From Verrucomicrobiota bacterium (GTDB lineage: Bacteria; Verrucomicrobiota; Verrucomicrobiia; Verrucomicrobiales; Akkermansiaceae), in the NCBI GenBank assembly GCA_030835305.1, contig JAURPJ010000067.1, forward strand, positions 1-39,523: a stretch of 39,523 nucleotides of DNA, in the 5' to 3' direction. Positions 1 to 39,523 of the stretch are shown piece after piece. Both the position numbers and the translations under genes were made by a program. Below the pieces are notes generated by a model, which was not told where the DNA came from, made no database searches, and saw only the letters and a program-made list of their open reading frames with translations. Position 1 is the first letter of the stretch; each line of letters starts with the position of its first letter.

Positions 1-1635
1 ACCAACGCCAAACGCGTGGCCTCCGCCATGGTCAGAGGCAAGGCCTCGACACCGCCCAGGCACGGCAATGCCGAGGATTTTGTCCCCACCTTCTCCGGCC
101 CCAAACAAAGGGCCATTCAGAATTTCCTCGCCATCAAGGGCAGTCCGTCTCGAAAACAAATGGTAGATATCTTCACCTTCCTCTTTGAATTTTTCACCAA
201 GCGCAAGCCCACCGAAGCCCAAACCAACCGCTGGGTCGGTGGAGTGCTAATACCCAACCTTGAAACCGGTGGCCTCTCGCACGGACTTGAGGGCACCATT
301 ACCTCCATTCTCCTCTCACCTGACTTCCTCTTCCGGGTCGAACTCGGCCGGGGCGAGGAACTTCCTGATGGCCGACGCATGCTCTCACCCACCGAACTGA
401 GCTTTACCCTCTCCTACACTCTCCATAACCATCCGGTTGAAAGTGTCCTAGAGGCCGCCGAGCAGGGGCAACTCAAGACCAGGGAAGATGTGGAGCGCGA
501 GTTTCGCAAGCTCTATGATGATACCAGGCTTCTCCGGGGCTCCGTTGCCGTAGGCTCCCGTGATTTTGTATGGATGCAATCAAAAGACCACCGCCGTGGC
601 ACATTTTCACGACCCAAACTCATCCAGTTCTTCCAACAATATTTTGACTACTCCAAAGCAACGGAAGTCTTCAAAGACGACACCCGCCACGGCGGTAAAC
701 ACGACCCCAAGGAATTGGTCCGGGATGCCGACTGGACGGTATTGCACGTTCTCGCTGAAGATAAAAATGTCCTCGAGGAATTGCTTACCACCAATCGCTT
801 CGCCGTTAGAGCACTCCGAAAAAAGAAGAGCAAAAAAGGAACAACCCAATCAAAAGCTGAGGCGGAAAAAGCGGCCCAACCTTTTGGGTATCAGCTCGCC
901 TACAATATGGCCAAAGGCCACCGGGAAGCACGCGGTGCCACCCCCCTTGAAATGCCCGCAGACCAGCGAGCCGGCATCCTCACCCACCCTGCCTGGCTTG
1001 TCGCTCACAGCACCAATTTCCACACCGACCCTGTCCGTCGCGGCAAATGGATCCTCGGACACCTTCTGGGATACGATGTCCCCGAACTTCCCATTGCAGC
1101 TCAAGCGCAACTCCCCGAGTGGCATGACAAAACAATCCGCCAACGCTTCTCGGTCGTCGAAGGTGAAAATTGCTGGCGTTGTCATAAAAAAATGAACCCT
1201 CTCGGAAACCCATTCGAAGCTTATGACGACTTCGGTCGTTATCGCACGAAGCATCTGGCATGCCCAGACGGCCACCTTGTTGAAGCCGAATTCGAGATGC
1301 TCAACCGGAAGAATCCCGACAAAAACGCCAGAGCTGCCGAATTCAAAATCCCGGTTGATATGAGCGGCCAACTCTTTGGCACCGGCGACCCGGAGCTAGA
1401 CGGCCCCGTCAAGACCGCCGTCGAACTTATGCACAAGCTCGCCAAAAGCTCGCGTGTCCGACAGGTCTTCATCCGCCACCTCTTCCGCTTTTTCATGGGT
1501 CGAAACGAAACCCTCAACGATTCTCCAACCCTCATGGCCATGGACAAGGCCTACGTCGACAGCGAAGGGAGTCTAAAGGAAACGCTGGTCGCACTTATTA
1601 CCTCGGACTCCTTTCTCTTCCGAAAAGATCCATAG
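1..1635 (+). CDS. DUF1592/DUF1588/DUF1585 cytochrome-like protein, 5' end outside the window
   Basis: The reading frame is open from the first base, so this is the last 544 codons of a longer gene; the GTG at 16 is probably internal. The order of conserved blocks fits the Planctomycete/Verrucomicrobial DUF1592-DUF1588-DUF1585 architecture. DUF1592 lies around 250-750. DUF1588 lies around 950-1250 and includes GILTHPAWLV, a PVRRGKWIL block and the heme-type motif CWRCH (tgc at 1171) followed by MNPLGNPFEAYDDFGRYR. DUF1585 is at the end (VRQVFIRHLFRFFMGRNE, then SDSFLFRKDP). Family members are usually exported and carry an N-terminal PSCyt heme domain, which would be upstream of this window. 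The biochemical role of the family is not established. Such genes are usually followed by a DUF1552 gene, but here trpF follows instead. The tag stop is at 1633-1635. Confidence 0.85.
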   Translation, partial: TNAKRVASAMVRGKASTPPRHGNAEDFVPTFSGPKQRAIQNFLAIKGSPSRKQMVDIFTFLFEFFTKRKPTEAQTNRWVGGVLIPNLETGGLSHGLEGTITSILLSPDFLFRVELGRGEELPDGRRMLSPTELSFTLSYTLHNHPVESVLEAAEQGQLKTREDVEREFRKLYDDTRLLRGSVAVGSRDFVWMQSKDHRRGTFSRPKLIQFFQQYFDYSKATEVFKDDTRHGGKHDPKELVRDADWTVLHVLAEDKNVLEELLTTNRFAVRALRKKKSKKGTTQSKAEAEKAAQPFGYQLAYNMAKGHREARGATPLEMPADQRAGILTHPAWLVAHSTNFHTDPVRRGKWILGHLLGYDVPELPIAAQAQLPEWHDKTIRQRFSVVEGENCWRCHKKMNPLGNPFEAYDDFGRYRTKHLACPDGHLVEAEFEMLNRKNPDKNARAAEFKIPVDMSGQLFGTGDPELDGPVKTAVELMHKLAKSSRVRQVFIRHLFRFFMGRNETLNDSPTLMAMDKAYVDSEGSLKETLVALITSDSFLFRKDP

Positions 1636-1817
1636 CGCGTCGACCAAAATTCCGGCAGCCTAGTTGGCCCTCGAGTGATTCGGAAAAATGGTGACGCATA
1701 GAATCATGAAAGCGCTTGAGAGGCCGTCTAAAAAAGGAAGCTCGCGGAGATTTGACTTGGACGATTCCGTCATTCCCATCTACTCCTAAAAATGTTATGC
1801 TAGGGACAACTTCAAAT

Positions 1818-2459
1818 ATGGTCGACGACTTCTTTTCCTCAACTCCCTCTCTCAAGATTTGTGGTGTCACGACTCTTAAGGATGCCGAACGCCTTACCGA
1901 GCTTGAGGTCACAGCTCTTGGACTCAACTTTTGGCCCGCTTCCAAACGATATTGCTCGCCCGAGCACGCGTCGACCATCGCATCCCACGTTGCCGGAGAC
2001 ATCGTCCGGGTCGGCGTCTTCGTCAACAACTCCCACCATTTGGCAAGAAAACTCATCGACGAATGCCTCATCGATGTCGTCCAGCTTCACGGCGACGAAA
2101 CCGAGGAGGATATTCACTTTTTCCTCGAACAAAGGATCCCTGTCATCAAGGCGGTCTCCGCAAACCGTCTCCCCGACTACGAACTTCCCACCAGGAACTT
2201 CGCCCTTCTTATCGATACCCCGGCTGGCAAAAATTACGGTGGGACAGGAAAAGTTTTTGATTGGTCCATCGCCCGGGATTTCGCGCAGAAGCATCCCGAC
2301 CTTCCCATTCTCCTGGCGGGCGGGATTGACCCGACAAACGCAGCCGAGGCCCTCGCCACGGTCAAACCAGCCGCCCTTGATGTCGCCAGCGGTGCCGAGT
2401 CATCTCCCGGACACAAGGATTTCGATAAGGTCCGAGCCCTTTTGGCAGCTCTCTCATGA
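1818..2459 (+). CDS. trpF: Phosphoribosylanthranilate isomerase
   Basis: This enzyme converts N-(5-phosphoribosyl)anthranilate to the carboxyphenylamino-deoxyribulose phosphate in cytoplasmic tryptophan synthesis. The 213-residue product has the normal TrpF length and its hallmark motifs in order: LKICGVTT with the catalytic Cys near the N-terminus, VVQLHGDE in the middle, then LLAGGIDPTNAAEA and LDVASGAE at the phosphate-binding end of a TIM barrel. I chose the ATG at 1818 because it places the KICG strand at the usual distance from the start and has AGGGA at 1802-1806. The frame is open further upstream (ATG at 1716), but that extension is unlike the family. The last four bases overlap the crcB start (ATGA), indicating translational coupling. 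No other trp gene is nearby. Confidence 0.93.
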   Translation: MVDDFFSSTPSLKICGVTTLKDAERLTELEVTALGLNFWPASKRYCSPEHASTIASHVAGDIVRVGVFVNNSHHLARKLIDECLIDVVQLHGDETEEDIHFFLEQRIPVIKAVSANRLPDYELPTRNFALLIDTPAGKNYGGTGKVFDWSIARDFAQKHPDLPILLAGGIDPTNAAEALATVKPAALDVASGAESSPGHKDFDKVRALLAALS

Positions 2460-2836
2460 ACGCCCTTCTTGTCTTTCTTGGGGGAGGACTTGGCTCCCTC
2501 GCACGCTACGGCTTATCTTCCGGAGTCCAATCCCTCGCCCAAAACACTTCACTCCAGCGATTCCCGGCCGGGATCTTGGTTTGCAATCTCCTTGGCTGCT
2601 TTCTCATCGGCTGTCTTTTCGGCTACTTCACCGGCAAAAGCGCTCCCAGCTGGGTCTTCCCTTTTTTAGCAACCGGATTCCTGGGCGGATTCACAACATT
2701 TTCAACCTTCGCCCGGGACACCCACTCGCTCTGGACCACCGGACTCACTCATTTCGCGATCCTGAAGGTGCTCCTTTCCGTCACTTTGGGACTGATCGCC
2801 GTAATCGCCGGAATCAAGCTGACCCACCCCTCTTGA
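2456..2836 (+). CDS. crcB: Fluoride ion channel CrcB/FluC
   Basis: A 126-residue, four-helix membrane protein of the Fluc family, which exports fluoride as a dual-topology dimer. Family hallmarks are visible: GGGLGSLARYGLS in the first helix region, the N-containing segment VCNLLGCFLIG in helix 2, and the highly conserved GFLGGFTTFSTFARD block in helix 3 that forms the central Na+ site and the phenylalanine track. The ATG overlaps the trpF stop. I found no fluoride riboswitch, and there is no room for one because the gene starts inside trpF. The 3' end overlaps the convergent minus-strand acetyltransferase gene by 23 bp. Confidence 0.93.
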   Translation: MNALLVFLGGGLGSLARYGLSSGVQSLAQNTSLQRFPAGILVCNLLGCFLIGCLFGYFTGKSAPSWVFPFLATGFLGGFTTFSTFARDTHSLWTTGLTHFAILKVLLSVTLGLIAVIAGIKLTHPS

Positions 2837-3290
2837 GGGACTTGACCATCTTCACATGAGAAATTCCAATTTCCTCGAAGAGCTCTCCCTGCCGTCGATA
2901 GCCCAACGAATCGTAAAACCCAGCAACTTCCAGCCGCGCGTGGAGCTCAACTTGAGTCACTCCTTCTCCTGCAAGTAGACTCTCAACAGCGTCCATCAGA
3001 CAGCGCCCCAGACCTCTTCCCTGCTCCGCCTTTGACACCGCGATCTGACGAAGCTTGGCAAGCCCCGAACCTATCGCCGCCACCACGACCGTCCCGACCG
3101 GCACCCCCTCCCGGTAAAGTCCAAAATGCCGATCGAGCCGGTCCGCCTCGCCTTCAGCCTTCGTCCACTCAAGACCCAGCGGCTTTCGGAGCTCCGCAAA
3201 TCTCAGTCGGCGCAACTCCTGATACCCGAAAGACTCCACAGGGATTTCCTGTAGCTCACACCCTTCGATACTCCCGGAAAACGTGCTCAT
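2814..3290 (-). CDS. GNAT family N-acetyltransferase
   Basis: The 158 residues starting at the ATG at 3290 form a complete GNAT fold. An N-terminal strand/helix carries LRRLRFAELRKPLGLEW, typical of the family's LRxxVLRxPLG start. A central strand VGTVVVAAI is followed by LRQIAVSKAEQGRGLGRCLM, which contains the acetyl-CoA pyrophosphate-binding motif (Q/R)GxGxG/A. The C-terminal block is FYDSLGYRRQGELFEEIGISHVKM. The substrate is unknown; by family, transfer of acetyl from acetyl-CoA to an amine is expected. In the raw sequence this frame is continuous with the upstream frame to 3764, giving a nominal 316-residue fusion with a signal peptide. I think that fusion is a frameshift product (see the upstream entry), because the GNAT domain is complete from its own ATG and this enzyme type is normally cytoplasmic. 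Confidence 0.75.
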   Translation of the reverse strand: MSTFSGSIEGCELQEIPVESFGYQELRRLRFAELRKPLGLEWTKAEGEADRLDRHFGLYREGVPVGTVVVAAIGSGLAKLRQIAVSKAEQGRGLGRCLMDAVESLLAGEGVTQVELHARLEVAGFYDSLGYRRQGELFEEIGISHVKMVKSLKRGGSA

Positions 3291-3345
3291 CTCCGCGAAA
3301 AGATGGGCGTTCTTCCGAATTCCAGTCCACAAAAAAGGCCCGAAT

Positions 3346-3764
3346 TCACATTCCGGCCTTCTGGAAGTGCTGTGAAATCCAGTCAAACCCCTCAAAATCA
3401 ACCGCCCTTTGTGCTGGCTGACAATGTCGATAACATCACCTCCTCGGTCAGTTTCGAGGGCGTAAAGATACCAACCCCACTCCTTGTCATAGAAAAATGT
3501 TCGCGTCAATGTGACCCTGCGACGCCGCCCATCCTTGATCTCCGGGGCGATGAAGGTCACACAAACCCCGCCTAGGAGAGTTATGGTCGTATCCGTTTTA
3601 CGCTCAACACTGTGAATCGGCCCGATCGTGATATCGGCCGAACGAATCTGATTGGCCTCGGCAATTAATTCCGCCGCCAACTCTCTCGAGATCTGCTGGG
3701 CACCCGCTCCCGATGAGAAAACAAGACCTAAAATGGCCGCCAAAAGGTATGATCTGCTCCGCAT
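3346..3764 (-). pseudogene. Exported protein of unknown function, apparent frameshift near its 3' end
   Basis: The ATG at 3764 begins a clear signal peptide (basic start, hydrophobic core YLLAAILGLVF, cleavage near GAGA-QQ). About 95 residues of a small unrecognised domain follow, with FFYDKEWGWYLYALETD. After the codons for VSQHK at about 3410-3402 (an AAAGGG run), the frame enters a poorly conserved-looking linker and runs into the GNAT domain. One frame over, the same DNA instead reads a natural-looking C-terminus, FEGFDWISQHFQKAGM, ending at a TGA at 3348-3346, 55 bp before the GNAT ATG. The simplest reading is two adjacent genes fused by a one-base indel, either a real mutation or a sequencing/assembly error in the AAAGGG run. 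A true exported fusion cannot be excluded from sequence alone. I do not recognise the domain. Confidence 0.6.
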
Positions 3765-3920
3765 GACCGAATTTAGACGGGCAGGATCACAAAGAATTCA
3801 AGGTGTCCCCCATTTAATTTAACAAACAAGTTCCACTTGGCAACTCACTCCGCTCGACCATATTCTGGGGCTTTCCGGAGGGTACGGCAACTGCTCATAA
3901 CCCCCCACGACTTTCCGACC

Positions 3921-6900
3921 ATGAACTTCTATCATCCACGTCACACCCCCGATTTCTCAGGCACTCTGCACCAATGGGATAATGAAACCGCCAACTGCGG
4001 AATGGGAGCCATTGCCAATCTCCGTGGAGAGAAATCCTACGAAATTCTCGACTACGCCCTGACCTCGGTCTGCAACATGACCCACCGTGGGGCTGTCGAC
4101 GCCGACATGAAGACCGGCGACGGCTCCGGCATTCTCTGCCAGATCCCACGCCCCATTTTCGCCAAGGCGGCCAGAGAGTTTGGCTATAATGGCGACGATG
4201 ACGATCTTGGAGTCGGAGTCTTTTTCCTCCCCGAAGGAATCGCCGCTAACATTAAGTCCTTCGCCGAGTCCGTCCTCGTCAAACGCGATATCCCGTTCGT
4301 CGGCTGGCGTAAGGTTCCGGTCAACCCGGACGAACTGGGTGAACTGGCCCGCCTCACCCAACCGGAAATTTACCACCTCATCGTCAGCCGTCCCGCTGAC
4401 GTGGACACCGATCATTTCGAACGACTGCTCTACCTTGTTCGTCGTGAAATTGAGCGCGAGTTTAAAGACGAAGCCGCTTTTTACATCCCCACCCTTTCCA
4501 GCCGCCTCATCAGCTACAAGGGCCTCGCCATGCCCGCAACCCTGAGGGCGTTCTACAGCGACCTTCAAGATTCCGATTTCCAAACCGGCATTTCCCTTTA
4601 CCACCAGCGTTTTTCAACCAACACCTTCCCGGCGTGGCCCCTCGGACAACCCTTCCGCATGATGTGCCACAACGGCGAAATCAACACGGTGCGCGGAAAC
4701 CGAAACTGGATGAGATCGCGCGAGGAATTCTTCAGTTCGGAACTTTGGGGCGAAGATATTGAACTAGTCAAAAATCTCATGAGCGACGGCGAGTCCGACT
4801 CGGCATCACTGGATCATGCACTCGAGCTTCTGGTGCTTTCAGGGAGGCGCCTTGAACATGCCATGCGCATGCTAATCCCTCCCGCCTTCCGTCATGATCC
4901 CGATATCACTGAAGAGGAGCGTGCATTTTACAACTACATCCGCTCCTTCTCCGAACCCTGGGATGGACCTGCCGGACTGTGTTTCACCGATGGCCGTGCC
5001 CTTTGCGCAAGCCTCGACCGCAACGGCCTCAGGCCATCCCGTTTTACCCTCACCGAAGACGGACTTCTTTATATCGGTTCCGAATCCGGAGCGATTATTC
5101 TGCCTGACGAAAAAATCATCCGTCGCGGCCGCCTTGGCCCCGGTCAAATGCTCTCCGCCAACACCGAAACCGGAGAAGTTCTTTATGACAAGGAGATCCG
5201 CGCGCAGCTTGCATCCCAAAAACCTTATGCCAAGTGGGTCGACGAAAATCGTGTCGAACTCAAGTCCTTCACTGACCACTCCGCACATGTGCCCACCGTT
5301 GACTTCGAACCACTCGAGCTTTCACGTCAGCAGGTCACCCACGGCGTCACCGCCGAAGACCTCGACATGGTGTTTCCTCCCATGATCAAAGGCGCACAGG
5401 AAGCCGTATTCTCGATGGGCGATGACATTCCACTGGCGCCCCTCTCCCGCTACCCGCGTCTCCTTTTCACCTACTTCAAGCAACTCTTCGCCCAGGTTAC
5501 CAACCCACCCATCGACCCGATCCGTGAGTGGGCCGTCATGACCTTGGGCGCCGGACTCGGGGCAGAACGAAATCTCCTCTCGGAGACCGCGAAGCACGCC
5601 CGCATTCTCAGCCTGGAATCAGCCCTCCTTTACGAGCAGGAGCTTGAAACTCTCGTCAAGCGCGAGGAACACGGGTTTTCCACCCGGGTTATCGATACCA
5701 CATGGCCTGTCGACGAAGGCGAGGCCGGGATGAAGAAAGCGCTCGACCGCATCTGTGCCGAGGCCGAGAAGGCCGTGAACAATAAAGTCGAAATTCTCGT
5801 CCTTTCAGACCGCGCGACCTCGGCCGAACGAGTCCCCATCCCGTCACTTCTTGCCACCGGGTCGGTGCATCACCATCTCAACCGCTGCCGTAAGCGCCTG
5901 CGCACCTCACTTGTCATCGACACCGGAGAAGCACGCGACACCCACCAGATCGCGTGCCTCTTCGGATTTGGCGCCACCGCGGTTTGTCCATACCTCGGCT
6001 ATGCCACCGTTCGACAGGTCGTCGCCACCGACACAAAAAACAAACTTGGCGAGGACATGACACCCGAGCTTGCGATGGCGAATTACCGCAAAGCCCTCGA
6101 AAAAGGCCTCCTCAAAATCATGTCCAAAATGGGGATATCCGTCCTCAATTCCTATCAGGGTGCCCAGATTTTCGAAGCACTCGGAGTCGGCAAGGAAGTG
6201 GTCAATTATGCCTTTACCGGTGTTCACTCACGAATCGGCGGAGTTGGCTTTGAGGAGATTGCCGGAGAAACCATCATTCGCCACCGGGCTGCCTTTGAGA
6301 CCGAAGTGAAACAAAACAAACCTCTCAATTTGGGCGATCCCGGCTACAACCGCTACCGTAAATCGGGCGAGGCCCATGCGCTCACCACTGACGTTATCAA
6401 AAACTTCCACACCTTCGTCCGCGACGGCAAAAAAGAAGACTACGAAGACTACGTTAAAGTCACCCTTGCCAACGACCCCATCACCATCAAGGACATCCTG
6501 GATTTCAAGATTCCCGCCTCTGGGGTCCCGCTTGAGGAAGTGGAACCCGCCGGGGAAATCGTGAAGCGCTTCACAACCGCGGCCATGTCCATGGGAGCGC
6601 TCTCACCCGAAGCCCACGAGACCCTTGCCATCGCAATGAACCGTATTGGCGGCAAGTCCGACTCTGGCGAAGGTGGCGAGGACGCCCGTAGATTCAAGCC
6701 ATATCCAAATGGAGACTTTGCCCGATCCTACATCAAGCAGATCGCCAGCGGTCGCTTCGGGGTTTCGGCGCATTATCTCGTCAATGCCGACGAACTGGAA
6801 ATCAAAATGGCCCAGGGAGCGAAGCCCGGAGAAGGCGGACAACTTCCCGGTCACAAGGTCAACGCCCTCATCGCACGCCTGCGCAACACACAGCCCGGCG

Positions 6901-8504
6901 TCCAACTGATCTCCCCTCCTCCTCACCACGATATCTATTCAATTGAGGATCTGGCCCAACTCATTCACGACCTCAAGGAGGTCAACCCACAGGCAAAAGT
7001 GACCGTGAAACTCGTCGCCGAATCCGGCGTCGGCACCGTGGCGGCCGGGTGCGCCAAAGCGAGCGCCGACAACGTGCTCATTTCAGGGCACGATGGCGGC
7101 ACCGCCGCCTCCCCTCTCTCAAGTACGAAGCACGCCGGACTTCCATGGGAACTCGGCATCTCCGAAGCCCATCAGGTCCTCATGATTAACAAGCTCCGCA
7201 ATAATATCACCCTTCGCACCGACGGCGGACTCCGCACCGGACGCGATGTGGTCATCGCCGCCATCCTGGGAGCCGAGCAGATGAACTTTGGAACCATCGC
7301 CATGATCGCGATGGGCTGTGTTTACGTCCGGAAGTGCCACCTCAACAACTGCCCCGTTGGAGTCGCCACCACAAACCCGAAGTGGCGCGCCAAGTTCAAG
7401 GGATCGCCGGACCACGTCGTCAACTTCATGATGGGAGTGGCCGAGGAGGCCCGAGAGATCATGGCATCCCTCGGAGTTCGTTCGATGAACGAATTGATTG
7501 GCCGCCCACAGAAATTCCTCGCACAACGTGAGGTTCCCGATCACCCGAAGGCCAACACCCTTGATTTGAGCAAAGTGCTTTCCGACAAGGCCGACGAAGA
7601 TGCCGTTCGCATCTGCACCCAGGACCGCAATGATGGTATTCACAAGCCCGCCCTCGACCTCGAAATCCTCAGGGACCTTGCCGCTCATACAGGAACCGCT
7701 GAAGGAGAAAACCCGACCGGCAACCTCATGGACCGCGGACCATTTACCAGGGAATACAAGGTTGTAAATACCGATCGCAACATTGGCACCCGAACCGCCG
7801 GGCGCGTTGCCGAGGTTTACGAAAACCACGGGCTCCCGGCAGACAGCATCAATCTTACCTTCCGCGGCTCTGCGGGACAATCGTTCGGAACCTTCCTCTG
7901 TGGTGGAATCAAACTCACCCTCATCGGCGAAGGAAACGATTACGTTGGCAAAGGCATGAGCAATGGCGAAATCATCGTCCGCCCGCCGGAAAAAATGAGT
8001 CAGGACTTCATCGCCGCCAGAAATTCCATTGTTGGAAACACCTGCCTCTATGGTGCCACCGGCGGGAAGCTCTTCGTAAATGGACGGGCCGGCGAGCGCT
8101 TCTGCGTCCGTAACTCAGGTTCCATCTCGGTTGTTGAAGGGGTTGGCGATCACGGTTGCGAATACATGACGAATGGGACAACTGTCATCCTGGGCATGAC
8201 AGGAAAGAACTTCGGAGCCGGAATGTCAGGCGGAACTGCCTACATTTACGATATCGATGGCATGTTCCAAAGCCGCCTCAATCCAGAGATGGTTGTCGCC
8301 CGCCCCGTCATGCGCAAACAGGATATTGCCGAGGTCAAATCGCTTATAGAAGAGCACGCCGGAAAAACCGATTCGCACTGCGCCAAGAAACTTCTTGAGA
8401 ACTGGGATACCACTCTCACAAAATTGATTCGGGTCATCGCCAAGGAAAAATACGACCTCGAAAAAGCCGAAGAAGAGCACGAAGCCGCCGTCGCGATCGA
8501 TTAA
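3921..8504 (+). CDS. gltB: Glutamate synthase large (alpha) subunit
   Basis: GltB makes glutamate from glutamine and 2-oxoglutarate. The 1527-residue product has all expected domains. There is a short propeptide ending at Asn25, then the class II amidotransferase with nucleophile Cys26 (ANC/GMGAIANL) and MTHRGAVDADMKTGDGSGI. The central domain comes next. The FMN-binding synthase domain has the 3Fe-4S cysteines at 1133, 1139 and 1144 in GCVYVRKCHLNNCPVGVATT. The C-terminal GXGXG beta-helix includes FLCGGIKLTLIGEGNDYVGKGM. I chose the ATG at 3921 because it leaves a propeptide of the usual length; the frame is also open from a TTG at 3837. No clear Shine-Dalgarno is visible. The small subunit gltD is not adjacent, so this is a solitary gltB; either gltD lies elsewhere or electrons come from another donor. 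A strong terminator follows. Confidence 0.96.
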   Translation: MNFYHPRHTPDFSGTLHQWDNETANCGMGAIANLRGEKSYEILDYALTSVCNMTHRGAVDADMKTGDGSGILCQIPRPIFAKAAREFGYNGDDDDLGVGVFFLPEGIAANIKSFAESVLVKRDIPFVGWRKVPVNPDELGELARLTQPEIYHLIVSRPADVDTDHFERLLYLVRREIEREFKDEAAFYIPTLSSRLISYKGLAMPATLRAFYSDLQDSDFQTGISLYHQRFSTNTFPAWPLGQPFRMMCHNGEINTVRGNRNWMRSREEFFSSELWGEDIELVKNLMSDGESDSASLDHALELLVLSGRRLEHAMRMLIPPAFRHDPDITEEERAFYNYIRSFSEPWDGPAGLCFTDGRALCASLDRNGLRPSRFTLTEDGLLYIGSESGAIILPDEKIIRRGRLGPGQMLSANTETGEVLYDKEIRAQLASQKPYAKWVDENRVELKSFTDHSAHVPTVDFEPLELSRQQVTHGVTAEDLDMVFPPMIKGAQEAVFSMGDDIPLAPLSRYPRLLFTYFKQLFAQVTNPPIDPIREWAVMTLGAGLGAERNLLSETAKHARILSLESALLYEQELETLVKREEHGFSTRVIDTTWPVDEGEAGMKKALDRICAEAEKAVNNKVEILVLSDRATSAERVPIPSLLATGSVHHHLNRCRKRLRTSLVIDTGEARDTHQIACLFGFGATAVCPYLGYATVRQVVATDTKNKLGEDMTPELAMANYRKALEKGLLKIMSKMGISVLNSYQGAQIFEALGVGKEVVNYAFTGVHSRIGGVGFEEIAGETIIRHRAAFETEVKQNKPLNLGDPGYNRYRKSGEAHALTTDVIKNFHTFVRDGKKEDYEDYVKVTLANDPITIKDILDFKIPASGVPLEEVEPAGEIVKRFTTAAMSMGALSPEAHETLAIAMNRIGGKSDSGEGGEDARRFKPYPNGDFARSYIKQIASGRFGVSAHYLVNADELEIKMAQGAKPGEGGQLPGHKVNALIARLRNTQPGVQLISPPPHHDIYSIEDLAQLIHDLKEVNPQAKVTVKLVAESGVGTVAAGCAKASADNVLISGHDGGTAASPLSSTKHAGLPWELGISEAHQVLMINKLRNNITLRTDGGLRTGRDVVIAAILGAEQMNFGTIAMIAMGCVYVRKCHLNNCPVGVATTNPKWRAKFKGSPDHVVNFMMGVAEEAREIMASLGVRSMNELIGRPQKFLAQREVPDHPKANTLDLSKVLSDKADEDAVRICTQDRNDGIHKPALDLEILRDLAAHTGTAEGENPTGNLMDRGPFTREYKVVNTDRNIGTRTAGRVAEVYENHGLPADSINLTFRGSAGQSFGTFLCGGIKLTLIGEGNDYVGKGMSNGEIIVRPPEKMSQDFIAARNSIVGNTCLYGATGGKLFVNGRAGERFCVRNSGSISVVEGVGDHGCEYMTNGTTVILGMTGKNFGAGMSGGTAYIYDIDGMFQSRLNPEMVVARPVMRKQDIAEVKSLIEEHAGKTDSHCAKKLLENWDTTLTKLIRVIAKEKYDLEKAEEEHEAAVAID

Positions 8505-8528
8505 GCCGGGGCCCTTCGCTTCATCTTC

Positions 8529-8560
8529 AAAAGGCCACCCAGGTGCGGGTGGCCTTTTTT
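8529..8560 (+). terminator. Rho-independent terminator of gltB
   Basis: A 12-bp perfect stem (AAAAGGCCACCC at 8529-8540 pairing with GGGTGGCCTTTT at 8547-8558) with a 6-nt loop runs into a T tract, 24 bp after the gltB stop. The A-rich 5' arm could also allow termination of the minus-strand DUF1552 remnant. Confidence 0.9.
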
Positions 8561-8582
8561 GATGTGAGTCTGCCTGAAAACC

Positions 8583-8933
8583 TCACCCTGTCATTTCCAA
8601 TTCCCACAAAGTTCCTGTAGCAGTGATAAACATGTCGGCTTCCACTCGCATCTGTTGCAACATGCTCGGATAAAGATTGGCCAGCGGCATGTTGTGGATT
8701 TCGTCGAAAGCAAGGTGACTTCTGTGCTTGAAATCACCGCCCGCCAGCTGGATCGGCAGGTTTCGGTTGGCGTGTCGGTTGGCTTCACCGAGATTTCTCA
8801 TCTGCATCACCATCGACTGCTTGAGTGAGGTTTCCCCGTCTTCCTTGGTGGCATTCAAACCAGCGAGAAGCTTCCCCAACTCACCCATAAGGGCTTTCTC
8901 GACGATTGCCAACTGCTCGCGGGTTTCTCTCTT
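8583..8933 (-). pseudogene. C-terminal remnant of a DUF1552 protein
   Basis: The minus-strand frame from the stop at 8936-8934 down to the TGA at 8583-8585 encodes about 116 residues matching the end of DUF1552 proteins. These include a REQLAIVEKALMGELGKLL helix, LGEANRHANRNLPIQLAGG, a FKHRSHLAFDE block, MPLANLYPSMLQQMRVEAD, and a TGTL ending. The family is normally 400 or more residues with a Tat-type signal. Here no start codon context, signal or N-terminal domain precedes, and the frame is closed immediately upstream, so only the last quarter survives. DUF1552 genes usually sit next to DUF1592-family genes such as the one at the left edge of this window, 7 kb away. Upstream (8937-9026) no further homologous sequence was recognised. 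Confidence 0.75.
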
Positions 8934-9026
8934 CTACGTCTAGGGGGTCACCCCGGCCGCCCCCGGCAACGGAGGCGAACTGGAACTTACGGCACCGTGG
9001 AAAAACACGACAAGAGCCTTTTTAAA

Positions 9027-9072
9027 AATCACCGTGGCTCCCCGGTGATTCCGGCAGTTTGAGGAAACTGCC
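9027..9072. promoter_or_regulatory. Two tandem hairpins upstream of the sulfatase gene
   Basis: Two perfect inverted repeats are separated by two bases. The first is AATCACCG (9027-9034) with CGGTGATT (9043-9050) and an 8-nt loop. The second is GGCAGTTT (9053-9060) with AAACTGCC (9065-9072) and a GAGG loop. They end 42 bp before the sulfatase ATG at 9115. They could be a 5' leader structure, a repetitive extragenic element or part of an old terminator; no T tract follows on the plus strand. The function is unknown. Confidence 0.45.
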
Positions 9073-9114
9073 ATTGCCGCTATTCGGGATTTTCGCTTCA
9101 ATCGAGATCACTTC

Positions 9115-12100
9115 ATGAAACTTCTTCCGGCCGCCGCACTATTCTTTCTGACTCAACCCCTCCTCGCCCAGCGTCCCAATGTTGTCGTAATCATTTCAGA
9201 CGACGCCGGCTATGCCGACTGGGGTTTCATGGATGATTACCTTCAAACTATCAATCCCGGTCAGCCCGACTCGCAGGTCCCCACTCCCAATCTCGATGCC
9301 CTGCGCCAACGGGGAACCCTCCTCACCAACGCTTACACCGCAGCTGTTTGCTCGCCCTCAAGAGCTGCCATCGTCACCGGGTCCTACCAACAACGAATTG
9401 GCTACGAATATAACATCAACAACCTCATGGGGGCCAATGACATTGACGGACTTTCACCTGACACCACCACCATCTTTGACCGAATGAAATCCGAGGGCTA
9501 CACCACCGGCGTCGTGGGCAAGTGGCACCTCGGCGCGCGCGACAATGGCGGCGGACTCGGCAACCGACCCGAAAATCAAGGCGTCGATGAATTCTTTGGA
9601 ATTTGGAAAGGTTCGCGAAATTACACCATCGGAACAACGACGGGATCTGGAACCCTGCGTGAAACCATCACCTCCCCCTTCTCTGATACCGTCCTCGAGA
9701 CCACCCCGCCCTGGAACACCACCAGCAATTACGTCACCAATGCATTCGGAACGGGTGCCGTGAATTTCATCAAAAGACACCACGCTGACCCCGATCCCTT
9801 TTTCCTCTATGTTTCTTTTACCGCCCCTCACTCACCCATCGGCCCCTCCCCTGACATTGGTGATCCACGCCTGACAACCCTCTCGGGTACTCGCAAAAAT
9901 TACGCCTCCATGGTCCTCACCATGGATCGCGAAATTGGCAACATCCTTGACACCCTCGATAACCCTGCAGGCGACGGTTCGGTCTCAGTTACCGAAAGGA
10001 CGCTCGTCATCTTCATCAACGATAACGGAGGTGCCTCCGGAATCGGAACCGACAACACTCCTCTTCGCAGTTTCAAAGGCTCCATCTTTGAGGGCGGAAC
10101 GCGCGTCCCCATGATCATTGCCGGAACCGGGCTTCCGGAGAATGCCACCTACCACGCCCCCATCCACTCCATCGACATTCTCCCCACCTGCCTCGATGCC
10201 GCTGGCGCAAGCCCTCCATCCGAAATCGACGGCGTCAGCCTTCTCCCCTATCTCAACTCCACTATTCCCGGCGTCCCCCACGAAGTCATCACCATTCGAA
10301 ACGACACAAAAGTGAGTGTCCGGAAAGGCGACTGGAAGCTTGCCAGGAACGCTGCCAGCTCACCCTTCTTACTTTTTAACACTTCAGAAGATCCTGGAGA
10401 AACAAGAGACCTCGCCTCTACCAACCCAAGCATCGTTGAAGACCTCCTCGACGATTTTACCGCTTTCGAAACTACCGCCGACAAACCTCGTCATGCCGGG
10501 CTTGGCAGCGCGCCTTCTTCCATCAACCTAAACAACACTTTCGTGTTCGCACCCCAGAGAACGCTACAGGGAGATTTCACTCCAAACCTGACTCTCGTCG
10601 GGGGGGATTTGCGCAACGGCAACTTCAATGCGGGTAGTGCGGGAGGTGTGCAAACCTTCGCGCGAACCTCTTCGTGGGAGAACACAGGAAACGGCACCTC
10701 CCTGGAAAACTTCACTAACACCAGCCTCTCGGCGGACGGATCCAGAAATGCCATCATCGCCAAAACAATTGCCCGTGCCGCCGGACTTGATACCGGCCAT
10801 AATTTATCAAGTGGAGAAATCTTCCAGGCCAATTTTCAATGGCGCGACGCCTCCGGTTGGAACGACTCTTCCGACCTTATCGCAGTCACCCTTTTCACCA
10901 CCTCCAACAACACCTTCTCTGGATCCCGCACCGATCTCCAGCAGCTCGTATCCAGAACCTCCACTTCCGACTCAAGTTATCAAACCGAAACCCTCCTCTT
11001 CAGTCCCATCAGCGCCAGTGCACAAGGCAAACGACTCTTCATCGAAATCAACGCCGCTCAATCAGGCAGTGGATTCGCCCGGCTTGACGACTTTGAACTT
11101 CAACGCGGAACCGTAGGGCAAGGCGGCGTCAACACACCAATCCTTGTCGATTGGTCTCAAGGTTCCGCCTGGATCGATCCCGAAACCAACTCGCCGGACA
11201 CCCTCCTTCGAACCGACGCCTTCCCCGGCTGCGTCCTTCAATTCCCGGCGACCCCGGAATTCTCCTATGAGGCCAACAATGACATGACCCGTGTCAGCGG
11301 GCTCACCTTCATGCTCAACTCGCTCCACCTCACCGGATCGTTCGATGCTCCATCCCCCCAATCCACCACCCTGCGCGGAAACAATCTTCTCCTCACCAAC
11401 GACCTCAAAAATTTGCCTCCAAGCATCCGTCTCGATGCCATGGGCTCCAACTACACTTTCCTCATCCAGCAGGACCTCGCCCTTTACAACGATCTCGAAA
11501 TCACCGGAGACGGAACCGCCACCTTCATTTTAGAAGGCCAGCTCTCGGAACATCATCCATCTTCCTCTCTCACCAAGTCCGGAAGTTCCACCTTGCTCAT
11601 CAAATCCTCTCCCTCCCACACCGGGACCACCACCATTACCGGGGGAGAAATCATTCTGGCCGCGGACACCACCCTCTCCTCCGAAGTTATCCTTGCGGAG
11701 AACGGCACAATTTCCGGCAACGGCACTCTGACTCATTCCCTCAGCGGTCCCGGCACTATTTCCCCGGGCCAGGGCATCGGGACCTTGACCCTCCACAACG
11801 CCGCCCCCGGAAGGCTCCACCTAGAAATCGACAGAGCTCAATCCGATCAACTTGTTTCCACCGGAGAACTCAATCTTTCAAACACCACCCTCACTTGGTC
11901 GGCTCAAAACCTAACTGAAGCCATCTACCCGATCATCACCTACACCACCCTCGTTGATGGCTTCCGTGATGCCAACGCTCCGCCAACCGGATACCTCTTC
12001 GACTACCAATACCAGGGGAACCAGATCGCACTCGTCCGTTCCATCCAAGCTTATCAAATCTGGTCAGAACGAACCCACATGCTCTCCGGAGCCGACTCTC

Positions 12101-12441
12101 TTTTTTCAGCGGACCCCGATCTCGATGGTATTTCCAACGGACTCGAATTCTTCACCGGCAGCAACCCCGCCGAGTTCACCAAAACCCACCCACTCACCAT
12201 CTCCCGGACCTCCACCTCAAACAGTATCAGTTACCCAGTCTCATCTCTTGGACAAGCGACGTTCTTTCAAATTCAATCTTCCACCGACCTTATCAATTGG
12301 GGTGACGCCTTCCCCGGCGGCCAATTTTTCGTCATCGATGAAGAGGAGCATTTCCACCGACCGGGGCTTGGCCGCTTTTCCCAATCAGCGGTCATTCCGG
12401 CTGACGGGATTCGCTTCTTCCGACTTATCCATCAACCTTAA
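9115..12441 (+). CDS. Secreted multidomain sulfatase with shared accessory module and passenger-type repeats
   Basis: The 1108-residue protein begins with a signal peptide cut near Ala18. A type I sulfatase domain (about 20-465) follows: SDDAGYADWGF supplies metal aspartates, C79 in VCSPSR is the formylglycine site, then GVVGKWHLG, a TAPHSPI segment and FINDNGGASG. The enzyme should hydrolyse a sulfate ester outside the cytoplasm, probably on a polysaccharide; it needs a formylglycine-generating enzyme, not found here. Residues 486-665 are a module also present in the next gene. Residues about 820-900 contain repeats like autotransporter passenger-associated repeats (TTTITGGEIILAAD, then NGTISGNGTL). 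Near residue 1001 is an acidic DPDLDGISNGLEFF segment of calcium-binding type, and the protein ends with a Verrucomicrobia-like FFRL tail. There is no transporter barrel. The stop is 5 bp before the phosphatase start, so the two are probably co-transcribed. Confidence 0.9.
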   Translation: MKLLPAAALFFLTQPLLAQRPNVVVIISDDAGYADWGFMDDYLQTINPGQPDSQVPTPNLDALRQRGTLLTNAYTAAVCSPSRAAIVTGSYQQRIGYEYNINNLMGANDIDGLSPDTTTIFDRMKSEGYTTGVVGKWHLGARDNGGGLGNRPENQGVDEFFGIWKGSRNYTIGTTTGSGTLRETITSPFSDTVLETTPPWNTTSNYVTNAFGTGAVNFIKRHHADPDPFFLYVSFTAPHSPIGPSPDIGDPRLTTLSGTRKNYASMVLTMDREIGNILDTLDNPAGDGSVSVTERTLVIFINDNGGASGIGTDNTPLRSFKGSIFEGGTRVPMIIAGTGLPENATYHAPIHSIDILPTCLDAAGASPPSEIDGVSLLPYLNSTIPGVPHEVITIRNDTKVSVRKGDWKLARNAASSPFLLFNTSEDPGETRDLASTNPSIVEDLLDDFTAFETTADKPRHAGLGSAPSSINLNNTFVFAPQRTLQGDFTPNLTLVGGDLRNGNFNAGSAGGVQTFARTSSWENTGNGTSLENFTNTSLSADGSRNAIIAKTIARAAGLDTGHNLSSGEIFQANFQWRDASGWNDSSDLIAVTLFTTSNNTFSGSRTDLQQLVSRTSTSDSSYQTETLLFSPISASAQGKRLFIEINAAQSGSGFARLDDFELQRGTVGQGGVNTPILVDWSQGSAWIDPETNSPDTLLRTDAFPGCVLQFPATPEFSYEANNDMTRVSGLTFMLNSLHLTGSFDAPSPQSTTLRGNNLLLTNDLKNLPPSIRLDAMGSNYTFLIQQDLALYNDLEITGDGTATFILEGQLSEHHPSSSLTKSGSSTLLIKSSPSHTGTTTITGGEIILAADTTLSSEVILAENGTISGNGTLTHSLSGPGTISPGQGIGTLTLHNAAPGRLHLEIDRAQSDQLVSTGELNLSNTTLTWSAQNLTEAIYPIITYTTLVDGFRDANAPPTGYLFDYQYQGNQIALVRSIQAYQIWSERTHMLSGADSLFSADPDLDGISNGLEFFTGSNPAEFTKTHPLTISRTSTSNSISYPVSSLGQATFFQIQSSTDLINWGDAFPGGQFFVIDEEEHFHRPGLGRFSQSAVIPADGIRFFRLIHQP
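10570..11109 (+). repeat. Shared accessory module, copy A (in the sulfatase)
   Basis: About 180 codons align by eye along their whole length with 12750-13301 in the phosphatase gene. Matching blocks are the LTLVG start with RNGxFN, DGSRNA, DTGH followed by GE(I/V)FQ, QWRDA with WN, LFTT, a KRLF segment and FARL(D/E)(D/N)F with a final LQRG. The composition and blocks suggest an extracellular beta-sandwich, perhaps carbohydrate binding; that function is inference. Confidence 0.8.
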
Positions 12442-12446
12442 TTGTC

Positions 12447-15400
12447 ATGTTCAGACTCTTGCCCATTGCCCTCGTCACTCCGGCCATCGCCGCTCCTGTC
12501 TCTCTGCTCAACCCCGGAGGCGAAATTAATAACGGAATCGACCGCACCCCCGTCTCCGACCTCTCCGTTATTGCGTGGGAGGGTAGCGGCCAGGTCATCA
12601 ATGACCACACGGATTACGGAAACGGCGGATGGCGACTGACTTTCGAAGACTCCGGCGAGATTCGCCAACTTACTCCCCACCTCATCGAAACCGGAGCCTC
12701 ATACTCACTGCGATTCGATGCCGCAATCTTCAGCGGAGCCACTCCCGGTGGGGACTTTATCCCCGACCTCACCCTTGTCGGGCCGGGAGTCCGCAATGGA
12801 GACTTCAACGAAGACAACTCTCCCATCGATGGACGCAACTACGCACAAACGCCGTTTTGGTATAATCTCGGCATCGTAAACCAAGCCAGCCAGGCCACTC
12901 GCTTCAATCCCGCCAACACCGCCCTCGACGGGAGTCGCAACGCCGTTCTCTCCGCCAATGCCCAACGTCGATTCGCCATCGACACCGGACACACCCTAAT
13001 TGCAGGCGAGGTCTTTCAGATCACCTACCAATGGCGGGATGCCTTCAACTGGAATTCCGATTCCAACCGCGTCCGCGTCATTCTTTTCACCACCGACGAT
13101 GATACCATCACCGGAAACGAAACTATCATCCAAAGCATTGATTCGGATCTTTCCACCATCCCCACAACCTACGAAACCCAGCGTTCAGTTTTTGCCCCGG
13201 TGCCAACCTCCTTTGCGGACAAACGTCTCTTCGCCTCCTTTCAGGCCATCAATGGAGGCGGCGGATTCGCCCGACTTGAAAACTTCACTCTCCAACGAGG
13301 CCAATCAACCGGAATACCAGTCCAGCGCAACTTCACCGCCGAACTTTACGTCGAAGAAGATGGGATCATCCAACCCATCGCCTCACGGACCTACGACTTC
13401 AAATCCCCCACCGTAGGCTCATGGTTCCACTACCACCTCGCCGTCCCTCCCGGAACTCTTGATGCCCACGCAGGAAAAGCGCTAGGCATTCGCTTCCGCG
13501 GCACCCCCACTCCCGAGAACAACTTCCAATCCATCGACAACGTTCGGCTCAACTCGTGGAGTGCGGACGCTCCTCGCGAAGACTTCCAAATCAACTGGAA
13601 CACCACCCCTAACCAGGTCTGGCCCGGGCCCGGCTTCTGGGGAAATCGCCTGCACGACTGGGAGGTTCGGAATGGCCGGGTCAACTGCATCCTCGGAGAC
13701 CGCGATCGCCGAACCCTTCATAAAACCAACACCACCCTCCGGGGCGACGGACAGAACTTCACCTTCTCTGTTCGTACCGGACTCGATGCCGGTAACAGTT
13801 CAAGTGGCGCCCGTTCCGGCTTCATCCTCGGCGCCGGACCCTCACTCGATTGGCGAGGTTCCCTTCTCGTGCACGACGGCTTGGGCCGCGACTTCGGAAT
13901 CTTCCTCGGGATGAGGGGTGATGGTTCAGCTGTCATCGAAGATATGACCACCGGAGGAACCAACCTCCTCGCTGCGGGAGAGCCCCAGGTGTCACTCTCG
14001 AACAACACCCGGCTGGATCTCAACGCCGTTTATCTACCCGACTCCGGAACCTACCGGCTCACGCTCGACGCCTTCGACCTGAACAACTCCTTCAGAAGCC
14101 GCGCCATCGCCGAGGTTCCCTCCGATCAACTTCTCGGTTCTCTCGCCCTCCTTTCTCACAAAGGAGCAAACAACGCCCGGTTTTGGTTTGATGATTTTAC
14201 CGGATCAGGCCCCGCCCTCAATCCCGAGCCCGACCGACATCTCGCAATCCTTGGCTCAATGTATAGCCTCAGCCGTAATACGCTCAAACTTACCGCCCAA
14301 CTTCCACCCATGGACCTCGCCAACACTTCCGATCTACTTCTCGAAGTCCGGAATGGCGAAGCGTGGCAAACCGTGGCCAGCGCCCCCATCGACACCACCG
14401 ACAATCTCTCATCTTACACCGCGACCTTCCGCGTTTTCGATTGGGATGACACCCGCAAAATTGAAATCCGCACCACGATCACTATCGACGGAACACAATA
14501 CCACTGGAACGGATTCATTCGTAAAAACCCGACCGGCCAAGAAAGTATCTCGGTCGCTGCGACAACCTGCCAGCGTATCGCGGACGGGCAGGTTCAGAAC
14601 GACGGATTCGACTGGTCACCCGTTCGCCTTTGGCAACCCCACACTCTCGCCTTCAATCATATCGCCAAACACGACCCCGATGTCTTCCTTGCCTTAGGTG
14701 ACCAGATTTACGAAGGACAACCCACCCCTGAGGACAGCAGCATCGACTTCAACCGCCACCACGACTACCTTTATAAATGGTATCTCTGGGTGCTTCAGGC
14801 CCGGGAAATCACCAGAGACCGCCCCACTATTTGTATTCCCGACGACCACGATATTTTTCAAGGTAATCTCTGGGGAGAGGGCGGCATTTTTACCACCAGC
14901 CAAAACACCGGAGGCTACGATGAACCTGCGACTTGGGTCAAAATGGTCGAACGAACCCAGACCCTCCACCTTCCTGACTCCGATCCCTACAACCCGGTCC
15001 AACCAGCGCCCCCGGTCGCCCAGGGGATTCCCACCTACTTTACCGGCATGATTTATGGTGGAGTCGGGTTTGCCATCCTCGAAGATCGCAAATTCAAAAC
15101 CGGCAGCACAAATCCACCAGCCAACCTCAACCAGCAATTCCTTCTCGGCAACCGCCAGAAAGACTTTCTTCGCGACTGGGCCGAGGACTGGGATGATCAG
15201 AAAATCAAATGCGTCGTCTCACAATCCCCGTTTGGAAACCTCCACACCCACGCCAACAGCGGATACGGATTTGGACTCAATGACCGAGACACCCACGGCT
15301 GGCCCACCCACCGCCGCAACGAAACATGGGAACTCCTGCGCCTCTCCCGCATGTTTCAAATCGCCGGAGACCAACACCTCGCCACCATCGCCCACCACGG

Positions 15401-16547
15401 CATCGACGGCCCGGCCGACGCCGGATTTTCCTTCACCGCTCCTGCCATTGCCAACTTTTTCCCGCGGACCTGGGACCCCGTCAATAACTCGGCCGGTCGC
15501 ACCAACAAAGTGAGTCCTTACACGGGAGACTTCTTCTTCGATGGCACCGGCACCCTGCCAACAGGCCAGTCAAACCTGACCTCGCAATTCCCCCATCACC
15601 TCCGCGTTCTCGCCGTCGGAAATCCTCACCAATATTACAATCAGACTCGCAACATCTCTCCGGCGAACCTCCACGACCGGGGCGCCGGATATGGCATCAT
15701 CCGGATGAACAAAAGCAACCGCCGGATCACCTTTGAAACCTGGCCCCTTCATGCCGACCCCGGATCCCCCTCAACCGGCTCGCAATTCGACGACTGGCCT
15801 CTCACCATCTCCCAAACTGAGAACGACGGAAGAGTCCCCACCGGCTACCTCCCGGCTATCACCACCGGAATCAACCCTTCACCCGTTCTCAAAGTCTACG
15901 CCGAAACAAGTAACGAGTTAATCTACGCCATCCGAACCCGGGACAACTTCGTCCGACCACCCGTTTACGACAACTCTCTTACTTACCGCATCGAACTCAG
16001 TGACAGGCGCACTCTAACCAACCAGGCCCCTGCTACATTCCCTACTCCGGCGATCAATTCCTTCGAAGCTCTCATTCCCCGCATCATCCCGGGACAAAGC
16101 TCGCTTCTCCGCTGGAACATAACCCCTGGCGAAACAGTCACCCTCAACGGTGAAGACGTCAGCCCGTTTACCGTCAACGGTATCGGCTTCCTCGAAGTCT
16201 CTCCTCTTGAAGCAACCACCTTCACTCTTACTATCAACGGTGAAACTTCTCAAACCGCCGAAGTTCAAGTCCTCAAAACAGCTCCGACGATCGAGCCCAC
16301 CGCAGCCACCAACAACAACCAAGCAGCCTTCACTTCCCCTTTTCCCGCCGGAGCACGTGCCGAGCAATTCGTCATCGCCAGCTCAAGCGACCTCATCACC
16401 TGGACTCCTTTACCCGCCTCGTCCTTCAATCGAGAATCCGACGGCTCAACAACGACCCTAAGCCTTCCTTCGTTACCGTCAGGATCCACGTCTCTCTTCT
16501 ATCGAGGCGAATGGCAGCTTGAATCTACTCCTCGGGCATCTCGTTAA
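12447..16547 (+). CDS. Secreted PhoD-like metallophosphatase with N-terminal beta-sandwich modules
   Basis: The 1366-residue protein starts with a signal peptide (LLPIALVTPAIAA). Residues about 18-101 and 290-374 read as two halves of one jelly-roll domain (YSLRFDAAIF in the first half, FTAELYVEEDG and IDNVRLNSW in the second). The shared module (102-285) lies between them. Residues about 375-595 resemble a LamG/concanavalin-like sandwich. The PhoD/alkaline-phosphatase-D-like catalytic domain covers about 690-1050, with metal-binding motifs LGDQIYEG (D752), PDDHDIFQGN (D799, D800, H801, D802) and AGDQHLATIAHHG (D975, H977). It should act as a phosphomonoesterase or diesterase at the cell surface. 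The remaining approximately 300 residues are Ig-like and end without a recognised anchor. It starts 5 bp after the sulfatase and its 3' end overlaps a minus-strand LamG remnant. Pairing a sulfatase with a phosphatase suggests release of sulfate and phosphate, or stripping of esters from a glycan. Confidence 0.87.
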   Translation: MFRLLPIALVTPAIAAPVSLLNPGGEINNGIDRTPVSDLSVIAWEGSGQVINDHTDYGNGGWRLTFEDSGEIRQLTPHLIETGASYSLRFDAAIFSGATPGGDFIPDLTLVGPGVRNGDFNEDNSPIDGRNYAQTPFWYNLGIVNQASQATRFNPANTALDGSRNAVLSANAQRRFAIDTGHTLIAGEVFQITYQWRDAFNWNSDSNRVRVILFTTDDDTITGNETIIQSIDSDLSTIPTTYETQRSVFAPVPTSFADKRLFASFQAINGGGGFARLENFTLQRGQSTGIPVQRNFTAELYVEEDGIIQPIASRTYDFKSPTVGSWFHYHLAVPPGTLDAHAGKALGIRFRGTPTPENNFQSIDNVRLNSWSADAPREDFQINWNTTPNQVWPGPGFWGNRLHDWEVRNGRVNCILGDRDRRTLHKTNTTLRGDGQNFTFSVRTGLDAGNSSSGARSGFILGAGPSLDWRGSLLVHDGLGRDFGIFLGMRGDGSAVIEDMTTGGTNLLAAGEPQVSLSNNTRLDLNAVYLPDSGTYRLTLDAFDLNNSFRSRAIAEVPSDQLLGSLALLSHKGANNARFWFDDFTGSGPALNPEPDRHLAILGSMYSLSRNTLKLTAQLPPMDLANTSDLLLEVRNGEAWQTVASAPIDTTDNLSSYTATFRVFDWDDTRKIEIRTTITIDGTQYHWNGFIRKNPTGQESISVAATTCQRIADGQVQNDGFDWSPVRLWQPHTLAFNHIAKHDPDVFLALGDQIYEGQPTPEDSSIDFNRHHDYLYKWYLWVLQAREITRDRPTICIPDDHDIFQGNLWGEGGIFTTSQNTGGYDEPATWVKMVERTQTLHLPDSDPYNPVQPAPPVAQGIPTYFTGMIYGGVGFAILEDRKFKTGSTNPPANLNQQFLLGNRQKDFLRDWAEDWDDQKIKCVVSQSPFGNLHTHANSGYGFGLNDRDTHGWPTHRRNETWELLRLSRMFQIAGDQHLATIAHHGIDGPADAGFSFTAPAIANFFPRTWDPVNNSAGRTNKVSPYTGDFFFDGTGTLPTGQSNLTSQFPHHLRVLAVGNPHQYYNQTRNISPANLHDRGAGYGIIRMNKSNRRITFETWPLHADPGSPSTGSQFDDWPLTISQTENDGRVPTGYLPAITTGINPSPVLKVYAETSNELIYAIRTRDNFVRPPVYDNSLTYRIELSDRRTLTNQAPATFPTPAINSFEALIPRIIPGQSSLLRWNITPGETVTLNGEDVSPFTVNGIGFLEVSPLEATTFTLTINGETSQTAEVQVLKTAPTIEPTAATNNNQAAFTSPFPAGARAEQFVIASSSDLITWTPLPASSFNRESDGSTTTLSLPSLPSGSTSLFYRGEWQLESTPRASR
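12750..13301 (+). repeat. Shared accessory module, copy B (in the phosphatase)
   Basis: Counterpart of copy A at 10570-11109, about 184 codons. It appears nested inside a jelly-roll: the sequence just before it (strand YSLRFDAA) and just after it (FTAELYVEE) would normally be consecutive in such a domain. Only moderate DNA similarity to copy A remains, so the duplication is old. Confidence 0.8.
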
Positions 16548-16695
16548 ACTCCAATAGTCTGACAATCTTCTCGCGGCTGAGAGCCATGTCGTAAATGACC
16601 ATTTCATTAATCGCTCCCCGGAAAAATTCCCCGTAACTTTGACCACTGGGAGAATCATCACGTTCGAAGCCCAGATTCCGCCCCTTGGCCCCCTT
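16525..16695 (-). pseudogene. C-terminal remnant of a LamG-type domain protein
   Basis: On the minus strand the DNA from about 16695 to a TAG at 16527-16525 encodes NLGFERDDSPSG, then FFRGAINEMVIYDMALS and REKIVRLLEFNEMPEE. This is the typical last strand and tail of a LamG/concanavalin-like domain as found in Verrucomicrobial FecR-LamG and similar exported proteins (compare LNGRLDEFTIYQSALT at the end of the FecR protein in this window). No start or upstream domain remains; the frame passes at about 16690 into sequence belonging to an opposite-strand remnant. It overlaps the last 23 bp of the phosphatase gene. Confidence 0.65.
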
Positions 16696-17228
16696 CCCCC
16701 GGCGGACCCAAGGCGAACCAAAGGCCGGTCTCCACGGCTACCACGGCAAGGGCTTCCATTCCGGACAAGGACACCTTGTTTACTCCAACAACGGACAGCG
16801 AGGCTCTGCCGACATGAAAAACCCTTTCACCAAGTCCGGCGTCCTCGCCCAGCGGGACGGCAAGTCCATGTCCCTCGAAACCTTTCTCGAAAAATAATTC
16901 ACCGAAGTGACCGGACCCAGCGGAATCTTCGGCAACGCAAGCCCAGCAACCGATCCGATCTGGACCACCGAGTGGCCCCGCATCCGCAAGATAGGGCGAA
17001 GGCGACAGCTTCCTCATGACGATACACGGCATGTTCTAGAACTTTCCCAAAACCTTCACTCCCCAAAACTCCTCCGGCATTTTACCCCGCTCGTCCTACC
17101 TCAAGGTCCTCGGCGACTTTGCCCGTTGGGGCGACCATGTCGTGATGGACTACGATGACACCGTCAAATCCGAATTGCTCAACAAGCGCAGAGCTAAGGG
17201 CGCAACCGCCCAACTGACCTACAAATAG
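16685..17228 (+). pseudogene. Decayed exported-protein gene with frameshift and stop codons
   Basis: Two frames together encode pieces that look like one protein. The first frame (16685 onward) gives AGLHGYHGKGFHSGQGHLVY, NNGQRGSADMKNPFTKSGVL and, after an in-frame TAA at 16895, FTEVTGPSGIFGNASPATDP and EWPRIR. At about 16990-16997 the frame must shift; the second frame then reads EGDSFLMTIHGMF, a TAG at 17037-17039, NFPKTFTPQNSSGILPRSSY, LKVLGDFARWGDHVV, NKRRAKGATA and a stop at 17226-17228. From memory this resembles a Planctomycete/Verrucomicrobial family with the signatures HGYHGKG, TEVTGP, MTxHGxFWxFPKTF and DFCRW; I know no function for it. Sequence is also missing between the DPIWTT and EWPRIR segments. 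The gene is clearly inactive: two stops, one frameshift, an internal deletion and no start. Confidence 0.7.
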
Positions 17229-17233
17229 ATGAG

Positions 17234-17959
17234 CTATATACGACAGTGGAGTAGCCCAAGCATGCCAATGGCAACGAGAAAAATCGATGATGGCTCAGGC
17301 GCCGAATCGACAAAAGTATCTCCGTAGATGCGAAGCTCGGAAAGAGCTTCAGCTTCCGAAGCAAGAGGAGAGGTGTACTCAGGTGAGGCCACATTACTGA
17401 ATTTGGGCGTAAGAGCGGAGTTCTCTCCAAGCGCGAAGAAACCACCTTCGTCGCCACCGGCCCAGTCAGTCAATGCCGTACCTGTGGTCGTATAGAGAGT
17501 CTCCCCGATTAAGAGGTTGAGCCGCGCCTCGGAAAGATCGATGGAGGCCGTGATGGTGAGAGGCTGATTGAGCGGCACATTCAAAAGAGGAATCAACATC
17601 GAACCCACTATAAACCAAATAACTTCCTATTCCATTTCCCCCACCAAACTCAAAACACACCCTTTCCCCGGCTGGGTCGGTTGGTTTGATGTTAACCTCA
17701 AATTGAAACTAACGCCTTGGGTCGAGTCGACGGGAAAGCCATTCACAACAGTCCCGGCAATTAAACTTTGAGCAGTGGCCGCGTCGGCAGGCGCACTGGC
17801 AAGATCGTTAAGGCTCACCGTTACAGCCGAAAGCCCGATGGGAAGCTGAGTTCCGAGGACACCAAATTTTTCAAAATTCTTTGTAATAACGGCCGCTTCC
17901 CGTCCAAATCCCCCTTCTACGTCGATCCTGAAAGAAAGTGAGCGATTCCAGACAGCCCT
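17234..17959 (-). pseudogene. PEP-CTERM protein remnant with in-frame amber codon
   Basis: A single minus-strand frame runs from just after the isomerase stop (17959) to a stop at 17234-17236, interrupted once by a TAG at 17629-17627. Before the TAG it encodes IDVEGGFGREAAVITKNFEK, NFNLR-like beta-strand text and a proline-containing TSNQPTQPGKG loop. After it come LTITASIDLSEARLNLLIGE and the C-terminal sorting signal: PEPSS, a hydrophobic helix (IFLVAIGMLGLL) and a terminal Arg. PEP-CTERM proteins are exported and processed by an exosortase; none is visible here. No signal peptide or start precedes the frame, so the 5' end is missing. It is a truncated, nonsense-mutated gene unless the amber codon is read through. 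Confidence 0.72.
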
Positions 17960-18880
17960 TTACCCAAAGTGCTTTCGTAATAGCTCGAGACTCTTCGGCA
18001 CTGCCGTTCTGGGATCCTCCAAGCCCTCGAATTCCAGTGAAACATAGCCTTTATAGTCTGCCTTCTTCATAATTTTCGCGATGCGCCCGTAGTCGAGGTC
18101 CAGAGTATACCAACGTCCCTTGCCGTAATAAGTCTTCGCCTGAAGCAGGACGGTGTGCGGCGCCAGCTTTTCCAGCCGCGCATAGGGATCTTCTAAAAAG
18201 TTCCCGGTATCCAAGGTCACCTGCAGCCAGGGAGACTTCACCGCATCGACCACCTTCATCACCCCCTCCGGTGTCAGGCCGAGTCCCCAGTGGTTTTCTA
18301 AACCGAGCACCACCCCGCACTTCTCGGCATAGGGCACCAATTGTTTCATAGACTCAATCACCCATTCAAATCCTTCCTGCTCGGTGTGACCTTCCAGCAC
18401 TGGCTCGATGCCGCGGTTCGCCATGAGATCATCGAAATTCTTACTCGTATTCCAGCGGCCCGTATTGATCCGCAGGGTGGGAATACCCAGCGCATAGGCT
18501 TGCTCGATGTAGGTGATCGTTTGTTCGACATTTCTTCGCCTCACCAGCCAATCAGGATCCACGAAATCCTGGTGCGTTGAAAAACCCATTAAATCCACCC
18601 CTGCCATGAAGGCCTTCCGCTTGATCTTCTGCATCGCTGCCGGCGAAAAATCCTCCATCTGCATCTGCAGGATCTCCACTCCGTCAAACCCCATCTTGGC
18701 AGCCAGATCGATGCACTTCCCGATATCCCGCAACTCGTCCCGCTGAAAGCCCCAGAAACTATAAGTAGAGACCCCGATGGGATGTTTGCGTGAGCCCTCT
18801 CGAGCCGATCCCGTCAAACAGGCGGCAGAAGATAGAGCGAGGGAAGACAGTAATTTGCGGCGTGAGTAATCTTTCATCAC
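17960..18880 (-). CDS. Tat-exported sugar phosphate isomerase/epimerase-like TIM barrel
   Basis: The 306-residue product belongs to the xylose isomerase-like TIM barrel superfamily (AP_endonuc_2, PF01261). After a twin-arginine-type leader (YSRRKLLSSLALSSAACLTG) come IGVSTYSFWGF, the strand GFDGVEILQ, the segment GIPTLRINTGRW, then GVVLGLENHWG with the metal-ligand Glu, VTLDTGNF with the Asp, and a C-terminal GYVSLEFEGLEDP with the last acidic ligand. These positions fit a divalent-metal isomerase or epimerase, or 3-dehydro-sugar processing, acting outside the cytoplasm. The substrate is unknown. It is divergent from a FucP-like transporter 90 bp away, which suggests a shared promoter region and a role in sugar use. 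The alternative start is the second Met. Confidence 0.82.
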   Translation of the reverse strand: MMKDYSRRKLLSSLALSSAACLTGSAREGSRKHPIGVSTYSFWGFQRDELRDIGKCIDLAAKMGFDGVEILQMQMEDFSPAAMQKIKRKAFMAGVDLMGFSTHQDFVDPDWLVRRRNVEQTITYIEQAYALGIPTLRINTGRWNTSKNFDDLMANRGIEPVLEGHTEQEGFEWVIESMKQLVPYAEKCGVVLGLENHWGLGLTPEGVMKVVDAVKSPWLQVTLDTGNFLEDPYARLEKLAPHTVLLQAKTYYGKGRWYTLDLDYGRIAKIMKKADYKGYVSLEFEGLEDPRTAVPKSLELLRKHFG

Positions 18881-18970
18881 CGCATGTTAGCAATTTTCAC
18901 ACAGTTGCGAGACTTTGATCTCCACAAAGATGAATTTGTCTGACATCCATCCTTCTTCAGCCTTTCCATT

Positions 18971-20470
18971 GTGACCTCACACAACAATTCTCTGCCAGTC
19001 ATTCCACGACACTATCTCGCAGCCTTCATCCTGACAACCTGCTGCTTTTCACTTTGGGGATTTGCAAACGATTATACCAACCCTCTCGTCAAGGTATACG
19101 AACAAGTCTTCATCATTCCCACCGCGCAGGCCGCCTGGCTCCAATTCGCGTTCTACTTTGGCTATTTCTGCATGGCTCTTCCAGCTGCCTTCTTCATCCG
19201 GCGGTTCTCTTACAAAGGGGCCATCCTTGTCGGACTGGCTCTTTATGCCATCGGCGCCCTCCTCGCCATTCCCGCCAGCATGGCCATCTCATTCCCAATC
19301 TTCGTCCTCGGATCCTACATCATCCCCTGTGGACTCGCCTTTCTGGAAACCGCCTGCAATCCCTACATTCTGGCCATGGGCCCCCGCGAAACCGCCACGC
19401 AGCGCCTCAATCTCGCCCAAGCCTTCAATCCCATCGGCTCCCTGACCGGCATGGCCATTGCCACCTTCGTTCTCGCACCCCAACTTGAGATCAACAAATT
19501 CGCCGAGGAGCTTGGTAAAAACAACCCGGATGCCACCAAGTTCCTCTTCACTCCGGAATCAACTCTTCCCAACGGAGCAACGATTGATGTTGACACGGTC
19601 GTTCTGAACGAGAGCGTCACCGTTCCCCTCTACAAGGAAATCCCTGTCTTCTCCGAAGAACTTCCCGGAGTTCTTTCCAGCGCCACGTCCGACGCACTTA
19701 AGGGGCTCAATGCCACCCAACCGGAGGATTTCAAAATGCTCCAAAGCGCAGACCTCGCAAACGTTCGCACGCCCTACCTCGTCATCGCCGCCATCGTCGT
19801 TCTCTTTTTTCTGTTCTTTGCCTTTTCAAAAATGCCCACTTTCAAAAGTAAGGACAAGGAGGCTCCCTTTTTTGAAATTACCAAACGCATCTTTTGCCGC
19901 GGTCACTTTGCCGGTGGCGTAGTGGCCCAGGCGTTTTATGTCGGGGCCCAAATTATGTGTTGGACCTACATCATCCACTACGGAATGGAAGAGGTCGGCC
20001 TCAGTCTCGCCACCGCCCAGAAATGGAACATCGCCTCCATGATTCTCTTCTTGAGCAGCCGCTTTTTCTGCACGTGGCTCCTTCGTATCATAACCCCCGG
20101 TAGGCTTCTCATGATTTTTGCAATTGGCGGCCTCGTCTTTGTTTGCGGTGCCATCCTCATACCCGGCTACCCCGGCCTCATCTGCCTCGTCTGCGTTTCA
20201 GGATGCATGTCACTCATGTTCCCGACCATTTACGGCATCGCCTTGGATGGCATGAAAGAGGAAGAAGCCAAACTCGGCTCCGCCTTTCTGATCATGGCCA
20301 TCGTCGGCGGAGCTGTTGGAGCAAAAGTTCAGGGGAATCTGATCACCTCTCACGGAGTTCCCATTTCATTCACCCTTGTCGCCGTCTGTTTTGTCGTCAT
20401 TGCCAGATATGGCTACCTCTCCTTCAATCAACCGCGCCCGAGCCTACAGTCCGATCAGGAAGGAGATTGA
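18971..20470 (+). CDS. FucP-like major facilitator sugar:H+ symporter
   Basis: This 499-residue membrane protein matches the FHS family (L-fucose permease and relatives). An early helix has LWGFANDYTNPLVKV, comparable to the LWAVANNLND region of E. coli FucP. It also has QFAFYFGYFCMALPAAF, a RRFSYKGAILVGLALYAIGA helix pair, LAFLETACNPYI and the RLNLAQAFNPIGSLTGM block. About 12 membrane segments can be read, with a long hydrophilic insert at residues 175-265 in the middle. It probably imports a hexose or deoxyhexose with protons; the exact sugar cannot be inferred. The start is the GTG at 18971; no ATG lies close enough to keep the first helix. It is divergent from the isomerase gene. No clear terminator follows. 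Confidence 0.88.
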   Translation: MTSHNNSLPVIPRHYLAAFILTTCCFSLWGFANDYTNPLVKVYEQVFIIPTAQAAWLQFAFYFGYFCMALPAAFFIRRFSYKGAILVGLALYAIGALLAIPASMAISFPIFVLGSYIIPCGLAFLETACNPYILAMGPRETATQRLNLAQAFNPIGSLTGMAIATFVLAPQLEINKFAEELGKNNPDATKFLFTPESTLPNGATIDVDTVVLNESVTVPLYKEIPVFSEELPGVLSSATSDALKGLNATQPEDFKMLQSADLANVRTPYLVIAAIVVLFFLFFAFSKMPTFKSKDKEAPFFEITKRIFCRGHFAGGVVAQAFYVGAQIMCWTYIIHYGMEEVGLSLATAQKWNIASMILFLSSRFFCTWLLRIITPGRLLMIFAIGGLVFVCGAILIPGYPGLICLVCVSGCMSLMFPTIYGIALDGMKEEEAKLGSAFLIMAIVGGAVGAKVQGNLITSHGVPISFTLVAVCFVVIARYGYLSFNQPRPSLQSDQEGD

Positions 20471-20499
20471 TCGAGCGTTGCCCTTGAAGAAATCAAGCC

Positions 20500-20595
20500 A
20501 TGAAGAAGAGTTCGCGACTTACCGCTTCAATGGTCCTCGGGGCCCTGTCCGTCGCATTCGGCCAGCAAACGGAACCCACTCCACCACCCCCATAA
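20500..20595 (+). pseudogene. 31-codon signal-peptide stub
   Basis: The ATG at 20500, 29 bp after fucP, opens a frame with a good signal peptide (MKKSSRLTASMVLGALSVAF), a likely cleavage after AFG, and then QTEPTPPPP and a TAA at 20593. Nothing recognisable continues in any frame behind it. It is most simply the 5' end of a deleted exported-protein gene; a genuine small secreted peptide is less likely. Confidence 0.4.
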
Positions 20596-21217
20596 TTTCA
20601 AAAGTAACGGCCTGCTAATGACCACCCTAGACTAGGTTTCCCAGGCCGGTGCAGCACCCCTGATGACTACCACGGCAATACAGGGAAATCCCAAATCGCC
20701 GTTTGACCTCAGCCAACAAGTGGATCCATTCATGTCAGGAGACACCGCTGAAGTTGAAAAATTCATATCGGATTGACTCACCAAAATCCTGCCCCATTGA
20801 TCGTACGTGATATTCGGTTTTGCCAACAAACACATCCATAATGACGGTTCTTTCACAACGGTGGCGTGCGCCCTCAGGACCGGAGTCATCAGAGGGGTGG
20901 CGGCCAAGATCCGGGGTTCCTCTCAAAAAAACCGAACCCTTCTTCCAATTCCCAAGGTGAACTCGCAGGCTGATGCTGACTTGCAAATTGCAGGAGGCCC
21001 CAGGCCGCCACATCGTCGCAGAGCAAACCTTTGATGACGTTCTGACCGTGGTGACCGCAAAAAACATCTCCCGTGATCGAAAAACTTTCCCAGTCCTCAA
21101 TCACCCCAAATCACGAACGCGACAGCCCCAAAAACAAGGATGAGACCCAAGAAGATCCCCCACGCGAGTGAAAACTACTTGATCCCCGCGCCAAGCTATC
21201 CAAGCTCTGTGGAGGAA
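20596..21217. other. Stretch without a recognisable gene
   Basis: About 620 bp between the signal-peptide stub and the pseudopilin. Minus-strand frames show scattered protein-like text (for example TGDVFCGHHGQNVIKGLLCD near 21040 and GQDFGESIRYEFFNFSG near 20770 in a different frame), which might be a decayed gene, but I recognise no family and cannot join them convincingly. No RNA gene, repeat or terminator is evident. Confidence 0.4.
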
Positions 21218-21994
21218 ATGAATACACACTCATCATCAAATAGAAAAAGAGGTTTCACTCTCGTCGAACTTCTCGTGGTCATCGCCATCATCATGACTCT
21301 CGCCGGGATTGCCCTCGTGGCCGTCCGGGCCGGCCTTTCCGCTTCAAAGGCGGGAAAAGCCACCAAGAACATGAAGGAAATTTACAGCGCCCTCACCGTT
21401 CTCCAGTCCGAGGGAGTGAACACCGGTTATCATGCTCCCAGCACCTTCCCTCCCTACAAAGGAAGCCTTCAAGACGCCCAACAGCCATCTTTCGTATGGT
21501 GGGACCTCGTTGCCGAGCAACTCGACGTCGCGGAGCGCGACGGTTCCAACTACAGGTGGGGCAAGGCGTATTGGGAAACCATCCTTCAAAATCCACTTTC
21601 CAAGAAGAAGCTCGGTGAGGGAAAGAAGGAATATGATTCACTCTACAACGAGCCAGCTCTGAGTCTCGGAAGCTATGCCTACAACGCCGAACTTGGCGGA
21701 GACGTTAGCAATGACGCTGCGGAGGAAAATGTCTACAAAGTTCGCTTGAGCGCCGTCAAGGACGGCCCAAGCACGATTTACTTTGGCGAAACCGACGACA
21801 ACGTCACCTCACACGGATGGGTGTTCAAAAACGTGGACAACGCTCCCCAGGGTAATCACAAGGGCAAGGTTCACTGCTGCATGCTCGACGGACACATCGA
21901 AATGATCCAGAACGAGAACCTTAAGAAGCCTCAAATCTTCGACTTCTACACGAAACTCAGCGATAAAAATTACTCGGCCAAGCCCACCAACTAA
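21218..21994 (+). CDS. Type II secretion/pseudopilin-like protein with H-X9-DG motif
   Basis: The 258-residue protein has a type IV prepilin leader and methylation motif, KRGFTLVELLVVIAIIMTLAGI: cleavage by a prepilin peptidase would occur after Gly, leaving Phe1 and Glu5. A long helix with ASKAGKATKNMKEIYSAL follows, then a globular domain with repeated Tyr/Trp. Near the end is the H-X9-DG motif (H in NHKGKVHCCMLDGH) that defines the large Planctomycete/Verrucomicrobial pilin-like families. These proteins are thought to be membrane-anchored pseudopilins; individual roles are unknown. The ATG at 21218 is preceded at once by GGAGGAA (21211-21217) and places the leader at the N-terminus; an upstream in-frame codon at 21140 is unlikely. 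A strong terminator follows. No other pilus gene is nearby. Confidence 0.88.
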   Translation: MNTHSSSNRKRGFTLVELLVVIAIIMTLAGIALVAVRAGLSASKAGKATKNMKEIYSALTVLQSEGVNTGYHAPSTFPPYKGSLQDAQQPSFVWWDLVAEQLDVAERDGSNYRWGKAYWETILQNPLSKKKLGEGKKEYDSLYNEPALSLGSYAYNAELGGDVSNDAAEENVYKVRLSAVKDGPSTIYFGETDDNVTSHGWVFKNVDNAPQGNHKGKVHCCMLDGHIEMIQNENLKKPQIFDFYTKLSDKNYSAKPTN

Positions 21995-22021
21995 GGGTTC
22001 GGATTCACTTCAATCTGTTTT

Positions 22022-22051
22022 AAAGGCGGCTTCAATTGAAGCCGCCTTTTT
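22022..22051 (+). terminator. Rho-independent terminator of the pseudopilin gene
   Basis: A perfect 14-bp inverted repeat (AAAGGCGGCTTCAA at 22022-22035 and its complement at 22036-22049) is followed by more T, 27 bp after the stop codon. The symmetric A/T flanks mean it could act in both directions. Confidence 0.9.
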
Positions 22052-22070
22052 CATAAAGAATCTTTCCGTT

Positions 22071-22175
22071 ATGAGCGAAACCACTCGATCCCGGAGCAAG
22101 CTGGGTGAAGCTCTTCAAGAGTCTCACAAGGAGGGATATCGCGAACGCAAGAAAAACGGGAATTGGGACCATTGA
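22071..22175 (+). CDS. Possible 34-residue basic protein
   Basis: The ATG at 22071 opens 34 codons rich in charged residues (SKLGEALQESHKEGYRERKK), ending in a TGA at 22173. It lies between the pilin terminator and the sigma factor gene, 68 bp before the latter. The helix-like charged pattern is compatible with a small leader or regulatory peptide, but chance is quite possible. No family was recognised. Confidence 0.25.
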   Translation: MSETTRSRSKLGEALQESHKEGYRERKKNGNWDH

Positions 22176-22243
22176 AATACCGATCCGCAAAAAAATGGAA
22201 AAAATTGGTCACGATTTCCCCTTCCCTGTTAAATCAATGATAG

Positions 22244-22759
22244 ATGGATCTTTCGACCGCCGAATTCACCCGCAAATGGACCAGCGCCCTGCCGCAGGTC
22301 TCTGCTTTTGTCGGCTCGATGGTCTTTGATGTCAGTGATCGCGATGACGTCCTGCAAGACTGCGCCATCGCCGCCATGACTTCCTTCGATCGCTACGATT
22401 CCACACGCCCCTTCGCGGCCTGGGTGATTGGGGTTGCCCGAAATCAGGTCCGCCTTTACCTGCGCCGCAAATCCAAAGATCCTCATATCTTTGACGATGA
22501 TGCCCTAAACAACCTCGTCGATGCCTTCTCCCGAATCCGGCCCTCTCACGACAAACGACTGACTCGGCTTGAGAACTGCGTTTCCCAACTCGATGACCGG
22601 GCTCGCGAATTATGCGAACTTCGCTACGCTCGGAACCTCAAGCCAGCCGCTATCGGAGAACAGCTGGGGATGTCACCGAATGCCGCGGCGAAGGCCCTCC
22701 AGCGGATCCGCGAACAACTTCGAAGCTGCCTCGAAAAGCCCCAACTTTCGACATCATGA
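22244..22759 (+). CDS. ECF RNA polymerase sigma-70 factor
   Basis: The 171-residue protein has the two-domain ECF layout. Sigma region 2 covers about 15-90 (FDVSDRDDVLQDCAIAAM, then FAAWVIGVARNQVRLYLRRK, the helix that melts and reads the -10 element). Region 4 covers about 115-165 (LDDRARELCELRYARNLKPA, then the recognition helix MSPNAAAKALQRIREQLRSC). It resembles the Rhodopirellula/Verrucomicrobium ECF subfamily that is usually encoded next to FecR-LamG proteins. It should direct RNA polymerase to a small regulon, perhaps including the downstream genes. Its TGA overlaps the next ATG by 4 bp, so sigma factor and putative regulator are translationally coupled. Confidence 0.93.
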   Translation: MDLSTAEFTRKWTSALPQVSAFVGSMVFDVSDRDDVLQDCAIAAMTSFDRYDSTRPFAAWVIGVARNQVRLYLRRKSKDPHIFDDDALNNLVDAFSRIRPSHDKRLTRLENCVSQLDDRARELCELRYARNLKPAAIGEQLGMSPNAAAKALQRIREQLRSCLEKPQLSTS

Positions 22760-24330
22760 ACCAGGAACACGACCAACTTTTTCACGGTTTTATTGACGGC
22801 ACCCTGAATCAAGGTGAGCTAGGTAAGCTCAATAAAATTTTAAAGGAGTCTCCAGCCGCTGCGGATCAATTCGCTGAAATTGCGCTCCTGCACGGCTCTC
22901 TCCATTCTGGCTTCCAGTCCGGGGCACTCGCAACGAAACACACACACGCAGTAGCAAATATTTCCGGCTGGAAGCCCATTCTCTCCTCATCAAAAACACT
23001 CCTCCCGTGGACCATGGCAGCCGCTGCCGCCGTTGTGGCAATCATCGCACTCCGTGATCCCGAATCCGGGATCACCACCTCTTCGGTCGCCGAAGTCGAG
23101 AAGCACCATACCGGCTTTGCAATCCTGACCCACTCGGTGAATTCGATCTGGTCCGGAACCACTCCGGCCGAGGGAGACCTTCTCCCCCAGGGACTCCTCG
23201 AGCTGAAATCCGGCCTCGCTCAAATCGAATTTTTTTCCGGTGTATCACTCGTCCTCGAGGGAGACGCCGCTCTCGAAATCATTTCGCCCGACGAAATGCG
23301 ACTTCTCCGTGGTAAACTCAGAGCACACGTCCCGCGCCCCGCCATCGGTTTTCAAATCCACACGCCACAAGGCACGGCCCTTGACCTTGGGACCGAATTT
23401 GCACTCGACGTCTCGCATTATGACTCCGAGCTCCACGTCATCGACGGCGAAGTCGAGTGGCATGACGAATCAGAGCCAGATATCCTGCTCACAAAGGGAC
23501 AAGCTCTCCAACTGACCGGCAAGGAGAACTCGCGAATTGAAGCCAAACCAGAACGCTTCACCGGCCCTGATCAACTGGCACGCAAAATCGCAGCCTATCA
23601 AACCGATCGTTTCACGGACTGGCAGCAGGACTCTCGGGCGACCGAAAGCCACCCCGAACTACTCGCCTACTTCCCAATGGACCAACTCCAGGATTGGGAC
23701 CGGGAACTCCCCTCGAAGGCTGGAAAAATTCTTCCGGGAGCCATCGTCGGCGCGAAAATCGTCGAAGGTCGTTGGCCGCAAAAAGAAGCTCTCGACTTCT
23801 CACCCAATGGCTCCCGTGTACGCGTCCACATCCCCGGAAGACATCAAGCACTCACCTACTCCACCTGGGCGAAAATCGACAGCCTCGACCGCCAATACAA
23901 CGCCCTCTTCCTCACCGACAATTACGGCCTTGGCGAACCGCACTGGCAGATCCGTGAAGACGGCCGCCTGTTTTTCTCGGTCGGCCTGGGAAAAGGAAAG
24001 CTCCATCACATTTTTCATTCGCCCGTGATATGGGACTATACCAAAAGCGAGCAATGGCTTCACCTCGTCACCACTTATGACGTCGAAACCCGTACTTGCG
24101 TTCACTACCTAAACGGAGAAGAAATCAGCCGCGAATCTGCTCCCAAGGAAAAGGGTGTGGGCGCCCTCGTCATCGAAAACGCTCAGATCGGAAACTGGGG
24201 ACTCCCCACTCGCGAAGAACCTGAGTTTGCCGTCCGCAACCTCAACGGGAGACTCGACGAATTCACAATTTATCAATCGGCGCTCACTCCTAAAGAGATC
24301 AAATCACTCTACTTTTCCGGCAAGCCCTGA
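22756..24330 (+). CDS. FecR-LamG membrane protein, putative regulator of the ECF sigma factor
   Basis: The 525-residue protein has an approximately 80-residue N-terminal cytoplasmic helical segment (FIDGTLNQGELGKLNKIL and DQFAEIALLHGSLHSGF) like anti-sigma domains. One membrane helix follows at about 82-99 (LLPWTMAAAAAVVAIIAL). A FecR domain covers about 150-255 (LEIISPDEMRLLRGKLRAHV and GTALDLGTEFALDV). The C-terminal LamG/concanavalin-like sandwich covers about 305-522 (LTYSTWAKID, HWQIREDGRLFF, LNGRLDEFTIYQSALT). By family logic the outer LamG part could bind a glycan or protein and signal through FecR to the sigma factor; that is inference. I chose the ATG at 22756 for its ATGA overlap with the sigma gene; the frame is open upstream within that gene. 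Confidence 0.88.
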   Translation: MNQEHDQLFHGFIDGTLNQGELGKLNKILKESPAAADQFAEIALLHGSLHSGFQSGALATKHTHAVANISGWKPILSSSKTLLPWTMAAAAAVVAIIALRDPESGITTSSVAEVEKHHTGFAILTHSVNSIWSGTTPAEGDLLPQGLLELKSGLAQIEFFSGVSLVLEGDAALEIISPDEMRLLRGKLRAHVPRPAIGFQIHTPQGTALDLGTEFALDVSHYDSELHVIDGEVEWHDESEPDILLTKGQALQLTGKENSRIEAKPERFTGPDQLARKIAAYQTDRFTDWQQDSRATESHPELLAYFPMDQLQDWDRELPSKAGKILPGAIVGAKIVEGRWPQKEALDFSPNGSRVRVHIPGRHQALTYSTWAKIDSLDRQYNALFLTDNYGLGEPHWQIREDGRLFFSVGLGKGKLHHIFHSPVIWDYTKSEQWLHLVTTYDVETRTCVHYLNGEEISRESAPKEKGVGALVIENAQIGNWGLPTREEPEFAVRNLNGRLDEFTIYQSALTPKEIKSLYFSGKP

Positions 24331-24378
24331 ATCAAATTCCAGCCGACGAAAACAAGGCAACCCGAAGTTTTTATTCAA

Positions 24379-27201
24379 ATGAAGCCACTTCTTCTCGTTA
24401 TTCTCCTCACTCATTTCGCGTGGGCTGCCACCCCCGAAGAACACGCCACCCTCAAGGCTCTTCCCATTCTCTCTTCGAAATGCGCCGCCTGCCATGGCGA
24501 AGACCCGGATGATATTGAGGGCGAGCTCAATCTACTCACCCGCGAGGGCTTCCTGAAGGGTGGCCAATTCGTCAAGGACCTCCTCGTTCCGGGCGATGTC
24601 GAAAAATCCTTTCTCATGACGGTTATCAAATGGGAAGATCCAGACTTCGAAATGCCCCCAAAGGAGAATGACCGGCTGACACCCGCGCAGATCGCCCATA
24701 TTGAAACCTGGATTAAAAACGGAGCCCCTTGGCCCAGTGAAGCCGACCAAAAGGTCATCCTATCAGCCGAAAAAGAAAAAAGACTCACCGACGAAGGTCT
24801 CATCATCGAAACCTCCGGCGGCCTTGCTGACGACTGGACCTTTCGACGCTATAAACCTGAAACCGTCTGGGCCTTTCTTCCACTTAAAAAACCAACCCCA
24901 CCTTCCGGCAAACCCAACCCAATCGATGCCTTCATTCACGCCAAGCTTAAGTCCGCCAAGTATGAACCAGCCCCGCGTGCCAACCTCCGCACTCTGATTC
25001 GCCGGGTCTCCTACGACCTGATTGGGCTCCCTCCCACTCCTTCCGAAGTTTCCCAGTTCATTACCGCTGCAGAAAAAGACTTCGACACCGCCTACGCGTC
25101 TCTTGTTGAGCGGCTTCTCGCCTCTCCTCACCATGGCGAGCGCTGGGCCCAGCATTGGCTCGATGTCGCCCGCTACGCCGACACCGGAGGCCTCTCCAAC
25201 GACTACGAACGCTCCAACGCCTGGCGCTATCGCGACTACGTCATCCGCGCTTTCAACGAAGACAAACCCTACAATGAATTCATCATGGAACAGATCGCCG
25301 GCGATGAACTCGCCGACCAGTCCCTTCGCAAACGTGTTGGTGATGACGCGAATTACGAAGAACTCCGCAGAAAAGGTCACTACTCTCCCAAAGAGGCCGA
25401 TCAAATGATCGCCTCGTCCTTTCTGCGCATGGGCCCGTGGGATCCGGCCATGGTAAAGGCTCCCGAAGCGAGGCAGCAATACTTGGATGATGTCGTCAAT
25501 GCCGTTGGCCAAACCTTCCTCTCCACCACCATGCGCTGCTTCAAGTGCCATGACCACAAATTCGACCCACTCCCCACCAGGGACTACTACCGCATGTATT
25601 CCGTGTTTGCGGGAACCCAACTCGCCGAGCGTTTCGTCTCATGGCAGGAGCACGACAACAAGGTCGGCTTTGAAGAAGAAAAGGCACAAATCGAACTCCT
25701 CCACAGCTTCGCCGACAGCGAAGCCAAACGCCTTCAGCATAAGGTCGAGGAGCATGCCCGGAAATGGTATGCCGACAACGACCTACCCTACAAAAACCTC
25801 AAGGCCCGGAAAAACGACTCCGTCGATCAAAAGCCACCGCGCCACGTCGGCCTCGACGAAACGGAAAAAGGACAACTCAAAGTCCGCGAACAGGACGAGT
25901 GGATTTGGAACCGCCGTCGCGAACGCTTCCTCCCCATGGTTCAATCCGTCTACAACGGCCCCGATCCCAAATTCCTCAATGCCCGAAAACTCCGCATGCC
26001 GGGCAAGATCAACGGAAACTGGAAACCCGACTCCCACATCCTCACCGGCGGTGCCCTTGAAGCCCCCGGTGAGAAAGTCACCCCGGGTGTTCTCTCTGCT
26101 ATCGGACTTCCCGTCGAGGGAGCTCCGGAAGATGATCCCTACGCCACGCCCGAAGACCTGGACGGTCGCCGCCTCGCCCTCGCCAAGTGGATCGCCCATC
26201 CCCAAAACCCGCTCGCCGCGCGCTCTATCGTCAATCGAATTTGGCAATACCACTTTGGCAAGCCCATCGCCGGAAACCCCAACAACTTCGGAGTGAAAGG
26301 CTCACCTCCAACCCACCCGGATCTTATCAACTGGCTCGCCTCCGACTTTATCAAAAACGGCTGGAGCATCAAACGACTTCACCGGCTCATCCTGACCTCG
26401 GAAACCTACCAGCAATCCAGCCACCATGGTGATCACTACAAGCTCGCACAGGAGGACCCCGACAACGACCTCTTTGCCTTCTTCCCCCATCGACGCCTCA
26501 CCGCCGAAGAGCTCCGCGACTCCATGCTCCACATCACCGGAGAGTTGAATCCAACCGCCGGCGGTCTGCCGATTCGACCTGAAATGAATATGGAAGTCGC
26601 CCTGCAACCCCGCATGATCCAATTCTCCATTGCGCCAACCTATCTCCCAAGCAAAACCCCCGAGCAACGCAACCGGCGTTCCATTTACGCCTACCGCGTG
26701 CGCGGACTCGCCGATCCCTTCCTCGAGACCTTCAACCAACCCAATCCCAACGACTCATGCGAAGAACGCGACTCCGCCTCTGTTTCTCCCCAGGCCTTCA
26801 CGCTCATGAACAGCGATCTCGTCACCGATCGCTCCATCGCCCTCGCCCTGAGATTGGAAAAAGAATCCGGCACTCTTCCCGCACAAATTCAGCGCGCCTT
26901 CCACCTCGTCTTTAATCGCAAGGCGAGCGAGGAAGAAGCCACCAAAGTCGAAGCTTATGTGAAGGAGATGCAAGTCTACCACGCCGACAAGACTCCCAAG
27001 CCCCGAGAATATCCCACCGAGATCACCCGCTCGCTTGTTGAAGAATTCTCAGGTCAACCTTTCGAATACCAGGAACTCCTTCCCGTCTTCAACGATTACC
27101 AACAGGACAAACAAGCCTCCGACGTCAGCCCCAACACCAGAGCCCTCGCCGATTTCTGCCTCATCCTCTTCAACTCCCACGAATTTGTTTACTCTTATTA
27201 G
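24379..27201 (+). CDS. PSCyt1/DUF1549/DUF1553 exported cytochrome-like protein
   Basis: The 940-residue protein has a signal peptide (LLLVILLTHFAWAA). A PSCyt1 heme-binding domain follows, with CAACH at 35-39 and a candidate Met ligand in FEMPPKENDRL. DUF1549 (PSCyt2) covers about 175-395, from NPIDAFIHAKLKS through GERWAQHWLDVARYADT to a second heme-type motif CFKCH at 387-391. DUF1553 (PSD1) fills the C-terminal third: LAKWIAHPQNPLAARSIVNR, IWQYHFGKPI, FFPHRRLTAEELRDSMLHI and LFNSHEFVY at the end. Such proteins are abundant in Planctomycetota and Verrucomicrobiota, act outside the cytoplasm and are suspected of redox steps in polymer breakdown; no reaction is proven. The gene starts 48 bp after the FecR-LamG gene and is followed at 68 bp by its usual DUF1501 partner. 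Confidence 0.93.
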   Translation: MKPLLLVILLTHFAWAATPEEHATLKALPILSSKCAACHGEDPDDIEGELNLLTREGFLKGGQFVKDLLVPGDVEKSFLMTVIKWEDPDFEMPPKENDRLTPAQIAHIETWIKNGAPWPSEADQKVILSAEKEKRLTDEGLIIETSGGLADDWTFRRYKPETVWAFLPLKKPTPPSGKPNPIDAFIHAKLKSAKYEPAPRANLRTLIRRVSYDLIGLPPTPSEVSQFITAAEKDFDTAYASLVERLLASPHHGERWAQHWLDVARYADTGGLSNDYERSNAWRYRDYVIRAFNEDKPYNEFIMEQIAGDELADQSLRKRVGDDANYEELRRKGHYSPKEADQMIASSFLRMGPWDPAMVKAPEARQQYLDDVVNAVGQTFLSTTMRCFKCHDHKFDPLPTRDYYRMYSVFAGTQLAERFVSWQEHDNKVGFEEEKAQIELLHSFADSEAKRLQHKVEEHARKWYADNDLPYKNLKARKNDSVDQKPPRHVGLDETEKGQLKVREQDEWIWNRRRERFLPMVQSVYNGPDPKFLNARKLRMPGKINGNWKPDSHILTGGALEAPGEKVTPGVLSAIGLPVEGAPEDDPYATPEDLDGRRLALAKWIAHPQNPLAARSIVNRIWQYHFGKPIAGNPNNFGVKGSPPTHPDLINWLASDFIKNGWSIKRLHRLILTSETYQQSSHHGDHYKLAQEDPDNDLFAFFPHRRLTAEELRDSMLHITGELNPTAGGLPIRPEMNMEVALQPRMIQFSIAPTYLPSKTPEQRNRRSIYAYRVRGLADPFLETFNQPNPNDSCEERDSASVSPQAFTLMNSDLVTDRSIALALRLEKESGTLPAQIQRAFHLVFNRKASEEEATKVEAYVKEMQVYHADKTPKPREYPTEITRSLVEEFSGQPFEYQELLPVFNDYQQDKQASDVSPNTRALADFCLILFNSHEFVYSY

Positions 27202-27268
27202 AAGCAAGTCACAGACCGCTAATAACCAACCGCCAAGCCTCACCATCCCACTCGCAACGAACCAATAC

Positions 27269-28687
<1,419 letters not shown>

Positions 28688-28795
28688 TTTCGCACGCTGC
28701 GCTCACATTGAAGCCATCTATGGAGACCTGCTTCTAACCGGTAATGTGTTAAGGCGGCCAAATCGTCAAAATCGTCTCGATACCACTTGTTTTTT

Positions 28796-28811
28796 CTAGG
28801 TTGCATCCTAG
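28796..28811. promoter_or_regulatory. Palindrome upstream of sdhC
   Basis: CTAGG-TTGCAT-CCTAG is a 5-bp perfect inverted repeat with a 6-bp spacer, ending 36 bp before the sdhC start. It lies where a promoter or operator for the sdh operon would be expected; I do not recognise the regulator. A direct repeat AAATCGTC-A-AAATCGTC lies nearby at about 28760-28776. Confidence 0.3.
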
Positions 28812-28847
28812 TTTTCGGCGAGCACCCGCTGGGTGTCCAAGTGAACC

Positions 28848-29564
28848 ATGAATGCTTCTCTCTGTTCCATGTGTGCCTTCGCCAAGTCCTCCATCGGCCG
28901 CAAAATGATCGTGGCCGTGACCGGACTTGCCCTCGTTCTCTTCCTCGCCGGCCACCTCACCGGAAACCTGCTGATTTTTGCAGGAAGAGATGCCTTCAAT
29001 GACTACGCTCAGTTCCTTCATGAAGTCTTCCACGGGGCCGGTGTTTGGATCGCCCGGATCGGGCTCCTAGCTTGCTTAGTTGGTCATGTCTGGTTCACGA
29101 TTCTCCTGACAAGGGAAAATAAGACCGCTCGCAAAAAATACGCCCATCAGGCGACCGTGCAGGCACAAAGGTCATCACTCATGATGATCTGGAGTGGCCT
29201 GACGATTCTGGCTTTTATCATCTTTCACCTTCTTCACTTCACGGTGAAAGCAGGCACCGACTACGCCTCCTTTATGCAAGTCATGCCAGACGGTTCCGAG
29301 CGCCACGACGCCTGGAAAATGGTCATCGTCGGATTTGGCAATCCCCTTGTGGCAATCTTCTACATCATCGCAATGACACTGCTCTGCTCCCACTTGAGCC
29401 ACGGAGTCGCTTCGATCTTCCAGACCCTGGGCCTTCGCACCAAGAAAACCGCCGGTCCCATCAGTATTCTCTCCAGGATCTACGCCATCGTAATCTACCT
29501 CGGCTTCATCTCCATCCCTCTCGCCATTCTTCTCTTCGGCTTCGGCTGTGAAGCTTGTAAATAA
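28848..29564 (+). CDS. sdhC: Succinate dehydrogenase cytochrome b subunit
   Basis: The 238-residue integral membrane protein has five hydrophobic segments (IVAVTGLALVLFLAGHLTGN, then WIARIGLLACLVGHVWFTIL, LMMIWSGLTILAFIIFHLLH, VAIFYIIAMTLLCSHLSHG and IVIYLGFISIPLAILLFGFG). Histidines suited to bind two b hemes lie in helices 1 to 4. This is the Bacillus/Bacteroides-type (type B) SdhC that replaces separate SdhC and SdhD anchors and normally passes electrons to menaquinone. It anchors SdhA and SdhB to the inner face of the cytoplasmic membrane. It is the first gene of sdhCAB; sdhA starts 21 bp downstream. No sdhD is present, as expected. Confidence 0.93.
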   Translation: MNASLCSMCAFAKSSIGRKMIVAVTGLALVLFLAGHLTGNLLIFAGRDAFNDYAQFLHEVFHGAGVWIARIGLLACLVGHVWFTILLTRENKTARKKYAHQATVQAQRSSLMMIWSGLTILAFIIFHLLHFTVKAGTDYASFMQVMPDGSERHDAWKMVIVGFGNPLVAIFYIIAMTLLCSHLSHGVASIFQTLGLRTKKTAGPISILSRIYAIVIYLGFISIPLAILLFGFGCEACK

Positions 29565-29585
29565 ACACGCCCGATTTTTTGACTC

Positions 29586-31556
29586 ATGAGCTTAGATTCC
29601 AAAGTTCCCAAAGGCCCTCTTGCCGAAAAATGGAGTTCCCACAAAATGAACTCCAAGCTAATCAACCCCGCCAACAAGCGGAAATTTAAAATTATCGTTG
29701 TTGGCTCCGGCCTCGCCGGTGGTTCCGCCGCAGCCACCCTTTCCGAACTCGGCTACAAAGTGGAGTGCTTTTGCTACCAAGACAGCCCGCGCCGCGCTCA
29801 TTCCATCGCCGCCCAGGGCGGGATTAACGCCGCCAAGAACTATCAAAACGATGGCGATTCGGTTCACCGCCTCTTTTATGATACCATTAAAGGTGGCGAC
29901 TTCCGTTCCCGCGAAGCTAACGTTCACCGTCTTGCCGAGGTCTCGACCGAAATCATCGACCAATGCGTCGCCCAGGGAGTCCCCTTCGCCCGCGAATACG
30001 GCGGACTCCTCGACAATCGATCTTTTGGCGGCGCCCAGGTGAAACGGACTTTCTACGCCCGGGGCCAGACCGGTCAACAACTACTCATCGGCTGCTATCA
30101 GGCACTCGAAAAAGAGGTCTCTAAGGGCGGAGTCACCATGCACACCCGCACCGAGATGCTGGATCTAGTTGTGGTCGATGGCCACGCCAAGGGCATCGTG
30201 GTGCGCAACCTCTCCACCGGAGAAATAACCACTCATGCCGCCGACGCCGTCATCCTTGCCACCGGTGGATACGGGAACGTCTTCTACCTCTCCACCAACG
30301 CAATGGGCTGTAACGTCATGGCCTCCTTTCGCGCACACAGGCGCGGTGCCTTCATGGCAAACCCATGCTACACCCAAATTCACCCAACCTGCATTCCGGT
30401 GAGCGGAGACTACCAATCCAAGCTCACCCTCATGTCCGAATCCCTCCGAAATGACGGACGCATCTGGGTTCCCAAGTCTGCTGAAGATGCCAAGGCCATT
30501 CGCGGTGGAAAGAAGAAAGCCTCCGACATCCCGGAAGACGAACGCGACTATTACCTCGAGCGAAAGTATCCTTCCTTCGGAAACCTTTGCCCCCGCGACA
30601 TCGCCTCACGGGCCGCCAAGGAATGCTGTGACGAGGGCCGCGGTGTTGCCACCACCGGACTCGGAGTTTTCCTCGACTTCGAAGACGCAATTAAGCGCGA
30701 TGGGGAAGACGCAATCCGCGCCCGCTATGGCAATCTCTTCCAAATGTATGAGAAGATTTCCGGCGACAATCCCTATAAGCAGCCGATGCAAATTTACCCT
30801 GCTGTTCACTACACGATGGGCGGCCTTTGGGTAGACTACAATCTCATGTCCAACCTCCCCGGACTGCACGTTCTGGGCGAAGCCAACTTCTCCGATCACG
30901 GAGCGAATCGATTGGGAGCCTCGGCATTAATGCAAGGCCTGGCCGACGGATATTTTGTCATCCCTTCGACCATCGCGGTTTACCTCGCGAACCAAAAACC
31001 GGGAGCTGTCACGACCGACCATCCGGAATTCAAAAGAGTGGAAAACGATGTGAAGGATCGCCTCAAATCCCTCCTGGAAGTTAAAGGGACCAAATCCGTC
31101 GACTCATTCCACCGCGAGCTCGGTCTACTCATCTGGGACAAATGCGGTATGGCCCGCGACAAGGAAGGCCTCGAATATGCCCTCAAGCGGATCCCTGAAA
31201 TTCGGAACGAATTCTGGACTAACGTCCGCATCCCGGGGTCGGCCAATGGCCTCAACTCAGAACTCGAAAAAGCAGGCCGCGTCGCCGATTTTATCGACTT
31301 CGCCGAGGTCCTCTGCCATGACGCCCTAGCCCGAGAGGAGTCCTGCGGCGGCCACTTCCGCATGGAGCACCAATTTACAGAGGCCGACGCCGAAGTTCAG
31401 GACGGCACCACCCAGACTGGCGAGGCCAAGCGCCACGACGACCTATTCCAATACGTTGCCGCCTGGGAGCACACCGAACCCGGCAAAGCACCTATCCTTC
31501 ACAAGGAAGAACTCATCTTCGAAGAAGTCAAACCCTCCATCCGCTCTTACAAGTAA
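29586..31556 (+). CDS. sdhA: Succinate dehydrogenase flavoprotein subunit
   Basis: SdhA oxidises succinate to fumarate in the citric acid cycle with covalently bound FAD. The 656-residue protein has the dinucleotide-binding [15 protein letters not shown], the FAD-histidine segment [17 protein letters not shown], substrate-site blocks [17 protein letters not shown] and [12 protein letters not shown], and a [12 protein letters not shown] segment. [20 protein letters not shown] and a C-terminal [13 protein letters not shown] follow. Its length and the extended N-terminus fit the form paired with type B SdhC. The ATG at 29586 is preferred over an internal Met (29646), since the N-terminal [14 protein letters not shown] stretch is typical of close homologues. 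sdhB begins 3 bp after its stop. Confidence 0.96.
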
Positions 31557-31559
31557 GTC

Positions 31560-32321
31560 ATGCCACTTCTCAATCTCACTCTAAAAGTCTGGCGTCAGGA
31601 AAACGCCAAATCCGAAGGCCGCATTGAGACCTACGAAGCCAAGGAAATTCCTACCTCGGCCTCGTTTCTCGAGATGATCGACATCGTTAACGAACGACTC
31701 ATTCAGGACGGCGAGGAGCCCATTCACTTCGACCACGACTGCCGTGAAGGCATTTGCGGCATGTGCTCCATGACGATCAACGGAGTTCCCCACTCCAAGG
31801 AACGTGGTATCACGACCTGCCAACTTCACATGCGGAAGTTCAGCGACGGCGAAACCATTTGGATCGAGCCTTTCCGTGCCAACGCCTTCCCGATCGTAAA
31901 AGACCTTGTCGTTAATCGCAGCTCCTTCGATCGCATCATAGCTGCTGGCGGATACATCAGCGTCCGCACCGGCTCCGCGCCGGACGCACACGCCATTCAG
32001 ATTGCAAAACCCGACGCCGATGCAGCCTTCGATGCTGCAGCCTGTATCGGTTGCGGAGCCTGCGTCGCGGCCTGTAAAAACGCCTCCGCCATGCTATTCG
32101 TCTCAGCAAAAGCCTCCCACCTCAACCACCTCCCCCAAGGCCAGGCCGAGAAAGACCAACGCGTGCTCGGAATGGTTCGTCAAATGGACGAAGAAGGCTT
32201 CGGAAACTGCACCAACCAATTCGAGTGCGAGGCCGTTTGCCCCAAAGAGATTAGTGCCAACCACATCGCCAAGCTCAACCGCGATTACCTCGCCGCCAGC
32301 GCCCGCGACTCCGTGTCCTAG
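31560..32321 (+). CDS. sdhB: Succinate dehydrogenase iron-sulfur subunit
   Basis: The 253-residue protein carries electrons from SdhA flavin to the quinone site. The [2Fe-2S] cluster ligands are in [18 protein letters not shown] with a further Cys in GITTCQLHM. The ferredoxin-like half has [13 protein letters not shown] for [4Fe-4S], with [15 protein letters not shown] completing the 3Fe-4S and 4Fe-4S sets. It is the last gene of sdhCAB, 3 bp after sdhA, and is followed by a terminator. Confidence 0.96.
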
Positions 32322-32347
32322 GCTTCCTCCAATCTCTTTTTTCCCTC

Positions 32348-32381
32348 AAGCCTGTCGAGTAACAGCTCACGGGCTTTTTTT
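32348..32381 (+). terminator. Rho-independent terminator of sdhCAB
   Basis: AAGCCTGTCGAG (32348-32359) pairs with CTC and ACGGGCTT (to about 32376) with one bulge and one G-T pair, followed by a run of T to 32381. It starts 27 bp after the sdhB stop. Confidence 0.8.
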
Positions 32382-33257
32382 CCACTCTCCCATTCAACCT
32401 CAACCCACTGTCTCTCACTCCCCTCCTTCCAGGACTCCATTCGCTCTCTCAGATACTGCTTCAGAGCCTCTCTAACCTTGAGCTTCAAAATTTTCCCCTT
32501 AGGCCAGCTAACAATCAAGACGCAAGGCCTCCCTTACCTTTTCCCCACCTTTGGATTCTACATCAGCTCCAGAACTTCCCATCAATCCTGATCCTCGTCC
32601 GCAGGCAGTGAATCGTCTCAGGAAACCAGCACCCCGGCCTAAACGATCCGGAACATCACAAAATCGCAGTAAGCCTTCCGTAGCTCGCACCAAGCGCGAA
32701 CATGCCAGTGCGCCCCATCCGACATCAGACGGGCCGGCCGAATCCATTTCTTCCCGACGCTCGTCCTGTCAGATTACCTCACCTCGCGATACTAGATCTC
32801 CAATCAACATCCACGCAGAACTTTTTCGATGGCAAAGTCTGGGAGTATCAAAAGCGACGATGCTCGAACACTACGAAGACTCTCTGGCCGAAGTTCTCTA
32901 AAAGTTACTTTTTGTAACTCTCCTCCACAATCGTCCATCCACAGACCTTATCCACCCGGAACCAAAGTCGTTTCTAGTCACGCTACTCCCATTCCCATTT
33001 TCTAAGATAGAGAATGGGAACCCGGCGACTCTGAGTTCCCCGATGGTTTCCTTCTTGAAGGGCAAACCTAATGTGTCACCCGAACCGCCCATAACCCCAA
33101 TGACTTCTGCAGCCTCCACATCGGCGAATTAGCCCACCTCTTCACCTCCCTTAAACTTCGCGTATTTCCTTCCAACGATGACACTTCAAACTCAACCATG
33201 CGTTGGCGGATTAATTTCCCACCTTGGCTTTTTCAGAAAATCGAGCAGGGTTTCACA
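32382..33257. other. Stretch without a confident gene
   Basis: About 875 bp between the sdh terminator and the tricorn-like gene. Possible frames exist (plus strand 32551-32901 ending in INIHAELFRWQSLGVSKATM; minus strand 32898-33119), but none has a recognised domain, a ribosome binding site or convincing codon bias. Base composition is more AT-rich and irregular than the neighbouring genes. It may contain decayed coding sequence plus the promoter of the protease gene. Confidence 0.45.
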
Positions 33258-36200
33258 ATGCTTCGTTCGACGCTTTACACGCTGCCCCGAATTTTAGTCC
33301 GCCATCTTTCCAGAGCCGCTGCTCCAATCCTCATCGCGGGGACCGCACACGGAATGGGGGAAATCAAACTCCCCTCCACCGCAACCATCACCCCGGATTC
33401 CAGGACTCTTGTCTTTGCGTGGGCCGGAGATATCTGGACCAGCTCCCTTCAGGGAGGCGAAGCCAGCAGACTCACTTACCATCCCGCACCCGATGACACC
33501 CCCAAGGTCTCAAGGGACGGAAAATTTGTCTTTTTTAATTCAGCTCGAACCGGCTCGGAGCAGGTCTTCCGCATCCCGATCCGGGGAGGCAACCCGGAGC
33601 AAATCACCTTTCACTCGGAAGGCAGCGCGCTGGAGGACCTCCATCCCACAAAGCCCGCCATCCTGGTCCGGGGATACCGCGATCATGGCAGTCGTCGCCC
33701 CTACCGTCTCATCGAAAAAGCCCTGGATCCAAACAAGGATGAAGAGGTTCTCTTCGACGCGAATGCCCGATATGGCCGCTACTCGCCGGATGGCAAAAAG
33801 CTCCTCCTGATGCGCGACGGATCCCCAACTTACCGCAAGGGATACGAGGGATCGCAGGCCTCCCGAATTTGGCTCTACGATTTCGCAAAACAGACCTTCA
33901 CCGAACCTGTCACAGACAAAACCGGCTGCCGCTACCCGGTCTGGGCACCCGACGGAAAATCTTTCTACTACGTAACCAGCCGATCTGGTGCACACAATAT
34001 TTGGCACCACCAATTCGGTAAAAAAGGAGATCGCCAAATCACCCGGCACCCGGATGACAGCGTCTTCGCCCCTGCCCTTTCGGCTGACGGCAAGACCATT
34101 GTTTACCGCCACCTTTTCGACCTCTACCAAATCTCCACCAAGGGTAAAGACAGCCCGGCAAAAATCGATCTCTTTCAGCGGACCACTCTTGCGCATCCCA
34201 CCAGTGAGGCTCTGACCTTTAAGTCCACTCGTGACGCCGCGGTTACCCCAACCGGTCTGGAATGGGCCTTCGAGGCCGGGGGAGAAATCTGGGCCATGGA
34301 CACCGTCCTCAACGAACCCAATCGCCTCACCAACTCCCCGGCTCTCGAATCCGATATCTACTTCGCCAAAAACGGAAAATACATTTACTACAAAAAAGAT
34401 AACGGCATCGTCGTCAACTACTGGCGCATGTCGAAAACCGACCCCAAGGAGTTTTGGTGGAATGCGGAGTCTTTTGATCACGAACCCATCACCAAGGGCC
34501 CCAAGGAAAAATCCGGCTTCTCCCTCAGCCCGAACGAAGAATTGATCGCCTTCGTGGAATACCCGGGGACTCTCTTCCTTGCAAAACCTGATGGCTCGGA
34601 AGCACGCAAGCTCATCGAAAAGTGGGACTCCCCTTCTTATGTCTGGTCACCTGACGGCAAGCACATCGCCTACGCGGTCGAAGATTATAATTACAACAGT
34701 GACATCTACATCATCGCGACCGATGGCAAAAGCGAGCCGGTCAACGTGTCCCGTCATCCCGACAGCGATTACTCTCCGGTCTGGTCTCCCGATGGCAAAA
34801 CCCTCGCATTTGCGGGCCGTCGTCATTCGACCCAGACCGACCTCTTCTTTGTTCATCTTAAGCGTGAGACCCACTTCCGCAGCGACCGTGATGCACGCAT
34901 CGAATCAGCCCGCCGGGCCATGTCGAAAGACCCACAATACCAAGAAGAGGAGAAGAAGGAGGAGGCACCCGCTGCCGAAAAACAGGAACCACCAAAGGAA
35001 GAGCCAAAAAAGGAGGCGAAGGCTCCCATCGACTTTGAAGATCTCCACAAGAGGATTCAACGGATCCCTCTTGACGGCATGAACCCATCCCGACTTCACT
35101 GGATGCCCGACTCAAAGAATGTGACCTTCCAAACCAATGGCAGTATTTACCAGGTTGCCGTTAAAGCCGGAGCGAAACCCGCAGTGATGGCGAAAGCCAG
35201 CGGCCCCATCGTCCGCTACCGAGACAACGATAAGATCTATCTGGTCGCCAACGGCGTTCCCTCTTTCTTCAGCAAAGGGCGTCTTTCCAGCTACTCCTTC
35301 ACCATCCCGATGGACCGGGACCGCGCGCACTACCAGCGAATGGGCCTCAAGTTGGCCTGGCGGATCCTCAGGGACCGCTTTTATGATGGCAACCTCAACA
35401 ATCGCGACTGGGACAAGATTCGTTCTAAATATGAACTCGCTGCTGCTAATGCCCCGACCAAGGAAGAATACAGCCGGGTCATGGCGCTTCTCTTGGGTGA
35501 ACTCAATGCCTCCCACATGGGCTTCTACTCCGCCGATTTCCCCAAGGAGTGGAAGTTTAACGAAGCATGGCGTAGCTACACTCCGCACCTTGGCGTTCGT
35601 CTCAACAAAACAAACCACGTGACCTTCGTACATCCTAACGGACCCGCCGACCGTCCCGGGAGCCGCCTCAAGATTGGCGACCGGATTCTCAAGGTGGATG
35701 ACCAGGCCATCCGTTCTGACGTCTCACTCACCCGCACCCTCAATGGCCGTCTTGATCGCGACATCACCCTCACCGTCAAAGGGGAAAAGGACGAGGAACC
35801 CCGCGAAGTCGTCATCCGTCCGATTAGCTATTCCCAGGCCAGGGCGCTGGCCAATTCCGCCCATCTCGACGAGCGGAATGCCCACGTCAAAAAAGCCACC
35901 GGAAACAAGCTGGGCTACCTCCACGTGGCCCGCATGATGTGGGATGAATTTGAGAAATTTGAACACCACATCTATGAGCGGGGAGCCGGCAAGGACGGCC
36001 TCGTCATTGATGTCCGGGACAACGGGGGCGGCTTCACCTGCGATCACCTTCTGACCGTTTTGACTCAACCACTCCACGCCTACACCGTGGGCCGTAATGG
36101 CGCGATCGGCTACCCGCAGGATCGTCACGTCTATGCGAGATGGAACAAGCCCATCGTGGTGATCTGCAACCAAAATTCATTCTCCAATGCCGAAATCTTT

Positions 36201-36515
36201 TCCCACGCCATCAAGACCCTGAACCGCGGCAAGGTCGTCGGGATTCAGACTGCCGGAGGGGTGATCTCCACCGGCTCCGCGAACATTCTAGGGCTTGGTC
36301 GCATGCGTCTACCGGGTCGCGGTTGGTTTCTCCCTCAGAACGGCGAGGATATGGAACTTTACGGCGCGGTTCCGCACTTCATCGTCGATGTCAAACCAGG
36401 CGAATTAAACTCAGGAAAAGATCCTCAACTCGACAAAGCCATCGAAGTTCTAAAAAAGGAAGTCAAAGAGCGCAGCCTGAAGCTGGCCCCGCCGGTTTAC
36501 CGGTCCAAGCGGTAA
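33258..36515 (+). CDS. Tricorn-like (S41) protease with beta-propeller and PDZ domains
   Basis: The 1085-residue protein has an N-terminal hydrophobic export signal and then two propeller regions built of WD40/TolB-like repeats (residues about 30-330 and 340-560; note repeated YVWSPDGKHIAYA and YSPVWSPDGKTLAFAGRR). A Glu/Lys/Pro-rich charged linker is at about 565-600, followed by a core domain (about 690-780, RILRDRFYDGNLNNRDW), a PDZ domain (about 790-875, LKIGDRILKVDDQAIRS) and an S41 peptidase domain. In the last, NQNSFSNAEIFSHAIKTL holds the probable nucleophile Ser976, with GLVIDVRDNGGG before it. It probably degrades peptides in the periplasm. I chose the ATG at 33258 because AGCAGGG lies 7-13 bp upstream and the signal begins there; the frame is open from 33198. 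It ends 3 bp from the convergent DUF2752 gene. Confidence 0.92.
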   Translation: MLRSTLYTLPRILVRHLSRAAAPILIAGTAHGMGEIKLPSTATITPDSRTLVFAWAGDIWTSSLQGGEASRLTYHPAPDDTPKVSRDGKFVFFNSARTGSEQVFRIPIRGGNPEQITFHSEGSALEDLHPTKPAILVRGYRDHGSRRPYRLIEKALDPNKDEEVLFDANARYGRYSPDGKKLLLMRDGSPTYRKGYEGSQASRIWLYDFAKQTFTEPVTDKTGCRYPVWAPDGKSFYYVTSRSGAHNIWHHQFGKKGDRQITRHPDDSVFAPALSADGKTIVYRHLFDLYQISTKGKDSPAKIDLFQRTTLAHPTSEALTFKSTRDAAVTPTGLEWAFEAGGEIWAMDTVLNEPNRLTNSPALESDIYFAKNGKYIYYKKDNGIVVNYWRMSKTDPKEFWWNAESFDHEPITKGPKEKSGFSLSPNEELIAFVEYPGTLFLAKPDGSEARKLIEKWDSPSYVWSPDGKHIAYAVEDYNYNSDIYIIATDGKSEPVNVSRHPDSDYSPVWSPDGKTLAFAGRRHSTQTDLFFVHLKRETHFRSDRDARIESARRAMSKDPQYQEEEKKEEAPAAEKQEPPKEEPKKEAKAPIDFEDLHKRIQRIPLDGMNPSRLHWMPDSKNVTFQTNGSIYQVAVKAGAKPAVMAKASGPIVRYRDNDKIYLVANGVPSFFSKGRLSSYSFTIPMDRDRAHYQRMGLKLAWRILRDRFYDGNLNNRDWDKIRSKYELAAANAPTKEEYSRVMALLLGELNASHMGFYSADFPKEWKFNEAWRSYTPHLGVRLNKTNHVTFVHPNGPADRPGSRLKIGDRILKVDDQAIRSDVSLTRTLNGRLDRDITLTVKGEKDEEPREVVIRPISYSQARALANSAHLDERNAHVKKATGNKLGYLHVARMMWDEFEKFEHHIYERGAGKDGLVIDVRDNGGGFTCDHLLTVLTQPLHAYTVGRNGAIGYPQDRHVYARWNKPIVVICNQNSFSNAEIFSHAIKTLNRGKVVGIQTAGGVISTGSANILGLGRMRLPGRGWFLPQNGEDMELYGAVPHFIVDVKPGELNSGKDPQLDKAIEVLKKEVKERSLKLAPPVYRSKR

Positions 36516-36518
36516 ACG

Positions 36519-36932
36519 CTAGCGAGAAACCGGCCGGAGAAATTCCATTGCCGGAATATTTCTGAGGAGCGCGAATACCAACAGCACTCCCAGAATCCCC
36601 CATAAAAACCAAATCCGGAAACGAAAAAAGCGAAGCGCTCGGACACTGGGGAACTTCTCCCCTGCTGCCGCGAGGACGATCCAGAGCCCTCCCAAAACGA
36701 GCCCGTTCACTACGAGGACATTGTTTCTCATTGCCGAGCCCCAATCTCCTTTGTGGAGCGCCACGGCAGATCTTGTGGCTCCACAACCCGGACAAAGTAG
36801 CCCCGTCGTGTCATAAAACAAGCAGTCGGGCATCCGTTCGCCCAGCCACGGAGCCACGGACAAGAGCACCGCTGAAACTGGCACCAACAAGATCCAGCTC
36901 GGCCACCTTCCTCGGATAGGCGGAGGATTCAT
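36519..36932 (-). CDS. DUF2752 membrane protein
   Basis: The 137-residue protein has three hydrophobic helices and the DUF2752 signature LLCPGCGATRSAVALHKGDW, with a CxGC pair that suggests a metal or redox function, then AMRNNVLVV. The family role is unknown. It is the last gene of a minus-strand run (fabI, GYF/DUF4190, this gene) with 6 bp to its upstream neighbour, and this DUF2752/DUF4190 pairing is common. Confidence 0.88.
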   Translation of the reverse strand: MNPPPIRGRWPSWILLVPVSAVLLSVAPWLGERMPDCLFYDTTGLLCPGCGATRSAVALHKGDWGSAMRNNVLVVNGLVLGGLWIVLAAAGEKFPSVRALRFFRFRIWFLWGILGVLLVFALLRNIPAMEFLRPVSR

Positions 36933-36938
36933 TCGGCT

Positions 36939-37490
36939 CTAAATCCCCTGATAACTCCTAATGTTTCCGCCAAGCAACATGAGGCCAAAAAAGGCAATCC
37001 CCAAATATCCGCAAATCAATCCGGCAATCGCAAGGCCCCGACCCTCTTGTTGATTTCCCGGCGCATTCAATTGATTCAAACCCAGATGTCCGCAAATCAC
37101 GGCGGGAATCCCGAGCCAAATTCCCCCACAAAAGCAGAACAAAACCAGGGACAGGATGCCACAAATCATGCTCGCAATGGCAAGACCGTTGGTGACAGGC
37201 AAAGACGGCCCCGGCTTGTAGGAGGCGCCCTCAAGCCCCGCAGCAGGTGGCGCGTAGGGTGATAACGGAACCCCAGGAGGCTGGCTCCCGGCATCTTGAT
37301 CTTGAGACCGGGACGCATCCGCGCCGGGTGTGAGGTGACGGACTTGCTGCAAAGGCTTCCACGAATCCATGCCCTCGGTCCAGACCAAGTCCCTCGGACC
37401 GATCTCACCCGTTGCGATGCGGGCACTCAGGGTGACCTCATCAATGGGACCGTACTTTTGGCCTTCTTTGCCATAAAACCATTCAACCAT
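36939..37490 (-). CDS. GYF_2 and DUF4190 membrane protein
   Basis: The 183-residue protein has an N-terminal GYF_2 (DUF4339) domain (WFYGKEGQKYGPIDEVTL, then LVWTEGMDSWKPL), a Pro/Gln-rich linker at about 55-95 and a two-helix DUF4190 domain (NGLAIASMICGILSLVLFCF, then GRGLAIAGLICGYLGIAF). The GYF part should lie in the cytoplasm and bind proline-rich or other peptides; the role is not known. It starts 15 bp after the fabI stop and probably shares its transcript. Confidence 0.9.
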   Translation of the reverse strand: MVEWFYGKEGQKYGPIDEVTLSARIATGEIGPRDLVWTEGMDSWKPLQQVRHLTPGADASRSQDQDAGSQPPGVPLSPYAPPAAGLEGASYKPGPSLPVTNGLAIASMICGILSLVLFCFCGGIWLGIPAVICGHLGLNQLNAPGNQQEGRGLAIAGLICGYLGIAFFGLMLLGGNIRSYQGI

Positions 37491-37505
37491 AAGACTGTCA
37501 GCGGA

Positions 37506-38282
37506 TTACATTCCCATGATCTGATACCCCCCGTCGACATAAAGAACTTGACCTGTAATTGACGCGGAGCCCTCACTGGCGAGGAAAACACCGGTTGCCC
37601 CCAGCTCTTCGGTGGAACAGGAACGCTGCAAAGGTGCATGCTCCTCGTAGTGCTTGATCATGGAGCCAAACCCGGAAATCCCGCGCGCCGCCAAGGTTTG
37701 AACCGGCCCGGCACTGATGCAGTTCACACGAATTTTTTTGGCACCCAAATCATAGGCGAGGTAGCGGGTTGAAGCTTCTAGGCTGGCCTTGGCAACGCCC
37801 ATCACGTTGTAGTTGGGGACTACCTTGGCGGCACCGTAATAGCTCATGGCCACGATACTACCACCATTTGTCATCATCGGCGCCGCCCGCTGGGCCAGAG
37901 CCACAAGGGAATAAGCGCTGATGTCGTGGGACGTTTTGAAGGCATCACGGGTGGTGCTCAGAAAATCTCCCTCGAGCGCCTCCTTCGGAGCGAAAGCCAC
38001 CGAGTGCAGGACCAGATCAATTGTGTCGGTGTGCTCCTTCACCTTGCTGAAAAAGACGTCCAATTCTTCATCACTGGTGACATCACAGGGATAAAGAGGA
38101 ACATCCTCACCGAAGGTGGAGGCCAATTGCTCAACGTTATCTTTCAAACGCTCACCCTGGTAATTAAAAATTAACTTTGCTCCGGCATCGGCCCACGCTT
38201 TGGCAATCGCCCAAGCGATGCTCCGCTTGTTTGCAACCCCGAAGACAACCGCGGTCTTTCCGCTCAATGGCTTGTCGCTCAT
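37506..38282 (-). CDS. fabI: Enoyl-[acyl-carrier-protein] reductase (NADH)
   Basis: FabI reduces the enoyl-ACP double bond in the last step of each cycle of type II fatty acid synthesis. The 258-residue protein has the FabI variant of the nucleotide-binding loop (VFGVANKRSIAWAIAKA) and the catalytic Tyr-x6-Lys pair within NYNVMGVAKASLEA, preceded by SYYGAAKVVPNY. It ends normally in GQVLYVDGGYQIMGM. I chose the ATG at 38282 because it gives the standard N-terminus just before SGKTAVVFG; the frame is open another 35 codons upstream with unrelated sequence. No strong Shine-Dalgarno is visible. A palindrome lies 26-46 bp upstream. It is the first gene of a likely three-gene operon. Confidence 0.95.
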   Translation of the reverse strand: MSDKPLSGKTAVVFGVANKRSIAWAIAKAWADAGAKLIFNYQGERLKDNVEQLASTFGEDVPLYPCDVTSDEELDVFFSKVKEHTDTIDLVLHSVAFAPKEALEGDFLSTTRDAFKTSHDISAYSLVALAQRAAPMMTNGGSIVAMSYYGAAKVVPNYNVMGVAKASLEASTRYLAYDLGAKKIRVNCISAGPVQTLAARGISGFGSMIKHYEEHAPLQRSCSTEELGATGVFLASEGSASITGQVLYVDGGYQIMGM

Positions 38283-38307
38283 GAAAACGACCATCCCCCA
38301 ACCGTTG

Positions 38308-38328
38308 TGCAAAAGCAATGATTTTGCA
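38308..38328. promoter_or_regulatory. Palindrome in the fabI upstream region
   Basis: TGCAAAA (38308-38314) and TTTTGCA (38322-38328) form a perfect 7-bp inverted repeat with a 7-bp spacer, 26 to 46 bp before the fabI ATG. Its size and place suit a dimeric repressor operator in the shared intergenic region between fabI and the divergent DUF1549 gene. The regulator is not recognised. Confidence 0.45.
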
Positions 38329-38482
38329 TCGCCCCGGACTCCCCAAAAACGAACTTTGGATCGCCAAAAACTTCCGGTCAGGTCCATCCATACAATCTCC
38401 TTTCTTCATCCCCGCCTCCCCAGCCATCGGAGCCCCCCTTTCCCACTCGAAAGACCCCCTTCGATCAGATCGTAAATCTCCC

Positions 38483-39523
38483 GTGCGCCAATTCGTCTCC
38501 ATCTTCCTCTCCCTCACGGTCTGTCTGGGTTTTGGTTTCGAAAACTCCCCAAAAACCGGGAAGGTTTCGCCGCCCGAAAAGCATTGGGCCTTTAAAATTC
38601 CCATCGCGGACGGGCGGTCCATTGACGAACTCGTAGACGCCAAACTCGCAGAAGCAAATCTAACCGCAGTGCCCACGGCATCGCGTGAGATCCTCATTCG
38701 TCGTACTTTTCACGTCATCACCGGCCTCCTGCCGACCCCGGAGGAGAAGGCAAAATGGCTGACCGACACCCGGCCCAATTGGCTCGCCCACCTCGCCGAC
38801 GATCTTTTGGACCGCCCGACATTCGGCGAAAGATGGGGCCGCCATTGGCTGGACGTCGCCCGCTATGCCGACACCCGTGGCGCGGCCCTGCCCGACAACG
38901 AGGACTTCCCCCACGCCTTCACCTATCGCGACTGGGTCATTCGTTCATTGAATGAATCCCTTCCCTATGATCAATTCCTCCACCGCCAGATCGCAGCAGA
39001 TTTGATGAAGCTCCCACGCGAGGAACTTGCGGCCCTCGGGTTTCTGACGGTCGGCCGTGCCTATCAGGGCGGGCAAAACCACCTCGTCATCGCGGACCGG
39101 ATCGATGTCGCCACCCGAAGCACAATGGGACTCACCGTTGCCTGCGCCCGCTGCCACGATCACAAGACCGATCCCATTCCCACTGCCGATTACTACGCGC
39201 TCTTTGGCGTTTTTAACAGCTCGCTGGTCCCCAAAAAGCTTCCGGTCATCGCCGAGCCCTCGCAGGAACCCGGGGCCGTCGCCTACCGCGCCGAGTTGGA
39301 AAAAAAAGCCATGGCGGTGCACAATCACGTCAAAGAATGCGACCCCGGCTATCAAACTCCCAACGATATTCTCGATTTCAATCTCCCCGGCGGCACGAAA
39401 ATCAATCAAACCCAACGCGGCAAGTTCCGCCAACTCGTTGGAGCCGTGACCCGCCTTCAGGCCACCTCACCCTTTGCCATTCCCCGGGCCATGGTGCTCA
39501 GGGAAAAACCACAACCCTTCAAC
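38483..39523 (+). CDS. DUF1549-family cytochrome-like protein, 3' end outside the window
   Basis: The frame is open from a GTG at 38483 to the last base (347 codons). A signal peptide (FVSIFLSLTVCLGFGF) is followed at once by the DUF1549/PSCyt2 domain: HWAFKIP, SIDELVDAKLAEANL, LIRRTFHVITGLLPTPEE, GERWGRHWLDVARYADTRG, TYRDWVIRSLNESLPYDQFL and the heme-type CARCHDHKTDPIP (Cys221). Unlike the protein at 24379-27201 it lacks the N-terminal PSCyt1 heme domain, so it would carry a single CxxCH in this part. The PSD1/DUF1553 part would lie beyond the window. The GTG start is the best available; no ATG fits the signal peptide. It is divergent from fabI, with 200 bp between them. Confidence 0.85.
   Translation, partial: MRQFVSIFLSLTVCLGFGFENSPKTGKVSPPEKHWAFKIPIADGRSIDELVDAKLAEANLTAVPTASREILIRRTFHVITGLLPTPEEKAKWLTDTRPNWLAHLADDLLDRPTFGERWGRHWLDVARYADTRGAALPDNEDFPHAFTYRDWVIRSLNESLPYDQFLHRQIAADLMKLPREELAALGFLTVGRAYQGGQNHLVIADRIDVATRSTMGLTVACARCHDHKTDPIPTADYYALFGVFNSSLVPKKLPVIAEPSQEPGAVAYRAELEKKAMAVHNHVKECDPGYQTPNDILDFNLPGGTKINQTQRGKFRQLVGAVTRLQATSPFAIPRAMVLREKPQPFN

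Follow-up and report, generated by a model that had tools for sequence, protein, structure and literature searches.

The window analysed here, a stretch of 39,523 nt of contig JAURPJ010000067.1 (assembly GCA_030835305.1) from a Verrucomicrobiota bacterium of the Akkermansiaceae, codes for two neighbouring exported enzymes, a sulfatase and a PhoD-like phosphatase, whose features are collected in Table 1. The former belongs to the formylglycine-type sulfatases (PF00884, 156.7 bits), and its ORF contains CSPSR, which fits the motif of that class, C-x-[PA]-S-R. A passenger-associated repeat (PATR) can be seen weakly at its C-terminus, below the cut-off both in Pfam (PF12951, 15.4 bits against 27) and in NCBIfam (TIGR02601, 19.2 bits against 19.85). 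The phosphatase is placed among the PhoD-like enzymes by PF09423 (E 1.2e-8, 34.9 bits against a cut-off of 27), and its catalytic domain is preceded by an unnamed domain common to the PhoD relatives found, in which positions 13578–14366 have no Pfam match above the cut-off.

Table 1. Features of the sulfatase and phosphatase genes (positions in the window)
Feature	Position	Strand	Basis
Exported sulfatase, 1108 aa	9115..12441	+	ORF; Pfam PF00884, 1.1e-45, residues 21-365
Shared module copy 1 (sulfatase), after the catalytic domain and ahead of the C-terminal beta-repeats	10576..11118	+	BLASTP; structure model
Weak passenger-associated repeat (PATR), sulfatase C-terminus	11569..11649	+	PF12951, TIGR02601
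Exported PhoD-like phosphatase, 1366 aa	12447..16547	+	ORF; Pfam PF09423
Outer HpiC1-like jelly-roll, N-terminal half	12495..12755	+	PF22825/HH profiles, model
Shared module copy 2 (phosphatase), within a loop of the outer jelly-roll	12756..13307	+	BLASTP; structure model
Outer HpiC1-like jelly-roll, C-terminal half, with linker	13308..13559	+	PF22825/HH profiles, model
Unnamed domain common to the PhoD relatives found	13563..14366	+	Tryptophan-rich start, WxGxxxWxN-like
PhoD catalytic domain	14643..15398	+	PF09423, residues 733-984

A module common to both enzymes

The initial annotation had proposed that one full-length module, belonging to no named family, recurs in the two enzymes. Both ORFs and both copies lie where it had placed them, with the bounds of the copies (10570–11109 and 12750–13301) moved slightly by the structure models to the approximate limits in Table 1, and BLASTP aligns the copies, of about 180 residues each, from end to end (78 of 184 residues identical, 42%; 111 of 184 positive; E 9e-50). 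The want of a family name also holds: for 23 members neither Pfam nor NCBIfam gives a match with E below 0.013, none of them matches a Pfam CBM family, and PF22825, the profile of the Stig cyclases/HpiC1, is not listed for any of them even at E ≤ 1. An assignment of the phosphatase copy to Agglutinin_C was rejected, with 16.3 bits against a cut-off of 26.8 in just one of the 23.

The genome has no further copy beyond these two, either by single-sequence search (E ≤ 0.01) or by profile (E ≤ 1e-4). In a tree of 72 modules, from which those matching fewer than 140 profile positions had been dropped (L019 and L022 among them), the copies from sulfatases form a clade of their own (15 rows, support 98/88), as do those from PhoD proteins of the window type (9 rows, 100/99), and the wider group holding both clades has a support of only 84/67; carriers are labelled as sulfatases by a short motif, with Pfam applied to the window sulfatase and to L031 only. 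At the DNA level the two copies of the window agree in 321 of 493 aligned bases (65%), and their longest exact match spans 12. At such divergence they do not stem from a recent duplication; taken with the separate supported clades, it leads us to reject gene conversion between the two genes as well.

Both copies are modelled with good confidence by AF2 (pLDDT by ten-residue blocks of 73–97 in the phosphatase and 72–97 in the sulfatase) and display an identical order of 11 predicted strands. Their best solved matches are the Stig cyclases (Z 15.3, 167 aligned residues, rmsd 2.8 for the phosphatase copy; Z 14.1, 163 aligned, rmsd 2.9 for the sulfatase copy), followed by CBM4/16 (CBM4-2 with Z 13.7 and 12.4, respectively). 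The same ranking for both predicted copies thus points to a CBM-like jelly-roll. Remote homology agrees with the fold, in that the module aligns over nearly its whole length with 31 unsplit HpiC1-like domains (HH probability 87.9%, E 3e-6, the E-value being that of one comparison) and again in a second HH comparison (86.5%). In the sulfatase, the low model confidence on either side of the module (pLDDT below 50) suggests flanks that are probably flexible, or it may instead reflect a shallow alignment and cut ends.

The split outer domain of the phosphatase

The sequences on either side of the phosphatase copy had been read initially as two halves of a single beta-sandwich, with YSLRFDAA and FTAELYVEE as the strands bordering the module. 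By our residue mapping these stretches indeed fall within predicted strands (74–85 and 284–293) of a model whose first 50 residues are partly of low confidence. Once the module is removed and the flanks are joined, as the initial annotation had advised, PF22825 is listed in eight of eight proteins (E 1.4e-7 to 0.011), covering the full profile in five and exceeding the curated cut-off of 27 in three (31.2, 32.2 and 29.1 bits); the window protein itself stays below it, at 16.2 bits over profile positions 68–174 only. In one of the eight (L003) the halves taken apart give no match for the N-terminal one and 20.4 bits for the C-terminal one. A comparison with the 31 unsplit domains, which come from the same bacterial family and two of which were first found with the joined profile itself, returns an HH probability of 96.7% over columns 1–170 (E 4e-10, again for one comparison), and a second one 95.4% (E 2e-8). 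By profile, then, the flanks can be read as an outer jelly-roll of the HpiC1 type. By fold and remote homology, the module is a jelly-roll too and shares with its host domain one HpiC1/CBM-like superfamily, a kinship that the initial annotation had missed; compared head-on, module and outer domain reach an HH probability of only 4.5%.

A chain of three independent domains at the N-terminus, in which the module would simply come second, has to be weighed against this. Scores from local profiles leave some room for such a reading: in a shifted-deletion test on nine proteins the joined score roughly equalled both halves added together, a shift of +30 outscored the unshifted cut in four and one of −60 in two, the intact sequence (to which the module itself contributes a weak match) outscored the joined one in two, including the window protein, and exchanging the halves lowered the score by just 2 to 7 bits, which means that sequence score by itself neither fixes the cut nor proves contact between the halves. 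The structure search, moreover, covered the module only, the outer domain being without a structural match among the matches listed because the module filled them; a plain Foldseek list, made up mostly of long alignments of high rmsd, was set aside. Against three domains speaks the fact that the flanks are colinear and complementary parts of one profile, neither amounting to a whole domain, and that unsplit relatives align over both without a break. The two residues of the Ca2 pair of Stig cyclases (PMC9063808) are likewise divided, one to each half: an invariant Glu at the start and an invariant Asp at the end of the split domain (E10 and D165 of A2, in our mapping). Three unrelated consecutive domains were not found, and we regard this arrangement as improbable.

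The relatives of the phosphatase speak for insertion as well. The outer domain is interrupted in 17 of the 17 genomes of the family with this N-terminus, by one module in 11 and by two in six, and the two tandem modules occupy the very site that otherwise takes a single one, which bears out the initial proposal that the module sits inside another domain. A profile built from unsplit domains only, used at a permissive threshold with pieces of 3 to 14 bits, locates a break between positions 92–101 and 115–140 in eight of 14 PhoD genomes scanned, and it finds none at the other loci scanned, including 11 fetched for the purpose. Splitting is therefore confined to PhoD proteins among the loci scanned, and a general insertion hot-spot in HpiC1-like domains can be set aside (none of the 11 further loci split, most with a partial match). 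An uninterrupted PhoD protein with this N-terminus was met neither among 145 genomes of the family nor among 387 of the phylum, of which only three matched at all. While sharing the catalytic domain, the more distant PhoD-like relatives differ here, for in 14 of the 14 read only 32 to 101 residues lie ahead of the unnamed domain, which leaves no space for a jelly-roll of about 170. That the module is nested in the outer jelly-roll is thus indicated jointly by the profiles, by the related proteins and by the number of modules they carry.

Putative roles of the nested and free modules

The break in the outer domain maps to the loop that carries the Ca1 site of the Stig cyclases. Since the module finds its best structural match in these cyclases, it might be asked whether one of the two domains, module or outer jelly-roll, acts as an enzyme of that kind. 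The catalytic Asp214 is retained in neither: with an index offset of +2 in our mapping, its position is occupied by Ser in all seven outer domains of A2 and, in the 23 modules, by Arg (20), Phe (2) or Asn (1), and in the outer domain a whole module stands in place of the Ca1 loop. An enzymatic role is accordingly highly improbable, and the loss of the cyclase Asp from both suggests that the two are probably binding domains. In fold, size and accessory position within exported enzymes the module recalls CBM4, CBM16 and CBM22, from which it differs in lacking a Pfam CBM match, in being a putative binder only and, in the phosphatase, in being nested within a domain of its own superfamily.

We consider it likely on the whole that the shared segment is a mobile CBM-like module serving putative glycan binding. 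In the sulfatase it would be strung as a bead on linkers between the catalytic domain and the C-terminal repeats, whereas in the phosphatase it would occupy a single loop in a further, N-terminal jelly-roll of the HpiC1-like kind—a beta-sandwich within a beta-sandwich, joined through two linkers of about seven residues and replacing the cyclase loop that holds Ca1 near the substrate pocket. These domains would most probably keep both exported enzymes on an extracellular glycan during the removal of sulfate and phosphate, with the nested pair offering two sites in fixed geometry. The pairing of the two genes is an observation that counts in favour of this picture, whose other elements, namely binding, the ligand bound and the advantage that nesting would bring, we infer; a role of the module in guiding the sulfatase and the phosphatase to one polymer, as first suggested, is plausible and consistent with its fold and carriers.

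The same architecture might instead be used for attachment or crosslinking on the surface or in the matrix of the cell itself, or for docking between proteins. Two free-standing copies (L033 and L034) carry, by eye, a PEP-CTERM-like sorting tail, and the fold also occurs among structure matches in toxins, meprins and a phage baseplate. However, the carriers, which are spread across Verrucomicrobiota and include one planctomycete, comprise two GH16 proteins and a CBM6 protein besides the sulfatases, and CBMs are many of the nearest folds other than the cyclases, so that we hold a role away from the substrate to be unlikely. More tentatively than the glycan-binding proposal itself, the loop beside the pocket may be seen as a docking slot for one or two jelly-rolls of the same superfamily, which would yield a rigid composite grip on glycans whose number of modules varies between related bacteria, the sulfatase being armed by an unspliced one. 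Were this so, it would represent an evolvable nested binding domain in place of the usual beads on a string.

A parallel is offered by the CE20 esterases, in which, according to PMC12313940, a beta-sandwich is inserted into another domain of a polysaccharide-active enzyme; the host there is the catalytic domain, whereas here it is a jelly-roll of the same superfamily. Titles and abstract openings of the open-access literature held, among the matches listed, nothing similar to such nesting or such a module. An unrecognised module of Verrucomicrobiota and one planctomycete is thus given a predicted fold, an insertion of one domain into another of its superfamily is documented in which a single loop takes differing numbers of modules, and an exported phosphatase is linked to an exported sulfatase through a common module of putative binding type. 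In the same bacterial family, one member's use of fucoidan is restricted by phosphate, as stated in PMC12872454, and the idea that sulfate and phosphate are stripped from one polymer could be tested with two short recombinant domains.

A module shared by neighbouring enzymes and its fold

The initial annotation had proposed that a sulfatase and the phosphatase next to it share one full-length module, and this is upheld by an end-to-end alignment of the two copies (78 of 184 residues identical, E 9e-50). Their DNA is 65% identical (321/493) with a longest exact match of 12 bases, and the genome holds only these two copies by sequence search (E <= 0.01) as well as by profile search. That the module lacks a recognised named family also stands: among 23 members, none matched Pfam or NCBIfam better than E 0.013.

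AlphaFold2 models cover 366 residues at the phosphatase N-terminus (mean pLDDT 83.8, pTM 0.77) and 329 residues of the sulfatase around its module (mean pLDDT 62.3, a value brought down by the flanks). Both show the module as a sandwich of 11 strands that follow one another in the same order. Two linkers, each some 7 residues long, hold it in the phosphatase (from strand end 85 to 93 and from 276 to 284 in the model); in the sulfatase it lies between the catalytic domain and the C-terminal repeats, with both flanks below pLDDT 50, a value that a shallow alignment and cut ends could also produce.

The best solved structural matches of both copies are the Stig cyclases, including HpiC1 (phosphatase copy: Z 15.3, 167 residues aligned, 2.8 A; sulfatase copy: Z 14.1, 163 residues, 2.9 A), followed by CBM4-2 (Z 13.7 and 12.4, respectively), with CBM16 and CBM22 lower; CBMs are in turn described as the closest structures to the Stig cyclases (PMC9063808). 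At the profile level, almost the entire module can be aligned with HpiC1-like domains that are uninterrupted ("unsplit"), at a probability of 87.9% (E 3e-6) and, in a second comparison, of 86.5% (E 5e-6).

Features of the window
Feature	Position	Remarks
Exported sulfatase	9115-12441	PF00884, 1.1e-45
Module, copy 1	~10576-11118	in sulfatase
Passenger repeat, autotransporter type	11569-11649	sulfatase C-terminus; sub-threshold
Exported PhoD-like phosphatase	12447-16547	PF09423, 1.2e-8; adjacent to sulfatase
Outer domain, N-terminal half	12495-12755	HpiC1-like
Module, copy 2	~12756-13307	in phosphatase
Outer domain, C-terminal half	13308-13559	HpiC1-like
Unnamed domain, ~270 residues	13563-14366	between split jelly-roll and PhoD domain; tryptophan-rich start
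FecR + Laminin_G_3 protein	22612-24330
PSCyt/DUF1549-DUF1553 gene	24379-27201	beside FecR + Laminin_G_3
DUF1501 gene	27035-28687	beside FecR + Laminin_G_3 and PSCyt genes

A probable interrupted jelly-roll in the phosphatase

At E <= 1, the intact window phosphatase matched only the PhoD domain in Pfam. The earlier suggestion that its module sits inside a second jelly-roll gains support when the module is left out: PF22825 (HpiC1-like) is then listed for the joined flanks of all eight proteins tested, its profile being covered whole in five. Three exceed the cut-off of 27 bits (31.2, 32.2 and 29.1 in loci L003, L004 and L105), with the remainder at 24.9, 23.8, 19.8, 17.0 and 16.2 bits, the last being the window's own protein. 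For L003, the N-terminal half alone gave no match and the C-terminal half alone 20.4 bits; with the module in place, the segment reached 25.5 bits, spread over two stretches. Against a set of 31 unsplit domains, two of which had been found with the joined-flank profile itself, the joined flanks scored a probability of 96.7% (E 4e-10). When 14 PhoD genomes were scanned with a profile built from unsplit domains only, matches being read down to 3 bits, 8 of them showed the break, located between positions 92-101 and positions 115-140. The family also has natural unsplit relatives, L113 (73 bits to PF22825) and L111, in which the loop at the break site is a few residues long.

These scores are tempered by a local profile test, in which the joined-flank score was about the sum of those of the two halves, and swapping the halves cost only 2 to 7 bits. 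Cuts shifted by +30 outscored the joined flanks in 4 of 9 proteins and by -60 in 2 of 9; the intact sequence outscored them for two of the nine, including the protein of the window. The case for nesting is therefore drawn from colinearity, the relatives and variants at the site, and not from the joined score by itself.

Such variants are seen across the family, where the joined-flank profile matched 20 of 145 genomes. In 17 of these the outer domain is in two separate pieces, with one module between them in 11 and two in tandem in 6; the other three (G402, G482 and G483) have a single weak match each, in G402 and G482 to unsplit domains of other proteins. Another phosphatase with two modules is found on contig L035. 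Each of the two tandem positions forms one clade (100/99). Neither the 145 family genomes nor the 387 of the phylum sample yielded a phosphatase whose outer domain is uninterrupted. More distant PhoD relatives (14 of 14 read) have only 32 to 101 residues ahead of the unnamed domain, which is common to them all, and therefore are without this N-terminus.

Domain insertion and CBM fusion are both well known; a jelly-roll spliced, in one or two copies, into a loop of a jelly-roll of the same superfamily was not among the open-access literature matches listed. The loop concerned can be placed on HpiC1, in whose alignment Y101F and F138S, both mutations, are found at 99 and 136 of the sequence, an offset of two. 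The HpiC1 strand YTLKVDVGN corresponds to SLRFDA of the phosphatase, and by this offset the loop after it runs from about 137 to 149. Position 138, an active-site residue of HpiC1, is inside the loop on the same mapping. So placed, the loop also contains N137 and further residues of the Ca1 site, which is close to the substrate pocket (PMC9063808). A second calcium site, common to CBMs, uses Glu39 and Asp216 among others (PMC9063808); each flank contributes one of the two corresponding residues, and neither varies among seven aligned phosphatases. In contrast to the catalytic Asp214 of the Stig cyclases, the outer domains have Ser at that position (7/7) and the modules mostly Arg (20/23). Together with the location of the loop, these residues suggest that the outer domain is a binding domain in which a whole module took the place of the loop on the pocket side.

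Carriers, gene pairing and possible function

With the phosphatase copy as query, matches came from 14 genomes in a phylum-wide sample of 387; a 23-row module profile matched 34 of 145 family genomes. A genome-contig scan yielded 12 loci, one from the planctomycete Botrimarina; among those with at least 70% identity, 6 of 8 are named Akkermansiaceae, on which ground we assign the window to this family. Of the 72 distinct modules in the collected loci, 20 belong to sulfatase-motif ORFs, 29 to PhoD N-termini and 23 to other contexts. This last group includes small one-module proteins with an export-type start and PEP-CTERM-like tail (L033, in full sequence; L034 is of the same length) and a protein with three modules in tandem (L005). 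Among the carriers are also proteins with GH16 (L087) or CBM6 (L008) domains, and a GH16 protein with a partial copy (L019). An anti-sigma-like protein, FecR-type by eye, also has a module (L088, 1366-2898), which suggests a sensing role in another member of the family.

Directly upstream of the phosphatase, L025, L026 and L028 carry a sulfatase with the module; L030-L032 have the same order, the pair being separated there by two small ORFs with beta-repeats. The encoded beta-repeat proteins (L031, 3411-5643; L030, 3384-5622), one with a PEP-CTERM-like tail, are absent from the window. L029 keeps the order with the sulfatase frame broken around the module and the phosphatase frame broken too; L027 starts within what is apparently the C-terminal part of the sulfatase and likewise has a broken phosphatase frame. 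Among loci and genomes of the two-module type, a module protein adjoins the phosphatase in L035, and in G448 about 1.6 kb separates the module match in the phosphatase from that in a protein of 660 residues; these proteins, with a module and further beta-domains (L035, 5848-7779; G448 C8, near 73074), stand in the sulfatase's place next to or near the two-module PhoD. In five other such genomes (G399, G404, G462, G485 and G491), the sulfatase and phosphatase matches are on different contigs. Thus, the pairing holds in the window's own relatives and not throughout.

From its fold and carriers, we infer that the module probably serves in binding. We favour a role in which it would keep the phosphatase and sulfatase attached to one polymer that is both sulfated and phosphorylated, or to phosphate-carrying material caught up in it. 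An Akkermansiaceae member degrades fucoidan, with degradation inhibited by lack of phosphate (PMC12872454), and sulfatase content was highest in Verrucomicrobiota and Planctomycetota in one marine survey (PMC8857213); by term search, the word "phosphatase" is absent from the main texts of both.

For the unnamed domain downstream of the split jelly-roll, no Pfam match over cut-off was found. In the PhoD relative L049, it seems, by eye, to enclose a discoidin-like (F5/8 type C) stretch, perhaps another nested domain.
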